This document shows, one piece after another, positions 1 through 64,000 of a DNA stretch of 64,000 nucleotides (its first letter is position 1; each line of letters begins with the position of its first letter). The notes under the pieces are model-generated. The model saw nothing but the letters and a program-made list of their open reading frames with translations. It was not told the origin of the DNA and searched no databases. Source of the stretch: Sedimentibacter saalensis (GTDB lineage Bacteria > Bacillota > Clostridia > Tissierellales > Sedimentibacteraceae); the NCBI RefSeq assembly GCF_007830175.1, contig NZ_VLKH01000002.1, positions 248,001 through 312,000 of the forward strand, given 5' to 3'. The position numbers were made by a program, and so were the translations under genes.

Positions 1-2506
1 CAGTAACAGTAATCGTGAATGTGAAATTCCCCGGCAGTATTGGTGTGCCGCTAAATGTACCGTCCTTCTCTAAGCTCAGTCCTTTAGGCAGTGAACCTTT
101 AGTTACATTAAATTTGTATGGACTGCTCCCTCCTGTTGCTGAGAATTTATGTGAAAATGGTTTTCCGGGAGTCCCTTCAGGTATTTTAGACCAAGTAACA
201 CCTAATGGTCTATAATGACTGCCTCCTCCACTGGAGGAAGGAGTGCTGTCATTAATTGTTATAACCATGTCTTGGTCCGTTCCTTCGCTAAAGTCAAATG
301 TTAAAGTCATGTATCCGTTTGCCTGCAGTTCCAGGTACGATTTATTAATGGTTACTTTGCTTTCATTGACAGAATAATCTGTTCCTTCTGAAAGAACAAT
401 AGCGCCGTTTTTAATAGCACTTATGGTTGTACTTTGTGAAGTTATGGTTACTACAATATCCTTATAATTTTCTGAACTGCTGTATTTGTCAAAGATAGCA
501 GATGTAGGTGATATAGTTGAATCTGATGGTTTTTTTACCCATTTTGCATAAACGGTTATATCGTCATGGACTGCTGTATTAGCTAAAAATACTGTTCCCC
601 ATCCTTCTCCGCCATCCACTCCTATTCCGTCATCAGCAATACCGTTACCGGTCCACCATCCAGAAAAAGTATAATCAGTCCTGGTAGGTTCATTTGGCAG
701 AATGTCTACGCATGTAGCAGGTTCTTTTACATTTTTTGTTGCTGGATTAGCTTCAGTATCTCCGCCGTTTTTATCAAATATGACTGTATAAGTATCAGTT
801 ATATTGGATGCGCCTGAATTATTGATAAGAACTATAACATTTCCATCATCACAATTTGTCATGGCAATGTCTAACATGCTATCATCATTAAAATCGCCAG
901 TAGTGAGACAAAGTGGCTGCTTACCAATGTTGAAATCCTGTTTAGGCAAAAATGATGAGTTCCAGCTATTAGCAAGAACTGAAATATTATTGCTATACCT
1001 GTTGCTTGCAGCTAAATCCAAACAACCATCTTTATTGAAATCGCCTGCGACAGAATCAACTGGTCCTCGATTTAGAAGAAATTTATCCCAATCTTCTGTT
1101 GTTGAAAAATCACCTGTGCCATCTCCAAGCAAGACTGATGTATATTCGATTTCAGAGTGCTCTACTATATCATTAAAATACAATAATGCAATATCAATAT
1201 TTCCATCTTTGTTGAAATCTGCAGCTGTTGCACCGCCAGCTGAATAACGCTTACCCCCGCTTATAATTTCACCGATATCTGATATTGTCTTTGATGGACT
1301 ATCAGGATAGAGTCCGGTACCGTCACCAAAACGAATCTGCATAGAACTAACTACGAAGCGATCACCAAAAACCACAGCCAAATCCTGTTTTCCATCATTA
1401 TTAAAGTCTTCTGCAATGATTTCTTCTGGATGTCCAGGTGCGTATATTACCTGCGTTTCAGTGAAACCTGCAACTCCGTTGTTTAAATAAATAAATATTT
1501 TGCTTTGGTTCCAGTCGGTAGTTGCAACATCAGTATCGCCGTCATTATCAAAATCTCCCACTGAAGAATTATATCCTGAGCCGCAGGTAATCCATTCTGA
1601 AAACTTACAGTTTCCAACAGCCACAAATGCGTATGTTCCTTGACTGCTACTGATGATAAGATCATCTAAATTATCTCCATTCAAATTACATGCAATAACA
1701 GAAGTCGGCGCATAGACGGCAGGTGAGACAACGCGAGCTGCAAAAGTACCATCACCGTTACTTGGCAATACAGATAAATTGCTCTCATTGGAATTGACAG
1801 CAACTATATCAAGAAAATTGTCATTATTAAAATGACCTGTAGCAATGCCAGTAGGTATACCGCCTGAATAATACAATTTAGGTTCTTTAAAACTTACAGG
1901 AATAGGTGCAGCCATTGTTCCATAAGCAGAAAAAGCAATTTGAATGTTGATTTGATCATTAGCCAATTCAATCTCGCTTAATGGAATCTTCAGTTCGTAT
2001 ACCTTGTGATCATAATTAGCCCGTTCAGTAGTTATAAAGGCCGGAGCACCCCAAACAGTATCTAAAAGAGAAACTTTAAACACTTTGACACCATCATTAG
2101 TTTTTATATAGGCTTTAACATAATCTTCATTGCCATCCATTGTATTGTCAGGAGTCACATCAAAAGTTATGTAAAGGTTTTCTGCATCATTCATCAACCA
2201 TGTATAAATAGTTCCGGCAGGATGTCCGCTGGCAGGGACTATAAATTCAGACATAAATGTTTCCTTATCAGAAACTTCAGTTATATTACCATCAACGTTT
2301 ATACTGCCATATGAAGTATTTAGCATGTATGTGTAAAATTCTGACTCATTTGTTATTTCATGATACATATTGGTTAATGGAAAGTAAAAAGGTGTTTGAT
2401 TTACATCAGATGAATCGACTGCTTCCGCAATTGATGAATACGCAAAAATTACTAAAAAAAGTGTAATAGCAAAAATCTTAAACCACGATTTTCTTGGATG
2501 ATTCAT
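1..2506 (-). CDS. Secreted multidomain FG-GAP/VCBS-repeat surface protein, C-terminus beyond window
   Basis: The reading frame is open from an ATG at 2506 (GGGGG ribosome site just upstream) to the window edge, so about 835 residues are visible and the C-terminus is missing. Residues 1-29 are a signal peptide (basic MNHPRKSWFK, then a hydrophobic core). Residues about 30-200 look like a beta-sandwich domain. From about 215 to 545 there are seven FG-GAP/VCBS-like repeats with calcium-binding cores such as DFDNDGDTD, DFNNDGKQD, DFNKDGNID and DFNKDGCLD. Residues about 570-657 are an InlB B-repeat (FSGWWTGNG ... VYAKWV). Residues about 662-747 resemble a CBM X2 module (TISPTSAIFDKY ...), followed by a putative Ig domain (KGLSLEKDGTFSGTP). 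The protein is presumably exported and binds wall polymers, carbohydrate or other proteins. No enzymatic domain is visible in this part. Confidence 0.85.
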   Translation of the reverse strand, partial: MNHPRKSWFKIFAITLFLVIFAYSSIAEAVDSSDVNQTPFYFPLTNMYHEITNESEFYTYMLNTSYGSINVDGNITEVSDKETFMSEFIVPASGHPAGTIYTWLMNDAENLYITFDVTPDNTMDGNEDYVKAYIKTNDGVKVFKVSLLDTVWGAPAFITTERANYDHKVYELKIPLSEIELANDQINIQIAFSAYGTMAAPIPVSFKEPKLYYSGGIPTGIATGHFNNDNFLDIVAVNSNESNLSVLPSNGDGTFAARVVSPAVYAPTSVIACNLNGDNLDDLIISSSQGTYAFVAVGNCKFSEWITCGSGYNSSVGDFDNDGDTDVATTDWNQSKIFIYLNNGVAGFTETQVIYAPGHPEEIIAEDFNNDGKQDLAVVFGDRFVVSSMQIRFGDGTGLYPDSPSKTISDIGEIISGGKRYSAGGATAADFNKDGNIDIALLYFNDIVEHSEIEYTSVLLGDGTGDFSTTEDWDKFLLNRGPVDSVAGDFNKDGCLDLAASNRYSNNISVLANSWNSSFLPKQDFNIGKQPLCLTTGDFNDDSMLDIAMTNCDDGNVIVLINNSGASNITDTYTVIFDKNGGDTEANPATKNVKEPATCVDILPNEPTRTDYTFSGWWTGNGIADDGIGVDGGEGWGTVFLANTAVHDDITVYAKWVKKPSDSTISPTSAIFDKYSSSENYKDIVVTITSQSTTISAIKNGAIVLSEGTDYSVNESKVTINKSYLELQANGYMTLTFDFSEGTDQDMVITINDSTPSSSGGGSHYRPLGVTWSKIPEGTPGKPFSHKFSATGGSSPYKFNVTKGSLPKGLSLEKDGTFSGTPILPGNFTFTITVT

Positions 2507-2875
2507 TTTTTATACCCCCAATTTTATTACTAAATTTTTTGAAATTATAGTCTGTTACAATGAATACTTCTAGTCTTAAACCTCCTTTCCGTTAATAACT
2601 TGATAAAACAAAAATAAACAGCCGGTGACGCTGTTAGCTCACAAATGAAAAACGTACAAATAATTTCATTTGGTTATTGCTTTTAAAATATTTATAAATT
2701 GATTAAATCATTTTATAATAACAACACAATATAATATTGCTGAATCTTGTATAATATTAAAATTATTATTTGACTATTTTCGATATTGCTAAAGTAATGT
2801 AGAGAAAGAATTTGTTTTTGTTTAAACTAAATTTTTGTGGAATACTAAACAATATCATTTTTTAAGGAGATTAGT
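2507..2875. other. Divergent intergenic region between surface-protein and DMT genes
   Basis: No convincing gene in these 369 bases. They hold a leader hairpin for the leftward gene (2604-2635) and a possible rightward promoter (TTGACT near 2768 with AGTAAT 17 bases on). The rest is AT-rich sequence. Confidence 0.5.
2604..2635 (-). terminator. Hairpin with T-rich tail in the leader of the surface-protein gene
   Basis: On the minus strand AACAGC-GTCACCG-GCTGTT is followed by TATTTTTGTTTT, which has the form of an intrinsic terminator. It lies about 100 bases upstream of the ATG at 2506. It could be an attenuator in the leader or the end of another transcript. An unused-looking AGGAGG lies between it and the gene. 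Confidence 0.45.
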
Positions 2876-3307
2876 ATGGTTGGTATTTTAATTGCTTTGC
2901 TGGCAGGATTATTAATGAGTGTTCAAGGTGTTTTTAATACTCGTGTAATGGATTCATCAAATATGTGGGCTACAAACAGTTGGGTGCATTTAACAGCCTT
3001 TGCTGCAAGTTTAAGTATATGGTTCTTCGCCGGCCGCGAAAATTTGCTTTCGGTGTTTAATGTAAGCAACAAATTATATCTATTTGGCGGTGTCATCGGA
3101 GCATTTATTACATTCACTGTCATTAAAAGCATATCGAGTTTGGGACCTGCTAATGCAACAATGTTAATTTTATTGGCTCAACTTGTTATTTCTTGTTTAA
3201 TCGAAAGTTTTGGATTGTTCGGTATTGAAAAGATGTGTTTTGAATGGAGCAAATTAATTGGTGTAGTTTTAATGATCGCAGGCATTGTTGTATTTAATAA
3301 ACTTTAA
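2876..3307 (+). CDS. DMT-family small transporter (YdcZ/DUF606-like)
   Basis: A 143-aa, almost wholly hydrophobic protein with about five membrane helices. The pattern AGLLMSVQGVFNTRV at the N-terminus, GGVIGAFITF in the middle and GVVLMIAGIVVFNKL at the end is typical of the DUF606/YdcZ branch of drug/metabolite transporters, whose usual length is 140-150 aa. An AAGGAG site precedes the ATG. The substrate cannot be predicted. It is a single gene ending in a terminator shared with the convergent OPT gene. Confidence 0.8.
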   Translation: MVGILIALLAGLLMSVQGVFNTRVMDSSNMWATNSWVHLTAFAASLSIWFFAGRENLLSVFNVSNKLYLFGGVIGAFITFTVIKSISSLGPANATMLILLAQLVISCLIESFGLFGIEKMCFEWSKLIGVVLMIAGIVVFNKL

Positions 3308-3323
3308 GAAAAAATTTCTTAAT

Positions 3324-3371
3324 GCGACAAAAATAAAAACTCCTCATTTGAAGAGTTTTAATTTTTGTCGC
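3324..3371. terminator. Bidirectional terminator between DMT and OPT genes
   Basis: A long inverted repeat, GCGACAAAAAT ... ATTTTTGTCGC, encloses an inner AAAACTC/GAGTTTT stem with T/A runs on both sides. It sits between convergent genes. Confidence 0.8.
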
Positions 3372-3380
3372 TTATATTAA

Positions 3381-5291
3381 TTAACTTGCTTTGCTTTTTA
3401 TTATTGGAATTATTGTTGTGATTACAAGGGCTGCTAATAATAAAAATGCCATGCCGTTTGTTTCAGCGAAGCCGCTTGGTGCTATTCCTTTTATAACACC
3501 AGAAACTTGAAGTATTATCCCAACAAGACCTATTATGGAACCACCTGCAACAAGCCCGGAAGATAAACTTATGCCATTTGAAACCTTAACATCTTTTTCT
3601 TTTTCAGATTTTGAAGTTCTTTCTATTAATAAGCGGACAAAAGCACCTATTAAAATTATGGAAGTAGTTGATATTGGCAGATAGAATCCTATGGCAATTG
3701 TCATTATAGGAAGATTTAATAAAAACAATACAATTCCCATAACAGTGCCTACAATTATCATAACCCAAGGCAGCTCGCCAGATATAATACCGGCAGTTAA
3801 AGTTGCCATTAAGTTAGCCTGAGGCAGAGCAAAGGTCACATCATCACCAGTCAATGAAAGTTGGCTTGACAACAACAAAATAGTGCCGATAACTACTGCA
3901 ACACCAACTATTGATGCAATTACAAAGTACTTTTGCATTTCATTTTTATCTCCGCCTAATATAAAAGACACTTTTTGTGATTGACAGTATCCACCTGCAA
4001 TAGCTATTGCAGTGACTATAAACGTACCAAATAAAAGTAAAGACTTGTTGTTTTCAGGACTTACCCATCCCAGTGCCACAAATAACAACGTCACAAGCAC
4101 TAAAGAAGCTATGGTCATACCTGAAACAGGAAGGTTTGAAGTTCCAATAGTACCTGTTAAGCGGCCGGAAACAATGACAAATAGCAATGATAAAAATAAA
4201 GATAAAATTGAAGCAACTATTGCCATTAAAATATTCCCGTCAGAAATTAAGAATCCTGCTAAAAATCCAATTATAATACCACCTAATAATATTAGTGTTC
4301 CAACAGATGAACTGTCACCATTGTTTGTAGATTTTGCACTAAGAGTTTCTTTTATGGAAGAAATAATAGTTGGTATCAGCCTTATAGCACCTATTAAACC
4401 ACCGGAAAGCATCATACCTGCACCAATATATTTTACATAGCTGCCGGATATATTTGAAACGTTCATGGCATTAATGGCAGTACCTGGATCATTCCATACA
4501 AATGCATTGCTTTGACCAAGAGCAGTAAAATAGCCTATTAAAGGTAAAATGCCAAAGTTAGCAAGTATTGAACCGGCAAACATAGTTAAAGAAACATCTA
4601 ATCCAACTATGAATCCAATTCCTAGTAACAGAGGGTTAACTTCAATCTGAAATTTCCATTTATAAAAAGATTCATTCACATAGCTTATTACATTGTTAGC
4701 CACATTTAAAAATGAACTGGTTACAGCAGTTATAATACCACCTATTCCAAATCCTATTCCCATGAACTTTATTGACTCTCCTGCGCCTTCAGAAGCAACA
4801 AGTGTTTCTGAAATGGCCATTGACTCAGGGTACATTAATTTTCCATGCTCTTCTACGATCAAGTATTTATGAACAATGGAAGCTATTCCAATGCCAAATA
4901 AAACTCCACCTGTTCCAACTACAAAACCTTCTAAAAAAGAAACATTTGAACCTATTAAAAGAACTGCCGGCAATACAAATATTATACCGCTGGCAACGGA
5001 TTCTCCGCCGCTAGCCATACCTTGTATTAAATTTTTCCCAAGGAGCCCCTTCTTTTTAGAAAATGCTGATATAAAAGCTGAGCCTATAATAGAACCCGGT
5101 ATGCCAGCAGCAACTGTAAGACCCGATTTCATACCGGAATATGCAGTAGATGCTGCAAATAATACAGCTAAGATTATCCCTATTATTAAAACTGCACCAT
5201 TCCCACCTATTTTGGAACCGCTGGATATATAAGGCACATAATCTTTGCCGGGCACATTTCCATATGCATCTTTAGACAATTTTTTATCCAT
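3381..5291 (-). CDS. OPT family oligopeptide transporter
   Basis: A 636-aa integral membrane protein with about 15 hydrophobic helices along its whole length. The N-terminal part (DYVPYISSGSKIGGNGAVL, then ILAVLFAASTAYSGMKSGLTVAAGIPGSIIG) matches the OPT family, as do LIVEEHGKLMYPESMAISETL and FYLPISTTSIILIGAFVRLLI further on. Bacterial OPT proteins import small peptides with protons. The gene starts at an ATG with GGAGG upstream. It lies 28 bp downstream of pepD on the same strand, so peptide uptake and dipeptide cleavage are probably one operon. Substrate specificity is inferred. Confidence 0.9.
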   Translation of the reverse strand: MDKKLSKDAYGNVPGKDYVPYISSGSKIGGNGAVLIIGIILAVLFAASTAYSGMKSGLTVAAGIPGSIIGSAFISAFSKKKGLLGKNLIQGMASGGESVASGIIFVLPAVLLIGSNVSFLEGFVVGTGGVLFGIGIASIVHKYLIVEEHGKLMYPESMAISETLVASEGAGESIKFMGIGFGIGGIITAVTSSFLNVANNVISYVNESFYKWKFQIEVNPLLLGIGFIVGLDVSLTMFAGSILANFGILPLIGYFTALGQSNAFVWNDPGTAINAMNVSNISGSYVKYIGAGMMLSGGLIGAIRLIPTIISSIKETLSAKSTNNGDSSSVGTLILLGGIIIGFLAGFLISDGNILMAIVASILSLFLSLLFVIVSGRLTGTIGTSNLPVSGMTIASLVLVTLLFVALGWVSPENNKSLLLFGTFIVTAIAIAGGYCQSQKVSFILGGDKNEMQKYFVIASIVGVAVVIGTILLLSSQLSLTGDDVTFALPQANLMATLTAGIISGELPWVMIIVGTVMGIVLFLLNLPIMTIAIGFYLPISTTSIILIGAFVRLLIERTSKSEKEKDVKVSNGISLSSGLVAGGSIIGLVGIILQVSGVIKGIAPSGFAETNGMAFLLLAALVITTIIPIIKSKAS

Positions 5292-5319
5292 TAAATACCT
5301 CCGTTATTTCGTTTTGAGT

Positions 5320-6777
5320 TTATTTTATATTTTTTAATACTTCCAACAAATATTCCCACGTTCTTCGAACTGAAGAAATGCTCATATTTTCATTTGGAGT
5401 ATGAACATCATATAGATTTGGTCCAAAGGAAATTGCATCTAATTCGCCAAATTTTTCTGCAAACAGCCCGCATTCAAGACCGGCATGTATAGCAGAAATG
5501 TGAGGCTTTTTACCGTACATTTTTTCATATACATTTTCAAAGACTGTTCTTATTTTTGAATCTGGATTATATGCCCATTCAGGATAACTGGATTCGCTGA
5601 TTACACTACCGCCGTTAATTTCAGCGGTTACTGATAATCTGTTATATAATTCATTTTTTATACTCCTGACAGAACTTCTGATTGAGCTTATGAATTCTAC
5701 CCCGTCTTCATAGGTTGTAATAACTCCTAGATTTAAGGAACTTTCCGCTAATCCTTTAATATCCATGCTCATTGAAGTAACACCGTTAATAATTAAGTAT
5801 AAATAGTTAACTACATTTTTAGTTGATTCTTTTGAAAACATTTGTGTAGGAGAATTTTGTAAAACTTCAAATTTTATTCTTATATCTGGATCTGGAGTTC
5901 TCAATTCATTTTTAAATATTTCTTCACACTCTGATATTTTCTTCTCGACTATTACACTATCTTCAGCTTTTACTAAAATAACTGCATCAGTCTCACGTGG
6001 AATTGCATTATGTTTTGACCCGCCGTTTAATGAACTAAGCCTAATATCTATTTCAGATAATATACTCATAAGTACTCTACCCATTAATTTATTGGAGTTT
6101 CCTCTTTCCTTGTCTATTTCCATTCCGGAGTGACCACCCTTAAGGCCTATAATCTTAATTGAATAAGCCACAAGGTTTTCATTTACTGATTCAAACTTAA
6201 CAGGAATTGACGCTTTAGCAGTAACACCGCCGGCACAACTCACTAATAATGTACCCTCTTCTTCAGAATCAATATTAATAAGAGTCCTGCCCTTTATATT
6301 TTTAGGATCTAGCGCCATAGCTCCATCCATTCCTGTTTCTTCAGAAGTGGTTACAAGTAATTCTATTGCTGGATGCTGGTATTCATTAGAAGCAAGGATT
6401 GCTAACCCCATTGCTACTGCAATTCCATTATCAGCTCCTAAAGTTGTTCCGGTAGCATATACTCTATCCTCTACTATTCTCAACTTAAGTGGATCCTTTG
6501 TAAAATCATGTTCTACATCTGAATTTTTTTCATTTACCATATCCATATGTCCCTGCAAAACAACTATAGGACTGTTTTCATATCCTTGTGATGCCTTCTT
6601 TCTGATAACAACATTTAATGCAGAGTCTTGAACATATTCCAGATTATTATCCTTAGCAAATGAAACTAAGTAATCGCTGACTTCTTTTTCATTTCCTGAA
6701 CCTCTCGGGATTTGTGAAAGCTTTTCAAAATATTTAAATACATCAACAGGTTGTAAATCCTTAAGTACTTCTATCAT
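5320..6777 (-). CDS. pepD: Aminoacyl-histidine dipeptidase (beta-Ala-His dipeptidase), M20C family
   Basis: A 485-aa cytosolic metallopeptidase that hydrolyses dipeptides with broad specificity. Zinc-site motifs are all present: LQGHMDMVNEK (His and Asp near residues 76-78), the bridging Asp in GTTLGADNGIAVAMGLA, the catalytic Glu pair in TTSEETGMDGA, DSEEEG, and the C-terminal His in SAIHAGLECGLF. The length fits the PepD family. An AAAGGA site precedes the ATG. It is the first gene of a probable operon with the OPT transporter, which suggests the use of imported peptides as carbon and nitrogen source. Confidence 0.93.
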   Translation of the reverse strand: MIEVLKDLQPVDVFKYFEKLSQIPRGSGNEKEVSDYLVSFAKDNNLEYVQDSALNVVIRKKASQGYENSPIVVLQGHMDMVNEKNSDVEHDFTKDPLKLRIVEDRVYATGTTLGADNGIAVAMGLAILASNEYQHPAIELLVTTSEETGMDGAMALDPKNIKGRTLINIDSEEEGTLLVSCAGGVTAKASIPVKFESVNENLVAYSIKIIGLKGGHSGMEIDKERGNSNKLMGRVLMSILSEIDIRLSSLNGGSKHNAIPRETDAVILVKAEDSVIVEKKISECEEIFKNELRTPDPDIRIKFEVLQNSPTQMFSKESTKNVVNYLYLIINGVTSMSMDIKGLAESSLNLGVITTYEDGVEFISSIRSSVRSIKNELYNRLSVTAEINGGSVISESSYPEWAYNPDSKIRTVFENVYEKMYGKKPHISAIHAGLECGLFAEKFGELDAISFGPNLYDVHTPNENMSISSVRRTWEYLLEVLKNIK

Positions 6778-6964
6778 TCATATTATCCTTTCTAACTATT
6801 GTTGTTTCAAAATCAAATCATATATATATTTACCATAAATCTATTTACTAACCATATTAATAGGAATTTTCAAATATAAATTCCAACTATGATTCTGATC
6901 TCATTAAATAAAACCTTTATGAGTATGTGAAATTTGAATGCCATAGTTTCTTATGTCCACATAA

Positions 6965-6990
6965 AAAACTCCTCAATTTTGAGGAGTTTT
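6965..6990 (-). terminator. Intrinsic terminator after the EFR1 ferredoxin gene
   Basis: AAAACTCCTC-AAAATT-GAGGAGTTTT followed by TTAT on the minus strand, located 80 bases downstream of the stop at 7070. Confidence 0.75.
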
Positions 6991-7069
6991 AATTAAATTT
7001 CCATTTACAAAACTTAAACTGCAATTTTTCCCTTACAAAAGTCTGATGATTCTTACTGCTCATTCGCAA

Positions 7070-7951
7070 CTAATTATTAGTTTCCTTTTGGTTTATATTT
7101 TCACATATTTCCAATTTACCATTGACCATCCTGACCTTTACTTTTTCCAAGGATGGATCTTTAAGAATATGCTTCACATTAGACTTGATGACAGGTGCGG
7201 AAAGCATCGATGATGATGCAGAAGAAATAGCCCCTTTTGGGCAAGTGGCTTCACAATTCAGACAAAATATACATTTTTTATTCCATTTTGGAAAGCCTTC
7301 ATCATCACTGCTTATATTATTAACCGGACAGCCCTTGACGCAAGTATTACATTTTATGCATTTTTGTTTATTTAACTTAAACGAATTTTGGTAATAGTTT
7401 TTTATCATAGTTGGGCTGAGCACAATCTGTTCAAATTTGTACATTAGAGGCGGCTTTTTTGAAATTTCAGGCCACTTTGTATCGCTTGAATCTTTCCCCA
7501 TATCCATACCAAACTGTTTAGCTCTGTTTAAATCATCCATTGTAGGATGGCTGTATGAAGGAAAGCAACCCAATCTATTGTATCCCAGATAATAATCTGC
7601 ACCCAGACTATAGAACCATCCTTCAATTTTTGATCCACGGGCAACTAAATTTTGTTTAAGCATGTCTCCTGCATTCCAGGCATAAGATCCATTTAGTAGA
7701 AAAGCAAATGTCCTGATTTTACTTAAATCAGGCAATTTTTCAATAAATTCTATGACATTAATTGGAATTTGAAAATAGTAAACAGGAGTTCCAATTCCAA
7801 AAATATCGAATCCCTCAAGATCAGGAAAAATATCATCATTCAAATTATGCAAGGTTGTATCAATTCCTGACTCTTTTAATCCTTCTGCAATGTTTTTTGC
7901 TACAGAAAAAGTCGAATTTGTTACTGAATGATAAGCAATTAAGCATTTCAC
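7070..7951 (-). CDS. EFR1 family flavodoxin-ferredoxin protein
   Basis: A 293-aa fusion. Residues 1-160 form a flavodoxin-like fold (YHSVTNSTFSVAKNIAEGL phosphate-binding loop, then GIGTPVYYF). Residues about 190-245 carry two 4Fe-4S motifs, CIKCNTCVKGCP and CIFCLNCEATCP. This is the architecture of the EFR1 'ferrodoxin' family found in anaerobes, which presumably moves electrons between FMN and Fe-S centres in the cytoplasm. The partner is unknown. The start is a GTG with GGAGATGAG upstream. It reads alone into its own terminator. An iron alcohol dehydrogenase lies just upstream on the same strand. Confidence 0.88.
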   Translation of the reverse strand: MKCLIAYHSVTNSTFSVAKNIAEGLKESGIDTTLHNLNDDIFPDLEGFDIFGIGTPVYYFQIPINVIEFIEKLPDLSKIRTFAFLLNGSYAWNAGDMLKQNLVARGSKIEGWFYSLGADYYLGYNRLGCFPSYSHPTMDDLNRAKQFGMDMGKDSSDTKWPEISKKPPLMYKFEQIVLSPTMIKNYYQNSFKLNKQKCIKCNTCVKGCPVNNISSDDEGFPKWNKKCIFCLNCEATCPKGAISSASSSMLSAPVIKSNVKHILKDPSLEKVKVRMVNGKLEICENINQKETNN

Positions 7952-8001
7952 TATAATCTCATCTCCTATTTTATTAGAATTCTATTTATTCTCGCCAATA
8001 T

Positions 8002-9201
8002 CTAGTCTTTTATCATCTCATAAATACTGAACAAATCTTTCTTTGACAATATTTTAGGAACCGGATAATTTGGATTAGCCTCTTTATATGCCCTTTCTAC
8101 CATCAATGGTATATCACTGTCGTTAATACCGCTTATTTTATCAGGAATATTCATATCTTTATTAAGCTTCTTGATTGCTTTTATAAAGTTATATGATTTT
8201 TGTTCTAAATTATCCGTCGAATTTCCTAATAAAACTACATCTGTAAGTTCAGCAAGAGGTTTATATGCCTCCTCTCCATAGTATTCAAGCACGTAAGGCA
8301 AAATAACAGCATTGGCTAGACCATGTGGTGTTCCATAAAAACCTCCAAGTGTATGAGCAATTGCATGGACATATCCGACATAGGCACGCGTAAAAGCCAT
8401 ACCTGCATAATTTGAAGCTTTTAACATACTTCCTCTGGCTTCAACATTTGCGCCGTTACGATACACCTCATAAATATTTTCAAAAATTAACTTTACTGCC
8501 ATTCTGCTTAATTCAGATGTTTCCTTTGTATTGCTTCTTCCTATATAAGCTTCGATAGCATGAGTTAAAGCATCCATTCCTGTAGCTGCTGTAATATCCG
8601 GAGGAAGTCCTACTGTGAGGGATGGATCAAGAACAGCATAATGAGGAGTAAGCACCATATCGCCAATTACTAATTTTTCATGAGTGCTGCTGTTTGTTAT
8701 TACTGCAACAATTGTGGCTTCACTTCCTGTTCCGGCAGTTGTTGGTACAGCAAACAGAGGAGGAATCTCTTTCCCAACCTTTAAATCCCCTCTCATCTGT
8801 AAAATGCTCTTGTTTGGGCATGCAAGTCTTGCACCTACTGCTTTTGCACAATCTATTGGAGAACCTCCGCCAAAAGCTACAATACCTTTACAATTGTTTG
8901 ATTTATACATTTCCAAAGCTTCTTCAACATTGTCTATTGTTGGATTTTGAGAAGTATTATTATATATGACAAAATCCACTCCTTCATTTTTCAGCCCTTC
9001 AAGAACCCCATCCATTAAACCAATTGATGAAATTATTTTACCAGTTATAACAATTACTTTATCGATATCTATGTCTTTTATAAGTTTTGGCAAATAATTT
9101 ACACTATCTACTCCTTCAATAATCTCGGGTTTACGCCAAGGCAACAAATAGAAAACCATCTTAAACACATATTGATAGATTCTACAATAAAGTTTATACA
9201 T
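8002..9201 (-). CDS. Iron-containing alcohol dehydrogenase
   Basis: A 399-aa group III (Fe-dependent) NAD(P) alcohol dehydrogenase. The dinucleotide-binding GIVAFGGGSPIDCAKAVG lies near residue 105. Metal ligands are in GMDALTHAIEAY (Asp, His), AIAHTLGGFYG (His) and TPHGLANAVILP (His). A longer than usual N-terminus (YCRIYQYVFKMVFYLLPW) precedes the catalytic domain. It is seen in one subgroup of these enzymes. The ATG at 9201 has GGGAGG seven bases upstream. The enzyme interconverts alcohols and aldehydes in fermentation. The physiological substrate cannot be read from sequence. Confidence 0.9.
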   Translation of the reverse strand: MYKLYCRIYQYVFKMVFYLLPWRKPEIIEGVDSVNYLPKLIKDIDIDKVIVITGKIISSIGLMDGVLEGLKNEGVDFVIYNNTSQNPTIDNVEEALEMYKSNNCKGIVAFGGGSPIDCAKAVGARLACPNKSILQMRGDLKVGKEIPPLFAVPTTAGTGSEATIVAVITNSSTHEKLVIGDMVLTPHYAVLDPSLTVGLPPDITAATGMDALTHAIEAYIGRSNTKETSELSRMAVKLIFENIYEVYRNGANVEARGSMLKASNYAGMAFTRAYVGYVHAIAHTLGGFYGTPHGLANAVILPYVLEYYGEEAYKPLAELTDVVLLGNSTDNLEQKSYNFIKAIKKLNKDMNIPDKISGINDSDIPLMVERAYKEANPNYPVPKILSKKDLFSIYEMIKD

Positions 9202-9355
9202 CAATTACACCTCCCTGGTATTGACTATATTTATAAAATTTACTATCATGTAAAATTAAATTGTTTATTTTTACACAGCTTTTATACCCTTTTATTTCCA
9301 TTTTAACCATGTTAAGTTGCCGGTAATCTTCGAATATTTTGCCTACAAAAAACAT

Positions 9356-9384
9356 AAAAAGCTCCTTAATTTTAGGAACCTTTT
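9356..9384 (-). terminator. Intrinsic terminator after the MocR-type regulator
   Basis: On the minus strand AAAAGGTTCC ... GGAGCTTTTT forms an imperfect stem with a T tail, 40 bases downstream of the gene ending at 9425. Confidence 0.6.
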
Positions 9385-9424
9385 ATATCCATAACTTTGT
9401 ATGGAGGTGGATTGTACCGATTTA

Positions 9425-10903
9425 TTATTTTACTTCGAAAAGACTATTTTTTGTTAAATTTCTAACCAAAATGGATAACTTTTTTATATTATCTATAATA
9501 TCTTTTTCATCTATATATGAGTATGACAGCCTAAGTGCATTGTTTTTATTAAAATCATAGCTGCTGCCTATATTTAAAAGTATTCCTTCTTTTATAGCTG
9601 CCTGAAATAATTTTTCCATCGAAATCTCTCGTTTCAATACAAGCCAGATATAGAATCCTCCCTTTGGAGTTTCCCATACTGCTAATTCTTTAAAGTACTT
9701 ATCAAGGGCTGATATCATTAAATCTCTTCTATTTTTTAATGCAATTTTAGTTTCTTTCAAATATTGATCATAGTTTGTATTGGATAAGACCTCTTTTAAT
9801 ATCCATTGAGACACAGAACTTGCTCCATAATCTGTCTGCATCTTAACATCACCTAAACGATTGACTATTGATTCAGATCCAACTAACCATCCAATTCTAA
9901 GTCCGGGTGCTAAAACTTTAGATATTGTTCCCAAATAAATAATCATTCCATGTTCATCCATGCTTTTTAATGGTTTAGGAGGTTCATTTTCTAACCAAAT
10001 ATCTCCATAAGCATCATCTTCAATGACCGGAATCCTGTTATCTATACAAAACTTAAATAATTCTCTCCTTCTGTCCGCAGACATGACAATCCCAGTTGGG
10101 TTATGAAATGTTGGAATAGTATACAAAATCGCATCTTCTATATTCTTTCTTTCCTTTGCTATTTTCCAATATTGAATACCTTCATGATCCATTTTTATAC
10201 CCAAAAGCTGCATTCCTACTGATTGAAAAACCTGCAGTGATTTTATATAGGAAGGTGCCTCCGTATATATGGTTAATCCTTGTTTAAGTATACTAACTGA
10301 GATTAATTGAAGAGCTTGCAAAGATCCTGATGTAATAAGAATATTGGATGGTTTACATTGAATACCTTTATTCTTTAACTTCTCTGATAAAATTTCTCTT
10401 AATTCCAACAATCCTAAAGGTTCCAAATAGTTCAAAGATGTGACTGTCTGAGATAATTTTACAAAAACATCCTTCATCATTTTTGATGGGTATAATTTTG
10501 GAGACAATTCGCCAGTTCCAAGCCTAACCATACCCTTCTGAAACTCCATGTGATTGATCTCTTGAATTGTAGGGAGGTTCTCCTTGAAGTATCCTGATTT
10601 CACGTAGCTCCCCCAATTGGCTTCACTTGATGAAATCATTAGTGACCAGGTATTACTTGCTATAACTGTTCCCTTACGACCTTTTCCTTCTATTATCCCA
10701 TAGCCCTTCAAAATATCTAATGCCACAGATATTGTACTTCTATTCACCTTAAATTTTTCAGCAAGTACTCTCTCTGATGGTAAATAATACCCAATTACCC
10801 AATCTCCATTTGATATTTTGCTTGATATATAGTCCACTATTTGCTGGTATACAGGTTCTTTAGACCCTTTATCCGGTATCCAATCCACAATAACTTTTTT
10901 CAT
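9425..10903 (-). CDS. MocR-type GntR regulator fused to a PLP aminotransferase domain
   Basis: A 492-aa protein. Residues about 10-80 are a GntR winged helix (LPSERVLAEKFKVNRSTIS, GIIEGKGRKGTVI). Residues about 130-490 are a fold-type I aminotransferase domain with NPTGIV, EDDAYGDIW and the PLP lysine in YLGTISKVLAPGLRIGWLVG. MocR proteins are PLP-sensing transcription factors, some controlling PLP or amine metabolism. The start is the ATG at 10903 after AAAGGTG. It is convergent with nothing and precedes the alcohol dehydrogenase by about 220 bases, so its target could be local or distant. Confidence 0.92.
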   Translation of the reverse strand: MKKVIVDWIPDKGSKEPVYQQIVDYISSKISNGDWVIGYYLPSERVLAEKFKVNRSTISVALDILKGYGIIEGKGRKGTVIASNTWSLMISSSEANWGSYVKSGYFKENLPTIQEINHMEFQKGMVRLGTGELSPKLYPSKMMKDVFVKLSQTVTSLNYLEPLGLLELREILSEKLKNKGIQCKPSNILITSGSLQALQLISVSILKQGLTIYTEAPSYIKSLQVFQSVGMQLLGIKMDHEGIQYWKIAKERKNIEDAILYTIPTFHNPTGIVMSADRRRELFKFCIDNRIPVIEDDAYGDIWLENEPPKPLKSMDEHGMIIYLGTISKVLAPGLRIGWLVGSESIVNRLGDVKMQTDYGASSVSQWILKEVLSNTNYDQYLKETKIALKNRRDLMISALDKYFKELAVWETPKGGFYIWLVLKREISMEKLFQAAIKEGILLNIGSSYDFNKNNALRLSYSYIDEKDIIDNIKKLSILVRNLTKNSLFEVK

Positions 10904-11134
10904 CAATACACCTTTACACCTAAATATATTCCTAAACCATTTTTCCTGGCAATTTCATATACTTTTATTGCTGTAACATTATCCTAATGTTGTTTTTTCC
11001 GTTATTATAAAATTCTGTAGCAATGTTAATCGATTTACTTTCATATAATTTATTATAGCATGATTTTATATCAGTTTCACCGTTATTTTCCGGAATTTCT
11101 ATTGATGCAATTTCAGGTTGTTGCACTTGCCCTG

Positions 11135-12259
11135 TTAAACAAATTTTTCTTCAATTAAAAATTCTTCAAATTTAGCTAAACTTTCAGAAACACCCATACG
11201 TCCGTATCCCATTCTAAAATATTGATCATCCATACCATAAATATCTGAAGGCAACAACAATACCCCCTTCTTGTCAACAGCAAGCTGACAGAAATCTTTA
11301 ACAGGCATATCAATCAAGAGCTTATGATATGCAACCGGTCCACATGTTATTGGCTTCTTCTCGAATATATTTGAATATCTGTCAAAGAATTCATCTGCTA
11401 ATTTCAAATTATTTCTAATAATTTTGATACTTCTTTCTAATAGTTCGTCGCTATGCTTAAGTGCAACTTTTGATAAAAACTCAGATGGAGCTGAGTCACA
11501 AATACTCATATAGTGTTTAAATTTAACAACATTTTCTAAAGTCTCATGATCTTTTGATACAAGCCAGCCTACTCTTAGTCCAGCAAGACCGTAAGCCTTA
11601 GACATTACACCAAGTGAAGCACATTTGTAATAATTATCAGCCATCCACTCTCTTTTGTTTCCATCCAGTTCAAGTCCTTTATATACTTCGTCCGAGAATA
11701 GATAAATGTCATGTTTCCTGCATATTTCACATAACTGTTTTATTTCAGCATTAGTAAAAGTATATCCTGTAGGATTATTTGGTGAGCAAACTGCAATTAC
11801 TTTAGTATTTGGCCTTATTAACGCTTCAAGCTCATCAAAATCCACTGTCCATTTTGCACCATCATCTTTTATATACCACTTTGAAAATTCACAGTTTGGA
11901 ATTGAATTAGCAACTTCAAAAGCAGACTGATAGTTAGGATACATAGCAATAATATGATCACCTTCATTGAGCAATACATTCATATACCCAAAAATGGCCT
12001 CCTGAGCTCCGTGAAAAACTAACACATCATCTGCTGTCATATCATTATACAATGTAGCAATTAATCTTCTTAACTCTGGATCACCCCATGTTTCAGTATA
12101 TCCCAACCATTGATTTAAGTATTCTTCTTCAGCACCAGGTTCCATAGAAAGTAATTCTTTTGTTGTCATGGATTCACAATCAGATTGAGTCAGCAAATAC
12201 GGTGCAGTAAATTCATAACGTCCAAAATAACATTCAAGTTTAAAATCATTAATTTTCAT
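11135..12259 (-). CDS. Class I/II pyridoxal-phosphate aminotransferase
   Basis: A 374-aa cytosolic aminotransferase. The substrate/cofactor motifs are FHGAQEAIFGYMN, CSPNNPTGYTFTN, FSDEVYKGLE and the PLP-lysine segment VMSKAYGLAGLRVGWLVS. The opening (FKLECYFGRYEFTAPYLLTQSDCESMT) resembles the small branch that includes capreomycidine synthase-like and arginine-related aminotransferases, so the amino-acid specificity is uncertain. A GGAGG site precedes the ATG. It is a single gene, 232 bases upstream of the MocR gene and on the same strand. The MocR protein may regulate it, which is inference from position only. Confidence 0.88.
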   Translation of the reverse strand: MKINDFKLECYFGRYEFTAPYLLTQSDCESMTTKELLSMEPGAEEEYLNQWLGYTETWGDPELRRLIATLYNDMTADDVLVFHGAQEAIFGYMNVLLNEGDHIIAMYPNYQSAFEVANSIPNCEFSKWYIKDDGAKWTVDFDELEALIRPNTKVIAVCSPNNPTGYTFTNAEIKQLCEICRKHDIYLFSDEVYKGLELDGNKREWMADNYYKCASLGVMSKAYGLAGLRVGWLVSKDHETLENVVKFKHYMSICDSAPSEFLSKVALKHSDELLERSIKIIRNNLKLADEFFDRYSNIFEKKPITCGPVAYHKLLIDMPVKDFCQLAVDKKGVLLLPSDIYGMDDQYFRMGYGRMGVSESLAKFEEFLIEEKFV

Positions 12260-12526
12260 TTCTATACCTCCATTAAATTATTCTTAATAATAGGGGTTTC
12301 CCTTACTATATTGTGAATTGTATCATACAATTTTTATAGAACAAACAGCCAACTAAATAAAACAAAACCAGCCAATTGATATGTGACTATTTCAAAATTA
12401 GCAAGGAATAAATTGGGCAAAATCTCACACTCAAAAACATCTTTATTACATAATTCTCAAACATGTTTTATTATAAAATCTTACACATATTATTAATTAG
12501 TTAATATTTTTTGAAAGGGTTGAATA

Positions 12527-13927
12527 ATGAAAAACAAGACTATAAAAATTTTATCTAGATCTTATATTGAAAAATATAATCTTTATATTTTGATTATTTT
12601 ACCTTTTATAATAATTTACTTTCTGTTCTCATTATTTTTTATTAATCATTATCAATTTAATACTCAAATAAACGGAGTTGATGTATCCCTAAAATCAAAT
12701 GATGAAATCAAAGATTTATTTCTAGATCATATTAATAATTATGAATTGAAGCTTATAGAAAGAAGTGGAATGACTGAAATTATTTCAGTAAAATATTTAG
12801 GTATATATTACAATAATAAAAACAGCGCATCAGATGTTTATAAAATACAAAATTCTGTTTTATGGATAATATCATTGTTCAAAATACAAAGGTTTTATAT
12901 TAACGATTTATACGCATTTAACCATGAAATATTTGAAAATAAAATAAATGATTTGAACTGCTTAAATCATGAAATTATTAAACCTAAAAATGCAAGTTTT
13001 TTGTATGTAAATGGTTCATATAAAATCATTAAAGAGATTTTGGGAAATAAAATAAACAAGGACTTATTAAAAGAAAAAATAAAACTTTCCATATTGTTAG
13101 GAGAACGAATACTAAATTTAGATAAAGATAATTGCTATGAAAATCCTAAATATACAATGGTCTCAGATAAAGCTATGGAAACCTATTATATGCTTAACAA
13201 ATATTTAAATACCAAAATTACATATTTGTTTGCAACTAGAAAAGAAATATTGGATAAAAACATAACTAATAGATGGTTTAAAATAAATGAAGATTTAGAA
13301 GTTTATATTGATAAGACTGAAGTTTTAGATTATGTAAAAAGTTTAAGCAAAAAATATGATACTATGGGGCATACAAGAAAATTTAAAACATCCACAGACA
13401 AAACAGTAGAAGTAAAAGGCGGTTTATATGGATGGAAAATAGATGCATGGGCTGAAACAGAGGCCTTGATTGATAATATAATATTAGGAGAAGTAAGAGA
13501 AAAAGAACCAATTTATATTCAAAAGGCACGCAGCAGGGATGAAAATGATATTGGAGATACTTATGTTGAAATTAATATTTCAAAACAGCTTTTATGGTTA
13601 TATAAAAACGGAAAGCTCATAGTTCAAAGTAATATAGTAAGTGGCAATCCCAATAAAGAACATCAAACTGTCCTTGGCACTTATGCTCTTAATTATAAAC
13701 AAGAGAATGCTATTCTCACGGGTGAGGATTATGAAACCAATGTGAATTATTGGATGCCATTTTACGGAAATATCGGTATACATGATGCGAAATGGAGATA
13801 TGAATTTGGAAAAGAAATCTATAAACATTCCGGATCACATGGCTGTGTAAATGTTCCGCTTTATGTAGCCAAAATAATTTTTGAAAACATTGAACCAGGT
13901 ATTCCAATTGTTTGTTATGAAGAATAA
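12527..13927 (+). CDS. Membrane-anchored L,D-transpeptidase (YkuD) with peptidoglycan-binding domain
   Basis: A 466-aa envelope enzyme. One N-terminal membrane helix (residues about 20-42) is followed by a PG_binding_4-type extracellular region (QINGVDVSLKSNDEIKDLF). The catalytic YkuD domain lies at residues about 345-466. The catalytic signature is complete: IGIHDAKWRYEFG followed by SGSHGCVNVP, with the nucleophile Cys. Such enzymes make 3-3 cross-links in peptidoglycan or attach proteins to it. The sequence is notably AT-rich. A GAAAGGG site lies seven bases before the ATG. It is monocistronic, ending near a hairpin at 14023. Confidence 0.92.
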   Translation: MKNKTIKILSRSYIEKYNLYILIILPFIIIYFLFSLFFINHYQFNTQINGVDVSLKSNDEIKDLFLDHINNYELKLIERSGMTEIISVKYLGIYYNNKNSASDVYKIQNSVLWIISLFKIQRFYINDLYAFNHEIFENKINDLNCLNHEIIKPKNASFLYVNGSYKIIKEILGNKINKDLLKEKIKLSILLGERILNLDKDNCYENPKYTMVSDKAMETYYMLNKYLNTKITYLFATRKEILDKNITNRWFKINEDLEVYIDKTEVLDYVKSLSKKYDTMGHTRKFKTSTDKTVEVKGGLYGWKIDAWAETEALIDNIILGEVREKEPIYIQKARSRDENDIGDTYVEINISKQLLWLYKNGKLIVQSNIVSGNPNKEHQTVLGTYALNYKQENAILTGEDYETNVNYWMPFYGNIGIHDAKWRYEFGKEIYKHSGSHGCVNVPLYVAKIIFENIEPGIPIVCYEE

Positions 13928-14022
13928 TGGAAATGAATGATCCTGAGGAGTTAACAGTTGCGAATATTTTAAATAATGATTACTTTTTAATTAACCTATA
14001 TTAGAAACAAAAAATCGTCTAT

Positions 14023-14056
14023 AATCATGACCACCGCTAAGCCGGTGGTCATGATT
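14023..14056 (+). terminator. Strong hairpin after the L,D-transpeptidase gene
   Basis: AATCATGACCACCG-CTAAGC-CGGTGGTCATGATT is a perfect 14-bp stem with a 6-base loop, about 100 bases after the stop at 13927. The tail is TCAT with no long T run, so termination is probable but not certain. Confidence 0.6.
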
Positions 14057-14113
14057 TCATAAACAGATTCCTTAAAAATTTTAGGCTCTTATAAATTAAT
14101 AAGTTGTAAAGCC

Positions 14114-14148
14114 AAAAGCACATACAGGAATGACATATATGTGCTTTT
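14114..14148 (-). terminator. Terminator downstream of jetC
   Basis: AAAAGCACATA ... TATGTGCTTTT pairs over 11 bp, 50 bases beyond the jetC stop. It marks the end of the Wadjet operon. Confidence 0.6.
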
Positions 14149-14197
14149 GCGACTCCGAATATTACACTTTAAAAGTTTTTTCAAACTTTTAAATATA

Positions 14198-17100
14198 TTA
14201 TATACCCTCTAATTTTAATTGCGCCCCTGAGAAAAGATAATCATTATTATCAGATTGCTTTCTGCCTTCAAGAGTTTTAGTAACTAACAATAATTTATTG
14301 TTAGGCAACAATTTTTGATCTAATACATAGTTTACTTTAAATAATCCAAGTAAACTTGCAGGTATATTAAATCCTGGGCATATAAATTGAATATTATTAA
14401 CTTCAAGAAGCTGCATCAATGGTTGATATAAATATGTTGCGCCACTTGAACCAAATGGATTGTCACACAAGATTACTTTTCTTGTATCACTAGAATTTCT
14501 ATTATACAACTTCCTTATATATGAGATTAAACAAATTGTAATCATTAAGTAAGTTGTATTAGTTTGACCTGTTGAACCAACAATTTCTTTCCATTTCTGA
14601 GGTCTGCTATTATCTGCTAAGTCCTCGAACTTATACACATCAATATCCCATCTTCTTAATTCATTAAAACTTTTACTAAATAGATTTGAGAGAGATAATT
14701 TTTCTTTTAGATACTTTTCTTTATCTTCATTTTTTTCATAGCTCTCAATGTCCTCTATAAGTTTATCTATATAGTCGCTTAAACATTGTTTTCTATATTC
14801 TGGTTCAGGAACATTATTTGTATTTAATCTTATAATTTCCTTTTGATTACCTTTAACTTCAATTTTCGATAATGTAGAAAACTTCTTAATGTCATTTAAA
14901 ACTTCATTACACCTTTGAGAACATAATTCTACAAATTCTTCTTTCAATCTTTTTAAATCTTCTATACTTTTTTCTATTTCACTCTTTTCTTGTTCTATAA
15001 TAGCAATATAACCATCTTCCCCTATCATAGAATTAATTTGAAACTCAACATCTTTCAATGTTTTTGGAATATTAATATCATTTAACTCAGTAGTAAAATT
15101 ACTAATATTTGCATCTTTGAATTTTTCTTTTGCCTTATTAACAGTAATGATGATATTTTCGCTGATTGAATCAATATCCTTTTGATATTTTTTTATGTTA
15201 CCACCAAATCCGTCAATTACATTAACATCTTCACTTAACTCATCGGTTTTAAATATAATGTCATATGATTCTTTTTGAGTTTTAGCACTATCTAATTTCT
15301 TAGAAAAAGCGTCTATTTTTTCAGTACACTCCGCATAAGACTTTTTATACTCTTCAATTTGTTTCATTATCTTTCTGAATTCAATATTTAAACTCTCTTC
15401 ATATTTGTCCAGATCATTAATGTTGTTAAAAAGCTCATCATCATAATATGAATCACATATTTCTTTAAATTTATCCTTTAACTCATTAATACTGGCGTTT
15501 AAATTATCAATATCAGCCTCAAGCTTATATTTTTTCCCTTTAATTGGCTCAATTAATTTTTCAGCTTCATCTTTTTCAATATCAAGAGCCTTCAGTTTCT
15601 CAAATGAAGTAGACGATATAGCTGCTGAGTTATCTTTATCGACCAAAAAGTCTAAAGTATATCCATGATAATTCATTACTTCAACAGCTTTTACACATAC
15701 ATCTTCTTTCTGTTGCATTTGCTTAACTAAGTCGATTAATCCACCGTCTTTTTCCTGAATAGATTTTTGAATAGATTGATATTGTTCCCTTGCTTCATCT
15801 ATCTTTACTTTTAAATAATCCAAATGATTTATTTCAACATTTGTTATGTTTGTATTAACATCCTGCAATAATTCCTTTAATTTAGAACTTTCGTTTTCTT
15901 TATCTCTAATTGTATCTTTCATTCTTACTAAAGATTTGTCATTCTCTTTATACTCTTCATTCTTTTTGGTTAGGATGTTATTTAATTTTTCTTCTTTTTT
16001 CTCAAGAGTTTCAAATTTTGGTATTTCAACAGATAACTCATTATCAAGTTTTATAAAACTATCAAGAGCAATAACTATTTCCCTTTCATCTATTATTTGT
16101 AGTCTTAATTTATCTAAATCTTCTTTCTTTGACTGATGCAATGAAATTAAATTCTTTATTTTTTCATCAAGCAAACTTATATTTTCTTTTACTTTTGTGA
16201 TTTCAGATTTAATTTGAGCTATCTCATCATTTATAGTTTTCTCGAAATCTTCAACATAAGAAAATTCAAATCTTGTAGCTATTTTCAAATGACCATCCAA
16301 TACAGAAATAGAAGTTTTCAGTATATTTTCTTCATTTCTTCTTTCTTCTAATTCTTTTTTCTTTTTCTCTATTTCTCTTTTTATTAGATCTTCATCAATA
16401 AATAAATCAACTGGTTTTGTAGAAAATTGTACTGAACTAAGATTTAATTTATCTCGACTTCTAACTGTGGAACGACTAATTACTGGAACTGCTAAATCAC
16501 CAAAAGACAATCTTAAATCATTATTGTTGCTAAAATCATCAAAATGTTCATCTGATAATATTATTGAATATGGAACCAAGATATTTTTTTCAAGGATGTC
16601 CTTTTTATTATCCGACTCAAGTCCCTCAATATCATCAATTCCTAACTGAGCAGAGCTATATATTTTACTCATCCTATCAAAAACATAGCGCAACTCTTGA
16701 TGAACACCTAAAGGCTTCTGTTCATTAAGATTTTTAATCAAGGAAGAAAGTGCGTTACACTCATCTTCTTTCTTTTGCTTTTCAATCTTTAATTTGTCGA
16801 TTTCTTTTATTATTACAACACTAAGTTTTGATTCATATGGGACATCATAATCAGCAGCTACCTCTAAATATTTAGCTTTCTGGTTACTATATGCTTCAAG
16901 ATCGGAAGCCTTTTGAGACAAACTATCATTTAAACGGCTATAGCTTTCCTCAGCATTTTGCTTATCATTTTCACGTTGAGTCCTCTCTATAGGTAGTTTA
17001 GACTGCACTTCTTGATTTAGATGATCCTCTTCATTTTCAAGCTTTGCAAGTCGCTCTTTACTTCTAACAAATGAATCTTCAGAAAAGTCCATTACACCTA

Positions 17101-18661
17101 AGCTTAAAAGCTTAGTTTTTAATTCTTCTATTGTCTTTTCCTTCTTATCAATTGTTTCTCCTAAAACATCAATTTTCGCTTTCAAATCAGAATGCTCTTT
17201 CCCCAATGCTTCTTTTTCATCATAAAGGGAACTTTGCTTTTCAACCAATAAGTCTCTATCATTTTTAAGTTCACTTACTTTATCTTCGATATCATATATT
17301 TGTTTATTGATATGATGTCTATATATAGTGCCATAATGATTTCTTTGTTTTTTTAAATCAGCTACATTTTCTTCTCTTTTCTCTTTTAAAAGTTCAAGTT
17401 CCTTATATTCTGATTTAGCCTTTTTATATTCAATATATGCATTACCGGCATTTGCAAACTTTATAGATTCTTCTATTTTCTCTTTTTCTGCTATTTCAAT
17501 GTTTAATTCATTTGTACGTTCTTTTAATTCTTCATTCTTTTCATCAACTATTATTAATTTCTTCTTAATTACTACAGACAGCTGTTTCTTTTCTGTATCC
17601 TTTCTATTTTGGTCGAGAGTTATTAATTCTGTTTTATATAACTCCTTATATTCTTCAAGTTCGTCAAGTTGAGCAATTAAATAATTAATTACCATACATA
17701 ATTTTTCTTCTAAATCTTTTTTATTTTTAAATACAGCCTTTAATTGTTCTTCTATACTTACAAGTTCTGTTATTACTTTAATCATGTAATCATACTCGGC
17801 AAGAATACTTCTCTTCGTTGTAAGTTCTTTTAATTGATCTTTCATATCCAACAATGTATTAGCAAGCTTTTCTTTATCCTGATAATCCTTATTATGTTTC
17901 CACATATAGCTTTTTTCAATTATTTCAGGAATTATGAACTTTAAAATAAACGCATCTGCAGTTTTGTAGTTTTTAAAGAACCCTTCTATTGGATTACCCT
18001 CTCCGGTATTTATTTGTCTAAGCATGCTCCATTCTGTATCAATAATATTATACTGAGCAAGGCTTTTTTTATAAGAAGTTAGGTCATTTGCTTCATTTGG
18101 TCCAAATATTTCAACACTAATATTTTTAAGTACGATTTCTTTCTTGTATTTTTGAAGATTAGTTTTTAATCCTTCATAGTTTATTATAGTTTTTTCGTTT
18201 GCTTCATTTTCTTTACGTAAAGGAATATGTACTGCATCATACTCATGAGGAGAGTTATATGATATCAAGTAATTGAAATAGTCCATTGAAGCACTTTTAT
18301 CAATACCATCATCTTCTTGATTTTCAATATATTTATCTTCGCCGTTTTTCTTCTTCGCACAAAATCCTGTCAATAGGTACTTGCATGGATAACCTTCATC
18401 CAACTCCCATTCAACTACAACATGAGCTGCTTTAGTTGCATTTGAACCTTTAAATACCTTTTTAAAAGGATTCTTAGCAACCAAATATGAATTAGGAATG
18501 ATTGTCTGTAATGCACAAAGTAAGATAAACGACTTACCTAATCCGTTTATAGCTTCATAAGTTGAATTTAAACCTTCAAAATCAAGCAACAAGTTATCCG
18601 CTATATTATTACCATCATTATAAGTAATTCCACAAATTCTAATTTTTCTAATAGCTGGCAT
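14198..18661 (-). CDS. jetC: Wadjet system SMC-like ATPase JetC
   Basis: A 1487-aa SMC/MukB-like protein and the motor of the Wadjet complex, which recognises circular plasmid DNA by loop extrusion. The N-terminal head has a Walker A at residues 37-44 (AINGLGKS, with Ala where Gly is usual). Then come about 1100 residues dominated by Lys/Glu-rich coiled coil, broken near residue 680-800 by a globular hinge. The C-terminal head has the signature-like VGSTGQTNTTYL (from 1361) and a Walker B VILCDNPFG (1396-1404). The Walker B has Asn after the Asp instead of the usual Glu. AAGGAG precedes the ATG. It is the last gene of the jetDABC operon, 12 bases after jetB. Confidence 0.92.
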   Translation of the reverse strand: MPAIRKIRICGITYNDGNNIADNLLLDFEGLNSTYEAINGLGKSFILLCALQTIIPNSYLVAKNPFKKVFKGSNATKAAHVVVEWELDEGYPCKYLLTGFCAKKKNGEDKYIENQEDDGIDKSASMDYFNYLISYNSPHEYDAVHIPLRKENEANEKTIINYEGLKTNLQKYKKEIVLKNISVEIFGPNEANDLTSYKKSLAQYNIIDTEWSMLRQINTGEGNPIEGFFKNYKTADAFILKFIIPEIIEKSYMWKHNKDYQDKEKLANTLLDMKDQLKELTTKRSILAEYDYMIKVITELVSIEEQLKAVFKNKKDLEEKLCMVINYLIAQLDELEEYKELYKTELITLDQNRKDTEKKQLSVVIKKKLIIVDEKNEELKERTNELNIEIAEKEKIEESIKFANAGNAYIEYKKAKSEYKELELLKEKREENVADLKKQRNHYGTIYRHHINKQIYDIEDKVSELKNDRDLLVEKQSSLYDEKEALGKEHSDLKAKIDVLGETIDKKEKTIEELKTKLLSLGVMDFSEDSFVRSKERLAKLENEEDHLNQEVQSKLPIERTQRENDKQNAEESYSRLNDSLSQKASDLEAYSNQKAKYLEVAADYDVPYESKLSVVIIKEIDKLKIEKQKKEDECNALSSLIKNLNEQKPLGVHQELRYVFDRMSKIYSSAQLGIDDIEGLESDNKKDILEKNILVPYSIILSDEHFDDFSNNNDLRLSFGDLAVPVISRSTVRSRDKLNLSSVQFSTKPVDLFIDEDLIKREIEKKKKELEERRNEENILKTSISVLDGHLKIATRFEFSYVEDFEKTINDEIAQIKSEITKVKENISLLDEKIKNLISLHQSKKEDLDKLRLQIIDEREIVIALDSFIKLDNELSVEIPKFETLEKKEEKLNNILTKKNEEYKENDKSLVRMKDTIRDKENESSKLKELLQDVNTNITNVEINHLDYLKVKIDEAREQYQSIQKSIQEKDGGLIDLVKQMQQKEDVCVKAVEVMNYHGYTLDFLVDKDNSAAISSTSFEKLKALDIEKDEAEKLIEPIKGKKYKLEADIDNLNASINELKDKFKEICDSYYDDELFNNINDLDKYEESLNIEFRKIMKQIEEYKKSYAECTEKIDAFSKKLDSAKTQKESYDIIFKTDELSEDVNVIDGFGGNIKKYQKDIDSISENIIITVNKAKEKFKDANISNFTTELNDINIPKTLKDVEFQINSMIGEDGYIAIIEQEKSEIEKSIEDLKRLKEEFVELCSQRCNEVLNDIKKFSTLSKIEVKGNQKEIIRLNTNNVPEPEYRKQCLSDYIDKLIEDIESYEKNEDKEKYLKEKLSLSNLFSKSFNELRRWDIDVYKFEDLADNSRPQKWKEIVGSTGQTNTTYLMITICLISYIRKLYNRNSSDTRKVILCDNPFGSSGATYLYQPLMQLLEVNNIQFICPGFNIPASLLGLFKVNYVLDQKLLPNNKLLLVTKTLEGRKQSDNNDYLFSGAQLKLEGI

Positions 18662-18673
18662 TATCCAATCTCC

Positions 18674-19381
18674 TTATTCATTAATTAAGCTGTTTAATTC
18701 AGCTTTATTTTCTCTGTCTGAAAAGTAATTTTCCACTATAACTCTAAATCTTGAAGTTGGCGAATATGTTCTTTCTTCTACATTTTTTCTTAACAACCCT
18801 TCATCATTAAAAAAATTAAGCACTTTATTTATAAAACCTATTTTAGTTGAAGTATTGTTCTGCTCATGAATATCTTCTTCCTTGGACTTAATACTAATAT
18901 CAGGAAGAACATCCCATACCGTATACATATAAGCAAAACCCTCCTCCTTGTTTTCATCATATTCTTTGTCTTCAACCATAGATTTCAATTTATCATTCAC
19001 AGCTTTAAGTAAATCGGTGTTAATAATATACAATTTTAAGGTATTAGCGGAACTGTCTTTATAACATGTAAGCATTAGCACATACATAATAAAATAACAA
19101 ATATATAACTCTTTATTGTCTGTAAGTTTTAATACGCTTCTAAGTTTTTGATTTGTATACCCGAATGCAATATTGTCCTTTTTTACTGAAAGATATATCG
19201 CATCCCCTGAGTTAAAAAGATTAAAATCCAAACCATCAAGCATAGATTCTAAAGCTAATCTTATTTCCATATCATTTAAGTAATACCCATAAAGCAATGA
19301 ATCATTTACCTCTGTCAATTGTCTTTTCCTAAGTAGAATACTAAACATTTCTGCAGCTATTTTAATTTTCTCACTGTTCAT
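18674..19381 (-). CDS. jetB: Wadjet accessory subunit JetB (MukE-like)
   Basis: A 235-aa protein with no catalytic motif, placed between JetA and JetC. Its size and its winged-helix-like predicted pattern fit the kite subunit (MukE-like, the DUF6063/DUF4194 group as I recall the families). The call rests mainly on the operon. It begins inside the last codons of jetA (11-base overlap), indicating translational coupling. In Wadjet, JetA and JetB bind the JetC heads to form the condensin-like core. Confidence 0.85.
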   Translation of the reverse strand: MNSEKIKIAAEMFSILLRKRQLTEVNDSLLYGYYLNDMEIRLALESMLDGLDFNLFNSGDAIYLSVKKDNIAFGYTNQKLRSVLKLTDNKELYICYFIMYVLMLTCYKDSSANTLKLYIINTDLLKAVNDKLKSMVEDKEYDENKEEGFAYMYTVWDVLPDISIKSKEEDIHEQNNTSTKIGFINKVLNFFNDEGLLRKNVEERTYSPTSRFRVIVENYFSDRENKAELNSLINE

Positions 19382-21002
19382 CTAAGCTCATTCTCCTTAT
19401 TGTATAGTTAGTAATATTAGATTCTTGCCCTTCTTGATCATTAATCAATATTAATTCTTCGCCATTTTCTTTTGGGTAAAGCTCTAATATAGTTTTCTGT
19501 AAAGGTGCATATTCTTTTTTGTTTTTAACAACTTGTGCTACTAATGGTTCAAATTTTAATTGTTTTTCATTTGCATAATTAAGGTACTCACGAACATATT
19601 TATTTAAATCATGAAATCTCATTAATGATACAACACATTTATTATTGCTGGCCTGAAATGTCGCATAACTATAAAACTGAAAAAGAAAAGTATGAAAGTC
19701 TGGATTATATAAGATTTCTAAATATTCTTTATCTTTTAAATAATCAACAAAATCTTTGATTGTTATCTCTTCTTTTGTTATTAAATAATCGAAAAGCACA
19801 TTAAGAAACAATGTGTAATTAGCTATTACTCTTTTTTCAATTACATGAGTGAATCCAACATAATCTTCTCCATCTCCCTCATACATTGTGTGGTACTCTT
19901 CACTAATTCGTTTTTTATCTTTAATCAATTCCATGTCTTCGATTTTCTCTTCTGAAAAAGTCAATTCGAAGTTTGTAGACAGCAACGGAAGTATAGCTTG
20001 TTCAAGTAATAAAGCATTATCATTTCTCGAAACACCCTGTAGATATGTTTCAAAATCAAATTTTTCTTTAAAAGAGTTAGCTCTTTTTCCTAACAAAATT
20101 TCTTCTTTTTGTCTTCCAAGTTCAACAGTTTGGTTTATTAATAAATTATGAATTTCAATAGTAGCCTTTAATTCATCACCAATTTCCTGCAATTTAAATT
20201 GTGCGAGCTTTTGTTGATTTGTCATTGTATCCGGAGCTATTTCATTTAAATGTATTAGTAGGCCATTTATAGTGGTTTCTGTAGCTCGAAACAAATCCTT
20301 CTCTTCATCACATTTTGTTAATATTGAAACTTTATAACTTTCGTACATGGGCAAGGCCTTGATTCCATTAGTTATTAAAGCTTCAACTATATCTCGCTTT
20401 CTTAAAACAAGCTTTCTAACCTCTGCATTTACGTTTATAATTTGATTTAAAGCACTTGAGTAGTCATTATTCTCAATCATTTTTTTAAGCAATAAAAGAT
20501 GTATGGTTACTTTTGATTCTTCTGAGAATTCTTTAGTCTGTAAATAAAAATCAATGCCTTCTGTCGTTATACTGTAACAGTTTTTATCTACAGCCTCATT
20601 ATATGAGAATGTTATATATCTTACATAATGTTCTTCCATTTTCTGTTTTTCTACATTTAACACATCATAAATAAATGGAGAACCATCATTTTGCATTTTA
20701 TTTAATACATAATCTGTAAACTCTCTAATTTCTTCAATTTCCCATATCTTATTAAAAATGACCTTTGTGTATTCCAATAAGAAATCTTGAATGTCGCTAT
20801 ATATTATATTCTTTTGCTTAATCTCTACTTCATAAAGCAAGTAACCCAACAATCCTAACACTATACTGCACATATCAATATCAGGATATTTTTTGTTAGA
20901 ACGTTTCAACATGAAATATGGATCATACTTTTTAAGGTTAATCATGCGCAAAGGAATTTCAGATGCGATTTTATCTACAATTTCATTTTTATTGTCCATC
21001 AT
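19371..21002 (-). CDS. jetA: Wadjet kleisin subunit JetA (MukF-like)
   Basis: A 543-aa, mostly helical protein. The N-terminal half looks like a winged-helix dimerisation region (IPLRMINLKKYDPYFMLKRS ...), followed by helical segments and a C-terminal tail rich in acidic residues. It would be the kleisin that bridges the JetC heads. The family resembles the one annotated as DUF5716/JetA. It overlaps jetD by 14 bases and jetB by 11, so the four genes form one tightly coupled unit. AGGTGG precedes the paired ATG ATG. Confidence 0.87.
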   Translation of the reverse strand: MMDNKNEIVDKIASEIPLRMINLKKYDPYFMLKRSNKKYPDIDMCSIVLGLLGYLLYEVEIKQKNIIYSDIQDFLLEYTKVIFNKIWEIEEIREFTDYVLNKMQNDGSPFIYDVLNVEKQKMEEHYVRYITFSYNEAVDKNCYSITTEGIDFYLQTKEFSEESKVTIHLLLLKKMIENNDYSSALNQIINVNAEVRKLVLRKRDIVEALITNGIKALPMYESYKVSILTKCDEEKDLFRATETTINGLLIHLNEIAPDTMTNQQKLAQFKLQEIGDELKATIEIHNLLINQTVELGRQKEEILLGKRANSFKEKFDFETYLQGVSRNDNALLLEQAILPLLSTNFELTFSEEKIEDMELIKDKKRISEEYHTMYEGDGEDYVGFTHVIEKRVIANYTLFLNVLFDYLITKEEITIKDFVDYLKDKEYLEILYNPDFHTFLFQFYSYATFQASNNKCVVSLMRFHDLNKYVREYLNYANEKQLKFEPLVAQVVKNKKEYAPLQKTILELYPKENGEELILINDQEGQESNITNYTIRRMSLDEQ

Positions 21003-22071
21003 AAGATGTCCACCTTTCTTTTAAAATTGCATAATTTAGAGCCTCTTGAGGAATATAAGTTTGTTTTTCTATCATATCTCTAATAACAGTTTTGTGGTTA
21101 GCTTCATGAAACATTTCAAGTATTTCGTTTAATTCTTCATCTTTCAATTTCTCTTGAAACTCACCTCTGTTTGACAGTTTATCTTTATCCATAGTAGCAT
21201 CCATTAACATTTCGTAGGCTTTTCCCAATAATTTAAATTTTAAATTCGGAAATTCTTTTTTTAACTTTAGAAAAAATCGAAGTCCGGCTGAATCGATATC
21301 TCCAAAATACAAAACTTCATCTTTACCTGTGATTTCATACTGTTCGTAAGTTTTAAATCCTCCGGTAATTTTATTTCCATGTCCGTAAATAAGCATATCA
21401 ATATCAGAAATTATTTTATCTTTAAATATGATTTTTTGAAAAGTCCAAAAAGTATCTAAGTTTTCTATAATTAATATTTTTCTTGCAGGCTTAGAATAAA
21501 ATGAGCTGCTTAATATTACGAGCAAAGGTTCATAATTGCTTTTACAATGTAAATCTACTTCGCTTATACCAATCGTATTTAGTATATCTAATTTTTCTGC
21601 AACTTTATCTTGATCTTTTAATAGCTTTTCATCACCAAAAAGTTCATAGCTCCTTTCATTTATGCTAATAAATTCATTTTGTTTACCCTTGTGCTCTCTA
21701 AGATAATCGCTAATAATCTTTATATATTTGCGATATTTTTCGTATAAATCAGGTTTCTTAAATACTGGCTTTTCAAAATTCATTCCGTATAATAAATTAA
21801 TTTCTTTTATATATTCCAAAGGCATTTCTTTACAGTCTGGCTTCATAATATTGTATTTAAGTGGAAGCTTATAATAATTATCAACTTTATCATTTTTCAT
21901 TTTGCCAGTTTTTTTATCTTTTCCTTGAGGAATAACAATTTCATTTTCAATAAGGTTATTAACAATATCAATAAATTCATTATATTTAAATCCAGTAAAT
22001 TCTTTTAATTTTTCGATATTGCCTCCGGATATAATAAACTTCAAATTATCAAGACTTATGGTTATTATCAT
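20989..22071 (-). CDS. jetD: Wadjet nuclease subunit JetD (Toprim/Topo VI A-like)
   Basis: A 360-aa protein. The C-terminal half contains the Toprim-type metal site: the Glu in KILIIENLDTFWTFQ and the DxD-type EVLYFGDIDSAGLRFF. This is the nuclease that cuts plasmid DNA trapped by JetABC. The N-terminal half (residues 1-180) is a winged-helix/DUF3322-like region. As the first gene of the operon it sits before jetA, unlike the better-known jetABCD order. The annotated ATG at 22071 lacks a good ribosome site. A strong AGGAAGGAAA belongs to a 19-codon ORF (22049-22108) that overlaps the start by 23 bases, so expression may depend on coupling. Confidence 0.92.
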   Translation of the reverse strand: MIITISLDNLKFIISGGNIEKLKEFTGFKYNEFIDIVNNLIENEIVIPQGKDKKTGKMKNDKVDNYYKLPLKYNIMKPDCKEMPLEYIKEINLLYGMNFEKPVFKKPDLYEKYRKYIKIISDYLREHKGKQNEFISINERSYELFGDEKLLKDQDKVAEKLDILNTIGISEVDLHCKSNYEPLLVILSSSFYSKPARKILIIENLDTFWTFQKIIFKDKIISDIDMLIYGHGNKITGGFKTYEQYEITGKDEVLYFGDIDSAGLRFFLKLKKEFPNLKFKLLGKAYEMLMDATMDKDKLSNRGEFQEKLKDEELNEILEMFHEANHKTVIRDMIEKQTYIPQEALNYAILKERWTSYDGQ

Positions 22072-22108
22072 AATTTATAATATCGATTTTAATTTTATCT
22101 AATCTCAT
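22049..22108 (-). CDS. Possible 19-codon leader ORF coupled to jetD
   Basis: MRLDKIKIDIINYDNNHKS, started by an ATG with AGGAAGGAAA nine to ten bases upstream, ends inside jetD in another frame. It may be a translational-coupling leader. It could also mark an old frameshift at the jetD N-terminus. No homology is claimed. Confidence 0.3.
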   Translation of the reverse strand: MRLDKIKIDIINYDNNHKS

Positions 22109-22323
22109 AACGATTTCCTTCCTACTTATCACGTGCTTAGTTTACCTAATTATACCATATTTATTATATACTGCTATAAATTAAAAATATTATCACAATA
22201 ATTTGTACCATTTCAACAAAAACAAATGTATTTTTGAAATATGAAACTCTTACAATAAACAAAAAATATGATATAATGAATTTACAGATTAAGGTATTAA
22301 ATAATAATAGAAAGGATGATAGC

Positions 22324-22625
22324 TTGGATCAAGAAGTCTTACTAAATATAAAGGAACTATGCAAAGAAAGCTCTATACTATGGAGTCAACGTGTTTTGCT
22401 ACAAGATGCTTGCAAAGGGGTATAAAAACTGCTGACATTGAAAATTGTATTTTAAGCGGCGAGATAATTGAAGAATATCCTGATGATTATCCTTATTGTA
22501 GTTATTTAATATTAGGATTAACAATAAAAAATCAATTTTTACTCGATGTTTGTTGAATTGGATATAATAAGTTTTGGATAACAACTGCATACTTTCCAAG
22601 TTTAGATAAATGGGAACCTGGCTAA
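22324..22625 (+). pseudogene. Broken DUF4258 (toxin-like) gene
   Basis: A TTG start (AGAAAGGATG site) opens LDQEVLLNIKELCKES ..., but the family sequence continues in another frame from about 22395 (RGIKTADIENCILSGEII, then EEYPDDYPY). That frame is then cut by a TGA at 22554 exactly where the family usually has Gly (VC-stop-IGYNKFWITTAY), a probable GGA to TGA change. The remainder runs in frame to a TAA at 22625. DUF4258 proteins are usually the toxin partner of YgiT/MqsA-type antitoxins, and a YgiT gene follows directly. One frameshift plus one nonsense change indicate inactivation. Confidence 0.8.
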
Positions 22626-22648
22626 AAAAAAAGAAAGGAGCAATAAAT

Positions 22649-22879
22649 ATGAAGTGTTTTATGTGCAAAGGTGATATGATAAATAAAAATACTAACTACT
22701 TTTTGGATTTAGACGGAAGTATTATAATTATAAAAAATGTTCCTTCTTTAGTTTGTGATCAATGTGGAGAAGTATTTTACGAAAATGAAGTAATGAAACG
22801 AATCGAAAAAATTATAGACTTATTTAAAAATGCTTTAACCGAAATTGCTATTGTTAATTACGACAACAAAGTAGCATAA
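22649..22879 (+). CDS. YgiT-type zinc-finger antitoxin
   Basis: A 76-aa protein that begins with two zinc-binding pairs, MKCFMCKGDM (Cys3, Cys6) and VCDQCGEVF, as in the N-terminal domain of MqsA/YgiT. A short helical tail (MKRIEKIIDLFKNAL) would mediate pairing or DNA contact. The ATG at 22649 has GAAAGGAG eight bases upstream; this is better than a start at 22610, which would overlap the toxin remnant. The partner toxin just upstream is broken, so this is probably an orphan antitoxin. It may still repress its own promoter. Confidence 0.85.
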   Translation: MKCFMCKGDMINKNTNYFLDLDGSIIIIKNVPSLVCDQCGEVFYENEVMKRIEKIIDLFKNALTEIAIVNYDNKVA

Positions 22880-22882
22880 CAT

Positions 22883-22907
22883 AAAAAAAGTCCTCCTAAA
22901 TGAGGAC
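22883..22907 (-). terminator. Leftward intrinsic terminator at the left edge of the element
   Basis: On the minus strand GTCCTC-ATTTAG-GAGGAC-TTTTTTT is a textbook terminator. It could serve the DUF3883 gene (ends 23057). It could also be the ancestral terminator of ssrA, displaced 16 kb by the insertion. Confidence 0.8.
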
Positions 22908-22914
22908 AAAATTG

Positions 22915-22951
22915 AAATCCACTATATTGTGGATTTTGATGATGGAGGCGG
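22915..22951. repeat. Left attachment-like site: inverted repeat plus 13-bp direct repeat
   Basis: AAATCCAC-TATATT-GTGGATTT (22915-22936) is followed by ATGATGGAGGCGG (22939-22951). The 13-mer is identical to 39225-39237, the 3' end of ssrA, which is also preceded by an inverted repeat (AACCAC ... GTGGTT, 39197-39220). Just inside lies a 12-bp palindrome, CATTCTAGAATG (22988-22999). Confidence 0.7.
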
Positions 22952-23056
22952 ACCGCAAAGTGCAAATCCACGATTATATTCTTTTTACATTCTAGAATGA
23001 CCATGAAATATTATAAATTTATTGTATGTGACAATCAAAACTACATAATCAATAAT

Positions 23057-24301
23057 TTATTCTACACATATTTTTACATTATAAGATAACGGAATTAATT
23101 TAATTTCATCTTTATTCTTTTCAAATGGATTATTAATTTTCCATATTTTCGGAGCATCTGTATTAACTTCAAATACAATATATATCCAATAATTCATATC
23201 ACCTTTAGCACGTTCTAATTCATTTGATGTTAAGTAGAAATTAGCATCTCCTGGTTTTGCAGTAGTTGATTTAACTTCAATATAAATTTCATTACCATAT
23301 TCATCAAATGATAAGATATCATAGCCTGCAGAATCATTTTCAATAGAAATATGTTTAATTTTTTTTACTAACTCTTTCTTATATTTCTTTAATTTATCCT
23401 CTTCTGCTTTTAAAACTATTAATTCTCCTCTATCACCAATTCTTTTATTATATTTATTTTTTTCTTCAAAATCTACTTTGCTATTTCCTTTTTTAGCTCC
23501 AGTAGTAGAACTTGTTGGTAGTGCCTTAGTTTTTAAATCAATTATTTGATAATTTACTTCTTGGATTGGTGTAAAAACCTCAACTCTCATTTTATTTTGC
23601 TCCAAATTGATTACTCCATTGACATTCTTATTTGTTGGACTTCCAAATAAGTAATATAAGAATTTTCCGAATTTTTTTATACTCCATGATTTCATTATAT
23701 CGTCATTATTTTTATATTCCAAAATAGTTTTTTGTTTATCAATCTCAGTTAATCTCTTTGTATGACCTATATTTAATTGATTCATAAAATAGTCTAAATG
23801 GTTACTGGAATAAATGTTAAGAAAATCATTTGGATAGTACAAATAAAGTATTTTACCTTTGAGCATTGGCGATATTAAGTTACTATTTATTTTGTCGAAA
23901 TCTTTAATAGAACCAGCTTCAATCAAATTTATAATCTCATTTTTCAATGTTTCAAAAGCTTCGGTTAATGTGCTTCCAAATTTATCTAGATATCTATATT
24001 TACTCTCAGTTTTCTCACCATCTACACCATAGTAAACTCCAAACTTTGTTGCAAAACCACCCTTTATATTACCCAAGTCTTTTAATTCAAATTCTATCCT
24101 ATAGCAAAAAGTATTTTTGTTACCCTTTCCAGTTATATAATCATCTATATCCATTTTGCAAATTGCATCTTTAGTATAATTTGTTATAAATCGAATTCTA
24201 AGTTTTTCTATTTCATTTTCTTTTTCTGCTTCCATAAGCATACTTTCTTCAAAACTTGCTATGTGTTTTTGAAATTCTTTTTCCACTATAACTACCTTCA
24301 C
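23057..24301 (-). CDS. DUF3883 domain protein, nuclease-like
   Basis: A 414-aa protein. Residues about 280-410 match DUF3883: GDRGELIVLKAEEDKLKK, then NDSAGYDILSFDE and EIYIEVKSTT, which together give the PD-(D/E)xK-like Asp and ExK. The N-terminal 230 residues (LISPMLKGKILYLYYPNDFL ... WSIKKFGKFLYYLFG) form a separate domain I do not recognise. DUF3883 occurs in restriction-like defence proteins, so DNA targeting is plausible but unproven. The GTG at 24301 lacks good spacing to a ribosome site. A GTG at 24286 has AAGG eight bases upstream and may be the true start. It lies 42 bases after the gene at 24344-25063, probably in the same transcript. Confidence 0.75.
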   Translation of the reverse strand: MKVVIVEKEFQKHIASFEESMLMEAEKENEIEKLRIRFITNYTKDAICKMDIDDYITGKGNKNTFCYRIEFELKDLGNIKGGFATKFGVYYGVDGEKTESKYRYLDKFGSTLTEAFETLKNEIINLIEAGSIKDFDKINSNLISPMLKGKILYLYYPNDFLNIYSSNHLDYFMNQLNIGHTKRLTEIDKQKTILEYKNNDDIMKSWSIKKFGKFLYYLFGSPTNKNVNGVINLEQNKMRVEVFTPIQEVNYQIIDLKTKALPTSSTTGAKKGNSKVDFEEKNKYNKRIGDRGELIVLKAEEDKLKKYKKELVKKIKHISIENDSAGYDILSFDEYGNEIYIEVKSTTAKPGDANFYLTSNELERAKGDMNYWIYIVFEVNTDAPKIWKINNPFEKNKDEIKLIPLSYNVKICVE

Positions 24302-24343
24302 CTTTCTTTTTATACTGTATTATAACAAAATGTTTTATAATTT

Positions 24344-25063
24344 TTACTCCTCATATGTCAATTTATTATATAAAGTTTCTCGGTCTATCAGTGTTGAATA
24401 TTGCATTTTCCCGATATTAATGGTGTAGGAGCCATCACTCCTTGTAGGTAACGAAGCATCAGAACCATCAACTAATAATCTCCATTCATTTTGATTTGCA
24501 TAATTAGCGCCTTTAACAAAATATGGATCTAATATACTACCTGTAGCGTTATACGCCTTTGAGTAGTTATCAGTGGAAAAATCGCTTAAATCTCTATATA
24601 TTATTGGTCCATAACAAAACCCAAATTTAGGAGTAGAATTCTTCATAGCATTTTTTAATAATTGTAAGAATTCAGATTTCCAAAATAGTAAAACATATTC
24701 CCCAAAATCCCTCATTGCATTTTTATATCCATCACTTAATTCATATATGTTATTTCCTTTTTTCTTCATTATTACAATATCAATAATAGATGAACAAAAC
24801 ATAAGTAAATAGTCATCTCCTTCATATGAGCTATTTACACTTGATGGTCTTGGAATTTTATCAAATAAATTATTACCATCTTTATCTATTAACTTAATAG
24901 TTTGTGGATTAATAGGTATTACACCTTCATTTTTATCACCACGAAAGTAAGTTGTATCGTTTCGGTATTTAGAAATTGGATTCAAGTATAATGTACCATT
25001 TGATAACATTTCCAAATGTTCCTTTTGTCCAAATTTTGCAAGTAAAGTATCTCCTTCAATCAT
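24344..25063 (-). CDS. Unknown protein paired with the DUF3883 gene (weakly DUF2971-like)
   Basis: A 239-aa soluble protein, not recognised with certainty. LEMLSNGTLYLNPISKYRND near the N-terminus and NQNEWRLLVDGSD near the C-terminus resemble the landmarks of DUF2971 proteins (a 'fND' segment early and an 'eWR' segment late). These proteins are common in defence neighbourhoods. No membrane segment is present. AAGGAG lies five bases before the ATG. It stands immediately upstream of the DUF3883 gene with a 42-base gap, so the two probably act together. Function unknown. Confidence 0.6.
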   Translation of the reverse strand: MIEGDTLLAKFGQKEHLEMLSNGTLYLNPISKYRNDTTYFRGDKNEGVIPINPQTIKLIDKDGNNLFDKIPRPSSVNSSYEGDDYLLMFCSSIIDIVIMKKKGNNIYELSDGYKNAMRDFGEYVLLFWKSEFLQLLKNAMKNSTPKFGFCYGPIIYRDLSDFSTDNYSKAYNATGSILDPYFVKGANYANQNEWRLLVDGSDASLPTRSDGSYTINIGKMQYSTLIDRETLYNKLTYEE

Positions 25064-25256
25064 AATTGCTCCTTAATAATAATTATTAATTATTACGTTT
25101 AAATGTTTATATAACTTTATTTCTAAATTATACCATATAGTCCCTTTATTGACAAACCTATTCATTAAAACTTCATATTTGTGTGTTGGATTTTGAACTA
25201 AAATGACTAGTATAAATAGTTCTTTAATGACATAATCTATAAGTACATCTTATTCA

Positions 25257-26837
25257 TTATGCTACTCTTTTAAAACTATTAATACTTTTATAAATCTCCT
25301 TTCTTGAAATTTCTATTTTTTTCTCATAACTTGCACCTTGCATAGAAAAAGAAAAGACCATGTTGAATGTTACTTCAACATGGTCTTTATATACTATTAC
25401 TTCTTTCACATAATCACTTATGAACTTTTTACATTCTGGAATATTACGGGTTTGTACAAACGATTTAATCTTAGAAAACATAAGCTTAATATCTTCTTCA
25501 TTGACTTGTAAAATATATTCCTGTGCACTCTCAATCTCTAATATTTTTGATTCAATTTCATTCTTTCTTAATTCTAATTCACTTAATTTTGTTTTCAATA
25601 TATCCTTAGAGTAGCCCTCAAGTATTGCTGTTAATCCATTACTAATTTGCTTTTCAACTTCTTTCAATTCAGATTTAAGCCCTTCAACACTTGTTCTCTC
25701 ATTGCTTGTTTTTTCAGTAATATATTGGTTAACCTTTTGTGCTATTATAGGTATCGCTTGTTCATTAAGTATGTGTTTTTCAAGCTCAGATAAAACAAAT
25801 TCTTCGATATATTCCTTTCTTATTTCCTTGTTATTACAATCATACTTATGCTGCCTACAGCCACACCTATACGACATATAGACTGGTTTAATATTTGATG
25901 TCCTTCTGTTACCATTCATTGAATACCCACATTCACCACATTTGATTAACCCACTTAACAAATACTGTACTTTAGCTTTGTTGGCTCCAGGTGATTTTTG
26001 TCTTTTAGCAATTGTAGCTTGTACTGTTTCATATAACTCCTTTGTTATTATTTGAGGCATACCTCCTTCTACTCTGATAATTTCGTCTTCATCTTTATCC
26101 TTATTTGTATTTCTTTTGCCAAATGCATCCTTTGCAGAACTTCTGTTGAAAATATAAACTCCCGAATACTTTTCATTTCGCAAAATGCTTCCCAAACTAT
26201 TTTTTGAGAATGTTTTTCCTTCTTTTGTTCTTGCTCCCATATTATTTAGCTTTCTTGCTATATCAACATATGTATAGCCATTTGCATACATTTCAAATAC
26301 AACTTTAACCGCTTCGGCTTCCTTTTCATTTATTCTGTATGTCTTATCTTCGTTTAAATCATATCCGAGCGGAGGCTTTCCTCCTGTATGCTTACACTGT
26401 AATGCAGTTTCCTTCATACCTTTCATTACTTCTCTCGCTAGGTTTTTAGAATAGTATTCAGCCATTCCTTCTATTACAGATTCAAGTATTACTGATTCAG
26501 GACTGCCATCAAGATGTTCAGTAACACTTTCTACCTTTACTCCATTTTGTTTCAATATCCTCTTATATTTAGCAGAATCATATTTATCTCTAGAAAACCT
26601 GTCCAATTTATGTACTATGACTATATCAAATATTCCTAAGCTGCTATCTGAAATCATCTGCTGAAATCCTGGTCTTCTATCAGATGTAGCAGATTTTGCT
26701 CTGTCATAGTATCTCTTTACTATCTGTATATCATTTTTCTTTACATATTCCTCAATCGCCCTTTCTTGGGCTTCTATTGACTCTTCTCTTTGGTTATCAG
26801 ATGAATATCTTGCGTATATCGCTGCCTTCCTAACCAT
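25257..26837 (-). CDS. Large serine recombinase
   Basis: A 526-aa site-specific recombinase. The resolvase domain spans residues 1-150, with the catalytic Ser in AIYARYSSDNQ and the Arg-rich HKLDRFSRDKYD segment. The recombinase domain is about 165-270 (GKPPLGYDLNED). A zinc ribbon follows at about 295-345 (CGECGYSMNGNRR ... YRCGCRQHKYDC). A coiled-coil motif lies at about 370-440 and a basic C-terminal tail after it. This is the full architecture of phage and transposon integrases. It overlaps the 57-aa ORF upstream by 8 bases, and it has its own AGGAGG. It is the only integrase in the element and so the best candidate for its movement. Confidence 0.95.
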   Translation of the reverse strand: MVRKAAIYARYSSDNQREESIEAQERAIEEYVKKNDIQIVKRYYDRAKSATSDRRPGFQQMISDSSLGIFDIVIVHKLDRFSRDKYDSAKYKRILKQNGVKVESVTEHLDGSPESVILESVIEGMAEYYSKNLAREVMKGMKETALQCKHTGGKPPLGYDLNEDKTYRINEKEAEAVKVVFEMYANGYTYVDIARKLNNMGARTKEGKTFSKNSLGSILRNEKYSGVYIFNRSSAKDAFGKRNTNKDKDEDEIIRVEGGMPQIITKELYETVQATIAKRQKSPGANKAKVQYLLSGLIKCGECGYSMNGNRRTSNIKPVYMSYRCGCRQHKYDCNNKEIRKEYIEEFVLSELEKHILNEQAIPIIAQKVNQYITEKTSNERTSVEGLKSELKEVEKQISNGLTAILEGYSKDILKTKLSELELRKNEIESKILEIESAQEYILQVNEEDIKLMFSKIKSFVQTRNIPECKKFISDYVKEVIVYKDHVEVTFNMVFSFSMQGASYEKKIEISRKEIYKSINSFKRVA

Positions 26838-27003
26838 CCTTTTGTCCTCCTTTGTATTGTATATATATTGTACCTAACAGTGTAACTAGACTATTATAAT
26901 CTTTATTAATATTTATCTTTCCAATATGAAGTCCTATCGTTTCATCTGGTTCATAATTTCTATTGTAAAGTTTCTCTCTACTTATTTTTGAACATATACT
27001 CAT
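26830..27003 (-). CDS. 57-aa protein translationally coupled to the serine recombinase
   Basis: MSICSKISREKLYNRNYEPD opens a 57-codon frame with GGGGGA six bases before the ATG. Its stop overlaps the recombinase start by eight bases. The product is small, neutral and soluble and ends in KGGQKDG, encoded by the recombinase ribosome site itself. Position suggests a directionality factor or simply a coupling leader. No homology recognised. Confidence 0.6.
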   Translation of the reverse strand: MSICSKISREKLYNRNYEPDETIGLHIGKININKDYNSLVTLLGTIYIQYKGGQKDG

Positions 27004-27060
27004 AACATTTCCCCCATGTTTCTTATTTATAATATATACTTATATTTACATTTTAAAGAT

Positions 27061-27155
27061 TAGGGGCAGAGGTGGCTATTAAAACGAAAATTTTATGTAA
27101 ATCACTTTAATAAAAATGTTAAAGTGATTAAATTTTTATTTTTGATAGCCCCCTA
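27061..27155. repeat. Long imperfect hairpin between primase and recombinase genes
   Basis: An inner perfect stem, AATCACTTTA (27100-27109) with TAAAGTGATT (27120-27129), sits inside a longer imperfect pairing. GGCTATTAAAACGAAAATTT (27074 on) pairs with the complement ending in TTTTTGATAGCC (to 27150), and the outermost TAGGGG pairs with CCCTA. The whole 95 bases can fold as one structure. It begins six bases after the primase stop. It could be a terminator, but it is unusually long and might instead be a replication or processing site. Confidence 0.6.
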
Positions 27156-27160
27156 CACCA

Positions 27161-28867
27161 CTAAAATTGAATATTATGTTGATCTATAAATGAATTTCTT
27201 CTATCATCCAATCCTACGATATCAATTCCATCATAATAATAAACTCCAGTAACTTTTTTTCTATTTATTTTTATCTGCTCATTTTCTAAAACGATCTTGA
27301 AATTTTTCCAAAATGTTTGCACTGCTTTTGTTCCCTTGTCATCAATACCTTGTAACGCTAACCAATAAATATATTTTTTATAAAAGTCTGATTGTTTTGT
27401 CTTGCAATCTTTTGCTACTTTAACATGTTCCATAAAAAATTCCTTAACAGGATTTTGTTCAAGACAATAATTGTTTGTATATTCTTCAATTACTTTACAT
27501 TTACTAAAAATAAAATTATTTTCCCTCAATCTCTTTAGTCCCTCTATTGCCCAATTTAATATTCCTGGAAGCTCTTCCAATAATTCATTTGTTAAATTTA
27601 CATTCCTTTCTTCTGGCTTAAAAGTTCTTAAAAACGGAATAATCATTATTTTCCTAAAGAAACCATTTGTTATATCTAAAGTATCAGGCAAATTATTTGT
27701 TACAAAAACAAGTTTACATGTTGGTCTATAACTTATTGAAGGCTTATACTTTATATTTATTTCAATATTATCACCACTTATGATAGCCTTAAAATTCTCA
27801 GTATTTAGCGATTTACCTCCCATCTCATTTTCTGCTGCAATATTCACTTTTTTATTTATAATTCCCTCTAGTCCAAATTGTTTGTTAAATTCTGAAAGAG
27901 GTATACTACTTATGTTGTCTTTACCTATAAGGTATGTAATTATAGTTGTAAGAACACTTTTACCGTTAGCTCCACTTCCAAGTAGAAAGAAGGCTTTTTC
28001 TGCTTTCATATCAGATGATAGCAAATAAGCAATCATTTCTTGAATTACAACTATTAATTCATTATCACCACAAGTTATTTCCTTTAGGAATTGTATAAAC
28101 CTAGGAGCTAAAGCTTTATTATCATATGAAATAGGTAATTGTATAGTAGATAGATATTGTGGATTATGTGCTAGTATTTCGAAAGTATCTAAATTTAATA
28201 TTCCATTTTTTAAATTAATAACATCCTTTTCCATATTCATATCTTCTACACATTTAGCTTCCCTCTGTAGAGCTTTAACAATTTCCTGTTCATGTTGGCT
28301 CTTCCAACTATTAGACCGCCCCTCGTGCAATACAGTTCTAATAATTTTACCTAGTTTAACTACTGATAATTCATCATAAAATCCACCCTTATGATAAAAA
28401 AATAATCTCCCATCTTTAATTGAATAAATATCACATCTTTTTATTAAATGCTTAGCACAAACATTTGCATTAAATGAATATGTTTGTTTTTTCTCATCAT
28501 ATATAAAACCACGTTCTTCTGCCCTGCTGACATTTAATATGAATTTTAACTCGTTTATTAATTCTTGCGAAACTAAAGACATATTTTGATTATTTATTTT
28601 ATTGAATATCTCAACAGCTTCTGCTGTTGAGATATTTATAGTTTTATTTATTAATGACAAAAAAAATTGAATTTTTTCATTAGGCGCTGCTACTATATTA
28701 ATAGCTAGGGCTAATATATATAAATTTTCAGAAGAATCATTTGTTAATTTATCAAGTATTTGTTTAGTTATAATTGCACTATCAGGTATCCTTATTTTAT
28801 TTATAGGATATGGTTTTAGGTATTCATATATTTCATTATTTTTCTGCTCGTTTTGTTTAAATTTCAT
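27161..28867 (-). CDS. P4/D5-type phage-plasmid primase-helicase
   Basis: A 568-aa replication protein. The D5_N region spans about residues 185-290, followed by a superfamily III helicase core. Walker A is LLGSGANGKSVLTTIITYLIG, near residue 298. IAAENEMGGKSL follows, and then the sensor-like KLVFVTNNLPDTLDITNGFFRK (split around Walker B/motif C). The N-terminal 170 residues do not show the complete primase active site of large P4 alpha proteins, so it may act mainly as a helicase. Such proteins start replication of satellites, plasmids and integrative elements. AGGAAGGA precedes the ATG. It is followed by a gene-free stretch with a long hairpin. Confidence 0.9.
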   Translation of the reverse strand: MKFKQNEQKNNEIYEYLKPYPINKIRIPDSAIITKQILDKLTNDSSENLYILALAINIVAAPNEKIQFFLSLINKTINISTAEAVEIFNKINNQNMSLVSQELINELKFILNVSRAEERGFIYDEKKQTYSFNANVCAKHLIKRCDIYSIKDGRLFFYHKGGFYDELSVVKLGKIIRTVLHEGRSNSWKSQHEQEIVKALQREAKCVEDMNMEKDVINLKNGILNLDTFEILAHNPQYLSTIQLPISYDNKALAPRFIQFLKEITCGDNELIVVIQEMIAYLLSSDMKAEKAFFLLGSGANGKSVLTTIITYLIGKDNISSIPLSEFNKQFGLEGIINKKVNIAAENEMGGKSLNTENFKAIISGDNIEINIKYKPSISYRPTCKLVFVTNNLPDTLDITNGFFRKIMIIPFLRTFKPEERNVNLTNELLEELPGILNWAIEGLKRLRENNFIFSKCKVIEEYTNNYCLEQNPVKEFFMEHVKVAKDCKTKQSDFYKKYIYWLALQGIDDKGTKAVQTFWKNFKIVLENEQIKINRKKVTGVYYYDGIDIVGLDDRRNSFIDQHNIQF

Positions 28868-28900
28868 ATTTTATCCTTCCTGTTAATATATTGCTTTTCA

Positions 28901-29602
28901 TTATTTATTCTCTAGAGAAAATACCTCCATTAATTGTACTCTTTCATAAAAGTCGCCTTTTGCTGTTTTATAATGATATAATTTGCAAACACCTTCATAA
29001 CCTTCTAATTGCTTAATATTAATTGTATGTCCATTGAAGATTGGTTTGAACTTTGATATAAAATTTGAATAATCAGCATTATTAGTACTTACTATGTATG
29101 GAACAGTAACTCTATGTTCTTCTGCTTCTTTCCCATTATTAATAGTGTAATAATCTTTCAATCTATAACCTACTATAAGTTGATTGTATGGCCCATATTT
29201 TCCTTTCACAACATAATTAAGACGTAAATTATCTATCTTAAAATAATATAACCCTTCTGCTATTTTTGGTCTTCTGATTGTACGAACATCGTTACCTTCA
29301 TAGGATACGATTAGTTCTTTATTACACAACTGATTTTCTGATACTTCTTTGTTTGTTATTATTGGTAGATTAATCAAATTATTTAAGTTCTCTTCATTTT
29401 CATTTAACAGATTATTACATACTTCTTTTGAGATTTCTCCGATTTCATTATTCAAACTAAAGCTCACTTCATCTGATACATCTTCAGTTTCAACAAGCTC
29501 TAGTACCACATTTAGTTCATGAGTTAATTCTGGGCATTCAGTAATTTCGTCCACTTCATCAATAACTGCTGGTATAAATTTCCTAACTTTTTTCAAAGCC
29601 AT
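28901..29602 (-). CDS. Unknown element protein upstream of primase
   Basis: A 233-aa protein, not recognised. The first 100 residues are acidic and low in complexity (many Glu, Asn, Val). From about residue 110 a folded domain begins (EGLYYFKIDNLRLNYVVKGK ... YEGVCKLYHYKTAKGDFYER), which alternates hydrophobic strands and could be an OB-like, single-strand-binding type fold. It lies 33 bases upstream of the primase on the same strand, so a role in element replication is plausible. AAGGAG precedes the ATG. Confidence 0.6.
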   Translation of the reverse strand: MALKKVRKFIPAVIDEVDEITECPELTHELNVVLELVETEDVSDEVSFSLNNEIGEISKEVCNNLLNENEENLNNLINLPIITNKEVSENQLCNKELIVSYEGNDVRTIRRPKIAEGLYYFKIDNLRLNYVVKGKYGPYNQLIVGYRLKDYYTINNGKEAEEHRVTVPYIVSTNNADYSNFISKFKPIFNGHTINIKQLEGYEGVCKLYHYKTAKGDFYERVQLMEVFSLENK

Positions 29603-29679
29603 ACGCTTTCTCCTTTTGTTTTAATTTAGATATTTTCAATCACGCTTTTTTTTATAGCAATATTTTATCAAACTACTTT

Positions 29680-29760
29680 TTACATTAAAAATTCATTATA
29701 GAATTCTGTAAAAATTTCAAATTTATATTTTTTTAGTAACTTTACTTTACGTAATGCCAT
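29680..29760 (-). CDS. Possible 26-codon ORF resembling the next gene's N-terminus
   Basis: MALRKVKLLKKYKFEIFTEF begins after GAGAGG. Its first residues resemble MALKKVRKFIPAV of the gene at 29602. It may be a decayed duplicate or a leader peptide. Evidence is limited to the ribosome site and that short similarity. Confidence 0.3.
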   Translation of the reverse strand: MALRKVKLLKKYKFEIFTEFYNEFLM

Positions 29761-29825
29761 TTAATTTTCCTCTCTTTTTTAATTAGTATTTTACATAAGT
29801 ATATCAATAGCTGATATGGCTAATA

Positions 29826-29864
29826 ATGACTTTGTAATAAAGTGAGCTATTATTACAAAGTCAT
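29826..29864 (-). terminator. 15-bp perfect hairpin after the acidic-tail gene
   Basis: ATGACTTTGTAATAA (29826-29840) pairs exactly with TTATTACAAAGTCAT (29850-29864) across a 9-base loop, seven bases after the stop at 29871. The T tail is short, so it may also stabilise mRNA. Confidence 0.6.
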
Positions 29865-29870
29865 ATAATA

Positions 29871-30329
29871 TTAATCTTCTTCATCTTCTTCATCTTCTTC
29901 ATAATTTCTGGCTGATAATTCGTGAATTTTACATAAGGTTAATTTGTAAAATTGATTTATAAAATCTTTTAAAAAAATTTCGATTTCTTCAGTTTCTTTT
30001 GCTTTATTCAAAATATGATTCTCCGATATAAACCACTCTACAGTTATTTGTTCGCGGAACATTGCTATCGCAGGTTCGCCATCTAATTTGTTTAAATCTT
30101 CATTTATAATTTTTCTAAATTCTATCATATCAACTTCATTTCTAAACTTTTCACTAAATATATCATTGTAAGTGAGTACTGCACTAATTGCTTCAACGTA
30201 ATGAAATCTTTTGTGTATTTCATTGCATTTTTTTAATAAATCATACTTTAATTTCATTTCGACAATTAAATCTTCTAAAGCCTCATCTGAATTATTAAAT
30301 CTTTCTTCAATTTCATTATTTTTTACCAT
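29871..30329 (-). CDS. Unknown acidic-tailed element protein
   Basis: A 152-aa, mostly helical, acidic protein ending in EEDEEDEED. The acidic tail resembles those of single-strand-binding or histone-mimic-like proteins, but no family is recognised. It probably belongs to the leftward replication operon of the element, since it shares orientation with the primase. GAGGAT lies nine bases before the ATG. It is divergent from the HTH gene that starts at 30503. Confidence 0.6.
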   Translation of the reverse strand: MVKNNEIEERFNNSDEALEDLIVEMKLKYDLLKKCNEIHKRFHYVEAISAVLTYNDIFSEKFRNEVDMIEFRKIINEDLNKLDGEPAIAMFREQITVEWFISENHILNKAKETEEIEIFLKDFINQFYKLTLCKIHELSARNYEEDEEDEED

Positions 30330-30502
30330 TTCATTTATCCTCGCTTTTTAAAATATTTTGATACCATTCAAAACTAATTATAGTATTATGATATATAATA
30401 GATTGTTCAGTGCTAATCATTATAATTATGCGAATACCATCTTGTAATTTTAATATGAGCAATATATAATATATAAAATAATTGAAAAAGGATTATGAGA
30501 AT

Positions 30503-30949
30503 ATGATTACTATAAAAACTAAGCAAGCTATTTTTGAACTTTATTTTATAAGCGGCTATAGTCAAAGAAAAATTAGCAGCACTTTGAATATCAGTCGAAA
30601 TACAGTGCATAAAATTATACAGGAATGCAAACAAAAAATTTTTGAATTAGATTTTATAGAAGAAGCTGATTTGATGAATCATATTAGTAAAATAATTGTA
30701 GCCCCTACTTTAAATAGAAAAAGGAAACCTTATAAAATAGATGAATATACATTGCAATATATTAAAAAAATTATTATAAAAAACGAACAAAGTAGGTATG
30801 GCTCTAGTAAAGCTACATCTATAAAAGAATTATATGAAGAATACTTAAATCAAGATGATAGCTTAATAAAAACTAACATATCCATGGATAGTTTTTACAA
30901 GTATGCAAAAAAGTTTAAGGAAGAATATTATGCACAAAAAAATAAATAG
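30503..30949 (+). CDS. Helix-turn-helix protein, putative element regulator
   Basis: A 148-aa basic protein. Residues 5-45 form a transposase/sigma-type helix-turn-helix (ELYFISGYSQRKISSTLNIS, then RNTVHKIIQEC). The rest (KKFKEEYYAQKNK at the end) is helical and basic, with no catalytic domain like those of full-length transposases. I chose the ATG at 30503 because AAAGGA lies ten bases upstream; the TTG at 30482 has no site. It is divergent from the replication operon and could be its switch. A truncated transposase is the alternative. Confidence 0.65.
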   Translation: MITIKTKQAIFELYFISGYSQRKISSTLNISRNTVHKIIQECKQKIFELDFIEEADLMNHISKIIVAPTLNRKRKPYKIDEYTLQYIKKIIIKNEQSRYGSSKATSIKELYEEYLNQDDSLIKTNISMDSFYKYAKKFKEEYYAQKNK

Positions 30950-30974
30950 CAGCCATATTATGACTGCTATTTAT
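30942..30974. terminator. Bidirectional terminator between HTH gene and small protein
   Basis: ATAAATAGCAG ... CTGCTATTTAT, an 11-bp stem overlapping the stop of the HTH gene and directly adjoining the stop of the 52-aa gene at 30977. Confidence 0.75.
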
Positions 30975-30976
30975 CC

Positions 30977-31135
30977 TTACTTCCAATTATCTGGTAGAGC
31001 CTTCCACAAATCTTCAAAACTGAAATTATATTTTGTTGCAAACATTTGAGTAGCTTCTGCCGAAGGCGTTCCCTGTAATATTAAAAAAATAATTTTTAAT
31101 ATTACTTCTATTATTTTTATTAAATCATTGTGCAT
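30977..31135 (-). CDS. 52-aa small membrane-like protein ending in LPDNWK
   Basis: MHNDLIKIIEVILKIIFLIL opens a 52-codon frame with AGGAG six bases upstream. Residues 4-20 are a hydrophobic helix, then TPSAEATQMFATKYNF and a C-terminus FEDLWKALPDNWK. A second copy of the same design lies at 31580-31727 (NSSLLWNLLPNKWK), which supports a real protein family. Function unknown. A membrane or phage-related micro-peptide is possible. Confidence 0.65.
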   Translation of the reverse strand: MHNDLIKIIEVILKIIFLILQGTPSAEATQMFATKYNFSFEDLWKALPDNWK

Positions 31136-31579
31136 TTTACACTCCTATATTTTTGAATTTATAATGACTAAATATTTATTAAGTTAATCATATATTAATT
31201 ATATCTAAATAGCCAATTATAAAAATCATTAAAACATATGAAAAAACCTTAGGGTGTAAAAAGTTTTTCCGACGTTTACAATTAGTCTATAATTTATGGT
31301 GTCGGAATAAAAAGAGCATTCTACATCATAAAACTTCTTCTTTTTCATTTTTTTATTATTTATTGCGATATTTCTTTTATTTATATTATTGTCAACCATA
31401 TGACGCATTGCATATAAGTATTTCATATAAATGATTTAAAAATATATTAAAATTAAATTCTTCAATATAATTATTTAGTGATTATGATTCTATTATTCTT
31501 CATTGCAATATTCCCTATAAAGATTATCTTCAATAATGATTACAATAAAAGCAACTTACTAAGAAGCTGCTCTTTTGTA
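31136..31579. other. AT-rich spacer between the two small-protein genes
   Basis: About 440 bases with no convincing gene. It holds TTCCGAC ... GTCGGAA inverted repeats near 31270-31315, and a weak hairpin terminator for the upstream copy at 31547-31576. The long frame at 31229-31426 has no ribosome site. Confidence 0.5.
31547..31576 (-). terminator. Terminator downstream of the frameshifted small gene
   Basis: AGCAGCTT-CTTAGT-AAGTTGCT-TTTATTG on the minus strand, one G-T pair in an 8-bp stem. Confidence 0.5.
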
Positions 31580-31727
31580 TCACTTCCACTTGTTAGGTAA
31601 AAGGTTCCACAACAAACTAGAGTTAATACCATATCTTTCTTGCTACTTTAATTGTAGCTTCATTTGAGTTAATTCCTCCAGCTATAATCATTATTATCCT
31701 TGCTATTAATACTAATATTTCTGCCAA
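31580..31727 (-). pseudogene. Frameshifted second copy of the small LPxxWK protein
   Basis: A perfect AGGAGG lies five bases before a TTG start. The frame reads MAEILVLIARIIMIIAGGIN then SNEATIKVARK. It would end at 31623 after 34 codons (VARKIWY-stop). If one base is skipped after AAG, the sequence continues KYGINSSLLWNLLPNKWK-stop, matching the 52-aa paralog at 30977 (KYNFSFEDLWKALPDNWK). Either a one-base insertion has broken the gene, or a +1 frameshift makes the long form. Confidence 0.65.
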
Positions 31728-31759
31728 GTATTCCTCCTAAATTCTTTTCTATTCGAAGC

Positions 31760-32065
31760 TTAGTATTCTTCTGCAAGAAGCATCGAAGTAATACTGCCGT
31801 CATCTATTACAAATATCTTTTCACTAATAGCTTCTTTTGAAGGAATTTTATAAATCCTCTTATATGGTGGAACCTCTTGCCTATGTTCTATATTTTGAAA
31901 TAATACTTCATTTCTTTCCCATGTACTTAGCTCAAACACTTGCAAATAGTCTATATCCTTCTCTTTCCACTTCAATGTATCTATACAACTCCACATGAAC
32001 AATTGTAGTTCTAATGAAATATTATCTTGTATTCCTTTTGTCATAAACCTTTCGTTATCAAACAT
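31760..32065 (-). CDS. DUF960 family protein
   Basis: A 101-aa protein that matches the DUF960 pattern end to end: MFDNERFMTKGIQ, LQLFMWSCIDTLKW, DYLQVFELSTWE, IEHRQEVPPYKRIY and the terminal FVIDDGSITSMLLAEEY. These proteins occur in conjugative and phage elements of Firmicutes; the function is unknown. It starts 12 bases after radC with AGGAGG seven bases before the ATG, so the two are co-transcribed. A more distant relative lies at 32627-32914. Confidence 0.8.
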   Translation of the reverse strand: MFDNERFMTKGIQDNISLELQLFMWSCIDTLKWKEKDIDYLQVFELSTWERNEVLFQNIEHRQEVPPYKRIYKIPSKEAISEKIFVIDDGSITSMLLAEEY

Positions 32066-32076
32066 TCCTTAGCCTC

Positions 32077-32538
32077 CTATATTATCCCTTCCTCTTTTAA
32101 GCTTGTATATCTGCCATCCGAACCAATTATGATATGGTCAATTAATTTTATGCCTATAATATTTCCAGCTTCTTTAAGCCGATTAGTTACACTAATATCT
32201 TCTGTGGACGGAGAAGTATCACCAGATGGATGATTATGGAATACTATAATACTTGCCGCATTGGATAATACTGCTACCTTGAATACTTCTCTTGGATGTA
32301 CTATCGAACTATTAAGAGATCCAATGCTTGCTACACTTATGGATAGGGGTTGATTCTTTGTATCAAGACAACATACGATGAGTTCTTCTCTATCAGAATT
32401 TTCGATAAATTTTCTTCCTAACTCTGCTGCTATTTCAGGACTATTAATATTTCTTGATTCATAAAGAATGCTTCCTTCTCGTACCATCTTGATTGACACA
32501 ATATTTACTCTTTTAGCTTGCTTATCACTATTATTCAT
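32077..32538 (-). CDS. RadC-family JAB domain protein, element-borne short form
   Basis: A 153-aa protein with the JAB metallo-site FHNHPSGDTSPSTEDI and the RadC ending IIGSDGRYTSLKEEG. Chromosomal RadC is about 220 aa with an N-terminal helix-hairpin-helix region; this copy lacks it, as usual on mobile elements. RadC proteins were once linked to repair, but the function is unclear; a role in the maintenance of element DNA is inferred. It precedes the DUF960 gene in one transcript and follows a terminator at 32567. Confidence 0.88.
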   Translation of the reverse strand: MNNSDKQAKRVNIVSIKMVREGSILYESRNINSPEIAAELGRKFIENSDREELIVCCLDTKNQPLSISVASIGSLNSSIVHPREVFKVAVLSNAASIIVFHNHPSGDTSPSTEDISVTNRLKEAGNIIGIKLIDHIIIGSDGRYTSLKEEGII

Positions 32539-32566
32539 ATTAACTTTTCTCTTTTCACTATTAGAT

Positions 32567-32605
32567 ATATAGATAGCTGTAAAAATACCAACAGCTATCT
32601 ATATT
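32567..32605 (-). terminator. Terminator after the DUF960-like gene
   Basis: ATAGATAGCTGT ... ACAGCTATCTAT, a 12-bp stem 20 bases after the stop at 32627, between it and the radC start. Confidence 0.65.
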
Positions 32606-32626
32606 TTTATTTACCTCTTTTGAAAC

Positions 32627-32914
32627 TTACTGACCATCTTCAAGATATATAAAGACTGTAGAATCAACTGGCTTGTCTACAGCATAGGTGTTTTCTTCAA
32701 TTAGTAAAGGATACTCCTGGATATGAATTACCTTCTGCATTGTACTTCCATTGACTTGTATAACTGACATCTTGTATATTTGAAACCTATCTATTTGGTC
32801 TTCTTTGTTACTGCTTAAAAATGAATCTAGGTTATCCCACAGCAATTGTTGCTGTTCCTCTGGCAATTCATCTCCTATTCCTATGGTCATGCCATGATTA
32901 TCTTTTCTAAACAT
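32627..32914 (-). CDS. DUF960-like protein, divergent copy
   Basis: A 95-aa protein. IGDELPEEQQQLLWDNLDSF, DQIDRFQIYKMSVIQV and VIHIQEYP follow the same order as the landmarks of the DUF960 protein at 31760-32065, but the DDG...LLAEEY ending is replaced by KPVDSTVFIYLEDGQ. It is likely a diverged paralog and is isolated between terminators at 32567 and 32939. AAAGGAG precedes the ATG. Confidence 0.6.
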   Translation of the reverse strand: MFRKDNHGMTIGIGDELPEEQQQLLWDNLDSFLSSNKEDQIDRFQIYKMSVIQVNGSTMQKVIHIQEYPLLIEENTYAVDKPVDSTVFIYLEDGQ

Positions 32915-32938
32915 TATTAACTCCTTTACCTTTAGGCA

Positions 32939-32985
32939 TAAAAATAGCCCTTAACCTCTTTATTTCAAGGTTAAGGGCTATTTAT
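32939..32985 (-). terminator. Terminator overlapping the end of the 132-aa gene
   Basis: AAATAGCCCTTAACCT (32942-32957) pairs perfectly with AGGTTAAGGGCTATTT (32968-32983). The stem includes the last codons of the gene ending at 32978. Confidence 0.8.
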
Positions 32986-33376
32986 TCTTATCTATCCACT
33001 CCAACATTTCGCAATCTACTATTTCCTCCGGAACATAGATATACAGAGCATATTGGTTATTACATAGTACTAATACTTCATACAATTTCTTATTACCTAT
33101 GATTATTGTTCTAATAGCTTCGGGTGCTGTATTAAGCAAACCACTATTAGGATCTAAGCCGATTTCTTCAAGCCTTCTTACATTATCAGATGTCTCTAAA
33201 AGTACAAAAGCACCATCATTATTTAACGAAAATTCTTCGATTGTAATATTTTCATCATCATTTAGTATTTCAAACTGATGACTGAAATTAATCTCAATAA
33301 AATCCAAAAAGTAATCTTTAATTACCTTTGCCTTTCTTATTATATCCAAATCTTTTTTAGTTTTTATTATATACAT
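32978..33376 (-). CDS. Unknown element protein, 132 aa
   Basis: A 132-aa acidic soluble protein with mixed strands and helices (LEEIGLDPNSGLLNTAPEAI, LYEVLVLCNNQYALYIYVPE). No family recognised. AAAGGAG precedes the ATG. It lies 64 bases after the 104-aa gene at 33441 and shares its orientation. Both fit the type of small accessory genes seen with radC and DUF960 on integrative elements. Confidence 0.6.
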   Translation of the reverse strand: MYIIKTKKDLDIIRKAKVIKDYFLDFIEINFSHQFEILNDDENITIEEFSLNNDGAFVLLETSDNVRRLEEIGLDPNSGLLNTAPEAIRTIIIGNKKLYEVLVLCNNQYALYIYVPEEIVDCEMLEWIDKNK

Positions 33377-33440
33377 ATACTGCTCCTTTCATTGTTTGTT
33401 GCTTCACGTCATTATTTCGTACTTTACAGTAGCTTATGTG

Positions 33441-33755
33441 TTACCATCCTTCTACTTGTTTCCACCCTCCTGTTTCATTCATCCAAACCTCTGCTTCATC
33501 CTCTGTAACTTTTGCTAGTGCGATTATCTTGTCACTGTCATCAACAATAGAGAATATCTCTGTATCATCCTCCATCTCTATTAGACTTCCAGCTCCAAAC
33601 CATAGGTCACCATCTGGCAAGCTTTCAGGAGGAAATAATACTTCATGAGCATACCTGTCTGCCAAAATAAATTCTGCCAATGGTTCACCATCTACCACAA
33701 GCCCCTTGCTATTTAGTAGCATAGAAACCTGTTTTTGTACCTTTTCAATATTCAT
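33441..33755 (-). CDS. Unknown element protein, 104 aa
   Basis: A 104-aa acidic protein (SKGLVVDGEPLAEFILADRY, PPESLPDGDLWFGAGSLIEM, VWMNETGGWKQVEGW), not recognised. The ATG at 33755 is preferred because AAGGA lies eight bases upstream; earlier ATGs overlap that site. It is the first gene of the leftward radC-DUF960 cluster. Confidence 0.6.
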   Translation of the reverse strand: MNIEKVQKQVSMLLNSKGLVVDGEPLAEFILADRYAHEVLFPPESLPDGDLWFGAGSLIEMEDDTEIFSIVDDSDKIIALAKVTEDEAEVWMNETGGWKQVEGW

Positions 33756-34086
33756 TTTCATCATCCTTTCAAATATAATATTGTAATCATTTAATATGAT
33801 TCAAAGAAATAATATATATCTAAAAAGTGCTTTGTAACAAAATAGCCTAACAGAGAAATACTTCCTCAATTAGGCTGTCAAAATAAAAAGCTGGAGTCAG
33901 GAAACTCCAGCTTATCTGATATTAATTATATTATTCTAACCTTAATTGTAAGGCTAATTTATTATATGCTTGTATTATTTTTGTGTTACTGTATAAAAAA
34001 TTCGCATTTTTAGTTCAAAATCATAGAAAATTAGAATTAGACAACCCTTTACATAATATACATGTACAAAGTAGGGGGTGTTGTAT
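33756..34086. other. Divergent spacer between small leftward genes and the coiled-coil gene
   Basis: No gene seen. It holds hairpins AGCCTAA ... TTAGGCT (33844-33875) and a strong terminator (33887-33914). The promoter region of the rightward gene contains the palindrome TACATGTA (34059-34066), a possible operator. Confidence 0.5.
33887..33914. terminator. Isolated hairpin terminator
   Basis: AAAGCTGGAGT-CAGGA-AACTCCAGCTT, a stem of about 10 bp flanked by A and T runs. It has no gene ending close to it on either strand, so it may belong to an unseen small transcript. Confidence 0.55.
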
Positions 34087-34641
34087 ATGGTGTCAAAGCA
34101 AGAGTACAGGCTAGTTAATGCTTATGATAAATTAAAAGTTGAAAATGCACATAGATATCAAGAACAACTTTTGAAACTAAAAACTGAAGTTAAGCCTAAA
34201 GATTACCAAGGAATTGCAATGGACGGATACATTATCTTTGAAGGTGATTATAACCCCAATGCTATAGTTACATACAAAGTTCCTCGTAAAATAGATTACG
34301 AATTTGATAAGTTTCCAATGGAAATTCGTGAAGAGATACAAAGACTACAGGCTAAATATAATCTTACTAAGAAACAATTAAAGGAATTACGTAGCCAAAT
34401 TCAAGAGCTAGATTTAAAGTGGGATAAACAAAATAAAACATTAATCAAGATAATCAATGGAATTAAGGAAAAAGAAAAAAATGATAAAAAGCTTGAATAT
34501 TTTGATAAGCTATATTCAAAATTTTTTGAATCACTTTCAGATGATTTGGCTTCATATGATTTAGAAACCAAACTTGAAATTAAAAAAAAATTAATTAAAT
34601 TAGTTCAACTAATAGAGGATACCATTAAGAATTACCTTTAA
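34087..34641 (+). CDS. Unknown coiled-coil protein of the element
   Basis: A 184-aa protein. Residues 1-75 are mixed; residues about 75-125 form a clear coiled coil (EIREEIQRLQAKYNLTKKQL, KELRSQIQELD), followed by a basic helical tail. No family recognised. The ATG at 34087 has AGGGGGTG six bases upstream. It is the only rightward gene in the right half of the element, stands alone between terminators and has its own operator-like palindrome. Cargo or regulator are both possible. Confidence 0.55.
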   Translation: MVSKQEYRLVNAYDKLKVENAHRYQEQLLKLKTEVKPKDYQGIAMDGYIIFEGDYNPNAIVTYKVPRKIDYEFDKFPMEIREEIQRLQAKYNLTKKQLKELRSQIQELDLKWDKQNKTLIKIINGIKEKEKNDKKLEYFDKLYSKFFESLSDDLASYDLETKLEIKKKLIKLVQLIEDTIKNYL

Positions 34642-34720
34642 TAAAAAAGTTCTTACACTGATTTATAAATATATTAATCTTAGCAAGAATAGCAAAATAG
34701 AGTCTCATCATCTATAAGAA

Positions 34721-34770
34721 ATATAAGCAAAAAAGCTATAATTATTAATCTCTAACTTTTTTGCTTATAT
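34721..34770 (+). terminator. 15-bp terminator hairpin
   Basis: ATATAAGCAAAAAAG (34721-34735) pairs perfectly with CTTTTTTGCTTATAT (34756-34770). Confidence 0.7.
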
Positions 34771-34864
34771 TATTCAGCCCTTAATGGTTACTATATTACA
34801 AAATCTGCATTTTGCGACATCAATTAGTTTCTATATTCATTAGCCATTTGTTACAAATGCTAAA

Positions 34865-34897
34865 TAGCCTGACAACGAAGATATCTATGTCAGGCTA
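34865..34897 (-). terminator. Terminator after the HNH nuclease gene
   Basis: TAGCCTGACA ... TGTCAGGCTA stem, 47 bases after the stop at 34944. Confidence 0.65.
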
Positions 34898-34943
34898 AAA
34901 AAGATAATTCATGTCCTTTTAATAGCTAATCTGGTTGTTAAAA

Positions 34944-36263
34944 TCACTTCAAGAATTTACCATAGATATTTTTTCTATGATATTCTAAAGCAATTTTATC
35001 AGGATAAAACTTTTTATCTTCAGGTAATTTAATTTTTTGGCCATGAATTTCTTTAAGAATTTCATTATCTCTTAGTAATTCATGAACTTCTATTGTGAAG
35101 TTATTATTAATTGTGAACATTCCCCAATCAAATGCATAATGATAGTTCATATCAAGAGCAATGCCATTTATAGGATTACAGCTTCCTCCACAAGATTTAG
35201 GTATTATGTGGCACGCTTGTATATTTGAATAAGCGCTGTATGAAATGTTTTTACCTGATATAGCACACTTATTGTCATATGCAGCCAAAACTATTTTTTT
35301 AAATCTATAGTCTCTTTTATACTGTTTAATTTTTCGATTTACTGTATCAGGATCTAATTCTTGTAGATCAATGTTAATTAAGTAATCAATTAAATCAGCA
35401 TGCTCATCTAAATTAAATGGCTTTTTAAAATCATCACTATTTGGTTCAGTTATTAAACTAGAATCAAGATGGTCATCATCTATTTCTTCTTCGCTAATAA
35501 CGTCGTATAATACATCTACATTTATTTTATTAAGCGCTAACTCAGAAATTGGTGCTATCGCTGCTATGGATCTGCTACTACTAGCTTTATATTTTTGCGC
35601 TATAGAAACTAATATGTTATACTCCGTAGTACCTTGTCCGTAACGATAAAGATTATAATCCTGATTGTTATCCTTAACAATTAATACTATATCATCAGGA
35701 TGCAAAAGGATTTCATCTCCGACCTTATTGCTTATGTAGAGTCTATATTCATCCCTGCCATTAGGATCATTTTCAACAATTTTGCTGTTATGATAAATAA
35801 ATTCTACTTTTCTTTTTTCATTTTCTGGCTTAATAATTAATGAAATAGTAGCATTACTATTTAGTTCATTTTCTGATAATTCTGGAAACATAGTTATACA
35901 TTCTTTAGGAACTAATACAAAAGAACCAGCTTTACCAGGAACACCATTTCTTATTCCTAGTTCATTACTTTTTACTAGTTTAAGAAAAAATACACCTTTG
36001 AATATTTCGCTATATTTATTTACAATTTCATCTTGTATTTTTTTCCTAGATCTTTTATAAACAAAATTAGGAATTCTCTCCTTACCATCATCAACTATCT
36101 TCAAAAGTTTGTTTGGTGATAATAACAAATCTGTAAGCTCAATTGATAATTTTGTATTACTTTCTAAGTCATCATTTAATGTTTTCTCCGTTTTTTGTAA
36201 AAGATTTGCTAAATGCGTTATTGTAAGTCCATATTTCTCATTAATAATATTAAATATGCTCAT
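34944..36263 (-). CDS. HNH restriction endonuclease
   Basis: A 439-aa nuclease. The C-terminal 110 residues are a complete HNH domain: CAISGKNISYS, then QACHIIPKSCGGSCNPINGI and the metal-binding HYAFDWGMFTI. The middle (residues about 85-220, KAGSFVLVPKECITMF ... LLHPDDIVLIV) could be the DNA-recognition part. The N-terminal 50 residues look like a helix-turn-helix (LTITHLANLLQKTEKTLND). Next to two m5C methyltransferases it is most likely the restriction enzyme of a type II system. AAGGAG precedes the ATG. It has its own 220-base upstream region, so expression may be set apart from the methylases. Confidence 0.88.
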   Translation of the reverse strand: MSIFNIINEKYGLTITHLANLLQKTEKTLNDDLESNTKLSIELTDLLLSPNKLLKIVDDGKERIPNFVYKRSRKKIQDEIVNKYSEIFKGVFFLKLVKSNELGIRNGVPGKAGSFVLVPKECITMFPELSENELNSNATISLIIKPENEKRKVEFIYHNSKIVENDPNGRDEYRLYISNKVGDEILLHPDDIVLIVKDNNQDYNLYRYGQGTTEYNILVSIAQKYKASSSRSIAAIAPISELALNKINVDVLYDVISEEEIDDDHLDSSLITEPNSDDFKKPFNLDEHADLIDYLINIDLQELDPDTVNRKIKQYKRDYRFKKIVLAAYDNKCAISGKNISYSAYSNIQACHIIPKSCGGSCNPINGIALDMNYHYAFDWGMFTINNNFTIEVHELLRDNEILKEIHGQKIKLPEDKKFYPDKIALEYHRKNIYGKFLK

Positions 36264-36468
36264 AAAAATTCTCCTTCTCTGGGCTATTCGCCATATTTTT
36301 GCTTTTTAACCGGTTATACTACGTATTATACAGCAATTCGAATTATATGTCAACACATTTATCTGGTATGAACGTAAAAAAAATAATAAAAATATACTTT
36401 TGTGCACTTTAAACAGCAACAGCAACTTAATAATTAATGAGATTTAAAATGTTATGTGTCAGATATTT

Positions 36469-36505
36469 AAAGGAGCAAGAAATTTATATAATTTCTTGCT
36501 CCTTT
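36469..36505 (-). terminator. Terminator overlapping the end of the second methyltransferase
   Basis: AAAGGAGCAAGAAAT (36469-36483) pairs exactly with ATTTCTTGCTCCTTT (36491-36505). The stem includes the last codons of the gene ending at 36484 and separates the methylases from the HNH gene. Confidence 0.8.
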
Positions 36506-37806
36506 ATTAAATCATATATTGCATTTGCTAACCTTAATGCAAATTTAGGTGGTACTGCATTGCCAATCATTTCATAATCTGCAGATAATAATCCCGAAAA
36601 CTCAAAATCATCATCAAATGTTTGAATTCGTGCAGCTTCTCTTACTGTTATTGATCGAGCCTGCTTATAATCAGGGTGTATATGTCTTAAGCCATCCTTT
36701 TTCAAATGAGCAGGAATTGTATTACTAGGTTCATTCCACTTTAAAACATTATACTTATGAATATTAGATTTTTTCCCTGTTTTTTCGAAATATAATTTCT
36801 TTAAAGATTCTATATCGCTATATTTATTTTCACCGCTCTCAATATCAAACGCTAAAGTTCTAAATATTTCAATATCACGCTTATTATGATATCGTGGATA
36901 ATGATCTTTAACTACTGTTTTATGTGGTGAATGTGAATATTTCTTCTTTTTTCCTTCAACAGTATATTCTTTATTCGAAGGAAATAACTTAGGAAGATCA
37001 TAAATAGCATTCTTTACAGTAAGTATTTTGTTCCCTTTATATTTTGGTAGCAACCTCTGATAAAAATCAATTAAAATATTTTGCCTGTTCTCAGTAAAAA
37101 CATCTTTATTTAACCCAACAAGTATGACCCTTTTTCTTTGTTGCGGTACAGAGTACTGTGAAAGATCAATTAATGCATACTTTCTAATATCATCAATTAT
37201 TTCATATCCACTAATATTAAATTCATGTTTAATCTTGTCAATTATATTTATTTCATTTTGTGCTAAACAAAATGTGTCTTCATTGTTTTCAAGTGTATCA
37301 GTATTACTAATTTCATCATTGTATTTTAACTCTTGCGGTTTAGCAGAGAGAATCCCTTCAACATTTTCAAATACAATTACTTTTGGTTTAAATTCATCAA
37401 CAATTTTTAAATAGCTCTCAAACAAGTAATTTCTATAATCATTCTTCATTCCGTCTTTGTCTTGTATTCTACCTGCAATGGAATAAGCCTGACACGGAGG
37501 CCCTCCAACTATTAGATCAACTATTTTATCGTCAATTATACTTTTTAACCCTACACTATTGACATATTCTATATCATTATTCCAACCATTTAGTAATTCA
37601 TCAGTTCTTTGAATATCAAAACGCAAAGAGATTTCATCTGCATTTTGATAATTATATTTTGTCTTAAGCCTTTCTATTAATACTTCAATTGGTTTCTTAT
37701 TCCATTCAACACATGCTAAGGTTCTATAATATCCTGATTGTTCAAATCCATCAAGTAATCCTCCACAGCCAGCAAAAAGTTCTATAGTATTTAACTTTTT
37801 ATTCAT
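36484..37806 (-). CDS. DNA (cytosine-5) methyltransferase, restriction-modification
   Basis: A 440-aa m5C methyltransferase. Motif I is ELFAGCGGLLDGFEQSGY; motif IV with the catalytic Cys is GGPPCQAYSIAGR; motif VI is VIVFENVEGIL; motif VIII is QQRKRVILVGL; motif X is MIGNAVPPKFALRLANAIYD. A long target-recognition region lies between about residues 235 and 390. The ATG at 37806 has AGGTGAG five bases upstream and overlaps the end of the first methyltransferase gene by 8 bases. It is clearly different from that partner, so each may modify a different strand or site. Confidence 0.92.
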   Translation of the reverse strand: MNKKLNTIELFAGCGGLLDGFEQSGYYRTLACVEWNKKPIEVLIERLKTKYNYQNADEISLRFDIQRTDELLNGWNNDIEYVNSVGLKSIIDDKIVDLIVGGPPCQAYSIAGRIQDKDGMKNDYRNYLFESYLKIVDEFKPKVIVFENVEGILSAKPQELKYNDEISNTDTLENNEDTFCLAQNEINIIDKIKHEFNISGYEIIDDIRKYALIDLSQYSVPQQRKRVILVGLNKDVFTENRQNILIDFYQRLLPKYKGNKILTVKNAIYDLPKLFPSNKEYTVEGKKKKYSHSPHKTVVKDHYPRYHNKRDIEIFRTLAFDIESGENKYSDIESLKKLYFEKTGKKSNIHKYNVLKWNEPSNTIPAHLKKDGLRHIHPDYKQARSITVREAARIQTFDDDFEFSGLLSADYEMIGNAVPPKFALRLANAIYDLIKEQEII

Positions 37807-38911
37807 TTTTCTCACCTAATTGCAAATATTTTTTCAGTTGAACTGCTATACTATATGCTAATAAAGGTGGTACCGCATTGCCTACTTGTCTATTTTGTTG
37901 TGTCTTATTTCCCCAAAATATAAAACTATCAGGAAATGATTGTAGCCTAGCATTTTCCCTAATTGTAGGAACTCTATTATATTTGTAGTGAAAGTGATTT
38001 CTATGCCCTGTATCAATGGTTCGTGATGGTTTATTTGAAGCATATCTTGTCCATGCTTCATTAAATTTCCTGCTCTCTCCATAGCCTTTTGGTAAATCTT
38101 TATAATTTCCGCCATCTGGAACTAATTCTATTGTTGATTTTACCATATCAGTATGATTTGTTGCGACATGATTATATAACTTTTCACAATTAATTCTCAT
38201 AAATCTTTGATAATCCGTTTGTGGATTCATAATATATTCATCAATTTCACTGCCAAGTTCAGATTCTCTACTAGGCAAATCACTTATAGCGTCGCTACAT
38301 GAAATATAATTTGACGATGAATGTGTTGGAACAGGAAATGAAAACTCCTCTCCTTTACTTTCATATACATCATTTCTTATACCTACAAAAAACATCCTTT
38401 TTCTCATTTGAGGTACTCCATAATCTGCTGCTAATAAAGGTTTTGGCGTAACACTTACTTTATACCCCATATCAGTAAACGTATTGACTATTTGATCTTT
38501 AACAACACCACCATACAAAGTTGCTATTCCATGAACATTTTCTATTAAAAATGATTTTGGCCTTACTAATCTAATAACTTTAACCATAGCTAAATAAAGT
38601 TTATTTCTAGAATCATTTATATCTCTAGAACCTGTTAAAGAGAACCCTTGACAAGGTGGTCCGCCTATGATAACATCAATATTTTTTATTGTTCCTATTT
38701 TTTTATCTATAACATCTTTTATTTCGTTAATTGCTTCATCAGTAAACAGGTCAGCTTTTAATGGTATTGCTTCTTGATGATTAATTTCATATGTTTTTAA
38801 GGCTGCTTCATCATTGTCCACTCCTAAAACAACATCATATCCAGCGTTAATAAAACCTAGTGATAAGCCTCCGCATCCACAAAACATATCTAATACTTTT
38901 GGTTTATCCAT
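37799..38911 (-). CDS. DNA (cytosine-5) methyltransferase, first gene of the RM operon
   Basis: A 370-aa m5C methyltransferase. Motif I is DMFCGCGGLSLGFINAGY; the catalytic loop is GGPPCQGFSLTGSRD; ENV motif FLIENVHGIA; motif VIII MRKRMFFVGIR; motif X RQVGNAVPPLLAYSIAVQL. Target recognition is expected at about residues 225-325. GGAGG precedes the ATG. It starts the leftward operon whose second gene is another methyltransferase, followed after a terminator by the HNH nuclease. It is the last gene before the right end of the element. Confidence 0.92.
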   Translation of the reverse strand: MDKPKVLDMFCGCGGLSLGFINAGYDVVLGVDNDEAALKTYEINHQEAIPLKADLFTDEAINEIKDVIDKKIGTIKNIDVIIGGPPCQGFSLTGSRDINDSRNKLYLAMVKVIRLVRPKSFLIENVHGIATLYGGVVKDQIVNTFTDMGYKVSVTPKPLLAADYGVPQMRKRMFFVGIRNDVYESKGEEFSFPVPTHSSSNYISCSDAISDLPSRESELGSEIDEYIMNPQTDYQRFMRINCEKLYNHVATNHTDMVKSTIELVPDGGNYKDLPKGYGESRKFNEAWTRYASNKPSRTIDTGHRNHFHYKYNRVPTIRENARLQSFPDSFIFWGNKTQQNRQVGNAVPPLLAYSIAVQLKKYLQLGEKNE

Positions 38912-39228
38912 TTATTTCTTCCTCCATTACTTGTTTATTTCAATAATAATTACATGACTATTTAATTAATATTTCGACATTTTACAGCATAATTATATTA
39001 TCATTAAACTATATAAAAAACAATATTTTTTTAGTTTTTTTACGAACAATTGTTCTAATAGTACTATTCCATTTTCTACATATTCAAAAATATATACCTC
39101 CTTACTAATTTCATTTAGTCACTTTTATACAACATGCATAAAAATAAGAGTGGTATAACCACTCTCATATGTTTAATTAATTCATACTAATTTTATAACC
39201 ACTTTAATTTTGTCGTGGTTTTGAATGA
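38912..39228. other. Right end of the element, upstream of the RM operon
   Basis: No gene. It holds the RM promoter region, the ssrA terminator (39138-39166) and the inverted repeat AACCAC ... GTGGTT (39197-39220) next to the right 13-bp repeat. Confidence 0.55.
39138..39166 (-). terminator. Present ssrA terminator
   Basis: On the minus strand GAGTGGT-TAT-ACCACTC-TTATTTTTAT, 65 bases after the tmRNA 3' end. It lies inside the element, which therefore seems to supply its own terminator. Confidence 0.65.
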
Positions 39229-39237
39229 TGGAGGCGG
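39225..39237. repeat. Right 13-bp attachment-like repeat in ssrA
   Basis: ATGATGGAGGCGG, identical to 22939-22951. It covers the acceptor-stem end of the tmRNA and the bases just beyond it. Confidence 0.7.
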
Positions 39238-39580
39238 TGGGAGTCGAACCCACGTCCGAAAATATTTCCACAAGACTTTCTCCGAGTGCAGACGATAATT
39301 TTTGTTTCGCCTTTACTATCGCCTATCGTCAGGCTATAGTATCAGCTATCTTCGATTATTCCACCTAAGGTCGAAGCCCCCTTAAGCAGTTCCCTGATTT
39401 AAATGATGCCCCGTTTTAGCCTACAGGCCGGCTAAGCGGAACAAGCGAGCAGCTTACGCTGCGAATGCTAAATTATTATTTTCTTTTGCGTTTATATTTT
39501 GTTGCAACTTTTTACGTTGTTTTGCGGCAACGACTCGCTTATCTTCCTTCTATACCCCCGTCGAAACCATTTACGCCCCC
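39229..39580 (-). ncRNA. ssrA: Transfer-messenger RNA
   Basis: A 352-base tmRNA that rescues stalled ribosomes. The 5' acceptor strand GGGGGCG (39580-39574) pairs with CGCCTCC (39236-39230, one G-U). Next to the 5' end comes TAAATGGTTTCGACGG, and at the 3' end the T-arm GTGGGTTCGACTCCCAC. The tag frame at 39489-39454 reads AKENNNLAFAA-stop from a GCA resume codon. CCA is not encoded (TCA follows). The gene lies 7 bases after smpB. Its 3' end carries the element's attachment repeat and stays functional in sequence. Confidence 0.95.
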
Positions 39581-39587
39581 GTAAATG

Positions 39588-40037
39588 TTAATCGTCCTGT
39601 CTTTGTATTCTTCTTTCTGCATCCTTTTTGGCAAGATCCTGACGTTTGTCATAATTCTTCTTACCTTTGGCTACAGCTAGTTCCATTTTTACAAGACCAT
39701 TTTTGAGATATAAGCTTAAGGGTATTAATGAATAGCCTTTCAATGTTGCCAATCCCAGCAATTTCCTTATTTCCCTCTTGTTCAGAAGAAGTTTTCTGGG
39801 CCTCAGGGGATCAACATTGTAAATGTTGCCTTGCTCATAAGGACTTATATGCATGTTCAAGACATAAGCTTCACCATCTTTTATGTTTACATAACTATCT
39901 TTTAGGTTAACCTTTCCCTGTCTTATTGATTTAACTTCAGTTCCAACAAGGACTATTCCTGCTTCATATTTGTCTTCTATGAAATATTCGTGATATGCTT
40001 TTCTGTTGCTTGCAACATTTTTTGTGTTTTCAGCCAT
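39588..40037 (-). CDS. smpB: SsrA-binding protein SmpB
   Basis: A 149-aa tmRNA partner. The family motifs are [51 protein letters not shown] and the basic tail [19 protein letters not shown]. SmpB carries tmRNA to the ribosome A site and mimics the anticodon arm. The ATG at 40037 is seven bases from TAGGTG and gives MAENTKN, the usual SmpB start; upstream GTG and ATG codons overlap that site. It directly precedes ssrA, so both parts of trans-translation are together. Confidence 0.95.
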
Positions 40038-40280
40038 TTTCATCACCTACCATTAACGTAGGATGATTATAACATTAAAAATTTGCATTGTCAAATAGCA
40101 GTTATTTTACAACACTTGAAATATACGTAAATTTTAAATTAAAATTTTCAAATTGTTATTATTAAACATTTAAACAAACAATTAATGATTATATTGTTGT
40201 TCAAAAATGCAATAATATTACTGAAACATATAATTTTTATTTAAATATGCCACTAAAAAGATATGGAAAGGACTGATATT

Positions 40281-40496
40281 GTGATAAATCATAATACGAG
40301 AAACAATATTTTTGTTAATGTGATTTCTCAGCCAGGACATGTAAAATCATTGACCAAAAGACCTGTGGGCACGGCTGATACTAATCATTTTTGTGTCTTT
40401 AACAATCAAAGCCACGCTGTTGGCTCAGTCATCAAAGGTTCAGACGGCTCAAATTACGTCTGCACTGAAGATGGCTCATGGCAGTATGAAGATTAA
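40281..40496 (+). CDS. Unknown 71-aa protein
   Basis: A small soluble protein (NNIFVNVISQPGHVKSLTKR, DGSNYVCTEDGSWQYED), not recognised. The GTG at 40281 has GAAAGGA about nine bases upstream and is preferred to the ATG at 40263, which overlaps that site. It ends at a good terminator and is followed by another unknown rightward gene. Confidence 0.6.
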   Translation: MINHNTRNNIFVNVISQPGHVKSLTKRPVGTADTNHFCVFNNQSHAVGSVIKGSDGSNYVCTEDGSWQYED

Positions 40497-40515
40497 AAAT
40501 TTATGGTTTTATTAT

Positions 40516-40543
40516 GGCATTGCAAATATTGCAGTGCCTTTTT
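40516..40543 (+). terminator. Terminator after the 71-aa gene
   Basis: GGCATTGCAA-AT-ATTGCAGTGCC followed by TTTTT. Confidence 0.8.
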
Positions 40544-40621
40544 CATTTACGTAATTTCAAATATCACCATAATTGATTTAATCTCATATACTGTATTATC
40601 TTATGGAAAGATGGAGTGAAT

Positions 40622-41254
40622 ATGTATAACTATATGTATAGAAACAAACCAAGATTCGACGGTAATTTATATAATCAAAATATATATTGCACCCAGGAAA
40701 CACCTCAAGAAAATAATAATACTTTAATTTACCCGGATAAAATGAATTATGTAGTTGATGTTCCCATCAATCTGGCTAAATCTCTGGAAGGAAAATATTT
40801 TATAGGCTTCGCTGATTATCTTTCCTTTGGAGAAGGAACCAATACATGGGCTAGGTTGTATAATCCTCCTGACTCAGGTGTAAATCTTCATGTGACAGTA
40901 TGGACAGTAAGTGACATAGCATCATCATATACAGCTCAAATATGGTTTAATACCAATGCACCAGGTTTAGTAGAAAATTCCAGAAACATAACTCCTGCCA
41001 ATACGGCAATGGTACCACTGCCAATGCCTAAAATCAGACTTCAGTATACAAACAGCACAAGAGGAATTCCTTCGGGAGGAGTGCTTGCATTCTTAAGAAG
41101 AGGTCAGCCTGGAACAACACTGGTTGATGATGAACAGGGAAAATTTATTTTTCCTCCTGGGGGTTCATTTACAATTTTTCTTTCAAATCCTCAAACTCCA
41201 AGTCAGTTTGCTTCAGCAAGTATTGCTTTTGGATGGTGGGAAGAACCAAGATAA
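40622..41254 (+). CDS. DUF6143-like unknown protein
   Basis: A 210-aa protein. After a Tyr/Asn-rich start (MYNYMYRNKPRFDGN) comes a beta-rich domain: NLAKSLEGKYFIGFADYLSF, ARLYNPPDSGVNLHVTVWTV, GGVLAFLRRGQPGTTLVDDE and IFPPGGSFTIFLSN. This resembles proteins I recall as DUF6143 in Bacilli and Clostridia, with no known function. There is no signal peptide. The ATG at 40622 has GGAG six bases upstream. A terminator follows at once. Confidence 0.65.
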   Translation: MYNYMYRNKPRFDGNLYNQNIYCTQETPQENNNTLIYPDKMNYVVDVPINLAKSLEGKYFIGFADYLSFGEGTNTWARLYNPPDSGVNLHVTVWTVSDIASSYTAQIWFNTNAPGLVENSRNITPANTAMVPLPMPKIRLQYTNSTRGIPSGGVLAFLRRGQPGTTLVDDEQGKFIFPPGGSFTIFLSNPQTPSQFASASIAFGWWEEPR

Positions 41255-41279
41255 AATCCCTGATATATTCAGGGATTTT
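41254..41279. terminator. Terminator after the DUF6143-like gene
   Basis: AAAATCCCTGA-TATA-TTCAGGGATTTT, directly at the stop. Confidence 0.8.
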
Positions 41280-41320
41280 GCTATAATATATTTTGAAATT
41301 ATGTACCCGACTAAATAAAC

Positions 41321-42376
41321 TCAATTTTCTCTCTTGTTCTTCATGTTATAAATTACCCTAATTAAATCGCTGAATACCCCGTAAGCTGTCTGTTCAATTT
41401 CAGGATCATGCTCAACTATTGATATTGTGCCCATTAAATCAGTGGTAATTGTCACTACTGACGATGTGCCCGTTATACCTGCCAAAAGTGATCCTTTTGG
41501 AAATTCCTGAGGACTTACTCTCCCTACTACTTTGCCGTTTTCAATTCCTCCGTAACAAAGAAGTTTAATTGTATTTCCTTTTCTTTCTGCATCCATTATT
41601 TGTTCATATGTAATGTCTTCAATTCCTTTTCGCTCAACATCATATGGAGTGATGTCAGCATCCATGAGCACATTTAAAAGTGCCGCAGTTTTAGCAGCTG
41701 CATCCCATCCCTCAATGTCCATTGAAGGATCTGCTTCCACAAATCCCCTTGCCTTTCCTTCTTCTATAACATCATCGTATTTCTTTCCTTTTGCAAGTTC
41801 CTCAAGCACAAAATTTGTAGTGGAATTTAAAATTCCCTTCACCTCTGTAACCCTGCACATTTTCAATGTTTCATCTACCAGATTAAATACTGGTGTACCG
41901 TCCATGACTGTTGTTTCAAAATAAAATAAAACTCCTTGTTTTTCAGCCAGATTCCTTAAAGATTTATATGACCATGCAATAGGTCCTTTGTTTGCGCTAA
42001 TTGCATGTTTCTGGCGGTTTAAAGCTGTTTTAATATGGTCAATTGCAGGCTGACCTGAAAAAATCTTTAGTGGAGTTAACTCCATGATTACGTCATAATC
42101 GACAATCTCCGCTATTTCCATTGAGTTTAGGTTTGAAAAATCCTTGCTGTTTTCATCAAACTTATGAAAATTAATCATATCATTGCAAGCTTTTTCAAGA
42201 TCTATTCCGTTTTCGTTCACAAGGCATCCCCTGCTTCCTGTAGACACAGCTACAACCTTTACATCACATCCGTATTCTTTCATTATTTCTGTTCGTTTTT
42301 CATTTAAAAGTTTTGCAAACGCCTGACCTACATTTCCAAATCCAAGAATTGCCACTTTAATTGTCTGATTAATCAT
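41321..42376 (-). CDS. Homoserine dehydrogenase family protein
   Basis: A 351-aa NAD(P) oxidoreductase. The Rossmann motif is VAILGFGNVGQAFAKLLNEK. The catalytic region includes MELTPLKIFSGQPAIDHI, HAISANKGPIAWSYKSL, FETTVMDGTPVFNLV and GILNSTTNFVLEEL. GFVEADPSMDIEGWDAAAK matches the substrate-binding stretch. The usual C-terminal ACT domain of about 430-aa enzymes is absent, so feedback by threonine in the standard way is unlikely. The reaction is homoserine to/from aspartate semialdehyde. GGAGG precedes the ATG. It stands alone, not with thrB/thrC. Confidence 0.88.
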   Translation of the reverse strand: MINQTIKVAILGFGNVGQAFAKLLNEKRTEIMKEYGCDVKVVAVSTGSRGCLVNENGIDLEKACNDMINFHKFDENSKDFSNLNSMEIAEIVDYDVIMELTPLKIFSGQPAIDHIKTALNRQKHAISANKGPIAWSYKSLRNLAEKQGVLFYFETTVMDGTPVFNLVDETLKMCRVTEVKGILNSTTNFVLEELAKGKKYDDVIEEGKARGFVEADPSMDIEGWDAAAKTAALLNVLMDADITPYDVERKGIEDITYEQIMDAERKGNTIKLLCYGGIENGKVVGRVSPQEFPKGSLLAGITGTSSVVTITTDLMGTISIVEHDPEIEQTAYGVFSDLIRVIYNMKNKREN

Positions 42377-42621
42377 AGATACTCCTCCGATATTTTTTAA
42401 CTATCTTTTAGTATTGCAACTGATATTTCATTTTTACTGTTGTTTGAAACTCTATAATTCTTATATAAAAACTATAACAGAATAAAAATTCAGTGTCAAC
42501 TTATGCCAATAAGCTTAAAACATTCAAACATTTAGAATAAATTTCTTAATATGCTTCATATGACCTTGCCTGCACTGACTTACCATTGATTACTTGTTAC
42601 ATTTACATTACAATTTTTATT

Positions 42622-42722
42622 GCCGAATCTCATAAAGAGTACCGGGGATAATATCGGGGTGAAGCCTATTAGGCGGGGTACCTCAACCCTAATCCGTCAA
42701 CTAACCTGGAAGGCTAAGGAGG
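42622..42722 (+). promoter_or_regulatory. c-di-AMP riboswitch (ydaO/yuaA type)
   Basis: The conserved landmarks occur in order: GAATCTCATAAAGAG, ACCGGGGATAATATCGGGGTGAAGC, and ATCCGTCAACTAACCTGGAA-GGCTAAGGAGG. This class usually turns off wall-hydrolase and potassium genes when c-di-AMP is high. Here its last bases are also the ribosome site of the SleB gene and no separate terminator is visible, so control may act on translation. Confidence 0.85.
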
Positions 42723-42727
42723 ATAAA

Positions 42728-43591
42728 ATGAAAAAAAATACTATCAAATCAATTCTATTGACCACCAGTCTTACTATTGGCATATCGTTTTCTGTATCAG
42801 GCGATGCATATGCAGCAACCTACAAAACTGTCAGCGGTGATTCACTTTACAAAATCAGCCGTCTTTTCAACACAACAGTAGGAAATTTAATGGATGACAA
42901 CAATCTTAGAAACTATAATTTGAGCATTGGACAAGAACTATACGTTCCCTGCCAAATTTATTCTGTTCAAAAAGGTGACACGCTGTATTTGATTTCCCAA
43001 AAATTTAATATTGAATTATCGGACTTGAGAAGAGCAAACAACATTTACACAAATTACATAGACATAGGACAAGTCCTTAACATTCCAAAGACATTTGCAA
43101 AGACTGCTGCAGAACCTGCAGCCCAGCAAAATCCTGCTCCGGCAGTAGTTCCAGTTGCAGAAACTCCAAATGCTGTAGTTCAACCAGTTGAAGCAGTTCC
43201 GGAGACTAAAGTTGAAACTGTCTCATATACAGCTGAAGACCTTGATATTTTGTCAAGATTGATTATGGCAGAAGCCCAGGGACAGCCTTACGAAGCTCAG
43301 GTTGCTGTTGGCGCTGTTGTAATGAACAGAGTCCAAAGCAATCTATGGCCAAACACAATAAAAGATGTGGTGTACCATTATATAGGCGGATATTACCAGT
43401 TCACACCAGTGCAAACTGGCTGGATCAATAACCCTGCAAACGCACAAGCCATACAGGCCGCAAAGGAAGCATTAAACGGAGCTGACCCCACAAACGGAGC
43501 CATGTTTTATTATGACAACACAACAACGAACCAGTGGATACTTTCAAAGCAAGTGGCTTTCAGGTCAGGAGCAATGATATACGCATACTAA
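42728..43591 (+). CDS. LysM cell-wall hydrolase of the SleB type
   Basis: A 287-aa exported protein. Residues 1-29 are a signal peptide (MKKNTIKSILLTTSLTIGI ... AYA). Two LysM domains follow (residues about 31-75, YKTVSGDSLYKISRLFN; and 78-120, YSVQKGDTLYLISQKFN). A Pro/Ala/Val linker leads to the SleB-type hydrolase (about 175-287), with the catalytic Glu in LSRLIMAEAQGQPYEAQVAV and NGAMFYYDN. It would cleave peptidoglycan, in sporulation-linked or general wall turnover. The ATG at 42728 follows AAGGAGG. The c-di-AMP riboswitch controls it. Confidence 0.93.
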   Translation: MKKNTIKSILLTTSLTIGISFSVSGDAYAATYKTVSGDSLYKISRLFNTTVGNLMDDNNLRNYNLSIGQELYVPCQIYSVQKGDTLYLISQKFNIELSDLRRANNIYTNYIDIGQVLNIPKTFAKTAAEPAAQQNPAPAVVPVAETPNAVVQPVEAVPETKVETVSYTAEDLDILSRLIMAEAQGQPYEAQVAVGAVVMNRVQSNLWPNTIKDVVYHYIGGYYQFTPVQTGWINNPANAQAIQAAKEALNGADPTNGAMFYYDNTTTNQWILSKQVAFRSGAMIYAY

Positions 43592-43617
43592 TCATCTGAA
43601 TGAAACTATTGTAACAA

Positions 43618-43648
43618 AAATGCCATTACTTCTATGGTAATGGCATTA
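43618..43648. terminator. Bidirectional terminator
   Basis: AATGCCATTAC-TTCTATG-GTAATGGCATT between the SleB gene and the convergent selenoprotein gene. Confidence 0.8.
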
Positions 43649-43655
43649 CAATTTA

Positions 43656-43949
43656 TTACTTAAATATTTCAAATCCGAAAACATCCAGGCTTTTAAAGAT
43701 TCCAAACAAACTGCTGAATCTGATATGAATGTAGTTTTCCTTGGGCATAAGATTTTTGGATAAATATATCTTAACCGCATCCTCATCATATAAATCAAAT
43801 CCATCTTTCATTACCGGTTCACCTAACCGTACTCTTGGAAGGGCTGCAGACGTTCATCCGCATCCGCTTTTAACTCTTTCAATTGTTACAGTACCGCCAT
43901 TTTTCATAATATGCTCCCTGGCCTTGGGGTCCAGAATTATATTTGCCAT
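43656..43949 (-). CDS. CC/Se-motif family selenoprotein (in-frame UGA at 43856-43854)
   Basis: Reading through one TGA gives a 97-aa HesB-like protein: MANIILDPKAREHIMKNGG, then VTIERVKSGCGU, then TSAALPRVRLGEPVMKDG and an ending FEIFK-stop at 43656. Sec is residue 32, next to Cys30 and Gly31, where this small clostridial family has a Cys/Sec pair. AGGAG precedes the ATG. A hairpin 30 bases past the UGA (43812-43831) could be the SECIS. The family role is unknown, perhaps thiol or Fe-S chemistry. A broken gene is possible, but flanking codons are fully conserved in character and no other damage is seen. Confidence 0.8.
43812..43831 (-). promoter_or_regulatory. Candidate bacterial SECIS hairpin
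   Basis: TACGGTT-AGGTG-AACC(G)GGTA-type fold: five pairs CGGTT/AACCG capped by AGGTG, extended by two pairs past a bulged G. The loop G residues lie 31-32 bases after the UGA, within the 16-37 base range known for bacterial SECIS elements. Confidence 0.6.
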
Positions 43950-44030
43950 AGTCCTCTCCTTGATAGATTATTATATTATACCAGACTTCTAGTAAGAGAA
44001 ACATACTGTCATACTGTGTTCATATAAGAT

Positions 44031-45704
44031 CTAGTGTACTTCCATTATTAAAAATGTAGCATCATCCATTAATTTATTTTCTTTACCTATGTGTGAAAAC
44101 AAGTTTTGTTTTACAATGTTTTTAAGATCAACAGCCCCAAGTGCTGTGTTAAGTTTTAAAAAGTCCTTTATATTCTGCTGTCCGTAAATTTCTCCATCGT
44201 TGTTCTTTGCTTCAACCAATCCATCAGTGTAAAACAAAATTTTGTCCCCTGGTTCAAGATTAACTGTGCTGTCTTCGAAAAACGGCATGAAGTATTCACC
44301 TAGCTTGCATATGGGAAATCCACTGCTGTTTAGTTCAATAATTTCACCGTTGTTCTTTATGACAAGAGGTGGTTCATTAAGCCCTCCTGAAGCATAAGTG
44401 AAACATCCGGAACTTGTATTGTATACTCCATAAAGCATAACAAGGTATGCTTCTGTATTGAAATTTGTTTTGTTAAATGACTTGTACATTTTTTTAAGTA
44501 CAAATCCGGGAGTTATTATTTCCAAATTTTCAGTTTCGTCGTTTGTGTATACAATATTCTGGTTGGCAAACACCGTAAGCATAGCTGCCGAAACACCATG
44601 TCCGGAAACATCTCCAATATAGACAGCAATGTTATTTTCATCAAGTTTAATGACATTGTAAAAGTCTCCGCTTAATCGCTCGGCAGGAAGGTATTCAGCT
44701 TGAAATGAAACTTTCATGTCCTTTGGCATCTGTGATGGAAGCATGGAACGCTGCATTTCTCTGGCATACTCTAAATCAGTCATCAGTGTCTGGTTTATTT
44801 CCTCAAGCTTTTCAGTTCTTTGCTTTACAAGATAATTTAGATTTTCAGAATATCTTTTCAGCTCGTTTTTGGTTTTTTTCAGTTCGCGATATGGGATGCT
44901 TACATTTTCTGCATAAATTACTTTAAACAAAATAAAGTAAGCTACTATCTTGTAAATATGTCCAAGATAATTGAATGCATCATATACGCTTCCATAGCTT
45001 ATGAAAGCAAATTCACTGAAAATTGATACCAAAAGTGATATCATAAAAAGATATTCCTGACTGGATTTTTCATGTTTGTAGTCAGCTGCATTTTTTAAGA
45101 ATGTGATTCCCATTATGAATACTATGAAATATTCGGTGACTATTTTTGCTGTAGTCAGGCCTTTGCCTTCCACATACATGACTGGAAATACATGTGGATA
45201 ATATGTTGCTATTATAAGCAAAACAATGACAAGAATAATTGTCGGGGCTACAAAAATCCATTTATTATACCTGCACTTTACATTAAGCGGAATTGTTACT
45301 GCTTCTAGAAATCCAATACTTCCAATAAGCCTTGAAAAAATCCAGAACGTAGTGGCTCTGTTTGCGCCGTCGTTCGAAATAAAAAAGTCAGCCATTCCTT
45401 TATAGCTTAATGTGTGAAATGTATCAAGGCATCCCATTGCAAGGAATGTACAGCCAAGCAGTATCATTCGGAGACTGCCGGATTCATCATAAACGTGATA
45501 TGTTACAAGAAATATTGAAAAAGCTGCCAGTATGCTTGCAAATTCAAACAGGCTGTGCCATGTGAGATATGTGGCCACAGACATAACTTCCTCAAAAAAA
45601 GTATTATAATATGCCGCTGAACCAAAAAGAAGCAGCGAAACAATGAAAACAATGATTATTTTGTCGTATCTCTTGAAATTTTCTAATATATTTTTAGTCT
45701 CCAT
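44031..45704 (-). CDS. Membrane-sensor SpoIIE-type serine phosphatase (MASE3-like)
   Basis: A 557-aa signalling protein. Residues about 10-270 hold seven or eight membrane helices of the MASE3 type (YLTWHSLFEFASILAAFSIF, CTFLAMGCLDTFHTLSYKG). A short coiled coil follows (about 285-325, VKQRTEKLEEINQTL). The C-terminal PP2C/SpoIIE phosphatase domain (about 335-557) has LSGDFYNVIKLD, YIGDVSGHGVSAAML and FYTDGLVEAKN with its metal-binding aspartates. It would dephosphorylate an anti-sigma antagonist in response to a membrane signal. The ATG at 45704 has GAGGG eight bases upstream. Partner proteins are not in the window. Confidence 0.9.
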   Translation of the reverse strand: METKNILENFKRYDKIIIVFIVSLLLFGSAAYYNTFFEEVMSVATYLTWHSLFEFASILAAFSIFLVTYHVYDESGSLRMILLGCTFLAMGCLDTFHTLSYKGMADFFISNDGANRATTFWIFSRLIGSIGFLEAVTIPLNVKCRYNKWIFVAPTIILVIVLLIIATYYPHVFPVMYVEGKGLTTAKIVTEYFIVFIMGITFLKNAADYKHEKSSQEYLFMISLLVSIFSEFAFISYGSVYDAFNYLGHIYKIVAYFILFKVIYAENVSIPYRELKKTKNELKRYSENLNYLVKQRTEKLEEINQTLMTDLEYAREMQRSMLPSQMPKDMKVSFQAEYLPAERLSGDFYNVIKLDENNIAVYIGDVSGHGVSAAMLTVFANQNIVYTNDETENLEIITPGFVLKKMYKSFNKTNFNTEAYLVMLYGVYNTSSGCFTYASGGLNEPPLVIKNNGEIIELNSSGFPICKLGEYFMPFFEDSTVNLEPGDKILFYTDGLVEAKNNDGEIYGQQNIKDFLKLNTALGAVDLKNIVKQNLFSHIGKENKLMDDATFLIMEVH

Positions 45705-45798
45705 AACCATAGCCCTCAAAATCTTACTATATTTTAAAATTATAAAATTATATTTACAAATATTTTATCTCAAATTCCGACGTTTTTCAACAAAAATA

Positions 45799-45832
45799 AA
45801 AAGGAACGCGTATCAGCTTCAAGCGTTCCTTT
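45799..45832. terminator. Terminator after selO
   Basis: AAAGGAACGC ... GCGTTCCTTT, a 10-bp stem between the gene end at 45865 and the phosphatase gene start. Confidence 0.75.
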
Positions 45833-45864
45833 AATAATCTTTTTTTGGGTTACATAATATTATT

Positions 45865-47334
45865 TTATGTTCCGCAATAAGTTTTATAACATTTGTTTTT
45901 TTCTTTTGGAAGTTCTGTGTATTCTAATTGATCATCTGTATATGCATATGGTTTTGAAAGAACATTTATTAATCTTTCCATTACACTGTAATCTCCATTA
46001 TTTACTGCTGCATTCAGTGCTTCTTCGACCCTGTGATTTCTTGGTATAACGGAAGGATTCGAGTTTTTCATAAGATCATTAGATTCATCAGTAATTTCCT
46101 TCTGTCTTGAGAGCCTTGACTTATATCTTTCAAGCCAGGTTGAAAAGTCTTTAGTTCCGGACATGGCTGTTTTCTCATATCTTTCAAGTGTCAACAATCT
46201 GAATGTATTTGTAAAATCGCCATGATATCTGTACATTATATCAAGGAGTTCATTGATCAGAGTTTCATCCTCTTTTTCTTCATTGAAAATTCCGAGCTTT
46301 GCCCGCATTCCTGTCAACCAGCTACTGTTGAAAATATTGCTGAATTCTTTTACTGCATCCGTTGCCATTATAACTGACTGTTCTTTATTTTCATGAATAA
46401 GAGGCAGCAATGTTTCTGCAAATCTTGAAAGGTTCCATTCTGCAATTCTAGGCTGATTGCCATACGCATATCGTCCATTTCTGTCAATGGAGCTGAATAC
46501 AGTTTCAGGATCATAGTCATCCATAAAAGCACAGGGACCGTAATCAATGGTTTCTCCGCTTATGGCCATGTTGTCCGTGTTCATAACACCATGTATGAAT
46601 CCTGTAAGCTGCCATTTTGAAATTAGCATTGCCTGACGTTTAATTACTTCTTTAAGAAAAGAAAGATATTTGTTGTCATCATTTTCTACAAAAGAATAAT
46701 GACGCTTTATTGAATAATCTGCAAGTGCTCTTAAATCATCAACTGTTCCCCAATTTGCAGCATATTGAAATGTACCAACCCGTATGTGGCTTAATGCAAC
46801 ACGCGTTAAAATTGCTCCTTCCAATGGAGAGTCACGATAAACTTTCTCTCCTGTTGTTACAACCGCAAGACTTCTTGTAGTTTCAATACCAAGAGCATGC
46901 ATTGCTTCGCTCATGATATACTCTCTGAGCATTGGACCAAGAGCTGCCCTGCCGTCTCCGTTTCTTGAGTATGGTGTTTCACCGGAACCCTTGAGCTGAA
47001 TATCTGTCCTTTCTGACCTTGGAGTGATGTGTTCTCCCAAAAGAACTGCGCGACCGTCTCCAAGCATTGTAAAATATCCGAACTGATGTCCTGCATAAGC
47101 CTGAGCAATAGGTGTTGATCCTTCAGGCAAAAGATTACCTGAAAAAATTTCTATTCCACTTTTGCTTCTGAGCATTGTTAAATCAAGTCCCAGAGATCTG
47201 GCCAGAGGATAATTAAGAACAACTAATTCAGGCGATTTTGACTGTGTTGGTTTTTGGTGAGTATAAAACTTCTCAGGCAAACGAGCATAACTATTGTCAA
47301 AATTCCATCCTGTTAATGTATTTCTGTCAGTCAT
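45865..47334 (-). CDS. selO: Protein adenylyltransferase SelO
   Basis: A 489-aa pseudokinase-fold enzyme of the YdiU/SelO family that transfers AMP to protein hydroxyls. Family motifs include [60 protein letters not shown] and [10 protein letters not shown]. The length fits. The end is [10 protein letters not shown]: Cys stands where animal SelO has Sec. AMPylation by SelO is tied to redox stress. The gene begins 26 bases after the arginase gene and in the same direction, so they may be co-transcribed. Confidence 0.93.
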
Positions 47335-47360
47335 TTAGTCTCCTTTATTATATTTAAAAA

Positions 47361-48272
47361 TTATATAAGCCATTCACCGAGAAGCGAACCCATGAGTGCC
47401 ACAGCTGCTTTTGCTGTCTGGTTATTGTTGTCGATAATCGGATTTACCTCTACGAATTCAGCGCTTACAAGCTTTTCTGACAATGCTATCATTTCCAGAG
47501 CCAAATGGCTCTCACGATATGTAAGTCCTCCCGGAACTCTTGTTCCTGTTCCAGGAGCATAAATTGGATCCATGCTGTCCATATCAAAACTCACATGAAT
47601 TCCGTCTGTTCCATCCCCTGCTATTTTAATTGCACGTTCAATGACTTCAGTCATGCCAAGGCGGTCGATTTCATGCATTGTAAACACTGTTACCCCGAGA
47701 TCTTTAAGAACCTTTCTTTCACCGGCATCAAGATCCCTGCTTCCTATGAATACAAATTTATCAGTTTGAAGCTTATTATCTTTTCCTCCTATTCCTGTTA
47801 ATCTTTCATGTCCATAGCCCATGCTTACTGCCACAGGCATTCCATGTATATTTCCGGAAGGAGATGTTTCTTCGGTGTTTATATCACCATGAGCATCGAA
47901 CCATATTACTCCAAGATTTTTCTTATGCTGCAATACTCCTGCTATTGTTCCTATTGCAATGCTGTGGTCTCCACCCATAACCAATGGGAATCTTCCCTCT
48001 TGCATAACTTCTGCTACCTTGCTGCACAGTTCTGTGTTAACTCTTACAACTTCATCAAGATTATTTAGCTTTATTCCATCTGTTTTTGGACTGATGGGTT
48101 TATTGGCCATTATGTTTCCTTCGTCCTTCACTTCGTACCCAAGTCCTGTTAGTTTGTCAATGGCTCCGGCATATCTTATGGCAGACGGTCCAAGACTAAC
48201 ACCGGGAGTTCCAGCTCCAAGATCAATTGCCACTCCTATTAATGATAATTTTGCATTTATTGATGATTTCAT
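47361..48272 (-). CDS. rocF: Arginase
   Basis: A 303-aa ureohydrolase giving ornithine and urea from arginine. The binuclear manganese ligands are all visible: His in VMGGDHSIAIG, Asp/His in IWFDAHGDINTEETSPSGNI, and Asp in VSFDMDSMDPIYAPGTGT. The N-terminal SLIGVAIDLGAGTPGVSLGP and the ending VEVNPIIDNNN are typical of arginases rather than agmatinases. The ATG at 48272 has AGGAGG four bases upstream. It is upstream of selO. It suggests arginine catabolism in the host. Confidence 0.92.
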   Translation of the reverse strand: MKSSINAKLSLIGVAIDLGAGTPGVSLGPSAIRYAGAIDKLTGLGYEVKDEGNIMANKPISPKTDGIKLNNLDEVVRVNTELCSKVAEVMQEGRFPLVMGGDHSIAIGTIAGVLQHKKNLGVIWFDAHGDINTEETSPSGNIHGMPVAVSMGYGHERLTGIGGKDNKLQTDKFVFIGSRDLDAGERKVLKDLGVTVFTMHEIDRLGMTEVIERAIKIAGDGTDGIHVSFDMDSMDPIYAPGTGTRVPGGLTYRESHLALEMIALSEKLVSAEFVEVNPIIDNNNQTAKAAVALMGSLLGEWLI

Positions 48273-48574
48273 ATTTCCTCCTAAGTACATAATATTATTT
48301 ATTTATAATTACATAGCATATTAACAAACTCATTGTTAGTATTTTGATTTTGACTCATAATATTCAATTATTGATGCAACATTACATTGTTAAATATCTT
48401 GTTCAATGAAATTCTTTAACCCTCCTTTTTTAAATATCTTTTTATTCCTTATACCTTGAACTTTAAATTTTAAACATAATGTTATATTGCAAAATTTAAA
48501 TATATCAAACTTAATGCTTAATGTCAAAAAATAAGGGTATATAAAAAAAAAATGACTCATTAGGAGGAATTCAT
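48273..48574. other. Divergent intergenic region between arginase and Asp23 genes
   Basis: About 300 AT-rich bases with promoters for both sides expected. I see no gene and no clear operator. Confidence 0.4.
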
Positions 48575-48931
48575 ATGTCAGAACAAAATGATATCATTGA
48601 AATCGGTGAAATAAAAATATCAGATGATGTGGTTATAACTATGGCCGGAATAGCAACAAGCAATGTGAAAGGAGTTTATTCAGCTCAATCAGAAGGTTTA
48701 GGCAATCTTTTTTCCAAAAATTCAATAAAAAAAGGAATAAAGGTTGAAATTAACAATGATACGGTTACATTGGACATTAATATAAATGTTGAATATGGCT
48801 TAAACATTGCCGAAATTTCTAAAGAAGTACAAGCCTCTGTAAAAAATGAAATAGAATCAATGACAGACCTAACTGTATCTGCAGTTAATGTAAATGTAAT
48901 AAACATCATACTTGAAAAAGATAAACAGTAA
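48575..48931 (+). CDS. Asp23/Gls24 family envelope stress protein
   Basis: A 118-aa protein with the Asp23 pattern: IEIGEIKISDDVVITMAGIA, then a middle NVEYGLNIAEISKEVQASVK and the ending VSAVNVNVINIIL. Family members lie at the membrane and relate to alkaline or envelope stress; some act in lipid or wall processes. AGGAGG precedes the ATG. It is monocistronic with a strong terminator. Confidence 0.92.
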   Translation: MSEQNDIIEIGEIKISDDVVITMAGIATSNVKGVYSAQSEGLGNLFSKNSIKKGIKVEINNDTVTLDININVEYGLNIAEISKEVQASVKNEIESMTDLTVSAVNVNVINIILEKDKQ

Positions 48932-48961
48932 AACAGTGCCGGAATATTCCGGCACTGTTTA
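48932..48961. terminator. Terminator after the Asp23 gene
   Basis: AAACAGTGCCGGAA-TA-TTCCGGCACTGTTT, a 14-bp perfect stem between convergent genes. Confidence 0.85.
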
Positions 48962-48974
48962 TGAAAATATTTAT

Positions 48975-49505
48975 TTATATAAGCTTTACAACATGTTCTT
49001 CTAGCTCTTCAGGTGTAACAGTTGGTGCAAATCTAGCTGCAACATTTCCATTTCTGTCTATAAGGAATTTTGTAAAATTCCATTTAATTTCATTTTTTTC
49101 TGTAGAAAAAATACCTTTTAATTTAATAAGCAAATCAGCCATTTTGCCATTGTCTACATCAACAGGCGCTTCTTCCTTTAAAAACTTATACAATGGATCG
49201 GCACTTTCACCGTTAACATCTATTTTAGCAAATGTCTCAAAATCTGTTCCGAAGTTCAATTTGCAGAAATTAACTATTTCTTCATTTGTTCCGGGAGCCT
49301 GGTTTAAAAACTGATTGCATGGAAAATCTAAAATTTCAAAGCCATCATTTTTGAACTTTGAATAAAGCTTTTCAAGACCTTCATATTGAGGTGTAAAACC
49401 GCATCCTGTGGCAGTATTAACAATAAGCAATACTTTACCTTCATATTCCTTTAAAGATACTTCACTTCCATCAACTTTTTTTACACTGTAATCATATACT
49501 TTCAT
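48975..49505 (-). CDS. Glutathione peroxidase family thiol peroxidase
   Basis: A 176-aa cytosolic peroxidase. The peroxidatic Cys is in NTATGCGFTPQYEGLEKLY (Cys, not Sec); FPCNQFLNQAPGTNEEI has the Gln; KWNFTKFLIDRNG has the Trp and Asn of the catalytic tetrad. Bacterial homologs are mostly thioredoxin-dependent. It is divergent from the OhrR-like regulator, with palindromes between, so peroxide-dependent control is likely. GGAGATAG precedes the ATG. Confidence 0.92.
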   Translation of the reverse strand: MKVYDYSVKKVDGSEVSLKEYEGKVLLIVNTATGCGFTPQYEGLEKLYSKFKNDGFEILDFPCNQFLNQAPGTNEEIVNFCKLNFGTDFETFAKIDVNGESADPLYKFLKEEAPVDVDNGKMADLLIKLKGIFSTEKNEIKWNFTKFLIDRNGNVAARFAPTVTPEELEEHVVKLI

Positions 49506-49601
49506 AATTTTCTATCTCCTCAAATTAATATTATATTTTGCCACTTAATATATATTTTATATATTGCGTCAAATTAAATTGTACTCAATGTTTATAAATA
49601 G

Positions 49602-49668
49602 ATTGTGCACAATTTAAATTAATATGTCAAGATATTATTTGACTTTTTATAATTAATTGTGTACAATT
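49602..49668. promoter_or_regulatory. Two OhrR-type operator palindromes between gpx and ohrR
   Basis: ATTGTGCACAAT (49602-49613) and AATTGT-GT-ACAATT (49655-49668) are perfect inverted repeats sharing the ATTGT/ACAAT arms. A partial third copy, AAATTGTACTCAATG, lies near 49577. The arrangement suggests control of both divergent genes. Confidence 0.7.
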
Positions 49669-49694
49669 CAATTGTGTTGTAAAGGAGAATAATT

Positions 49695-50165
49695 ATGGAT
49701 AATAATATTAACAATGATAATTATGAAATGCTTAAATTGGACAATCAGCTTTGTTTTTCACTATATGTATGTTCAAAGGAAATAATAAAGAAATATAAAC
49801 CACTGCTGGACCCTCTCGGATTGACATATACAAGTTATATAACACTTTTGGCATTGTGGGAAGAAGACAATATAAATGTAAAAGATTTAGGCAAAAAACT
49901 TTATCTTGACTCAGGAACTCTTACTCCCATATTAAAAAAACTTGAATCCCAAAATTTTATAACCAGGACTCGCTCAGCTGAAGATGAAAGAAGCGTAAAT
50001 ATATCCCTCACCAAAGAAGGAATTTCTTTAAAAGAAAAAGCTAAAAATGTTTACAGTGAACTTGCATGTTCACTATTTAATAACTCAGATGAACTTTCCT
50101 CAGGCATGGAATTACTGAATTCTCTTCACAAACTAATGAATTCATTCAATCAAAACTCTGTGTAA
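49695..50165 (+). CDS. OhrR-like MarR-family peroxide-sensing regulator
   Basis: A 156-aa MarR regulator. The sensor Cys lies in LDNQLCFSLYVCSKEII, the position of the reactive Cys of OhrR, with GLTYTSYITLLALWEEDN after it. The winged helix is KKLYLDSGTLTPILKKLESQ, then RTRSAEDERSVNISLT. It probably represses itself and the divergent peroxidase until oxidised by organic peroxide. AAAGGAG precedes the ATG. Confidence 0.9.
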   Translation: MDNNINNDNYEMLKLDNQLCFSLYVCSKEIIKKYKPLLDPLGLTYTSYITLLALWEEDNINVKDLGKKLYLDSGTLTPILKKLESQNFITRTRSAEDERSVNISLTKEGISLKEKAKNVYSELACSLFNNSDELSSGMELLNSLHKLMNSFNQNSV

Positions 50166-50190
50166 AAATGCCTTGAACTTTTTAACTTTA

Positions 50191-50228
50191 AAAAGCTGCC
50201 GCCCTTTGTCACGGGGCAAGCAGCTTTT
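50191..50228. terminator. Bidirectional terminator between ohrR and isocitrate dehydrogenase
   Basis: AAAAGCTGC ... GCAGCTTTT with GCCC/GGGC inside, followed by T residues on both strands. Confidence 0.8.
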
Positions 50229-50236
50229 ATTGATTA

Positions 50237-51397
50237 TTACAGCATTGGTTTAAGTATTTCAAGCAGATAATCTGCAAATTCTTCAGCAGTTGCTCCATCT
50301 TTGTCTGTTGTCACAACATGTTTTCTTTCAGTTATTGTACATATGTCCAGTGCCTTGTCAAGAAGAGCTTTCCTATCACCGTAACCAATATGAGCAACCA
50401 GCATTCCCACTGCTCTTATTAAGCTGCACGGGTCTGCATAATTCCCTCTCCCGTGTGAAATAAGAAATGGAGCTGTTCCGTGAATAGCTTCAAACATAGC
50501 ATATTTGTTGCCTATATTTGAAGATGAAGCTGTTCCAAGTCCTCCCTGTTGTTCTGCAGCTACGTCTGTCACTATATCTCCGTAAAGATTCGGAAGTACA
50601 AACACTTCGCAGCCTTTGCAAAATTCTGGATCCATCATTTTAGCACACATAGCATCAACAAATTTTTCCTGAACTTCTATTTCAGGATACTCCTGCCCTA
50701 CCTTTTTTACTGCCTTTACAAAATTGCCATCGTTCAGTTTGACAATATTTGATTTTGTAACAACAGTCACATTTTTTTTGCCATTTTTTCGCGCATATTC
50801 AAATGCTGCTCTTGCTATTCTTTCGCTTCCTTGTTTTGTTTGAACTTTGAAATCAATGGCAAGATCCTCATTAACCTGTATTCCCTTGTTACCCCAGATG
50901 TATTCACCTTCTATGTTTTCTCTGAAGAATGCCCAGTCAATATTTTTCTCAGGAATTTTTATAGGACGAACTGCAGCAAACAGCTCAAGTTCACGTCTAA
51001 GCATTGTGTTGGCACTAATAAGATTTGGCCATGGATCTCCTTCTCTTGGAGTAACCATAGGACCTTTCAACAAGACATGACACTTTTTTATTTCTTCAAA
51101 AATATCATCAGGAAGACTTTGCATTTTTTCAGCTCTGTTTTCTATAGTCATTCCTTCGATCATACGGATTTCAACTTTTCCTGAACTGATTTCACTTTCA
51201 ATAAGTGCATTTAAAACTTTTATTGCTTCCTTCATTATAATTGGTCCTATGCCATCTCCAGGCATGATTCCTACTACTATTTTTTCCAACTTTGAAAAAT
51301 CGGTAATCTCGCTGTCTGCCTTCATTCTTTCAATTCGTGCATATTCTGATTTTATTAGATCTGCAAATTTTTCCTGTGCTGTAATAATATTTTCCAT
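50237..51397 (-). CDS. Isocitrate/isopropylmalate family dehydrogenase, probable isocitrate dehydrogenase
   Basis: A 386-aa beta-decarboxylating dehydrogenase. Motifs: VVGIMPGDGIGPIIMKEAI, SANTMLRRELELFAAVRPIK, WAFFRENIEGEYIWGNKGI, VFVLPNLYGDIVTDVAAEQQ and EAIHGTAPFLISHGRGNYAD. Its position 10 bases after aconitase makes isocitrate the most likely substrate, giving 2-oxoglutarate and CO2. NAD or NADP preference was not judged. The ATG at 51397 has AAGGAG six bases upstream. The pair would supply glutamate precursors in the oxidative branch of a partial TCA cycle. Confidence 0.9.
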   Translation of the reverse strand: MENIITAQEKFADLIKSEYARIERMKADSEITDFSKLEKIVVGIMPGDGIGPIIMKEAIKVLNALIESEISSGKVEIRMIEGMTIENRAEKMQSLPDDIFEEIKKCHVLLKGPMVTPREGDPWPNLISANTMLRRELELFAAVRPIKIPEKNIDWAFFRENIEGEYIWGNKGIQVNEDLAIDFKVQTKQGSERIARAAFEYARKNGKKNVTVVTKSNIVKLNDGNFVKAVKKVGQEYPEIEVQEKFVDAMCAKMMDPEFCKGCEVFVLPNLYGDIVTDVAAEQQGGLGTASSSNIGNKYAMFEAIHGTAPFLISHGRGNYADPCSLIRAVGMLVAHIGYGDRKALLDKALDICTITERKHVVTTDKDGATAEEFADYLLEILKPML

Positions 51398-51407
51398 ACT
51401 ATTCTCC

Positions 51408-53342
51408 TTATTTGTTTTTATTTGCAACATATCTGAGCTGTCCACCGGCTATGATGATGCTTATTTCACGGTCAGTCAAATCAACTTTTGTTTTAAACGA
51501 TGTATTTTTTGTGATGTTTTTTACTGTAACCTTTCTTGTTTGTATTTGTTCAGCTATGTTTTCAACTTCAAGTTCGTCCATCATTTCAATGCTGTCATAA
51601 TCTTCTTGATTTTCAAACAACAAAGGAAGGACGCCATAATTTACGAGATTGTTCTTATGAATTCGAGCCATTGATTTTGCTATTATTGCCTTAACTCCCA
51701 AGTACATTGGCGCTAGGGCAGCATGCTCTCTGCTTGAACCTTGTCCATAATTTTCTCCCCCAACAATGATGCTCTGGCCAAGTGTTTTGCATCTGTCATG
51801 GAATCCCGGGTCAATTCGTCCGTAGCAAAACTTGCTTATCTCTGGAATATTTGAACGTAGCGCTGAAAACTGAGCATTAGCCGGAGTAATGTCATCTGTA
51901 GTTATATTGTCTCCTCTTACTGCGGATACTTTAGCGTTAAGTGTTTCAGGAAGCGGATCATTTATAGGCATTGGTCTAATGTTTGGCCCTCTCACAACTT
52001 CAACATCTGCTCCGTCTTCAGCCGGAGGAATTATAAGCCTGTCATCAACTATAAAATCATCAGGCTCTATTATATTTTCAAGCATTTCAACATCATAGAA
52101 ATCTCTTGGATCTGTAATGTAACCGGTTATGGCAGATGCTGCAGCTACTTCTGGGCTTGATAGGTAAAGCTTCGCATTCAGGTGCCCGCCTCTTCCTTTG
52201 AAGTTTCGGTTTGATGTGCGCAATGATACACCATCAGTGCTTGGAGCCTGACCTATACCACAGCATGCACCGCATCCGCATTCTATTATGCGTGCTCCTG
52301 CAGCCACAAGCTTGCCAATAATACCGTCCCTAAGAAGCATTAAATACATTTGTCTGCTTCCCGGAGCTACTACAAAGCTTACTTCTGAATGAGCTACTTT
52401 ACCGTCAACAATGACTGCTGCCTTGGCAAAATCAGTATATGAAGCATTTGTACAGCTCCCTATAAACACCTGGTTGATTTTTATATTTTTTAAGTTTCTT
52501 GCTTCTGTTACGTTGTCAGGCATGTCCGGCATTGCAACAAGTGGCTCAATCTTGTCCAGGTCTATGTCTATAACTTCATCATATTCGGCATCTTCATCAG
52601 GCCCTAACTTGATCCAGTCCTGTTCTCTTTGTTCATTTATGAAGAACTCATGCACGATTTCATCACTTGGGAACAAAGACGTTGTTGCACCCATTTCTGC
52701 TCCCATGTTTGTTATGGTTGAGCGGTCACGCACGCTTATGGAGGCAACACCTTCTCCTGTGTATTCATAAACTTTTCCTATGCCTCCCTTGACAGTTTCC
52801 CGTCTTAACATTTCAAGTATAACATCCTTTGCTGAAACACCAGGTCTTAATTTTCCATGGAGATTTACATTTACTACAAATGGCATTTTAAGGTATGTAG
52901 GTTCTCCTGCCATGGCAAGAGCAACATCCAGGCCTCCTGCTCCTATTGCAAGTGCTCCTACGGCTCCTCCTGTTGGTGTGTGGCTGTCAGAGCCAAGAAG
53001 TGTTATTCCTGGTCTGCTGAAACGTTCAAAATGCACTGTGTGACATATTCCGTTTCCTGCCTTTGACAAATAAATTCCATATTTTTTAGCAACTGTCTGG
53101 AGATAAATATGGTCATCAGGATTTTTGTTGTCAGCATACAGCATGTTGTGATCTATATAACTTACAGAACGTTCAGTCTTTACCTTTGGTATTCCCAATG
53201 TTTCAAACGAAAGATATGCAGGAGTTCCTGTTACGTCATGTGTAAGAGTGTGATCAATTTTTATTGCAACTTCTTCACCTGCAACCAAACTTCCTGATAC
53301 GTAATGGTCTTCTATGATTTTTCGTGTCATATTTTTTCCCAT
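51408..53342 (-). CDS. Aconitate hydratase
   Basis: A 644-aa Fe-S enzyme converting citrate to isocitrate. Substrate and cluster motifs: LLGSDSHTPTGGAVGALAIG, FIGSCTNASYTDFAKAA, ECGCGACCGIGQAPS (cluster Cys) and the swivel-domain GENYGQGSSREHAALAPMYL. The short, roughly 640-aa form belongs to the branch of LeuC-LeuD fusions rather than the 890-aa AcnA. The start is ATG at 53342 after GAGGAT. It is followed by isocitrate dehydrogenase in one transcript. Confidence 0.94.
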   Translation of the reverse strand: MGKNMTRKIIEDHYVSGSLVAGEEVAIKIDHTLTHDVTGTPAYLSFETLGIPKVKTERSVSYIDHNMLYADNKNPDDHIYLQTVAKKYGIYLSKAGNGICHTVHFERFSRPGITLLGSDSHTPTGGAVGALAIGAGGLDVALAMAGEPTYLKMPFVVNVNLHGKLRPGVSAKDVILEMLRRETVKGGIGKVYEYTGEGVASISVRDRSTITNMGAEMGATTSLFPSDEIVHEFFINEQREQDWIKLGPDEDAEYDEVIDIDLDKIEPLVAMPDMPDNVTEARNLKNIKINQVFIGSCTNASYTDFAKAAVIVDGKVAHSEVSFVVAPGSRQMYLMLLRDGIIGKLVAAGARIIECGCGACCGIGQAPSTDGVSLRTSNRNFKGRGGHLNAKLYLSSPEVAAASAITGYITDPRDFYDVEMLENIIEPDDFIVDDRLIIPPAEDGADVEVVRGPNIRPMPINDPLPETLNAKVSAVRGDNITTDDITPANAQFSALRSNIPEISKFCYGRIDPGFHDRCKTLGQSIIVGGENYGQGSSREHAALAPMYLGVKAIIAKSMARIHKNNLVNYGVLPLLFENQEDYDSIEMMDELEVENIAEQIQTRKVTVKNITKNTSFKTKVDLTDREISIIIAGGQLRYVANKNK

Positions 53343-53382
53343 AATTAATCCTCATTTCTTTTTTTATTATTCAACATGGTAT

Positions 53383-54426
53383 CTACAGAAATACCACGCA
53401 TACGGGACTTTCAGTTTCAATTGTTTTTCCGGAAAAACTAAGATTTCCTGTTTTATAATCAACATGAAAAATTTTAATTGTGTGGCTGTCTTCATTGGCA
53501 ACCAAAAGCTGTTTTCCATCAGGGCTGAATGTCATGAATCTTGGCGTTTTTCCCATACAATCAGTGTGACCGTTGCATTTTAAATATCCAAACTCACCAA
53601 TTTCAAATGCCGCAATGCTGTCATGAATTCTGTTTGAAACATAAAGAAATTTGTTGTTTGGATGAATAACAACTGCACTTGCCTGACCTTCTCCTTCATA
53701 ATCTTTGGGTAATGTGGATATTTTTTGTTTATTCATTAGATTTCCATTATTTTCATCAAACAAATAAAATGCTGCAGAATTTCTCTTTTCATTGACCACA
53801 TATAAATATCTGTTATTGTCATGAAAAACCGCATGTCTCGGATCATCACCTATTTCTGCCATGCAGCAATTAACAATATTTAGAGACCCGTCATCATTTG
53901 ATTTGAATACATTGACCTGAGAAAAGCCATCATTTCTTCCCTGGGCAGGAACAATCAAATAATTCCCGCTCTTATCCCATATGCACTGATGTGGATGAGA
54001 AATATTTTCTTTTGTTTTGCCTGGGAATACAGATTTGAATATTGGGTTCGTAAGACTACCGTCAGCATTTCTTTTCAATACACTTACAGCACCCCCTTGA
54101 AGAGTAGCCACATATATGTATTGGTTTTTTTTATCAACAGTTATGAATACCGGATTCTTGCCTCCGGAATCAACCGTATTAAGATGAGATAACTTACCCG
54201 TACTCTTTTCTATTTTAAATGAGCTCACAGCATTTATGTCTCCATGAACAGAGTATAAAAAATCTCTGTTTTTATCAAAGCATTGATACGATGGATTTAT
54301 TAAATCACTGATAATCTGAACTTCATTCCAGTCTCCATCACTATCTATACTGTACACCTTCAAGCCTTTTCCGCTTGCATTTCTTACTTTTGTGGTCCTG
54401 CAGCCCACGTATGCAATTTTTTTCAT
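53383..54426 (-). CDS. Lactonase family beta-propeller protein (YkgB/6-phosphogluconolactonase-like)
   Basis: A 347-aa seven-bladed propeller. Repeat-like segments include KNPVFITVDKKNQYIYVATL, SHPHQCIWDKSGNYLIVPAQ, DDPRHAVFHDNNRYLYVVNE, HPNNKFLYVSNR and KTPRFMTFSPDGKQLLVANE. These match the lactonase family PF10282. The true substrate is not known; 6-phosphogluconolactone is the textbook option for close relatives. The protein appears cytosolic, with no signal peptide. It lies upstream of aconitase with a 40-base gap and is divergent from a LysR regulator. Confidence 0.88.
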   Translation of the reverse strand: MKKIAYVGCRTTKVRNASGKGLKVYSIDSDGDWNEVQIISDLINPSYQCFDKNRDFLYSVHGDINAVSSFKIEKSTGKLSHLNTVDSGGKNPVFITVDKKNQYIYVATLQGGAVSVLKRNADGSLTNPIFKSVFPGKTKENISHPHQCIWDKSGNYLIVPAQGRNDGFSQVNVFKSNDDGSLNIVNCCMAEIGDDPRHAVFHDNNRYLYVVNEKRNSAAFYLFDENNGNLMNKQKISTLPKDYEGEGQASAVVIHPNNKFLYVSNRIHDSIAAFEIGEFGYLKCNGHTDCMGKTPRFMTFSPDGKQLLVANEDSHTIKIFHVDYKTGNLSFSGKTIETESPVCVVFL

Positions 54427-54584
54427 AGTTACCTCATGTTTTATTCCTAATACTTTTCATGCAGTAAACGATTTTCACCGTATCTTTTATGTTGAAGATA
54501 AATTGATTATATATTATTTATTGTTTTTTGTATAATATCCTTATATAATATTGCTATAAATTTTAGCTATAACCTGGAGGAATC

Positions 54585-55508
54585 ATGCGTTTAAAAGATT
54601 TTCTATATTTTTCAACAATAGCCAAATATAAAAGTTACTCCAAGGCTGCTGATGAACTTTTCATAAGTCAGCCAACACTGAGCCAGGCAATCAGCAGGCT
54701 TGAAAACCAGCTGGGTGTTAAGCTGTTTGATCGTGACAACTTGACTGTGTCATTGACTTCTGCAGGAAAAATATTTCTGGAGGATGCCAATGAAATTTTG
54801 GCTGCAACGGAAAGACTTAAAAAGAAAATGAAAAATATTTCAGAATCAAATTATGGCACAATCCGGGTTGGTTCATCACAGTTTTATGGATCATTTATTT
54901 TTCCTGTGCTTATTCCTTCATTAAAAGAAAATTATCCTGGAATTAAAATAGAAATAACTGAAGAATCATCTGATCAGTTGGAAACAATGGTAGAAAACGG
55001 CGAACTTGATTTTGCATTTATTCCTCTTCCTATTACATCTGGACATTTAACTAGCTGTCACATGTTCAATGAGAAAATTCTATTAGCAATTCCGGATGAG
55101 TCAGGCATCAACAGCAAACTAAGACTTACTCCTGACAAGCACTGGCCTTATGTTGAAAATTTCTCAGCTCTGGCTCATGAAAATTTTATGCTTCTTAAAA
55201 AAAACATGAAACTTCGAATAAAAGCAGATGCTTTATGTGAAAATGCAGGATTTTCTCCAAATGTTATAATTGAAAGCCAGAACATGGAAACTCTAAGAAA
55301 TTACGTGGCTCTTGGCATGGGTATAAGTTTTCTTTCACACTTGCTAGCAAGCTCAAACAAACCGGGAATACTGTATTATCAACTGCACGATTACAGCATT
55401 GTGCGTGATTTCGTCTTGATATATTCAAAAAATAATCCTTTGTCGTCAATGGAAAAAGCATTCATTCAGGTGTCAAAGGAAGCATTGTCCTCGTTCCACT
55501 GCGATTGA
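54585..55508 (+). CDS. LysR family transcriptional regulator
   Basis: A 307-aa regulator. The N-terminal helix-turn-helix is MRLKDFLYFSTIAKYKSYSK, then AADELFISQPTLSQAISRLE. The effector domain (residues about 90-300) begins GTIRVGSSQFYGSFIFPVLI. GGAGG precedes the ATG. It is divergent from the lactonase-aconitase-isocitrate dehydrogenase set, so it may control those genes, possibly in response to citrate or 2-oxoglutarate. That link is positional inference. Confidence 0.92.
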   Translation: MRLKDFLYFSTIAKYKSYSKAADELFISQPTLSQAISRLENQLGVKLFDRDNLTVSLTSAGKIFLEDANEILAATERLKKKMKNISESNYGTIRVGSSQFYGSFIFPVLIPSLKENYPGIKIEITEESSDQLETMVENGELDFAFIPLPITSGHLTSCHMFNEKILLAIPDESGINSKLRLTPDKHWPYVENFSALAHENFMLLKKNMKLRIKADALCENAGFSPNVIIESQNMETLRNYVALGMGISFLSHLLASSNKPGILYYQLHDYSIVRDFVLIYSKNNPLSSMEKAFIQVSKEALSSFHCD

Positions 55509-55539
55509 TTCGAAATTTAAATGCAAAATGATAAAATAA

Positions 55540-55574
55540 AAAGTTTGTCCTATAATTTGTTATAGGACAAACCT
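55540..55574. terminator. Bidirectional terminator after the LysR gene
   Basis: AGTTTGTCCTATA-ATTTGT-TATAGGACAAACC, a 12-13 bp stem between convergent genes. Confidence 0.8.
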
Positions 55575-55601
55575 CTATTAGGAATGTTTTAAAAAACTAA
55601 A

Positions 55602-56600
55602 CTATTTAATTTCTTCTCTTGCTTCGTAAGCTTCTACTAAAGCTGTTATGAAGTGAGAGTGAGGATCTTCAAGTGCCATTGTAGCGCTGGTTGTAACATC
55701 AACAAGCATTGCTGCTTCTTCAGCTGTAAAAGTAGCTGTAACAGCTTTGTCAGCATCTGTCAACTTTTCAGTATATGCCATTTTATATGGTCTTCCGTTA
55801 GCGTCTGTGTACTTTTTGTTCCATGCAACTACTTCAGCTACTGTCATGCCTTTGAAGAATGACTCATAGTAGTCAAGTTGTTCAAACCATTCTTTTTTTG
55901 TTAAATTGTCAGCTGCGCCTTTTGATATTAAGTGTGTCATATCATATGCATAGCCTTCTTCTCTCTTAGTTTCCCAAACATCGTCAATCGATGCCACAAA
56001 TGCATCTTTTGTTGCCTGGTCAGCAGCAGGATCAACCCATCCTGGGAACAGAGCATATGTAATTTCCATAACATCCCAAGTCAAGTCTACAATTCTTCCA
56101 TCCTGGTCGAATATAACACTTGCAGTAGTTATGTTCAAATTATCCTTTTGTTCGCCTCTGATTCTGTAGTTGGCTGATTCACCAAATCCATGATAAAGTT
56201 TTCTCTCAGTTGCTGCAGCCGGTGCAGGAGTTGCAGCAGTAGTTGCAACAGGAACTGTAGCACCAGCTTTGACGAATAATTTATCTCCAACATAAATCAA
56301 ACTGATGTTTTTTACCTGTGGATTCAATTTAGCCAATTCATCAATTGTCATATTGAATTTTGCAGCGATTTTCCAGAATACATCTCCACTGACTACAGTA
56401 TAGACATCTCCTGAAGGTACACTGGTTGTTACAGCTGTATTTGCTGGAGCCGGTGCAGTTGGAGCTTTTGGTGTTGCAGTTGGCGTTTCCTGTGTTGCCG
56501 GTGTAGCCCATGATGTTGCATCAACATCAGCAGCTGCAGGGAATGTCATTGCAGAAATTAATAATGAAACTAGTAGTACAATACTTAATGCTTTTTTCAT
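55602..56600 (-). CDS. Exported LysM protein with FMN-binding-like C-terminal domain
   Basis: A 332-aa secreted protein. Signal peptide residues 1-25 (MKKALSIVLLVSLLISAMTF). A Pro/Thr/Ala linker follows, then a LysM domain at about 68-112 (YTVVSGDVFWKIAAKFNMTI). After a second linker comes a domain of about 190 residues (HGFGESANYRIRGEQKDNLN, IFDQDGRIVDLTWDVMEITY) whose pattern of DQDGRIV resembles extracellular electron-transfer FMN-binding domains; the phosphothreonyl motif was not seen. Role unknown, perhaps envelope redox. The ATG at 56600 has GGGAGG six bases upstream. Confidence 0.75.
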   Translation of the reverse strand: MKKALSIVLLVSLLISAMTFPAAADVDATSWATPATQETPTATPKAPTAPAPANTAVTTSVPSGDVYTVVSGDVFWKIAAKFNMTIDELAKLNPQVKNISLIYVGDKLFVKAGATVPVATTAATPAPAAATERKLYHGFGESANYRIRGEQKDNLNITTASVIFDQDGRIVDLTWDVMEITYALFPGWVDPAADQATKDAFVASIDDVWETKREEGYAYDMTHLISKGAADNLTKKEWFEQLDYYESFFKGMTVAEVVAWNKKYTDANGRPYKMAYTEKLTDADKAVTATFTAEEAAMLVDVTTSATMALEDPHSHFITALVEAYEAREEIK

Positions 56601-56727
56601 TTTCTTCCTCCCATTTTTAAGTAATATTAAAACCAAAACATTCCTACTAATAATTGTAGCACATAAGAAAACGTTTGTAAAATAATTTTATTTAATATTA
56701 TATTATAAATATGTAACAGAATTGATC

Positions 56728-57606
56728 TTAGTCTTCTGAACTGATATCTATGAAGCGTATTCCCTTTCCCCATACATTTATAACAGGCAGCACTTTAACA
56801 AATGCCATGGAATCAATTTGCTTTATTAACTTTTGTATCATTACAGCCTGATTTGGAGAGCATACAGATTCAATCTGAACCTTTTCTTCATTTGTATAAC
56901 ACCCTGTTACATTTATAAGAGTTACTCCCCGACCAAGTTCAAACATTATAAACTTACTTATTTCTTCATACTTGCTGCTGATTATTTCAAGCTTGTACAA
57001 CTTTGTTCCAAATCCAAACATTATATAGTCGCATACCTTTGTTATAATCAATTGACTGATGATAGAATAAAGAGCTATATTTCTTCCAAAGGCAAAAGCT
57101 GCAGTGATTATTACAAAACCGTCCAGTACAAGCATTATGTAGCTTACATTTATTGATGGAAAAGCCTTCTTGTTAAGAATTCTGGCAAGTGTATCTGTTC
57201 CGCCGAACGAAAAACCCTTCCTGAGTATCATTCCAACTCCAAGCCCGTAAAAAAGCGAAAAATATATGGAAGCAAGCAGTAGATCATTTTCCACAAATTT
57301 AAATTCAAAGCTCTGCATTGCCAGAAGAACAGTGGGATAAAGCACAGAAAGAAAAATAATTTTCATTATTTCTTTTTTACCCATCAGTACAAATGTTATG
57401 AGCAATATTATAAGAGTTGCAAAATAATAAATATAGGAATAGTTAATATACAGGTATTTTTCTAATACAATTGCAAGACCCGTAATACCACTGGTTATAA
57501 GTCCATTTGGTTTAAGAATATAATTAACAGAGAATGCAGTAATGAGGCAGCCTATAGTTAAGTAAATTGTATCATTGAATAATTTTTTCAAATTCGTATT
57601 GCGCAT
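56728..57606 (-). CDS. YitT family membrane protein
   Basis: A 292-aa protein: five to six membrane helices (residues about 10-200, NYILKPNGLITSGITGLAIV, GKKEIMKIIFLSVLYPTVLL, GMILRKGFSFGGTDTLARIL) followed by a DUF2179 domain (about 215-292, GRGVTLINVTGCYTNEE, DSMAFVKVLPV). This is the standard YitT/DUF161 design with unknown transport role. The ATG at 57606 has AAGGGGAG upstream. Monocistronic. Confidence 0.9.
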   Translation of the reverse strand: MRNTNLKKLFNDTIYLTIGCLITAFSVNYILKPNGLITSGITGLAIVLEKYLYINYSYIYYFATLIILLITFVLMGKKEIMKIIFLSVLYPTVLLAMQSFEFKFVENDLLLASIYFSLFYGLGVGMILRKGFSFGGTDTLARILNKKAFPSINVSYIMLVLDGFVIITAAFAFGRNIALYSIISQLIITKVCDYIMFGFGTKLYKLEIISSKYEEISKFIMFELGRGVTLINVTGCYTNEEKVQIESVCSPNQAVMIQKLIKQIDSMAFVKVLPVINVWGKGIRFIDISSED

Positions 57607-57801
57607 TTTGTCTCCCCTTAAATACAATCAATATGTTGTTCACGTCCTAGTAATATAATAACAAAAATTAGAAAAAAATCAAAGCAATTTAATAATACAC
57701 ATATGGATTTTTAAGACAGCTTTTTAAGGAATAATCAATCTCAATGAGGAAAATATATGTGTGTGACTTTATCTCACTAATATTTAAAAGGAGGTATTAA
57801 A

Positions 57802-58020
57802 ATGAGCAAAGGAAATGGAAGACACAATAAAAGCGGCGAAGGCAACGGTATGGACAAATTCAACGGTACTTGTAACGGCATAACAAACTCAAACAAATCT
57901 CAAGATCAAATGGATTATGGTATAAAGCATAATAATCCTAATTCAAATGATAACAAATTAGGAGCATACAACTCAAACAGCTTCTTAAGCTCAAAAGACA
58001 AATTAAAAAACAAAAAATAA
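57802..58020 (+). CDS. Unknown 72-aa Asn/Gly/Lys-rich small protein
   Basis: A hydrophilic protein (MSKGNGRHNKSGEGNGMDKF, QMDYGIKHNNPNSNDNKLGA, ending DKLKNKK) with an ideal AAAAGGAGG ribosome site and a terminator right after it. Its composition recalls small spore-associated proteins, but no motif supports that. A single Cys is present. Confidence 0.7.
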   Translation: MSKGNGRHNKSGEGNGMDKFNGTCNGITNSNKSQDQMDYGIKHNNPNSNDNKLGAYNSNSFLSSKDKLKNKK

Positions 58021-58025
58021 AAATA

Positions 58026-58056
58026 AAGTGCTGATACACGGTATCAGCACCTTTCA
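58026..58056. terminator. Terminator between the 72-aa gene and the exporter operon
   Basis: AAGTGCTGATAC-ACG-GTATCAGCACCTTT. Confidence 0.8.
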
Positions 58057-58064
58057 TTCTAACA

Positions 58065-59135
58065 TTAATCCAGTGTATCAATATACACGTCGACATTGTA
58101 GTTAGGAAGCAGGAATGAATCTTTTGTATTGATTGAAATTTTTACGGGAACCACAGTTTCACCGTTGTTGCTGAACGCCATCCCTGACAAATATACTACA
58201 CTGCCTTCATATTCTTTGGTCCTATCGGCAACAGGCACTATCTTAACCGTCTGTCCTTCTTTTACATCCTTGATAAATTCTTCGGGAACGTTGGCTTCAA
58301 CAATCAGACTGTCCAAATTGACTATGGTGAATGCTTTCTGTTCTTCACTTGTAATATTTCCGGGAGCATATTTTAAGTCATATACTGCTGCGTTTTCATA
58401 TTCAGATACTACTTGATTTCCTACTATGAATGGTTTGTTGAGCTTGCTCTCCATGACTGCTACACCGTACTCAATTTGAGTGCCTTTTTGTGCCAATATG
58501 TCAGCTTTGTTCATTTCAGTTTCCTTGCTTACCTGGTACTGTTCTATGTTTCTATCATTAGATTCTGAAGCAATTTTCAGTTCATATTCAATGTCATTCA
58601 TTTTATTTTTTGCTTCATCCGTGATTTTCTTGTATTGATTATATGATTCCTGAGATATTGCCCCTTCATTATAGAGATTTTCCTTGTTCTTGAATTCTTC
58701 TGCAGCCTGCTGGTAATGAGATTTTGCAAACTCCAGATTATTTTTTAGTTTTTCAAGCTCTGATGTTTTGTCATCCAGTGTGAGTCCGTTTAAACTTGTA
58801 ACAGCACTCTTTTCTTCAAGCTTGGCAATATTGAGTTCTATCTTTTTATCTTGAATCAGAGCCTGATACTTTGTTAAGTCCAAAGTTATTATAGGTTCAT
58901 TTAAACCAACATGCTGGCCTTCTTCAACTTGAACATCCATAACAACAGCCGGAAATTCAATAATAACATCTTTTGAATCTTCTGCTTTTACAATTCCAAA
59001 GGCTTCAATTATTTTTGACTGCTCTGATATGTCTACTTCTTCCACTTGAGATGTTTTTTCACTCTTGCCACAGCTTGTTGTAATAAGTAACAAACACATA
59101 ACTGCTGATATTATAGTTAGTTTTCTTTTTGTCAT
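58065..59135 (-). CDS. HlyD/MacA-type efflux adaptor lipoprotein
   Basis: A 356-aa membrane-fusion adaptor. The signal [20 protein letters not shown] ends in a lipobox-like TTSC (Cys about residue 22). A barrel-sandwich hybrid (VMDVQVEEGQHVGLNEPIIT) flanks a coiled-coil hairpin (residues about 90-210), then beta-barrel parts (YKTVKIV-like VKEGQTVKIVPV). It ends the exporter operon and would link the MacB-type pump to the envelope. The start is the ATG at 59135 that overlaps the ATPase stop as TAATG. Confidence 0.88.
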   Translation of the reverse strand: MTKRKLTIISAVMCLLLITTSCGKSEKTSQVEEVDISEQSKIIEAFGIVKAEDSKDVIIEFPAVVMDVQVEEGQHVGLNEPIITLDLTKYQALIQDKKIELNIAKLEEKSAVTSLNGLTLDDKTSELEKLKNNLEFAKSHYQQAAEEFKNKENLYNEGAISQESYNQYKKITDEAKNKMNDIEYELKIASESNDRNIEQYQVSKETEMNKADILAQKGTQIEYGVAVMESKLNKPFIVGNQVVSEYENAAVYDLKYAPGNITSEEQKAFTIVNLDSLIVEANVPEEFIKDVKEGQTVKIVPVADRTKEYEGSVVYLSGMAFSNNGETVVPVKISINTKDSFLLPNYNVDVYIDTLD

Positions 59136-59809
59136 TATTCCCACACCCTTCCATCTTTTACATTAATAATTCGATTTCCATACTTTGCTGTTTCCAAAGA
59201 ATGGCTTACCTGCAATATGGTCTTTCCTTTTTCACGATTGATTTTCTGAAACAAATTCATTACTTCTTCAGTTGTCTTGCTGTCAAGATTTCCTGTGGGC
59301 TCATCAGCAAGAATAATGTCTGGTTCATTTATAAGTGCTCGTGCTATTGCAACACGCTGCTGCTGTCCTCCCGACAATTCCCTTGGAGTGTGTTTTTTCC
59401 TGTCTGATAATTCAACAACATCAAGAATTTCATCAAGTTTATCACTGTATTTGCTGATTTTTTTCCCATCCAGAAGCAAAGGAAGCATCACATTGTCCTC
59501 CACTGTCAAATTAGGAACAAGATTATAAAACTGAAAAACAAATCCAACTTCCCTGCGCCTCATGATGCTTTGTTCCTCATCAGACAATGCTGAAATATCC
59601 TGGCCCTTTATTAATATTTTTCCGGTTGTTGGCTTATCAAGGCCTCCCAAAAGATATAAAAGCGTGCTCTTTCCGGACCCTGAAGGCCCCATTATTGTAA
59701 TAAATTCTCCTTTTTCAACGCTCATGTTGATGCCTTTTAAAACATCAACTGTCAGCTCTCCCAGCAAAAATGTTTTATTTAAGTCTTTAACTTCGATAAT
59801 ATTTTCCAT
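59135..59809 (-). CDS. ABC transporter ATPase (MacB/LolD type)
   Basis: A 224-aa ATPase with Walker [22 protein letters not shown]-loop [20 protein letters not shown], signature [17 protein letters not shown], Walker [17 protein letters not shown] and H-loop VSHSLETAK. It powers the FtsX-type permease encoded just upstream. The ATG at 59809 lies three bases after AGGTGG and eight bases after the permease stop. The translation of the adaptor is coupled to this gene. Confidence 0.95.
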
Positions 59810-59816
59810 AATCCAC

Positions 59817-62342
59817 CTACTCGTATTTAATTGCTTCAATAATGTTGAGTTTTGATGTTTTTAATGCAGGACTGATTGAAGCCAGCACTGCAATAATAAT
59901 ACCTCCCACCAGTGCACTTATAAAAAAGTTCATTGAATAATGTATTGCAATTGGAATGTCAATTGATTGCATAAGATTCGGAACTGACAAAAGCATGAGT
60001 GTGCCGCCTATAATTCCTACAACCCCTCCAATACAGCCTCCTGTGAGAGCCTCAATCATAATCATCTTCAATGTCTGTCTTTTAGATAGACCAATTGATC
60101 TCATCATGGCAATTGAGCGCTTTCTCTCCATAAAACTGATCATATAGTTATTGAACACTCCAAAAATTCCAATGAGCATGGCAATAACTGAAAAAGCCTG
60201 AAGTATTATCATAAACTGATTGTTAGATTCATAATTCTTCTTTTCCATGCTGTCGATTGTATCTCCAAACATTCCGCGCCTTGTGAATTTATCCTGTATG
60301 GATGAAAGGACTTCATCGGGATTTTTTGATGTTTTAATAAAAAAATTACTTATTTCCTGCTGCTTCATATCCATTTTATAATATTTCTGGGAAATCACCG
60401 CATTGCTTCCATTGCTCATTATTGAGTCATAAAATCCTATTACTTTGTATGTTTTATCTCCGCTTTTCATTTCAAGTGTTAAGCTGTCGCCAACCTTTAA
60501 TCCAAGTTTTTCCTTTGCCATATTGGCAACCATAATATTTCTTCCTTCATCCAAAAGCTTGAAAGTTTCGTCAGCATCCAATTTGCCTTGCAGCCTGAAT
60601 GTAACATAGTCTCTGTATCTTTTTATGTCAACGCCCTGCAGGTAACGAATGGTGTAATTCGCATCCTTGACATCCACCCCATCCCATGATTCATATGCTC
60701 CGTAGGTTCCATATACCCCGTCAACACTTCTAAGAACCTGCTCCGTATTTCTGTCGGAATTGTACAAGCTCACCATTATGTCAAAGTTCCAGTCCTTGTA
60801 GGCATTTAATACTTCTATTCCCACACTGCTGCTTATGGTGTTTATCATAAGCAGGGTCGATATTCCTATGGCAAGAAGGGAAATATTATTTAAAATATTC
60901 TTGTTGCCGTTCAAGTTTTTAACAGCAAGAATTCCTTCATTTCCAAAAAAATTACCGTAAAACCTTTCAAATAACTTTAAAAAAATTCTTGTTATATAAG
61001 GAACACACATGACTACGGCAACTGTTGAAATGAGAAGACTTACTACATTTATTAACAGTGCCAGTGACTTGGGAGCAACAAGAGGCAATGATGACGAAAT
61101 CAAAAGCATGATTATTCCGGCATATTTTTTCCATTTTTTGTTTTTTGATTTTATTTCAGTGTTGTTAAGCACAAGGTCCTTTATTGGTATTTTTGATGCT
61201 TTGCTTATGGGGCGCCAGGAACTTATCAGTGCTACACATATGGCAAGAAGAAATGATGCAGCCAAATGTCCTATTCCGAATTTTATAGAAACATTCATTT
61301 GTCCGTTGTAGGGATCTGCAGCCATAATCTTTGCTATGAGATACAATACTCCAATCCCCAATATGTCACCTGCAATACCACCAGCAATTCCATATGTAAG
61401 ACTTTCTCCAATGAGCACAACATCTGTCATCTTTCTTGTGGCACCAATGCTTCTAAATGTTCCGATAACCGGCAGACGTTCTGTAGTTATTACCTTGAAT
61501 GTTGAGTAGATAATAAAAATACTTATGAATAGCACCATTGAAGTCATCATGAACATGGGCACAACAATAAACTGCATATATTGTCTTAGTTCTTCTGCTG
61601 AAAAAGGTTCGCTTACCCTGTATCTTGGATATAGTTTTTCCAGAGTATCAATAGCAGATTTAATATCAACACCTTCTTCAAGAACAACAAAGGCAGTCTG
61701 CACCCTTCCCCTGACGTTTCGTATAGAGGCTATTGTATCCATAGGCATCACAGCTGTCATTGTGTCTGACTGAGGGTTGTGCTGAAATACTCCCGTTGGT
61801 CTGGAAATTCCGTATACTGTCAGGATTCTATCTCTGCCGTTTATTTTTATGTCAATACGGTCTCCTACATTGAAGCCATACTTATCTGCAAATATTTTGC
61901 TAAGTATTACAAAATTTCCTTCAAAATCCTTATTCCTTGCAACTTGGCTGAAGTTTACAGGATTAAGCTTATCGAGTTCTTCAATATTAAATCCTCGTAC
62001 AATCAGATTTTCTGTTTTAATGTTATATTTTTCTGATTGATCTTCAGACAATTTGTAGCTGCCGGATGCCGCAATGCTTCCTGTTAAATAGGACACACCA
62101 TCAATGGGTTCAGGTTTAATTTTGAAAGTCCCTGAAGGCGAATCCTCATCAGGCTGTATTATTATATCTGCCTCACCTGTCTGCATTTTGATTTGATTTT
62201 CATACATGCTGGTGATGGTACCGGATAACCCGCTGCAAGCAAAAAAAAGTGCAGCAGAAATTGCAATAGAAAATACAATAATAAATGCTCTGAATTTTTT
62301 CTCAAGGATGCTCTTTACAATGAATCTTACAATAATTCCCAA
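59817..62342 (-). CDS. ABC transporter permease, MacB/FtsX type
   Basis: An 841-aa membrane protein with two FtsX domains. After an N-terminal helix (AFIIVFSIAISAALFFACSG) comes an extracellular domain of the MacB type (about 45-250). Helices at about 265-390 form the first FtsX set (PVIGTFRSIGATRKMTDVVL), more helices follow at about 410-500, a second extracellular domain at about 520-700, and the second FtsX set at the end (RKRSIAMMRSIGLSKRQTLK). It exports a peptide, antibiotic or lipid. The start is a TTG at 62342 with GGAGG six bases upstream. It heads the permease-ATPase-adaptor operon. Confidence 0.92.
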   Translation of the reverse strand: MGIIVRFIVKSILEKKFRAFIIVFSIAISAALFFACSGLSGTITSMYENQIKMQTGEADIIIQPDEDSPSGTFKIKPEPIDGVSYLTGSIAASGSYKLSEDQSEKYNIKTENLIVRGFNIEELDKLNPVNFSQVARNKDFEGNFVILSKIFADKYGFNVGDRIDIKINGRDRILTVYGISRPTGVFQHNPQSDTMTAVMPMDTIASIRNVRGRVQTAFVVLEEGVDIKSAIDTLEKLYPRYRVSEPFSAEELRQYMQFIVVPMFMMTSMVLFISIFIIYSTFKVITTERLPVIGTFRSIGATRKMTDVVLIGESLTYGIAGGIAGDILGIGVLYLIAKIMAADPYNGQMNVSIKFGIGHLAASFLLAICVALISSWRPISKASKIPIKDLVLNNTEIKSKNKKWKKYAGIIMLLISSSLPLVAPKSLALLINVVSLLISTVAVVMCVPYITRIFLKLFERFYGNFFGNEGILAVKNLNGNKNILNNISLLAIGISTLLMINTISSSVGIEVLNAYKDWNFDIMVSLYNSDRNTEQVLRSVDGVYGTYGAYESWDGVDVKDANYTIRYLQGVDIKRYRDYVTFRLQGKLDADETFKLLDEGRNIMVANMAKEKLGLKVGDSLTLEMKSGDKTYKVIGFYDSIMSNGSNAVISQKYYKMDMKQQEISNFFIKTSKNPDEVLSSIQDKFTRRGMFGDTIDSMEKKNYESNNQFMIILQAFSVIAMLIGIFGVFNNYMISFMERKRSIAMMRSIGLSKRQTLKMIMIEALTGGCIGGVVGIIGGTLMLLSVPNLMQSIDIPIAIHYSMNFFISALVGGIIIAVLASISPALKTSKLNIIEAIKYE

Positions 62343-62488
62343 TTAATTCCTCCATTTATTTAAGAGTGAAGATTTTATACAATAAATACTACGAAAAGTT
62401 GTAAAGCATTCTCTATTATACCATTTTTTATATTAAATGCCACAAAAATCTTTTACTATAAGTAACAAAATAATCCTTTAAATAAAAT

Positions 62489-62522
62489 AAAAAACGAAGT
62501 TTGCATAACAAACTTCGTTTTT
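62489..62522. terminator. Terminator after the AtuA operon
   Basis: On the minus strand AAAACGAAGTTTG-TTATG-CAAACTTCGTTTT followed by TTATTTT. Placed just past the stop at 62526. Confidence 0.85.
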
Positions 62523-62525
62523 ATT

Positions 62526-62825
62526 TTATATATCAATATCCAGCAAGTATGAACTTAAGCTTTTTCCATGTTTATCCAAAGCAAGAGATCTGGTAACACC
62601 GCCCCCAAGAGCGTCATACATTACGAAATTCATTGCTCCTAACTGAGGCAGTTCATATCTTACAACTTCACCTTTGACAATTTCTTTGAACCATTGTTTT
62701 ACTACTTCCGGTGTGACTTTTTCCTTCAATAATTCATAGTCTTTTATATCATATGCTATAAGAGAAACATTTGAAATATTACCTTTATCCCCAGTTCTTG
62801 AATGTGCTATCTCCCATAACTTCAT
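62526..62825 (-). CDS. AtuA-like C-terminal domain protein (small subunit)
   Basis: A 99-aa protein matching the C-terminal ferredoxin-fold domain found in AtuA proteins, here as a separate gene: LWEIAHSRTGDKGNISNVSL, then VKQWFKEIVKGEVVRYELPQ and ALGGGVTRSLALDKHGKSLS. It overlaps the AtuA stop as TAATG with AGGAGG upstream and so is coupled to it. The two probably form one enzyme complex acting in acyclic-terpenoid or acyl-CoA type degradation, but the substrate is uncertain here. Confidence 0.88.
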   Translation of the reverse strand: MKLWEIAHSRTGDKGNISNVSLIAYDIKDYELLKEKVTPEVVKQWFKEIVKGEVVRYELPQLGAMNFVMYDALGGGVTRSLALDKHGKSLSSYLLDIDI

Positions 62826-64000
62826 TATAATACCTCCTTGTATATTACCTTAGCTTCTACATCATTTCTGTTAATCAATATTGAAGCCACCGATACAATT
62901 TCACTTACCGTCTTAGTGGCTCCGCCACCGCCTGCAGGTCCGTTTGTATACAATGTTTCAACCTCATTACCTATCTGGACTGCATCATACTTAGACTTAG
63001 TTCTGGCAGCAATTCTCAATCTTATTTCTTCCGGAGTATTATAAACTCTTCCTTGATTTTTATAAATGCTGTTTATTCCTATGAAATCTATTTTTATTTC
63101 GTCGTATTTTACATTTGTCAGCTCAAGTCTTTTTTCAACTATTTCTGCGGCAAGCTTTGCTCTTTCTAAGCATCCGGGTCCACCGTAAGATATTTCTCCT
63201 TCGCCTATGAAGCAATCCTTGTATCCCAGGCTGGCCTTCAATGTTTGAGGTTTTTCTCTGCCAGTTGCGCCCTTAACTTCAACAACATCTTTTGCTATGT
63301 CTTTAAATGTAACATTTGAGAAGTCAGCTATGCAGTCTGGAGTCAAATATTCTTTAGGATTGTGAATTTCATATATCATCTGCTCTATACAAGTGTCCTT
63401 GTTAACTACTCCGCCTGAGCCTTCAACTTTAGTGATGATAAAATCACCGTTCTCGTCTACCTCAACTAATGGAAATCCAAGCTCCCACAGCCTTTCAACA
63501 TTTTTTTTGCCTGGTTCCGCATAGTATCCGCCTGCCGACTGGCCTCCGCATTCAAGCAAATGACCTACCAGTGTACCCTTACCCATCAGATCATAGTTAT
63601 TTATATCCCAGCCGAATTCATATACCAGTGGTGCCAGAAACAATGCAGGGTCTGATACTCTTCCGGTTACAATAATGTCTGCTCCATTTTCAAGAGCTTC
63701 AACTATTCCATCTATGCCCATGTAGACGTTGGCAGAAACAACTTCGCCGTCCAGCTGAGAAAGTGGCCTGCCTGTCTCCCAAACTGTTGCATCCTGATAT
63801 TTATTAAGCTGATTGAAGAAATCATCGCCATAAACTCCTGCAACCTTTAATCCTTTCAGTCCTTTTTCTTCAGCCATTTTGCAGATTACATCAACTGCGC
63901 TCTGAGGATTGGCTGCGCCCATATTTGTAATTACTTTAATTTTATTTTTATATGCCAATGGTAGCACTTTATCCATTCTGTGTTCAAGAAGTCCATTATA
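62825..64000 (-). CDS. AtuA family (DUF1446) protein, 5' end beyond window
   Basis: At least 391 residues, open to the window edge (YNGLLEHR precedes the first internal Met, MDKVLPLAYKN). Family motifs: VITNMGAANPQSAVDVICKM, ADIIVTGRVSDPALFLAPLV, GHLLECGGQSAGGYYAEPGK, GGVVNKDTCIEQMIYEIHNP and the ending TNGPAGGGGATKTVSEIVS. AtuA acts in acyclic terpene catabolism in Pseudomonas; clostridial relatives have unknown roles. About 80 N-terminal residues are likely missing. It precedes and is coupled to the AtuA-like small subunit. Confidence 0.88.
   Translation of the reverse strand, partial: YNGLLEHRMDKVLPLAYKNKIKVITNMGAANPQSAVDVICKMAEEKGLKGLKVAGVYGDDFFNQLNKYQDATVWETGRPLSQLDGEVVSANVYMGIDGIVEALENGADIIVTGRVSDPALFLAPLVYEFGWDINNYDLMGKGTLVGHLLECGGQSAGGYYAEPGKKNVERLWELGFPLVEVDENGDFIITKVEGSGGVVNKDTCIEQMIYEIHNPKEYLTPDCIADFSNVTFKDIAKDVVEVKGATGREKPQTLKASLGYKDCFIGEGEISYGGPGCLERAKLAAEIVEKRLELTNVKYDEIKIDFIGINSIYKNQGRVYNTPEEIRLRIAARTKSKYDAVQIGNEVETLYTNGPAGGGGATKTVSEIVSVASILINRNDVEAKVIYKEVL

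Follow-up and report, generated by a model that had tools for sequence, protein, structure and literature searches.

A small gene of Sedimentibacter saalensis that seems to be broken by an in-frame TGA is very probably intact, a stand-alone gene that encodes a CC/Se motif family selenoprotein. It lies on the minus strand of the window, the whole 64,000-nucleotide stretch of DNA that was analysed, and its features are collected in Table 1. The reading frame, the family, the selenocysteine (Sec) machinery and the conservation of both the UGA and the hairpin codons behind it are established at the level of sequence. That the observation goes beyond chance is confirmed by the family match, the TGA kept in seven orthologues and the conserved hairpin codons.

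The gene and its family

The minus-strand frame runs from ATG to TAA with TGA as its single interruption. Translating through this codon gives, as the first-pass annotation had proposed, one protein with the motif SGCGU, in which a Cys stands two residues before the predicted Sec (U32). A terminator-like hairpin directly behind the stop codon is one of two found in the stretch against 0.1 expected, and it would also suit the gene that converges from the plus strand. The possible extended −10 element is not among the predictions of a promoter scan and is putative.

The neighbours of the selenoprotein gene, which stands alone, are a LysM/cell wall hydrolase gene that converges on it and a MASE3-SpoIIE gene. 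A c-di-AMP riboswitch of the ydaO/yuaA type (window 42611-42730, plus strand) precedes the former, and a gene for the protein adenylyltransferase SelO (45865-47334, minus strand), itself devoid of an in-frame TGA, lies two genes upstream.

Table 1. Features of the selenoprotein gene in the window
Feature	Coordinates	Strand	Basis
CC/Se motif family selenoprotein gene, 97 aa (predicted)	43656..43949	−	Read-through translation, NF041239 match, 7 orthologues
UGA codon, predicted Sec residue 32	43854..43856	−	TGA at same codon in 7/7 genus orthologues and a distant match
SECIS-like hairpin CGGTT-AGGTG-AACCG	43815..43829 (loop 43824..43820)	−	Scan; codon conservation
Ribosome-binding site AAGGAGAGG	43953..43961	−	Read from sequence; 3 nt before ATG
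Possible extended −10 element TGG-TATAAT, no clear −35	43975..43983	−	Read from sequence
Terminator-like hairpin directly behind stop codon	43619..43647	−	Scan of stretch

A model for the CC/Se (seleno)protein family, NF041239, is already present in the NCBI library. The window protein scores 56.9 bits against it (cut-off 40), with residues 4-91 aligned to positions 3-89 of 91, and resembles the family both in this whole-length match and in carrying Sec at the family's Cys/Sec place. By this match it is a further member of an already listed, functionally uncharacterised selenoprotein family, which the first-pass annotation had spotted correctly. Table 1 of a 2026 review (PMC13188914) lists NF041239 as the CC/Se motif family selenoprotein with a CxxU motif, citing two earlier studies, and the review describes it as a hypothetical protein predicted in Moorella thermoacetica. 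The window protein instead has C-x-U (GCGU) and departs from the CxxU spacing given in that table. The word Moorella is absent from the main texts of PMC2398784 and PMC5029168, and a full-text literature search found nothing pairing "CC Se motif" with selenoprotein.

Several other family links were tried and rejected. OS_HP2 reaches E 0.0009 with only 19.5 bits against a cut-off of 100, DUF1573 stays under its cut-off (E 0.024), an ErpA-related match has E 0.16, and two PHROGs of no assigned function have E 0.04 and 0.28.

Homologues of the family were aligned in 17 rows (alignment A1), 10 with a TGA and 7 TGA-free. Six of the seven TGA-free homologues have Cys aligned with U32 and the seventh has Gly; one of the 10 TGA rows (L026) carries its TGA two columns earlier. 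The same genome also holds a more distant CC/Se-like gene with an in-frame TGA (SFGGUGN) on contig C3 (L008, 1483-1752, minus strand), which scores 26.5 bits to NF041239, under the cut-off, and has a hairpin of 8-10 bp behind its TGA.

The hairpin behind the UGA

The first-pass annotation had placed a hairpin with an AGGTG loop 30 bases downstream of the UGA. Its presence, its SECIS-like form and its place hold up, the distance between UGA and loop being 29 nt, but the weight laid on it was too great. The stem has 5 bp and the loop 5 nt, with G at the second loop place. The model in Figure 2 of PMC13188914 allows a loop of 3-9 nt, a stem of 4-16 bp and a UGA distance of 16-37 nt, with a G at one of the first two loop positions and a free energy of at most −7.5 kcal/mol. 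The hairpin falls within these limits for loop, stem, G and distance, and 13% of the window's TGAs equal it.

That figure comes from a scan for stems of at least 5 bp, suitably spaced from a TGA and closed by an N(0-1)G[G/T] loop. On both strands together, 345 of the 2684 window TGAs had a hairpin as good, and 710 did once a G at either of the first two loop positions sufficed. The scan finds long hairpins for selD and for the contig C3 paralogue. One of the two GrdA genes passes it (5 bp, 3-nt loop) and the other fails (5 bp, no G[G/T] loop), which together with the window count makes the scan neither specific nor fully sensitive. The hairpin is thereby ruled out as proof by itself. The open frame is no rarity either: 113 window ORFs run for at least 31 codons before a TGA stop, and in nine of them at least 65 open codons follow. 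The case for the selenoprotein is therefore carried by neither the open frame nor the hairpin.

The folding energy is ordinary as well, with z scores against shuffled sequences of +1.5, +0.2 and −0.4 for three stretches. The energy is −7.8 kcal/mol for 67 nt and −3.6 for the 15-nt hairpin alone, values on either side of the model's −7.5 threshold. Lowest-energy folds of the 67 nt that follow the UGA contain the hairpin in four of the seven orthologues and lack it in L019, L020 and L021, and no Rfam family matched at the hairpin.

Codon conservation is more telling. The five hairpin codons, CGG-TTA-GGT-GAA-CCG, are kept in 7, 6, 7, 7 and 6 of the seven orthologues, respectively. The exception is L021, with TTC and CCT, where the stem loses its C-G pair at the foot and could gain one at the top. 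Two of the codons are uncommon in the 31 stop-free window stretches of at least 250 codons that served as reference, where CGG encodes 1.9% of the Arg residues and CCG 11% of the Pro residues. Among pairs of orthologues with the same residue, the codon is identical in 93 of 99 cases within the hairpin versus 409 of 633 in the rest of the coding sequence that follows the UGA. This conservation is not unique, since the five-codon windows from +20 and +21 reach 58 identical pairs of 58, and three of the 30 other conserved columns likewise keep to a single minor codon. Neither the five hairpin codons nor CGG at that place occurs in any of the seven TGA-free homologues or the three distant TGA forms; the nearest to the set outside the orthologues is L025, with three codons in common.

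Selenocysteine machinery, conservation of the UGA and alternative readings

The first-pass annotation had proposed a check for selA, selB, selC and selD and had named a genome devoid of Sec machinery as the finding that would speak against it. The genome has selD, which carries its own in-frame TGA, selA and selB side by side, and a tRNA-Sec with anticodon TCA. It also has two genes for GrdA of glycine reductase with TGA, one of them on the window's own contig, a location that matters because the contamination of the assembly is estimated at 6.5%.

Counting the window's own genome, seven of the 25 genus genomes have an orthologue; all seven orthologues carry the TGA at the same codon and come from genomes with selA. 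The other six share 84, 78, 54, 55, 46 and 41% identity with the window protein, and the one in G022 ends two residues earlier, at TAA. The TGA likewise stands at the Sec place in all six loci of a scan of named genomes, which comprise three from Sedimentibacter (S. acidaminivorans DSM 24004 among them), two from Firmicutes MAGs and a distant match in Dethiosulfatarculus sandiegensis. Across the genus orthologues the motif reads GCGU, CCTU, GRCU or GSSU, the U being invariant and the partner Cys variable; in the GSSU of S. acidaminivorans the partner is gone. After the TGA, dN/dS lies between 0.12 and 0.88 in all 21 orthologue pairs, values that rest on small numbers and are partly saturated. 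The machinery and the TGA kept in every genus orthologue thus back the proposal that this UGA is read as Sec.

The surroundings of the orthologues have no constant neighbour across loci L039-L043, and operon context gives no function. L039 and L040 have the same neighbours as the window gene, L041 has only the homoserine dehydrogenase gene beside the orthologue, in L042 the adjoining genes are homologues of window 62526-63976, and in L043, the locus of S. acidaminivorans DSM 24004, an smpB homologue lies about 3 kb away.

A pseudogene or an assembly error, in either case an ordinary Cys gene carrying a nonsense codon, is very unlikely. The frequency of equally open frames and of comparable hairpins in the window would fit it, as would a Cys paralogue (57.9 bits) on contig C7 of the same genome, but neither decay nor error explains why the same TGA is kept in seven orthologues with identities down to 41% and why conservation continues behind it.

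Improbable to the same degree is the reading of the UGA as a true stop, or as a codon read through by something other than Sec, with a 31-aa piece as the product. The ordinary energy of the hairpin is compatible with such a stop; the Sec machinery of the genome, the Cys at the Sec place of most TGA-free homologues and the protein-level constraint behind the UGA all speak against it. So does the company of selB. In a survey of 199 genomes from the order, a family match (E ≤ 1e-5) turned up in 98, and selB (E ≤ 1e-60) is present in 53 of the 55 that have a TGA-bearing match versus 20 of the 43 whose matches are all TGA-free (Fisher p ~1e-8, with kinship ignored and a TGA counted wherever it lay in the match). 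In the two exceptions at this threshold, G022 and G054, one end of the selA match is no more than 5 bases from a contig's first base. A true stop explains neither this co-occurrence nor the conservation of the TGA and of the hairpin codons among the orthologues. In the same survey, five genomes (G098, G181, G186, G192 and G194) have two TGA-bearing family members within a few hundred bases of each other, which suggests tandem copies in several genomes of the order.

The opposite-strand ORF anticipated in the first-pass annotation does exist and is open in the window (83 aa, 43741-43992, plus strand), but that it is the real gene is scarcely credible, as all six relatives have at least one internal stop in it (L018 only at codon 9, near the start) and the family match belongs to the minus-strand protein.

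In the selenoprotein reading, SelB would attach to the hairpin, with its loop 29 nt downstream of the UGA, and the tRNA-Sec that it delivers would decode the UGA as Sec.

Fold and possible function

The window protein probably has the fold of the IscA/SufA-like A-type carriers, as judged from an AlphaFold2 model built on a 7-row alignment (mean pLDDT 82.6, pTM 0.72). The ten best Foldseek matches, with E from 0.003 to 0.13, comprise chains of SufA, IscA, 1nwb from Aquifex, HI1723, DsrR and an ODPA-YNER modelled complex, and none reaches E ≤ 0.001. SufA and IscA are the best of them (probability 1.00, E 0.003-0.01, TM-score about 0.6); 1nwb, HI1723 and YneR are of the same fold. In the alignments of both MAFFT and hhalign, residue 32 falls opposite Cys35 of E. 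coli IscA, and in this model Sec would occupy the place of that cluster ligand.

The likeness to IscA, SufA and ErpA (PF01521), a weak one, lies in the modelled structure and in the position of residue 32. In sequence the window protein differs from them: profile comparison by hhalign with IscA/SufA/ErpA is not significant (2.6%), the Pfam family Fe-S_biosyn is touched by two of the 17 rows of alignment A1 at E ≤ 1 (best 3.4e-5), and a sequence search of solved structures found no relative (best E 0.21). The C-terminal CxC segment of the carriers is also absent, and the protein is therefore not filed as an A-type Fe-S carrier. The HesB-like selenoproteins (TIGR01911) are likewise small Sec proteins and presumably share its fold, and TIGR01911 gave no match to the window protein at E ≤ 1.

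The genome has three TGA-bearing genes that match PF01521 weakly, one of which exceeds the cut-off. Two are adjoining small HesB/IscA-like genes on contig C3 (L047, 1489-2062, plus strand), both interrupted by an in-frame TGA, in the contexts FSUCG and VGUNR; the first alone passes the cut-off. The third, on contig C16 (L049, 1333-1869, minus strand), has its TGA (SSAGUGTP) behind an apparent lipoprotein signal, so its product would be an exported selenoprotein.

The likeliest role of the window protein, speculative and at roughly even odds, is in selenol/thiol redox chemistry and not in carrying clusters. A bolder reading, tentative and rather unlikely, makes the CC/Se family a selenium-using offshoot of the A-type carriers that lost the CxC and bears Sec at the sole remaining ligand Cys. 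Because the partner Cys drifts and is missing in S. acidaminivorans, this Sec would act alone. If that were true, the lone Sec would be a selenol nucleophile or would bind a metal or cluster as its single selenium ligand.

Significance

A gene that looks broken can thus be seen as whole from the raw sequence, in a host genome that would use selenium in several proteins. Of use to specialists are a very short SECIS-like hairpin whose codons are conserved across proteins with identities to the window protein as low as 41%, and an invariant predicted Sec beside a partner Cys that drifts. A further point is a testable link in fold between an uncharacterised selenoprotein family and IscA/SufA.
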